14,024 nucleotides of DNA from Chrysochromulina parva (taxonomy: Eukaryota > Haptophyta > Prymnesiales > Chrysochromulinaceae). Below the pieces are notes generated by a model that was given only the letters and a program-made list of their open reading frames with translations, did not search any database and was not told the DNA's origin. The translations under genes were made by a program, and so were the position numbers. Positions 1 to 14,024 of the stretch are shown piece after piece. Location of the stretch: the NCBI GenBank assembly GCA_002887195.1, contig PJAB01001504.1:1-14024 (forward strand), given 5' to 3'. The number at the start of each line of letters is the position of its first letter. The first letter of the stretch is position 1.

Positions 1-120
1 CAGGCAGCAGCGGCGCGGGAAGCAGAACGAAAGGCTCTTGATGAGGTGAAAGCAAAGATACGTGCGGACATCAAGCTGGCGGCAAGTGAGAAGGAGCAGC
101 GAGTGGCGGCAGCGGAGAGG
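1..120 (+). other. Coiled-coil coding segment fused in frame 1 upstream of the sulfatase
   Basis: Frame 1 from base 1 encodes an uninterrupted Lys/Glu/Arg/Ala-rich helix, including DEVKAKIRADIKLAASEKEQ. This is typical of a long coiled coil and is not found in S1 sulfatases, where this position should hold the metal-binding N-terminus. It may be the end of a neighbouring gene, an exon of a chimeric gene, or a rearrangement or assembly join. The join to sulfatase homology is near base 118-122. Confidence 0.5.
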
Positions 121-2094
121 CTATATCGTGCCCACGGTTCGCCCACTCGCTCGGCGCTCCTCTCCGGCCGCTACCAGATTCACACGGGCCTCCAGGATGG
201 CATCATCCAGGACTGGGCGCGCGTGTGCCTGCCGCCCTCGTTTGGCACGCTGGGCGACGCCTTCACCAGCCTAGGGTACCGCAGTGCGATGATCGGAAAG
301 TGGCACGCGGGCATCTATCGCGACGCGTGCCTGCCCTGGAACCGCGGCTTTGCGACCTACTTTGGCTACCTGACCGGCAGCGAGCTTCATTACACCAAGA
401 TCAACCGAACGCCGCGAGGCAGCCCCCCGGGAAGTAACAGCTCGACACGGATGTACCCGGACCTTCGCACCGAGGCAGGGCCCGTGCGCTCGTATTGCAT
501 CACTCCCCCGCTCGACCCACCCGCGCCGCCCGCGCCGCCTTGTGGCCTGCCCGGCCAGCCGCCGTGCTCGTATACTCAACGCTCGGGCTATCTCCCAGGC
601 GGCCACGACGCCGTCGAATATCAGCACACGACGCTCGATCTCGCAAAGGCGAGCTGCGATGCGCTTGCCAACTGCTCGGCGATCACCTTTGAGGCGGCCG
701 ACCCCGCCGACTGCGAGAGCGCTCCGTACTGCAAGATCTTCTTCAAGACCGCCGAGGCGGGCACGAGTGCCAGTGGTGATGGATGGCTCACGTACTTCAA
801 GTATCCGGTGCCGCCGAGCTCCGAGGGAGATCAGAGTTGCTACTCAACACACTTGTTCACGGCGGAGGCGATCCGAGTGATCCAGGGCACGCCCCCTACG
901 AAGCCGCTCTTTCTGTACCTAGCCTTGCAGGACGTGCACGAGCCGTTGGAGGTGCCGGCCAAGTACATCGCGCCCTTTACCGGTACAATCATGGACGGCG
1001 GCCGGCGCACGTACGCAGCGATGGTGTCGGTGGTGGACGAGTGCTTGGCGAATGTCACGGGGGCACTCAAGGCGGCTCGGATGTGGGAGAATACCATCCT
1101 CGTCGTCTCGAACGACAATGGCGGCTGGATGGGATACGGCGGGCTGAATACGCCCTACCGAGGGCACAAGACTACGCTGTGGGAAGGTGGCATCCGCGGC
1201 ATCAGCTTTGTGGTCGCGCCCGGCCGCCTCACTCCCGGCAGCTCTTTTGGTGGGCTATTCCACGTGACTGACTGGCTGCCGACACTCGTCGCCGCTGCCG
1301 GAAGCACGGCCGCCAGTCTGGGGCCCACGTTCGCCGGGCTGGACGGCATCAATCAGTGGCACGCGCTTACGGCAGTGCAGCCACCAGTGGGGCGCCGTGA
1401 CGGGCGCGGGAGGGCGCTCTTGGCGCCTTCGGATGCGGCCGAGTTCCCGCGTACCGAGATCCTACACAACATTGAGGGTGTCGAGGGCAGCGGCGTGGCC
1501 GTGGTTCGCGTGGGCGCCTACAAGCTACTGCACCGCATGCAGGCCGCCCGTGGCTTTGATGGGTGGTGTGATCTGTGTAACCGCACGGGGGGCTGTTGGA
1601 TTCCGCCCAACGCCGGACCGTCAAGTCAAGTCAAGTCGAGTCAAGTCAAGTCGAGCGCCGTACCGGGCGCCGGCGTGCCGAATGGCACGACTGTCGCCTT
1701 CGGCGGGCAGCTGTGCTGCTTCAGTGCGCCGCCCTCAGACGCCAATGCCACGTCCTCGTGCCCCCCCGCCCTCGCCAACCATTCCGAGCCCCTCCCCGAA
1801 TTCCTCTTGTTTGACATCGACGCCGATCCGGCTGAGAGGCAGGACCTCTCTCAAGCCCTGCCGGAGGTCGTGCAGCAACTCAAGGGGCGCCTCGACGCGT
1901 ACAATGCGACCAACGTGCCGTGCTGCATCTGCACGGGCTCGGCGCGCACGGAGGAGATGGACCAGCCGCCCGAAGATGGCTACTGGATGTCCTTCCGCGA
2001 CCAGTCCGACAACCCGGACCCTAACTGCAAGCTCCAGAATCGACCGCCGCCGGGCGGTGCGCAGGCGGAGGAGGCATCGGCTGGTCTGGGCTGA
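1..2094 (+). CDS. Arylsulfatase (ARSB-like), 5' incomplete and probably frameshifted
   Basis: This is a family S1 sulfatase of the arylsulfatase B type, which would hydrolyse sulfate esters of sulfated polysaccharides, probably in the secretory or extracellular space. Numbering from the ATG at 46, I see GRYQIHTG at 41-48, GKWH at 84-87, VHEP at 297-300, SNDNGG at 355-360 and HKTTLWEGG at 373-381. These correspond to the family's metal- and sulfate-binding Lys, His, Asp and Asn residues. The C-terminus has the usual LFDIDADPAERQDL segment. The N-terminal part carrying the first metal-binding Asp pair is missing. The formylglycine motif reads GSPTR (31-35) instead of CSPTR. Residues 1-26 are a Lys/Glu/Ala-rich coiled coil unlike any sulfatase. 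A Cys-rich PAN-like segment is inserted at about 179-253. The frame is open from base 1, so the 5' end lies outside the window or upstream of an unseen intron. The family assignment is firm; whether the gene is functional is doubtful. Confidence 0.85.
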   Translation, partial: QAAAAREAERKALDEVKAKIRADIKLAASEKEQRVAAAERLYRAHGSPTRSALLSGRYQIHTGLQDGIIQDWARVCLPPSFGTLGDAFTSLGYRSAMIGKWHAGIYRDACLPWNRGFATYFGYLTGSELHYTKINRTPRGSPPGSNSSTRMYPDLRTEAGPVRSYCITPPLDPPAPPAPPCGLPGQPPCSYTQRSGYLPGGHDAVEYQHTTLDLAKASCDALANCSAITFEAADPADCESAPYCKIFFKTAEAGTSASGDGWLTYFKYPVPPSSEGDQSCYSTHLFTAEAIRVIQGTPPTKPLFLYLALQDVHEPLEVPAKYIAPFTGTIMDGGRRTYAAMVSVVDECLANVTGALKAARMWENTILVVSNDNGGWMGYGGLNTPYRGHKTTLWEGGIRGISFVVAPGRLTPGSSFGGLFHVTDWLPTLVAAAGSTAASLGPTFAGLDGINQWHALTAVQPPVGRRDGRGRALLAPSDAAEFPRTEILHNIEGVEGSGVAVVRVGAYKLLHRMQAARGFDGWCDLCNRTGGCWIPPNAGPSSQVKSSQVKSSAVPGAGVPNGTTVAFGGQLCCFSAPPSDANATSSCPPALANHSEPLPEFLLFDIDADPAERQDLSQALPEVVQQLKGRLDAYNATNVPCCICTGSARTEEMDQPPEDGYWMSFRDQSDNPDPNCKLQNRPPPGGAQAEEASAGLG
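580..804 (+). other. PAN/apple-like Cys-rich insertion inside the sulfatase
   Basis: Residues about 179-253 of the sulfatase frame contain a glycine-rich start (GYLPGGHD), then C204, C210, SAITFE, C223, C229, KIFFK and a closing WLTYFKY. The order 'C-x5-C, AITF, C, IFFK, W-TY-K' resembles small PAN/apple-type adhesion modules common in secreted algal proteins. It sits between the GSELHYTK substrate loop and the VHEP motif. A carbohydrate- or protein-binding role is inferred, and the domain assignment rests on pattern only. Confidence 0.45.
1621..1655 (+). repeat. TCAAG/TCGAG pentanucleotide microsatellite
   Basis: There are seven consecutive 5-base units (TCAAG x3, TCGAG, TCAAG x2, TCGAG), with a higher-order 15-base period. 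The tract is in frame within the sulfatase and encodes a QVKSS pentapeptide repeat in a low-complexity loop before the C-terminal subdomain. Confidence 0.9.
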
Positions 2095-2218
2095 ACCGTC
2101 TATCAGGAGTGTGCAAAACGGACCACTGGTGTGAATGAGAATGTGAAGCCTCTCAAGTTTTTGCCAAAGCAACCGCTACTCCACTCGCCGCTCTCGCCGC
2201 TACCTCCGCACACAGCCA

Positions 2219-2710
2219 ATGCCCAGCTCAAGTCGCGAGCGCGAGGGCGCCTATATGGAGCGTGTCGAGAAGGAGATCTCGGCTTGGATGGAGGGACCTC
2301 GTCGCGGTGACCCATTCTCCCAACCGCCCTGGGCTGTCGACCTGCCGCCGCAACCAAAGCCAAAGCCCACTGGCAGCTCAATGCTCTCTGGGGGCTCGCG
2401 TGCGTCACGCCGATCGAGCGCATCGGGAGCTTCTAAAGCTGCTGCAGCCGCCGATGGCGACGATGGCGTGCGCAGCGTGCTCTCCGCCGCGGGTGGCCAA
2501 GACGGGCTGAGCACCCTCTCGTGGCGCACGCCTTCATCGATCCGCTCGTCGGAGCCGTCCGCGATTGCGCGCAACAAGATTGCCGAGCTCCAGCTGCGCG
2601 TCGAGCTCGAGAGGGTCACGCGGCTGCAGCGCGAGATGGAGCTGGAGCAACAGCGCAAGGATGGGCTCATTAAGGATGCGGGCTCGGCGCTCGGAGGTTT
2701 GCGCAAATGA
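2219..2710 (+). CDS. Small hypothetical protein with C-terminal coiled coil
   Basis: This is a 163-aa protein that I do not recognise. The N-terminal 30 residues are charged. A Pro/Lys-rich linker follows (LPPQPKPKP, 42-50), then a Ser/Ala-rich low-complexity stretch (about 53-115). A clear amphipathic coiled coil lies at about 116-150 (ARNKIAELQLRVELERVTRL, continuing to QQRKD). The ATG has the context CCAATGC. Just before it, a pyrimidine-rich run ending CACAG at 2215 could be a splice acceptor, so a 5' exon upstream cannot be excluded. Antisense open frames exist here, but only the plus strand gives a protein-like heptad pattern. It lies 124 bases after the sulfatase stop on the same strand, and nothing links the two functionally. 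Confidence 0.55.
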   Translation: MPSSSREREGAYMERVEKEISAWMEGPRRGDPFSQPPWAVDLPPQPKPKPTGSSMLSGGSRASRRSSASGASKAAAAADGDDGVRSVLSAAGGQDGLSTLSWRTPSSIRSSEPSAIARNKIAELQLRVELERVTRLQREMELEQQRKDGLIKDAGSALGGLRK

Positions 2711-2879
2711 ACTCAGGGGAGTCAAGGGCTGCCTCGGCCTCGTGATTGGTGCTCAACGTACTGTCGACTGCATGATCGGAGACCTGAGCGCGAGGTATAT
2801 GTCCCAAGGGTCAGTAGCGGTGTCCCCAGGACCGTTTTCTGTCCCCCGGTTGCATTCGATCGCCGCGACACGCGACGTG

Positions 2880-2904
2880 CGCTATATTTTTGATCAAAAT
2901 AGCG
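2880..2904. repeat. Imperfect palindrome centred on TTTTGATCAAAA
   Basis: CGCTAT at 2880-2885 pairs with ATAGCG at 2899-2904. Between them TTTTGATCAAAA is itself palindromic, and the left arm carries about three extra bases. Confidence 0.7.
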
Positions 2905-2915
2905 ACATCGATCAA

Positions 2916-2930
2916 AGCTCCTGCGGAGCT
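2916..2930. repeat. Short perfect hairpin AGCTCC-TGC-GGAGCT
   Basis: A perfect 6-bp stem with a 3-base loop, located 11 bases after the preceding palindrome. Confidence 0.7.
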
Positions 2931-2952
2931 GGGCCAACCTACATTGCTCACT

Positions 2953-2982
2953 GCGTTCACCGTAATAACTACGGATGAACGC
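2953..2982. repeat. Strong hairpin, 12-bp stem
   Basis: GCGTTCA (2953-2959) plus CCGTA (2960-2964) pair with TACGG (2970-2974) and TGAACGC (2976-2982). The loop is five bases (ATAAC) and the only defect is a single bulged A at 2975. It is directly followed by a 20-base near-palindrome at 2983-3002, with GACTG and CAGTC outside and TGATCA in the middle. Confidence 0.8.
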
Positions 2983-3003
2983 GACTGTGTGATCACTCAG
3001 TCG

Positions 3004-3024
3004 GCCGCGCGGCGGCCGCGCGGC
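3004..3024. repeat. Perfect GC-only inverted repeat
   Basis: GCCGCGCGG (3004-3012) and CCGCGCGGC (3016-3024) form a perfect 9-bp stem around CGG. Confidence 0.8.
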
Positions 3025-3090
3025 GCCCCCGAGTGCCGAGCCATTCTGACCGGTGCGCACGAAAGCCCTTCTCGCTGGATTGGTAAATAC

Positions 3091-3140
3091 TTGGCGGCAG
3101 AGAGCACCAGCGCGGCATGCAAGCTGCTCTCTCGCGCCAA
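3091..3140. repeat. Long-arm hairpin, 16-bp arms
   Basis: TTGGCGGCAGAGAGCA (3091-3106) and TGCTCTCTCGCGCCAA (3125-3140) pair at 14 of 16 positions. The 18-base loop contains GCATGC. Confidence 0.75.
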
Positions 3141-3198
3141 CGGCTACGGACCGAGCTCCCCTCGAAGCCGCTGCGGAACCTAATTTGGAAGCGCCGCC

Positions 3199-4212
3199 TC
3201 ATCCGAGGACTGTGCCGCCGAGCATCGCCTTGAGCCGATCGAAGAGTAGCTCGCGCCAGCCCTTCTCCATGCGCTCCACCTCCGCGTCGGGCACGCCCGT
3301 CTGCTTCAGCTCGAGCGTCGTACCGCCGTCCTTGTCTAGCAGGTCGATCGTCACCTTGGACGAGCATCCCGGCGGCCACGTGTTAAAACGCCACTCCCAC
3401 ACGATCTGTGCCTTGCCTTCGGAGGAGGAGAAGGGCGTGAGGCTCACATTCTTGCCCTCGACGCTGCCGCTGAACATCGAGAAGGTGCCGCCCACCTCCT
3501 TGCTCATGCTCGCATCGCTCGCGGTCGCGCCTCGGATGCGGTTCGTGTCGAGCAGTGTCTCAAAGAGGACGGGCGGTGGCAGCACAAAGCTGTACTTGAT
3601 CGTGATCGCTTTTGTCGCCTTGCTCTCGATGGCGGCGGGGACGTAGCTCGCGTTCACGCGCTCGGCCGCGGGCTTCTTCGTCGATGCGGCCGCGGTGTCC
3701 CTGCCCGCCGCGACGCTCTCACGCAGCTCTTTCACCCACAGCATGCATTGCTCGCGCACGCGCTTGCACCCCTCGGTGCGCATGGCCTCCTTGAGTGGCT
3801 TCATGGCGCTCGTCTCGTCGTCGCACACGACCGTCATCTCGAGGTCGTCCCACGTCTCCTCGCTCAGGTCGGGGATCTTGATCGAACCCTTGGCCTCCGT
3901 GACCACCTTGCCCTCTGCATCCCATACCTCTCCAGACCAATTGAGCTTGATCTCCAGCTCGTACAGCGGAAACTTTTTCTGCTTGCGGCTCTGGACGGTA
4001 ACCTCGCCATTCATATGGTCAAGCTTGTCGATCGTGCACTTGCCCTTCTTGCTTCCTTCTTCGAAGGCTGAGATGCCCACGAGCAGCTCTCTCAGCCGCT
4101 CCTCGGACCACGGCGTGAGGTTCTTCTCCGACCAGTGCCAGCCATTGACGTTCGCTCCGTCATCGCGCTCGCGTACGATCCAGCGCGCGTCGCCTTCGCC
4201 AAGCTTGGCCAT
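3199..4212 (-). CDS. AHA1: Activator of Hsp90 ATPase (AHA1)
   Basis: This cytosolic co-chaperone binds the Hsp90 middle domain and stimulates its ATPase. The 337-aa product matches the roughly 338 aa of animal AHA1. The start at 4212 gives MAKLGEGDARWIVRERDDGA, the conserved AHA1 N-terminus; the open frame extends 37 codons further upstream without homology. The N-terminal domain shows the conserved NVNGWHW at 21-27 and the RKxxK-type motif RKQKK at 76-80. A Ser/Ala/Lys linker at about 165-195 joins it to the C-terminal START-like AHSA1 domain. That domain has WEWRFNTWPPG (272-282), VTIDLLDKDGGTTLELKQTG (287-306) and GW (318-319). There is no intron. It is transcribed divergently from the Cdh1 gene across 193 bases. 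Confidence 0.96.
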   Translation of the reverse strand: MAKLGEGDARWIVRERDDGANVNGWHWSEKNLTPWSEERLRELLVGISAFEEGSKKGKCTIDKLDHMNGEVTVQSRKQKKFPLYELEIKLNWSGEVWDAEGKVVTEAKGSIKIPDLSEETWDDLEMTVVCDDETSAMKPLKEAMRTEGCKRVREQCMLWVKELRESVAAGRDTAAASTKKPAAERVNASYVPAAIESKATKAITIKYSFVLPPPVLFETLLDTNRIRGATASDASMSKEVGGTFSMFSGSVEGKNVSLTPFSSSEGKAQIVWEWRFNTWPPGCSSKVTIDLLDKDGGTTLELKQTGVPDAEVERMEKGWRELLFDRLKAMLGGTVLG

Positions 4213-4405
4213 GTCGCTCAGGCAGGCAGGCGGATCGTCGGCGATGCAGAAGCAGTCGCTCGCTTCTTCCAGACGAATCCGTGTTCGCAAGTCCGCATTT
4301 CCCGCCAGCCGATCGTTGCCCACAAGCTCAGATCACCAAATACACCGGCTTACGTCAAGCGCTCTCGCCATCGCACCTATCGGAGTGCCCGACACAACGT
4401 TTGGA
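4213..4405. promoter_or_regulatory. Shared divergent promoter of AHA1 and Cdh1, with E2F-type site
   Basis: This 193-base gap separates two confidently placed start codons pointing away from each other. It contains TTTCCCGCC at 4298-4306, whose first eight bases (4298-4305) fit the E2F/DP consensus TTTSSCGC exactly, about 100 bases upstream of the Cdh1 ATG. Cell-cycle genes are classical E2F targets in plants, animals and algae. No clear TATA box is seen. Use of the site is an inference. Confidence 0.45.
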
Positions 4406-6336
4406 ATGGACTCGGAGACCGTACTTGGGGGCTCGGCTCCGGCGGAGCCCGGCTCCTCGTCGGACCCGCGGCGCGAGGCGTGGGGTTCAACATCGGACGC
4501 GCGCCTCCCGACGAGCGCGCGCAAGTCGCCCAGCAGCGCCTACTCCGACCGCTTCATCCCTTCCCGAAGGGGCGTTAACCTGCAGGATTCCTTTGCGCTG
4601 CTGCCCGACTCGCAGCCCAAGAAGCGCGACGCGCCGCAGGAGGGGGCCAAGGAGGACAACCTCGACACGTACACGATGCTCCTGCGTTCCGAGTTCCTCG
4701 GCAGCGAGTCGAACGGCGCACGCCGCGCCGATGAGCTCGCTCCGACGAGCCCGCAGCGCAACCTCTTCCGGTACCGCGCGCTGCCCAGTTCGCGCGCGGA
4801 CGAGAACGCGGCGTACGCGCTCTCGCCCGTGGGCTCGGACTCGCAGCGCGTCCTCTGCAGCCCGCGCAAGGCGCCGCGCAAGATCTCGACCGTACCGTAC
4901 AAGGTGCTCGACGCACCTGCGCTGCAAGACGACTTCTACCTCAACCTGGTGGACTGGTCGTCGCTGAACGTGCTCGCGGTCGGGCTGGGCACGTGCGTGT
5001 ACCTGTGGTCTGCGTGCACCTCGAAGGTCACCAAGCTCTGCGATCTCGGACCGGAGGATTCGGTCACCTCGGTCAACTGGACGCAGCGGGGCACTCACCT
5101 AGCTGTGGGCACGAGCGTGGGGGAAGTCCAAATTTGGGACGCGGCCAAGTGCCAGACGACGCGCACTATGAGCGGCCATCAGGCGCGCGTGGGCACGCTC
5201 TGCTGGTCGGGCCACATGCTCTCCTCGGGCAGTCGCGACCGTCTCATTCTGCAGCGCGACGTGCGCGTGGCAGACCACTTCACCTCGAAACTCTCCGGGC
5301 ACAAGCAGGAGGTGCAATTCCAGATGGGTCCCCTGGATGGCCTCCCTGATGGCCTCCCTGATGGCCTCCCTGACGACCTCCCTGATGGCCTCCCTCATCA
5401 GGTCTGCGGACTCAAGTGGTCCTTCGACGGCCAACAGCTCGCCTCGGGCGGCAACGACAACAAGCTCTACGTGTGGTCGCCGCACTCAACCTCGCCGCTG
5501 CTCCGATTCAACGAGCATACGGCGGCGGTCAAGGCGATCTCATGGTCGCCGCATCAGAATGGGTTGTTGGCCTCGGGCGGCGGCACGGCCGACAGGTGCA
5601 TACGGTTCTGGAATACGCAGACGGCCTCGCCTCTCAACAGCATCGACACGGGATCGCAGGTGTGCGATGGTGCACGGCACTCACAGCCTCGCTCAGCATG
5701 CATGTGCTCACCACGGCGCCTTGTCCCCTCCCCACAGGTGTGCGATCGTCGAGTGCCGCTCCTTGCCGCTCAGCTCCTTGATTGCCTCTAAATGCCTCTA
5801 ATTGCTGCTCCTTACCGCTCCTTGCCGCTCCGCTCCTGCCGCCCATTGCTGCTCATTGCCGCTCCTTGCCTTGTAGGTTTGTAATCTGTGCTGGTCGAAG
5901 AACATCAACGAGCTCGTCTCGACCCACGGCTACTCTCAGAATCAGATCGTCGTGTGGCGCTACTCTTCGATGTCCAAGGTGCATCTCCTGATGGCCTCCT
6001 TGTGGCCTCCCTGGTTACTCTTCGATGACCAAGGGGCCTCTCCTGATGGCCTCCCTAATGGCCTCCCTGATGGCCATGCTCACACTCGGGATCCCCTGCC
6101 TTGCATGCACACGCTCACAACGACGCCCGTGCCCCTCGTCGCAGGTGGCCACGCTCACGGGGCATACCCTACGCGTACTCTACCTGGCGATGTCACCTGA
6201 TGGGCAGACGATCGTCACCGGCGCAGGCGACGAAACTCTCCGCTTTTGGAATGTCTTCCCTGGCCCGAAGACCAAGGGAGACGCCTCCGACTCTTCCTCG
6301 ATGCTCGATTTCCAAGGGCGCACCTCCATCCGCTAA
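4406..6336 (+). CDS. FZR1/CDH1-like: Cdh1/Fizzy-related APC/C co-activator (WD40), four exons
   Basis: This is a substrate-recruiting activator of the anaphase-promoting complex, acting at mitotic exit, in G1 and in endoreplication. Proposed exons are 4406-5311, 5402-5659, 5877-5978 and 6145-6336, giving 485 aa, close to the 490-500 aa of animal and plant Cdh1. Residues 48-54 are DRFIPSR, the APC/C-binding C-box. KAPRKISTVPYKVLDAPALQ (155-174) precedes the propeller, which is typical of the Cdh1 rather than the Cdc20 branch. Blades follow (VNWTQRGTHLAVGTSVGEVQ, CGLKWSFDGQQLASGGNDNK, VWR, SPDGQTIVTGAGDETLRFWN). The protein ends in SIR, the C-terminal Ile-Arg tail. CDK-type sites occur, for example SPRK at 152-155. 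The exon junctions restore the conserved reading QE|VCGLKW, SQ|VCNLCW and SK|VATLTG. Confidence 0.95.
5312..5401 (+). other. Cdh1 intron 1 (90 nt, in frame, minisatellite)
   Basis: Donor GAG|GTGCAA, acceptor CATCAG|GTCTGC. Removing it joins QE to VCGLKW exactly as in Cdh1 proteins. It is 90 bases long with no stop codon, so retention would insert 30 residues rich in GLPD repeats. Most of it (5331-5400) is a 12-base tandem array, TGATGGCCTCCC. Confidence 0.88.
5334..5398 (+). repeat. 12-base tandem array TGATGGCCTCCC in intron 1
   Basis: About five units, one of them altered to TGACGACCTCCC. The same unit recurs in intron 3 of this gene (about 5988-6075). Confidence 0.85.
5660..5876 (+). other. 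Cdh1 intron 2 (217 nt), composite with internal CAG|GT
   Basis: Donor GATCGCAG|GTGTGCGATG, acceptor CCTTGTAG|GTTTGTAATC. Removal joins SQ to VCNLCWSK, the conserved Cdh1 reading. Internally, a complete acceptor (CCCCTCCCCACAG, ending 5737) is directly followed by a second donor, GTGTGCGATC, a copy of the first. The interval 5660-5737 therefore looks like a 78-base intron placed at the donor of a 139-base intron (5738-5876). The second part is a pyrimidine-rich degenerate repeat of GCTCCTTGCC. Confidence 0.88.
5698..5737 (+). mobile_element. Introner-like 3' element, copy A (Cdh1 intron 2)
   Basis: A 40-base block from ATGCATG to CCCCACAG. It shares GTGCTCACCACGGCGCC exactly with copy C in the propeller gene on the other strand. 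CTCAC inside it could serve as the branch point, followed by a pyrimidine tract and CAG. Assignment to a mobile introner family is an inference from sequence sharing between unrelated genes. Confidence 0.6.
5961..6070 (+). repeat. 55-base tandem duplication spanning the exon 3/intron 3 boundary
   Basis: TACTCTTCGATG at 5961 recurs at 6016. The unit covers the last 18 bases of exon 3, the donor and about 37 intron bases. In the second copy the donor AAGGTGC has become AAGGGGC, which removes the competing splice site. Confidence 0.85.
5979..6144 (+). other. Cdh1 intron 3 (166 nt)
   Basis: Donor TCCAAG|GTGCAT, acceptor GTCGCAG|GTGGCC. Removal joins SMSK to VATLTGHTLR, as in Cdh1 proteins. The intron has a near-copy of the preceding exon end plus donor region (55-base tandem duplication), then the TGATGGCCTCCC units also seen in intron 1, and ends with an introner-like element. 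Confidence 0.9.
6105..6144 (+). mobile_element. Introner-like 3' element, copy B (Cdh1 intron 3)
   Basis: A 40-base block, ATGCACACGCTCACAACGAC to GTCGCAG. It has the same length and register as copy A and matches it at about 70% of positions, including ATGCA, GCTCAC, ACG, CGCC, CCCCT and CAG. It is the most diverged of the three copies. Confidence 0.5.
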
Positions 6337-6634
6337 CCCGGCCGCGCAGCCATCCGCCATCGAGCGGTGGCGGCCCGATCGGGGGAAGAAAAGTGCTCGG
6401 AGAGAGTGCTGAGGTGTTCTCAGAAGGCTCGACAGGATTGCTGAGGAGGCATTATTCTGAGCAGCTGAGGAGCCCTGAGGAGCCGGACGGTCAGGTGAGT
6501 TGTGCATGTATTTACATTTGAGCGTCGTGTTGGACGCTCGACATGGCGCGATGCTGACTTTTTTCCTCCCGATCGGCGGCGCTTCTGCACCGCACTTACA
6601 AGCGTTCGTGGCAGAGCAGCTGAGCTCATCAGCC
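6337..6634 (+). other. Short intergenic/5' UTR stretch, possible leader intron
   Basis: There is no ATG between 6337 and 6494. TCAG|GTGAGT at 6495 is a strong donor. An acceptor at 6619 (GAGCAG) would join it to the following gene, removing 125 bases; 6602 (ACAAG) is an alternative. Frame is kept across 6495/6620, so coding sequence upstream is possible but has no start. The proposed intron contains the hairpin GAGCGTC-GTGTTG-GACGCTC at 6520-6539. Confidence 0.4.
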
Positions 6635-6940
6635 ATGCTGGGTTCCTTGAGAGCCATCGGCGGCAAATCCAAGTACGAGAAGGTGACCACTTTGGACGAG
6701 CCCATGGGAGTGTTTGCTATTGAAGAGGACGATGACATCGAGAGGATTTCGCAGCTTCACCGTGACCTTGTGACGCAGGCGCAGGCTGAGCTGCAGGAAT
6801 CCGAGGAGAGAGTCGGTCAGTTGCTATCCGAGCGCCAGTCGCATGCACGAGCTGTGCACGCCATACTCAAAGAGCCGACACCCACGGCATCAGGACCACG
6901 GCGAAGATACTGCTGCGGCAAAACGTGCGTGATTTTGTAG
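6635..6940 (+). CDS. Small coiled-coil protein with C-terminal CaaX prenylation box
   Basis: This is a 101-aa product starting at an ATG in good context (GCCATGC). An acidic patch (EEDDDIE, 30-36) leads into a coiled coil at about 36-79 (DIERISQLHRDLVTQAQAEL and onward). Then comes a basic stretch, GPRRRYCCGK, and the last four residues CVIL. CVIL fits a CaaX box ending in Leu, which favours geranylgeranylation. The upstream Cys pair could be palmitoylated, giving a dual membrane anchor behind basic residues. A G-protein gamma-like subunit is one possibility given the size, the coil and the CaaX box; a small SNARE-like or Rab-effector protein is another. I do not recognise the family. An upstream coding exon is possible. 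Confidence 0.65.
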   Translation: MLGSLRAIGGKSKYEKVTTLDEPMGVFAIEEDDDIERISQLHRDLVTQAQAELQESEERVGQLLSERQSHARAVHAILKEPTPTASGPRRRYCCGKTCVIL

Positions 6941-7258
6941 TTTTCGGTGCTTTTTGGATAGCGGCGGTGCAGCATGCGACTCGAGCTGTATGTTGGCAGC
7001 GTGTGATAGCATGGCGGGATCTCTCATCACTGGGTTCTGGTCTTCCGGGTGCTCTCGCATGTGGGGCACATGTGACCTTCACCTTGGTATCCGCGATCCG
7101 CTCGGGCCGCGTGCGCGGTTGGCGTACCCCTCAATGCGATGGCTACCCGCGCTAGTACGGACAACGAAATGTAAGCAACTGCCTGCGTGGTGCGGAGTGG
7201 CCGAATGCGACACTTTCTCTCACGCTGGATGTCCGGTCTTTTTATACTACGAAATCTC
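6941..7258. other. Convergent intergenic gap
   Basis: This lies between the stops of the CaaX gene (+) and the propeller gene (-) and presumably holds both 3' ends. I see no coding, RNA or repeat feature that I can support. Confidence 0.5.
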
Positions 7259-9203
7259 TCACCACGACGGATGGCCGCTCTGCGCCCGCGGTGTGGCCCA
7301 GAGCGGCGGATTGAGCGGCGATGGCGGAGCGCGCGGAGGCTCGTTCAAGATGGCGCCACCTCCACCTCCTGATCCACCTCTGGAGCCCAGCCGCGCCCCG
7401 GGCGAATCGAGCGCCGTGCTGGGCGCGCTCGGCGAGCGAGCGAGCGAGTCCCACGGGGCCGAACCGCTCATCTCGGCGCTCCGCGGCACCGCCGCTGCGA
7501 GCGGCGGGGGTCCCCGTGCAAAGGCCAGTAGCTCGTCGATCCGGCCTCGAAGAGCAAGGAGCGCTTCTTGCACCTCCTCGGTCACCTGTGGGGAGAGGGC
7601 GCCGTGGTGAGCACTTGCATGCAAGGAGCGCTTCTTGGACCTCCTCGGTCACCTGACGATGCGCCTCGTTGATCGACTCGACGCCGGCTTCGTATGGGCC
7701 GTCTCGCGCGCCCGCGACGGCGCCGCCATGGTAGACGTCGAGGGGCGCGGCGCCGACGCTCATAGCCACCTCAAGATCAAGCATTCGCCTTGTGAGGAGC
7801 TCGGATCGCTGAGCCGCGGCCTCGAGCCTCCCCGCGGCCGCGGCGGTCGCGCGTGGCAGCATGGAGCGGATCATGCTCAGGCTCTGATGCTGGCTGTCAA
7901 TCGACTCCCGCGCGCGGGTGAGGCGCTCGGGCAGCTGCTCGCTCATTCCCCACACGCGCACGCTCGCGTCCGCCCCGAAACTCCACACCAGGGCGACCGC
8001 GCCGTGTCGGGCACCGGGGGAGGCGAGCCCGCCCGTGCCCAACACGGCGCTCACCACACCAGGGGAGGCGAGCCCTCCGACGCAGCCCAAGTGCGCGCCC
8101 TCGAAGCGCGCGAGCGGCGCTGTCGAGGTGCCGTCGTAGATGGTGAGCCCGCCGCTCGTGTCGCCCACCCAGACACTGCCGGTGGCGGTCGCGGTGATGC
8201 AGCTCGTGGGCGCAGCGGCGCCAGCGGGCAGGATCGTGCGCAGCGCCGCGTGGCTGCTCGCATGGTACACCCGGAGTGTACCCATAGTGTCCGCGGCCCA
8301 CACGCGCGCCGCGGCTGCTGACAGCTGTGTGGCGAGCACCCGAATCGGCGCGCCGAAGTCGTCGAGACTGGCGACGTGCGCGAAGCCGCTCGCCTCGCTC
8401 GCAGACCAAATATGGATCACGTGGTCATCTCCGCCGCTCCACACCTCGTGCACTCCAGAAGCACCGGCGGCGCTGGCGGCGGGCGCGGCGAAGGCGGCGA
8501 GGGAATGGACTGGACACGTGTGGGCGCGCATCGTACGCAGCGGAGCCAAGCTGAGCGACCACGCGCGTATGAGGAAGTCGCTGCCCGCCGAGAAGACGGT
8601 CGCCGCCGTGGACGAAACGCACGCCTCGGCCAATGCATGCACAGTCGAGCTGTGCGCGCGCGCGTCGTGCAGCGCCTGGCCGCCACGTCGGGAGACGCGC
8701 ACGAGGCCGTCGAAGCTGCCGCTCCAGAGGTGGCCGTCGGACGTGGCGAGCAGGCAGCTGATCGCGTGGCCGCCGGCGCCGGAGAGTGTGCGCGACACGC
8801 GGCCCGAGCGCGGCTCACGCGCACTCAGCCGGCCAGCATGCTGCGTGCTCGCATGGCTAGCGTATTGTGCGCGCAGTGGCGCCTCGGCGAGATAGATGAG
8901 GCGCTCGTCTGCGCAAATGGCGCGCACCGGCAGCGCATCGAGGCGCAGGATGCACTGCGCGAGCCCCTCCGAGGCTCGCGGCGGATGACTGACAACAGGC
9001 CAGGCCGAGGGCGTCGGCCGCGGAAAAGGCGCAGGAGGAGAGCGAGGCGTCGACACTCGGTTCGTTGGCGGATTGCTCTGACGGCGTGGCGAAGGCATGT
9101 CCTGCTTACGGGGTGAGGAAGGCGTGCCCTGGCTGCGGGGTGAGGGTGCTGCGAACCCCAAGCGCGTCGGTAGCGTCTGAGCCGATTTAACGACGGTCGC
9201 CAT
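7259..9203 (-). CDS. WD40-like beta-propeller protein with coiled-coil tail, two exons
   Basis: The proposed exons are 9203-7653 (517 aa) and 7585-7259 (108 aa), 625 aa in all. The ATG at 9203 has the context AACATGGC. Residues 1-80 are disordered and rich in SPR/SPRK motifs, possible CDK or MAPK targets. Residues about 85-420 give propeller blades: LWSGSFDGLVRV (159-170), VFSAGSDFLIRAWS (203-216), VWSGGDDHVIHIWS (254-267), VWAADTMGTLRVY (301-313), VWVGDTSGGLTIYD (344-357) and LVWSFGADASVRVWG (405-419). The pattern recalls the WD-like region of inositol polyphosphate 5-phosphatases, but no phosphatase domain follows. Residues about 425-480 and VTEEVQEALLALRGRIDELL at the start of exon 2 form coils. 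The last 80 residues are low-complexity Pro/Gly/Ser. A scaffold role is inferred. Without intron removal the reading continues frameshifted to 7242. Confidence 0.8.
7586..7620 (-). mobile_element. Introner-like 3' element, copy C (propeller gene)
   Basis: A 35-base block on the minus strand from ATGCAAG to CCCCACAG. It contains GTGCTCACCACGGCGCC, identical to copy A. Relative to copy A it lacks about five bases in the pyrimidine tract. Confidence 0.6.
7586..7652 (-). other. Propeller-gene intron (67 nt)
   Basis: On the minus strand it begins CGTCAG|GTGACCGAGG and ends CTCTCCCCACAG|GTGACCGAGG. Its length is not a multiple of three, so retention would frameshift. Splicing is supported because the downstream frame continues as a coil, VTEEVQEALLALRGRIDELL. 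The intron's first 32 bases copy the first 32 bases of the next exon with one mismatch. Confidence 0.85.
7989..8078 (-). repeat. 45-base tandem duplication in the propeller gene
   Basis: GGLASPG recurs 15 residues apart (376-382 and 391-397), with near-identical DNA around each copy (CTCGCCTCCCC). The second half of the unit has diverged. It lengthens the loop before the last recognisable blade. Confidence 0.5.
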
Positions 9204-9498
9204 GTTTCAAGAGGAAATCACACCATTTGAATTCACAGATGGTTCGACACCAAGACACCATCACACTCCCGAAGGCTACCGTACATCGTCGACGTGAAGG
9301 TCCACGCGTTCACACAAAGGTGGGTCGAGCGGGCACTGGGGAAAAGAGGACGGCGGGTCCCCGAGTCGCGAGAGGCGCAGGCAGGCGTGCGTGTGCCGCT
9401 TTCTAGGGGTTGTAAGACCACGACCCCCGCGCAAGCTTTTTATCCGCCGCCGCCGCCACCGACGCCGTCGCCGCCGTCGCCGCCGCCTGCATTCAGCC
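9204..9498. promoter_or_regulatory. Divergent promoter of the propeller and AP2-like genes
   Basis: These 295 bases lie between two start codons pointing away from each other. The only notable element is the CCG-rich leader next to the AP2-like gene. No convincing TATA box or known factor site was found. Confidence 0.4.
9446..9489 (+). repeat. Degenerate CCG/GCC repeat in the 5' leader
   Basis: A roughly 44-base run of CCG-like trinucleotides ends ten bases before the AP2-like start codon. Translated upstream in frame it would give poly-Arg, which is why the ATG at 9499 is preferred. Confidence 0.75.
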
Positions 9499-10983
9499 AT
9501 GGAACTGAGCGCGTACGAATCGGAGCGTCTCCGCAACATTTTGGCTAACGAGCGTAAGCTTGCCGAGCTTGGTCTGCTCGGAGCATCCGAGGCATTCCAT
9601 CAGCCACGAAGCCATCGTCCTGCGCAGCGGTCTCCTCGCTCCACAGAGCCCGTTCTTCCTGTGCGCAATTCTTCAAGATCCACAAAAGGTTACATGCCGC
9701 CACGGCTGGCGGCTTTGATAGAGGCTGGCGAACAAGCTAAAAAGGACGGAAAGCAGCCGCTCCCAAACCGTCCAAAACTCCCAGCGAAAGTTCACAAGCT
9801 GCCCAGGACAAGTCACAAGCTGCCCAGGACATCTGCTCCGTTCAAGGGCGCTGGCGTTGCTCTTGCGCTCGACATCGGCCATGGACGTGTCTTTGCCCGT
9901 CTCTCTGTGCGCACCCCTGCAGTCGGCATTCCTGCATCTCGCTCGCGTCGCTCCTCCGTTGCTAGCATGACAGCCGAAGAAGCAATCGCGGCGGCCGCTT
10001 CTGAAGGGCTCGAGCTCATTCGAGCTCCCGAAGGAAAAGGCATGGGCAGAGGCTCGGGTAGCCTGACCGGATACAAGTGCGTCATATTCATGAATAACGC
10101 GGCTGCCAAGCCTTACCGAGTGCAAGTGTGGCGCGGCGGCATGACTCGGGTGGTCGGATGTTTCGCCACGGCCGAAGAGGGTGCGCTCGCCTACGCAAGG
10201 TTCCTCAAATGTGAGGAGAAGGGCACTGCAGAGTTCAGTTGGGCCCTGCAGAGTTCAGGTGACGCCGGCTCGTCTGGGCTCCACGCCTCCGCTGCGCCTC
10301 CGCCTGCTCCTCCCTCTGTGTTTCAGGGCGAGGCCAGCTCGTCTGGGCTCCATGCCATCGCTGCGCCTCTGCCTGCTCCTCACTCTGTGTTTCAGGGCGA
10401 GGCCAGCTCGTCTGGGCTCCATGCCATCGCTGCGCCTCCGCCTGCTCCCACTACGTATCTGGGTGAAGGAGACTGGCCAGCCGAAGGCAGCCGTGTCGAG
10501 GTGCGCATTCAGGAAGCTGGGCTCGAAGGCAGCCGTTTCGAAGGGCACGTGGTGCGAGTGGTGCGAACGTCAGGGTCGGCGGAGCAGCAGCAGGTACAGA
10601 TGCTTGTACGGTACATGGAGCTGCTGGCAGAGGACAGTGACGGTGCATTGCTGGAGGAATGGGTGCCACTCAGCCGCTGCCGCCCTGCACCCCCACCGCC
10701 GCCAGCCAACTTTGTAGAGCGCTTTGTGCCGGGTGACCGTTGCGACCTCTGGTTCGAAGATGCTTGGTGGGATGCCGAATTCGTGAGCCGCGGTTCGGTG
10801 CGTGGGCTGTTTCGCGTGCGATCGGTGCAATATGACGTGTTTCACGAGGTAGAGGAAGCGAGGCTGCGCCCGGCGTGGATCTTTGCCGACGACAATCGCA
10901 ATGGCACGGCAGACAAAGGGGGGGATGGCGGCCGCCTATGTTACAACTCCATGCATGCACAAAAGAGAGCCCGGTTGGCATAA
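9499..10983 (+). CDS. AP2-like / Agenet-like nuclear protein
   Basis: The 494-aa product is probably a DNA- or chromatin-binding regulator. The ATG at 9499 has the context AGCCATGG; the frame is open further upstream only through CCG repeats. Residues 6-26 (YESERLRNILANERKLAELG) match the short N-terminal 'YE..R..NI..N...L..LG' motif seen in several plant and algal nuclear proteins. About 158-237 resemble the algal AP2 module: EEAIAAAASEGLEL, then TGYKCVIF, YRVQVWRGG, VGCFATAEEGALAYARFL. Two Agenet/Tudor-like units follow, at about 328-395 (GSRVEVRI, FEGHVVRVV, VRYMEL, EEWVPLSRCRP) and 408-460 (PGDRCDLWFEDAWWDAEFVS, FRVRSVQYD, RLRPAWIF). The C-terminus KRARLA could be a nuclear localisation signal. 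Between the AP2 and Agenet parts lie three 23-residue repeats. There is no intron. Confidence 0.82.
   Translation: MELSAYESERLRNILANERKLAELGLLGASEAFHQPRSHRPAQRSPRSTEPVLPVRNSSRSTKGYMPPRLAALIEAGEQAKKDGKQPLPNRPKLPAKVHKLPRTSHKLPRTSAPFKGAGVALALDIGHGRVFARLSVRTPAVGIPASRSRRSSVASMTAEEAIAAAASEGLELIRAPEGKGMGRGSGSLTGYKCVIFMNNAAAKPYRVQVWRGGMTRVVGCFATAEEGALAYARFLKCEEKGTAEFSWALQSSGDAGSSGLHASAAPPPAPPSVFQGEASSSGLHAIAAPLPAPHSVFQGEASSSGLHAIAAPPPAPTTYLGEGDWPAEGSRVEVRIQEAGLEGSRFEGHVVRVVRTSGSAEQQQVQMLVRYMELLAEDSDGALLEEWVPLSRCRPAPPPPPANFVERFVPGDRCDLWFEDAWWDAEFVSRGSVRGLFRVRSVQYDVFHEVEEARLRPAWIFADDNRNGTADKGGDGGRLCYNSMHAQKRARLA
9793..9834 (+). repeat. 21-base tandem duplication (HKLPRTS x2)
   Basis: Two adjacent 21-base copies encode HKLPRTS twice in the basic linker of the AP2-like protein, with two mismatches near the end of the unit. 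Confidence 0.9.
10268..10450 (+). repeat. 69-base tandem repeat, about 2.6 copies, coding
   Basis: Units start at 10268, 10337 and 10406, and the last is partial. Each encodes SSGLHA-x-AAP-x-PAP-x-SVFQGEAS, 23 residues. The DNA is nearly identical between units, suggesting recent expansion or homogenisation. Confidence 0.92.
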
Positions 10984-11690
10984 AGATACGATTCACTCTT
11001 GTCGCATACGTGTTACGTCTATCATCGGATTGTCGTCGATGGTGGGGCCATAGGGTCGGGTCGAGGGACGTCGAGGCCGGGAAGCGAAGTGAAAAGATCA
11101 AAGATAGGCTAAAAGTTTGGGCATTCTTATCTCGTCTGATTATTTCTTTGCCATTTGGCCATGGGGCGGGTTATCATGATGATTCATGTAGATTGTAGTA
11201 GATCGTGATTTAGGTAATATTGATCGTACATGTACGTCCTGATTCGATTCTATGTCATGTGTATCCAGTCGTGGCGTCCAAGATTGAAGCGCCTTGAAGA
11301 TACATGTATCATACTAGTAGAATGTATCTGAGTGTATCTCAAATGCGTATCTGATGCCTCCACTTTGGCACTTAGGGATACATGTCAAGGACTCAAGGTA
11401 CATTATTTACAACAAGCATGTGTACTTCTCTACTTCTTCCGTTCATCGGATTTACATGTACTATAGCAGGCATGGTAGCTCCAGGTCATGCGACGATTCA
11501 GTTTCAGATACAAAGATACAATATGCACAGCCAGGATACACTCGAGATACCGTATCCTCAGGGTACATGCAGGATAATTCAAAATACTTCAGGATACGTG
11601 TATCCGGTTCTTGAGGTTCGTTTGCGGACCCAATTCGATGTCTGTCTGAGTGTCTGTGTCCTGGTCTTATCCCGGTCTCGTGTGAAGCCT
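10984..11690. other. AT-richer intergenic region dense in GATAC/GTATC words
   Basis: Base composition drops well below the coding flanks. From about 11260 to 11610 the words GATAC and GTATC occur around thirteen times, often as palindromes such as GATACATGTATC (11298-11309), GGATACGTGTATCC and TACATGTA. No coding sequence is convincing. The first part is probably the 3' UTR of the AP2-like gene. Confidence 0.55.
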
Positions 11691-11869
11691 GAGTGAACTC
11701 GTGTGTCGTCAGTAAGCGAGCTCGAGCGCTCTCTTACGGTGCTCATGTGTGTCGCGTCATCGCGCCATGCATGCGGACCCCGAAACAACTAGTTACTAGT
11801 AAACATCTAGTCGTCCCGTCAGTGTGTCCGGTATGTTTTGGGCAGGGTTCTGATTTCAGGTTGAACCCG

Positions 11870-11993
11870 TCTTTTTGGTTCTTTTTGGCACTCTTCCCCG
11901 TGCAACGCTACTACGCTCACGGCAAGGCCCTGCGCCTCTGCATGTACGAGTCGATCTCGTACATCGATTTCACGCTCGACGGCTCGCTTACTG
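11870..11993 (+). other. Possible orphan exon or gene fragment
   Basis: A plus-strand frame encodes a protein-like segment, including QRYYAHGKALRLCMYESISY and IDFTLDGSLTD. A T-rich tract and CAG (ending about 11851) lie upstream, and GAC|GTGTGTG at about 11994 is a possible donor. I do not recognise it and see no partner exons, so it may be a relic or part of an unresolved gene. Confidence 0.25.
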
Positions 11994-12049
11994 ACGTGTG
12001 TGTCCCCGTCCCGGCCACTTGGTCCCGGCCTCCCACCGGTGTGTTTTAA

Positions 12050-12476
12050 CCCCGTAACTCCGTGACCGGGTAACTGTCTGCGAGCGAGGGAGCACTTCCC
12101 CAAGAACACCACAGGCAGGCATTTGGCACGCAGCACAGCGTCTCGGGTCCGCTGCGACGCACGCGCGACCACCAGCTCCGCTGGACGACCACGCCACGAC
12201 CCCGGAGCCAACCCAGCGGCCGACTCGTCGACGGCCGAGTCTCAGAACGGAAGAGGCCGCCCCCTGCTCGCTGCTGCCGGAACCGAGAGCGAGACAGCCG
12301 AACGGTTCAAAAACACGGGGGGGGGGCGGACACACCGCCACACGACACACGAGCCCCCTTGGCCTTGCGAAGATGCGATGGAAATGAGACGCAGACGGCC
12401 ATTACGATACGCAACGGTGTACTACGAACCCCAACACGCCACAGGAACTACGCTCAACGCTGGGCAGGCACCCTCT
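12050..12476. other. Intergenic 3' region of the TIR-like gene
   Basis: Open frames here on both strands are Arg/Pro/Gly-rich and unconvincing. A ten-base G homopolymer lies at 12317-12326, where sequence length is easily misread. I see no RNA gene. Confidence 0.4.
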
Positions 12477-13895
12477 CTAGAAGGGGCAGGGGCCAGTGTC
12501 GAATAGCAGTCCCCGGCGAAGCGCGTCTTCCCTACCCGACTGGAGCGCCGCCTCACGCTCCGCCTCGGCTGCTGCCTCGGCCGCTGCCACATCCAATTCG
12601 CCCAGCATGCGCAGGCGCCACAGCCCGGTCCTATGCTGCGCGGCGGGCATTTCGTCAGACATGGTCATGGCGTACAGCGCGTCGCCGGACCCGATCGCTT
12701 CCCTCTTCGCCTGGTCCTCGATCAGCTCAGTCACACGGACGCATAGCGAGTGCAGCTCCAGCGCGCATTCGGCCTTGCTCATGCCCCGACCGGGAAGGTG
12801 GTAAAAACGCTGGGGCTCGGGGACGCAGGCATGGATCTGTTGCAGCTCGGGGCTCGCCTGGGTGCCGTGCGGGTCGTCGGTGAAGAGGAACACCTCGCAG
12901 CGCCCCTGCTGGTTCCCAAACGCGATCGTCCGGAAGACGCCCTCGTTCATCTCGGCCAAACTCCGATAAGAGCGGGTCCACTCGAGCTTGCGCCGCTCAA
13001 TCTCCGCCTCGAGCTCGGCCTGCCGCTCCAGGTAGACGCTGGCGGTCCCGGCCGTACCAGCCGCCTCGGGGCGTGACGCCGCGGTGGGCTCGTACGCTGC
13101 CGGTCCTCCCGGGGCTTGCTTGGCGGCCAGAGCCTCCATGCGCTGACGCCGCTCGAGAGAGCACCAGGCTGAGTTACACCACGCCTCGCTCGCGACGATG
13201 ACCATCACAGGGCTCGCCTCGAGGGCGTTGGTGAAATAGAGATTCCAGTGATCGTTGAGCTGCCTCGTCACACCGTCCGCCCCCGTCACCAGCCGGGACT
13301 GCGGGTGGCCCACCAGCGACGCATAGTCGTGGTAGATGAGACCTTCAACCCAGCCTAGGTACCCGAGCATGAATCGCCTCAAGTCCTGCGAGAGCTGGAA
13401 GCCCCCGCCTGCAGCCCCGAAGCTGATGACCACCAGGGAGCTGCGGAAGTCGTCCACCAGGGAGTCGCTCTCTCGCGCGCCGGATGAGGATTGCGCCCGC
13501 ACCTGCCGGAGCCGCTCCACCACAGAAGTTGCCCTGTCACAGCCCCAAGCCAGCCCGCCGTCTTCGGCCAGCGCCCGCACCAGCGCCCGCCGCCGCAAGG
13601 CCTTGCGATAGTCCGAGCCGGCGGCTGCGCCCGACACCAGCTCCAGCGTGCGGTTGCCAAGATGTCTGGCGAAATCATCGTGCTTGAGCCATTCAGCGTG
13701 CTTCTCGAGGTGCTCGATCTGCTCGCCACAGGTTGTCAGGTCGTTGTCCCGCGCTACGAGCTCCAGCAGAGGCTCAAGTCCATCCGAGCACCAGAAGGGA
13801 AGCTCGCCCTCCCGCTTCGCTCGCACGTCGCCCACGAGGTTTTCGATAGGCGCAGCGCGACGAGCCCCGACATTGGGCTGCTGCTGCTGCTGCTG
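12477..13895 (-). CDS. TIR-like domain protein with N-terminal polyQ, 5' incomplete
   Basis: The frame is open from about 13910 to the stop at 12477, about 470 aa. There is no in-frame ATG near the start. A pyrimidine/GT-rich run ending TTTCACAG at 13896 on the minus strand suggests a splice acceptor just before the CAG repeats, so the first exon lies upstream. Numbering from 13910, a helical N-terminal region (about 22-140) precedes a TIR-like fold: strand SLVVISFG (158-165), then WNLYFTNALEASPVMVIVAS (222-241), EAWCNSAWC (242-250) and SLE (251-253). The Glu in WC-x-x-E sits where TIR NADases carry their catalytic Glu. A charged coil lies at about 292-315. The C-terminus is Ala/Glu-rich helix. 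Signalling or NAD cleavage is inferred; the TIR assignment is from pattern only. Confidence 0.6.
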   Translation of the reverse strand, partial: QQQQQQPNVGARRAAPIENLVGDVRAKREGELPFWCSDGLEPLLELVARDNDLTTCGEQIEHLEKHAEWLKHDDFARHLGNRTLELVSGAAAGSDYRKALRRRALVRALAEDGGLAWGCDRATSVVERLRQVRAQSSSGARESDSLVDDFRSSLVVISFGAAGGGFQLSQDLRRFMLGYLGWVEGLIYHDYASLVGHPQSRLVTGADGVTRQLNDHWNLYFTNALEASPVMVIVASEAWCNSAWCSLERRQRMEALAAKQAPGGPAAYEPTAASRPEAAGTAGTASVYLERQAELEAEIERRKLEWTRSYRSLAEMNEGVFRTIAFGNQQGRCEVFLFTDDPHGTQASPELQQIHACVPEPQRFYHLPGRGMSKAECALELHSLCVRVTELIEDQAKREAIGSGDALYAMTMSDEMPAAQHRTGLWRLRMLGELDVAAAEAAAEAEREAALQSGREDALRRGLLFDTGPCPF

Positions 13896-13898
13896 CTG
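13878..13898 (-). repeat. CAG trinucleotide repeat (polyQ), 7 units
   Basis: Seven perfect CAG units on the minus strand, coding Gln in the TIR-like protein. The first unit may itself be the splice acceptor CAG, leaving six Gln residues. Confidence 0.85.
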
Positions 13899-14024
13899 TG
13901 AAACACACACACGCGCACAACCTCCGGACCCCCAAGCACGAGGGCCTCTATCGCTATGGACGGAGGTGTGGCCGACACAACCTGCTATTACACAGGCCGT
14001 TAATCGGCGGCATGGGGGGAGGCG
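13896..14024 (-). other. Probable intron/5' region of the TIR-like gene
   Basis: On the minus strand an ATG at 14013-14011 opens a 19-codon frame that stops before the polyQ frame. AGCAG|GTTGTG (13981-13982) is a possible donor to the TTTCACAG acceptor at 13896. The first exon is therefore uncertain or lies beyond the window. Confidence 0.3.

Follow-up and report, generated by a model that had tools for sequence, protein, structure and literature searches.

Introner-like cassettes between duplicated host sequences in Chrysochromulina parva

Intron ends in the Cdh1 and beta-propeller genes

The window, by which we mean the whole stretch of 14,024 nucleotides analysed here (contig PJAB01001504.1, positions 1 to 14,024), comes from an assembly of the haptophyte Chrysochromulina parva (GCA_002887195.1) that comprises 45.07 Mb in 2199 contigs. 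Besides Cdh1, it contains genes for a sulfatase, Aha1, an Agenet-domain protein and a beta-propeller protein. The joined Cdh1 protein is matched at 99% by P0001 (jgi/Chrpa1 Chrysochromulina_OHIO). Introner ends are present in all three Cdh1 introns (as modelled) and in the intron of the propeller gene.

A preliminary description of this DNA had noted a shared block at the ends of two Cdh1 introns and, on the opposite strand, of the propeller intron. The positions of these three blocks, cassettes A, B and C below, hold to within a few bases. Comparison with GCATGCAAGTGCTCACCACGGCGCC bears out the claim that A and C are nearly identical (one mismatch in A, none in C) and that B is a weaker copy (five mismatches, or four with the eighth base left free). 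Cassette B, the weakest of the three, carries CCTTGCATGCA upstream, as in longer family members. Cassettes A and C also form the window's top-listed inverted repeat (33 nt, 91%). The features of the two genes are as follows.

5312..5401, + strand: Cdh1 intron 1, with a second-family end (5384-5401 has one mismatch to GATTGCCTCCCTCATCAG)
5657..5671, + strand: host repeat, copy 1 (CAGGTGTGCGATGGT), providing intron 2a with the GT at its 5' splice site
5660..5737, + strand: Cdh1 intron 2a, 78 nt, consisting of host repeat, filler and cassette A
5696..5737, + strand: cassette A, family 1, consisting of GCATGCATGTGCTCACCACGGCGCC, a pyrimidine tract and CACAG
5735..5749, + strand: host repeat, copy 2 (CAGGTGTGCGATCGT), beginning within the CAG of the cassette
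5738..5876, + strand: Cdh1 intron 2b, GSQ being joined straight to VCNL in relatives
5979..6144, + strand: Cdh1 intron 3, with a diverged family-1 cassette at its end
6071..6083, + strand: host repeat, copy 1 (TGGCCATGCTCAC), within intron 3; weak, score 10.5
6099..6144, + strand: cassette B, diverged, running from CCTTGCATGCACACGCTCACAACGACGCCC to CGCAG
6146..6158, + strand: host repeat, copy 2 (TGGCCACGCTCAC), on the exon side
7621..7655, - strand: host repeat, copy 1, 35 bp, encoding QVTEEVQEALLA, with GT at 7652
7586..7652, - strand: propeller intron, 67 nt, consisting of host repeat and cassette C, from comparison of P0121 and P0122
7586..7622, - strand: cassette C, family 1, no mismatches
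7554..7588, - strand: host repeat, copy 2, 35 bp, 34/35 identical, on the exon side

The clearest case in the window of a cassette accompanied by duplicated host sequence is copy C, where the 5' part of the propeller intron is a 35-bp copy (34/35 identical) of the start of the next exon. The preliminary description was right that the block closes this intron, but the extent that it gave (7620-7586) was too short, as the intron really spans 7652-7586.

The second Cdh1 intron is more complex. GSQVCNL is uninterrupted in all 12 Cdh1 relatives compared (among at least 120 listed of 7998), and the P0001 gene model has five extra residues, VCDRR, that correspond to a microexon at 5738. Because the relatives are without the residues of an exon starting at 5738, the segment 5660-5737 probably either opens a longer intron, 5660-5876, or is spliced recursively as a unit. 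At 5737/5738 the AG of the cassette meets GT, and this point may mark a recursive splice site or else the boundary of a microexon. Read-through of the Cdh1 insert was seen in none of the 13 protein sequences compared. The second-family copy that ends intron 1 showed no significant host repeat in the flank repeat test.

Copy number and anatomy of the cassettes

Cassettes A, B and C are members of one genome-wide family, as the preliminary description had suggested. The pattern GCATGCANGTGCTCACCACGGCGCC, a 25-mer with one free base, has 1774 matches in the genome at up to three mismatches (881 forward and 893 reverse), far from a handful, and its reversal has none; these and the other genome-wide pattern counts given here are lower bounds. 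The first 100 matches listed are spread over 71 contigs. Nor is the block the common 3' end of introns in this species: in a 214-kb sample (the window and 20 further stretches of 10 kb each), the core was found at up to four mismatches at 6 of 35 acceptor-like sites, most of which are unverified introns, and Cdh1 introns 1 and 2b are without the family-1 block. Chance similarity or a branch-point consensus is ruled out by the 1774 matches against none and by the 6/35 acceptor-like sites. Near-identical sequence thus ends introns of several unrelated genes, which is what introners are in the broad sense, the introns being recognised from sequence and protein continuity.

Matches to longer patterns indicate which parts of the element are kept. 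Exact 25-mers number 405, and 248 of these have CACAGGT 2-26 nt downstream. The 17-mer combined with CACAGGT has 296 matches in the genome, and GCATGCAN is kept in 248 of these 296 copies that run into CACAGGT. Longer 5' forms are rarer than the core: the 30-mer GATGACCTGCCTTGCATGCANGTGCTCACC, which reaches GATGACC, has 219 matches and the 28-mer GTACGTTGATTGCCACTGATGACCTGCC, with the 5' start GTACGTTGATT, has 118 (control 0 in both cases), compared with 1774. A shorter, 16-mer core gave 3519 matches at up to two mismatches, against 147 in the control. In the 214-kb sample, however, about 9 of the 67 core matches at up to three mismatches looked introner-like by inspection, three of them from the window (reversed core, 5 matches), and the 16/17-mer core was dropped as a family marker because most of its matches there lie outside an introner context.

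Judged from its sequence, the common block corresponds to no more than the 3' half of an intron, with a TGCTCAC word that we take to be a branch-point-like motif, a pyrimidine tract and AG. The cassette is about 40 nt long, and host sequence is duplicated on both sides of it in most isolated copies examined. This anatomy was studied in 74 distinct copies with up to two mismatches, a sample that excludes B and is biased to the best-conserved copies. The null test covered 53 isolated copies, the other 21 having another copy within their 90-nt flanks, and used 418 mispaired flanks. Direct repeats across the cassette score above the 99th percentile of this null in 38 of the 53 copies and above its maximum in 31, leaving 15 without a repeat above the 99th percentile. 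With tandem copies included, the direct-repeat score exceeds 12 in 55/74.

In 26 of the 74 copies the second repeat begins within a few bases of the AG of the cassette and the first repeat has GT at the matching position. The repeats of these splice-ready copies measure 13-41 bp (median 23), counting the shared AG bases, and at least one of them (L030) is partly tandem. Repeat pairs are identical in 11/26, with a mean divergence of 3.6% among the 26. The corresponding introns are 64-95 nt long and fall into modulo-3 classes of 6, 7 and 13. Each would thus consist of a copy of the start of the following exon, mostly some filler, and the cassette, and its removal would restore the exon. Overall, an anatomy in which a half-intron cassette lies between two host copies appears very likely from these comparisons. 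The long host duplication, the half-intron unit and the second family were absent from the preliminary description.

Other copies depart from the splice-ready form. Two keep a GTACGT 5' end and, by inspection, have no 3' end of the element (L018 +683 and L009 +1876); there the second host copy would provide the acceptor AG. A third copy flagged by the script in the same class ('II'), L030 -1561, is a tandem repeat and was set aside, the other two being taken as real. In several more, among them L017, L024, L029 and L076, host repeats flank the cassette with no evident pair of AG and GT. The existence of copies between repeats without splice-ready ends suggests that insertion itself is independent of splicing. 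Whole-unit tandem repeats occur at L005, L007, L009, L013 and L022.

The joins between cassette and host are informative. There is a preferred 5' edge, as 30/74 copies begin exactly at GCATGC, and filler separates repeat and cassette at 34 of 46 joins (26/30 in a second count). The idea that filler is decayed host repeat is unsupported on average (0.304 vs 0.291), with 2/26 copies above the 95th percentile of the null. There are hints that it could be donor sequence: GGCAACTCA occurs together with the core at six places on four contigs, three of them in one array, and the filler of cassette A, taken together with the core, recurs once elsewhere, at C1572:4965-4992 with two mismatches, a site that is absent from the seven matched by cassette A and its tail. 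The 12 filler-free joins of the 46 have a mean of 2.4 nt of microhomology, compared with 0.43 by chance. By inspection, longer words are shared at the joins of some copies that are not splice-ready (CGGCGCC in L024, GGCGCC in L076).

Introns of like layout that end in CCTCCCTCATCAG, directly followed by GT, form a second family, met in a search for GT repeats after AG. That search gave no clear excess over other dinucleotides (AG 19 per 1000, CT 29), tandem arrays being dominant. The second-family pattern TCTGATTGCCTCCCTCATCAGGT has 2448 matches in the genome at up to three mismatches and none in the control. When the tandem array L048 was included in the null, none of 16 copies scored above its 99th percentile; once L048 was removed and the flanks were shortened, 6 of 12 copies scored above the maximum of 126 mispairings. 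The second repeat begins at the AG in four of these six (L009 +666, L024 -2504, L055 +7457 and L058 +9780), and begins with GT in three of the four, the exception being L024.

Host proteins across the inserts

Continuity of the host protein across the insert is indicated for the propeller gene, L015 and L027, and weakly for L025. When the L015 protein is joined across the intron, it aligns with PP5 phosphatases of solved structure and shows no gap where the two parts meet. In L025, a RAMA match crosses the junction (residue 350) with 30.8 bits, below the Pfam cut-off of 35.2; it is the only match to do so among seven joined proteins searched against Pfam, four of which had no match and two of which were matched only away from the junction. 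Open-frame length was uninformative: among 15 joined copies, the downstream frame is longer when spliced in nine, longer when unspliced in five and equal in one, and the two GTACGT-type copies have near-equal frames either way. In L015 the longest open frame is the wrong frame.

The same proteins allow comparison of genes with and without the insert. In the propeller gene, the insert is read through in P0122 (98% identical), giving the peptide VTEEVQEALLACKCSPRR, and is missing from five of the six relatives compared out of 14 listed: P0121 (91%), P0123, P0124, P0127 and P0129. In the L027 gene it is read through in P0135 (92%) and missing in P0136 (82%) and P0137 (43%); the P0135 protein also suggests a longer first repeat there. 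A read-through peptide, ACKCSPRR..., is found in both P0122 and P0135. Thus, in two of the three genes searched the protein of a close relative reads the insert through and more distant relatives are without it. The mobility proposed in the preliminary description gains support from these two genes and none from Cdh1. We take the pattern of presence and absence as support for gain that falls short of proof, because records lacking the insert may derive from spliced transcripts.

Origin of the cassettes and comparison with known systems

The best overall explanation, to which we assign a probability of about 0.6, is a high-copy Chrysochromulina introner family whose cassettes are copied by break patching or template switching. 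For the mode of copying taken by itself we are more tentative, and put it a little short of an even chance. It is favoured by the variable repeats, the lack of inverted ends by inspection, the ragged ends of some copies and the microhomology. Such an event could begin with a staggered break, or with a replication fork stepping back by the length of the repeat. The gap would be closed with a copy of the 3' part of an introner already present, which would meet the host at one or both sides through short matches, and fill-in synthesis would double the host stretch. A patch ending exactly at AG before the duplicated GT would be spliced out and tolerated in an exon, and such tolerance of splice-ready patches would account for the constancy of the 3' end among intronic copies. 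Counter to patching are the filler so frequent at the joins, the preferred GCATGC edge and retention of GCATGCAN, which look more like a discrete element, and the thousands of matches in two families, which general repair alone leaves unexplained. A broader proposal is that introns are made in bulk here with no transposon at all, host repair or template switching copying 3' intron halves into exons and the duplicated exon supplying the other half. We regard this as possible, with the odds against it; the like layout in two families would make it a property of host repair rather than of either element.

Filler at 5' joins is known for elements inserted by target-primed reverse transcription, and counts in favour of a tiny SINE-like element that would prime from the 3' CAG of intron RNA, would often be truncated at its 5' end and would leave the repeats as target-site duplications. 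The variable length of the repeats fits such an element, as do the graded 5' loss (1774 core matches, 219 to GATGACC and 118 to GTACGTTGATT) and the precise 3' end of intronic copies, though these are selected for splicing. We nevertheless consider it unlikely, given only five RVT_1 matches in 45 Mb (best E 3.8e-7, seven candidates scored), no poly-A-like 3' tail by inspection and a 3' end that is not obligatory, being absent in L018 +683 and L009 +1876. The preferred 5' edge of the cassette would suit a cut-and-paste DNA transposon, non-autonomous and with target duplications of unusual length, and the described Symbiodinium introners have like splice-site geometry, with the 3' site from the element and the 5' site from duplicated target (PMC9860276). 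The repeats found here vary between 13 and 41 bp, compared with the 3-9 bp described for earlier families in that paper, and so are not the short duplications of such elements. Inspection of the cassette ends, GCATGCAAG and CCCCACAG, finds no terminal inverted repeats between them, and the ends are ragged in some copies and often accompanied by filler. Because of the long variable repeats, the absence of inverted ends by inspection and the raggedness of some copies, we think a cut-and-paste transposase rather improbable.

Explanations that dispense with a mobile unit, or with a biological insertion, fare worse. Tandem duplication of an intron end with the start of the next exon, combined with a species-specific branch-point consensus, has a parallel in a potato intron that is described as having arisen when a 3' intron part and the next exon start were duplicated (PMC4974935), and several copies do stand in tandem (L005, L007, L009, L013 and L022). 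This explanation is very improbable in view of the dispersal of the matches (1774 vs 0, the first 100 listed on 71 contigs), the core at only 6/35 acceptor-like sites, and copies without evident splice-ready ends (L017, L024 and L076). The fragmentation of the assembly into 2199 contigs could in principle produce artefacts or chimeric repeats, and a phage-like contig, L038, carries at its extreme end one cassette that is probably a chimera. That cassette is also the only cassette-like one among 14 exact 17-mer matches in viral contigs, and viral carriers were set aside; two further patterns had no matches in viral contigs. For the family as a whole an artefact is scarcely conceivable, as protein records from other assemblies read through the insert at the corresponding gene position (P0122 and P0135).

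Large-scale intron gain is an old open question, and the cassettes show how new introns may arise in bulk. Because some copies are apparently young (11/26 with identical repeats), insertion can be traced at the level of single bases. In the open-licence literature searched, we recognised no earlier report of a half-intron cassette architecture. The survey of Gozashti 2022, in the sections used here, required similarity between introns near both splice boundaries for detection, as a filter and not as a definition (PMC9860276). Most copies in C. parva would not pass that filter, the GTACGTTGATT 5' end having 118 matches and the core 1774, which suggests that surveys based on similarity at both ends would tend to undercount such introners. 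Protein databases, in turn, appear to hold read-through copies, P0122 and P0135 with their ACKCSPRR peptide being examples.

On this anatomy we class the cassettes as introners broadly defined, distinct from transposon-type introners and their target duplications of 3-9 bp. The nearest described counterpart by name is family 5 of Chrysochromulina sp. TARA_PON_109_MAG_00232 (PMC9860276), which shares the genus name, repeated introns, a lack of terminal inverted repeats (judged by inspection for the cassettes here) and the division of labour in which one splice site is carried and the other comes from target duplication. Compared by description, it differs in having a 4-bp duplication and carrying the 5' site, whereas the cassettes here have duplications of 13-41 bp and usually carry the 3' site. 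The introners of Symbiodinium microadriaticum resemble ours in taking the 3' splice site from the element and the 5' site from the target duplication (PMC9860276, Fig. 2B), but are described with 4-bp duplications and inverted repeats, in contrast to the long variable duplications and, by inspection, absence of inverted ends in C. parva. Amoebophrya introner elements likewise are repeated introns with varying direct repeats; their account gives direct repeats of 3-5 nt, inverted repeats of 8-20 nt and non-canonical splice sites (PMC7789003), as opposed to GT-AG sites and long direct repeats.

Two other systems each account for one part of the anatomy. In tandem exon duplication (Rogers 1989 and Hellsten 2011, via PMC4974935), a duplicated AG|GT exon piece provides the 5' splice site and leaves the protein unchanged, as we propose for the host repeats; the difference, from the model as presented there, is that in C. 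parva a dispersed repeat brings the branch-point-like word, the pyrimidine tract and the AG. Daphnia neointrons also have direct repeats, which are attributed to staggered breaks, but the part of that account used here does not present them as a single family of high copy number (PMC4202315), in contrast to the two families and thousands of matches found here. The anatomy of the cassette unites two models that are usually held separate, exon duplication and introner invasion.

A second introner family

Beyond the approximately 40-nt family-1 cassette, which supplies the 3' half of introns, we identified a second introner family whose 3' end reads CCTCCCTCATCAG|GT, with 2448 matches against 0 in the control. 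The layout in which the unit lies between two direct repeats of host sequence was present in 4 of the 12 copies examined. Members in the window and three other sequence stretches are listed below.

Second-family members (CCTCCCTCATCAG|GT), all by sequence match
L055 7457, + strand
L058 9780, + strand
L009 666, + strand
Window 5384-5401, + strand (end of Cdh1 intron 1)

Junctions and repeats in Cdh1 introns

At window 5737-5738, the GT that opens the next intron piece directly abuts the cassette CAG. Recursive splicing may take place at this CAG/GT junction; alternatively, the junction may bound a five-residue microexon in the model of the Cdh1 protein record, P0001. Intron 3 holds a copy of the Cdh1 exon end and 5' splice site, carried by a 39-nt direct repeat (92%, 5961-5999 and 6016-6054).

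Introner sequence in database records

Database proteins P0122 and P0135, relatives of the propeller and L027 genes respectively, contain a peptide (ACKCSPRR...) that results from reading through an introner left unspliced; predicted proteins can thus include introner sequence. A cassette with CACAG|GT also occupies 4495-4542, the extreme end of a 4554-base phage-like contig from a viral collection (L038), which is probably a chimeric assembly.

Core-like words and other repeats

A word close to YGCYCANNACGGCGCY, akin to the cassette's 16-mer core, is over-represented outside introner context (window 8036; L048, L052, L056 and L057). In a 214-kb sample including the window, about 58 of 67 core matches (≤3 mismatches) fell outside introner context; the reversed core gave 5. 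The minus strand of L052 carries a CTGATCCCCACAG array at 6977-7341, with spacing mostly of 26 nt; this word is acceptor-like and repeated in tandem. Three 69-nt direct repeats (10258-10464) lie within the window's Agenet-domain open frame (9391-10983).
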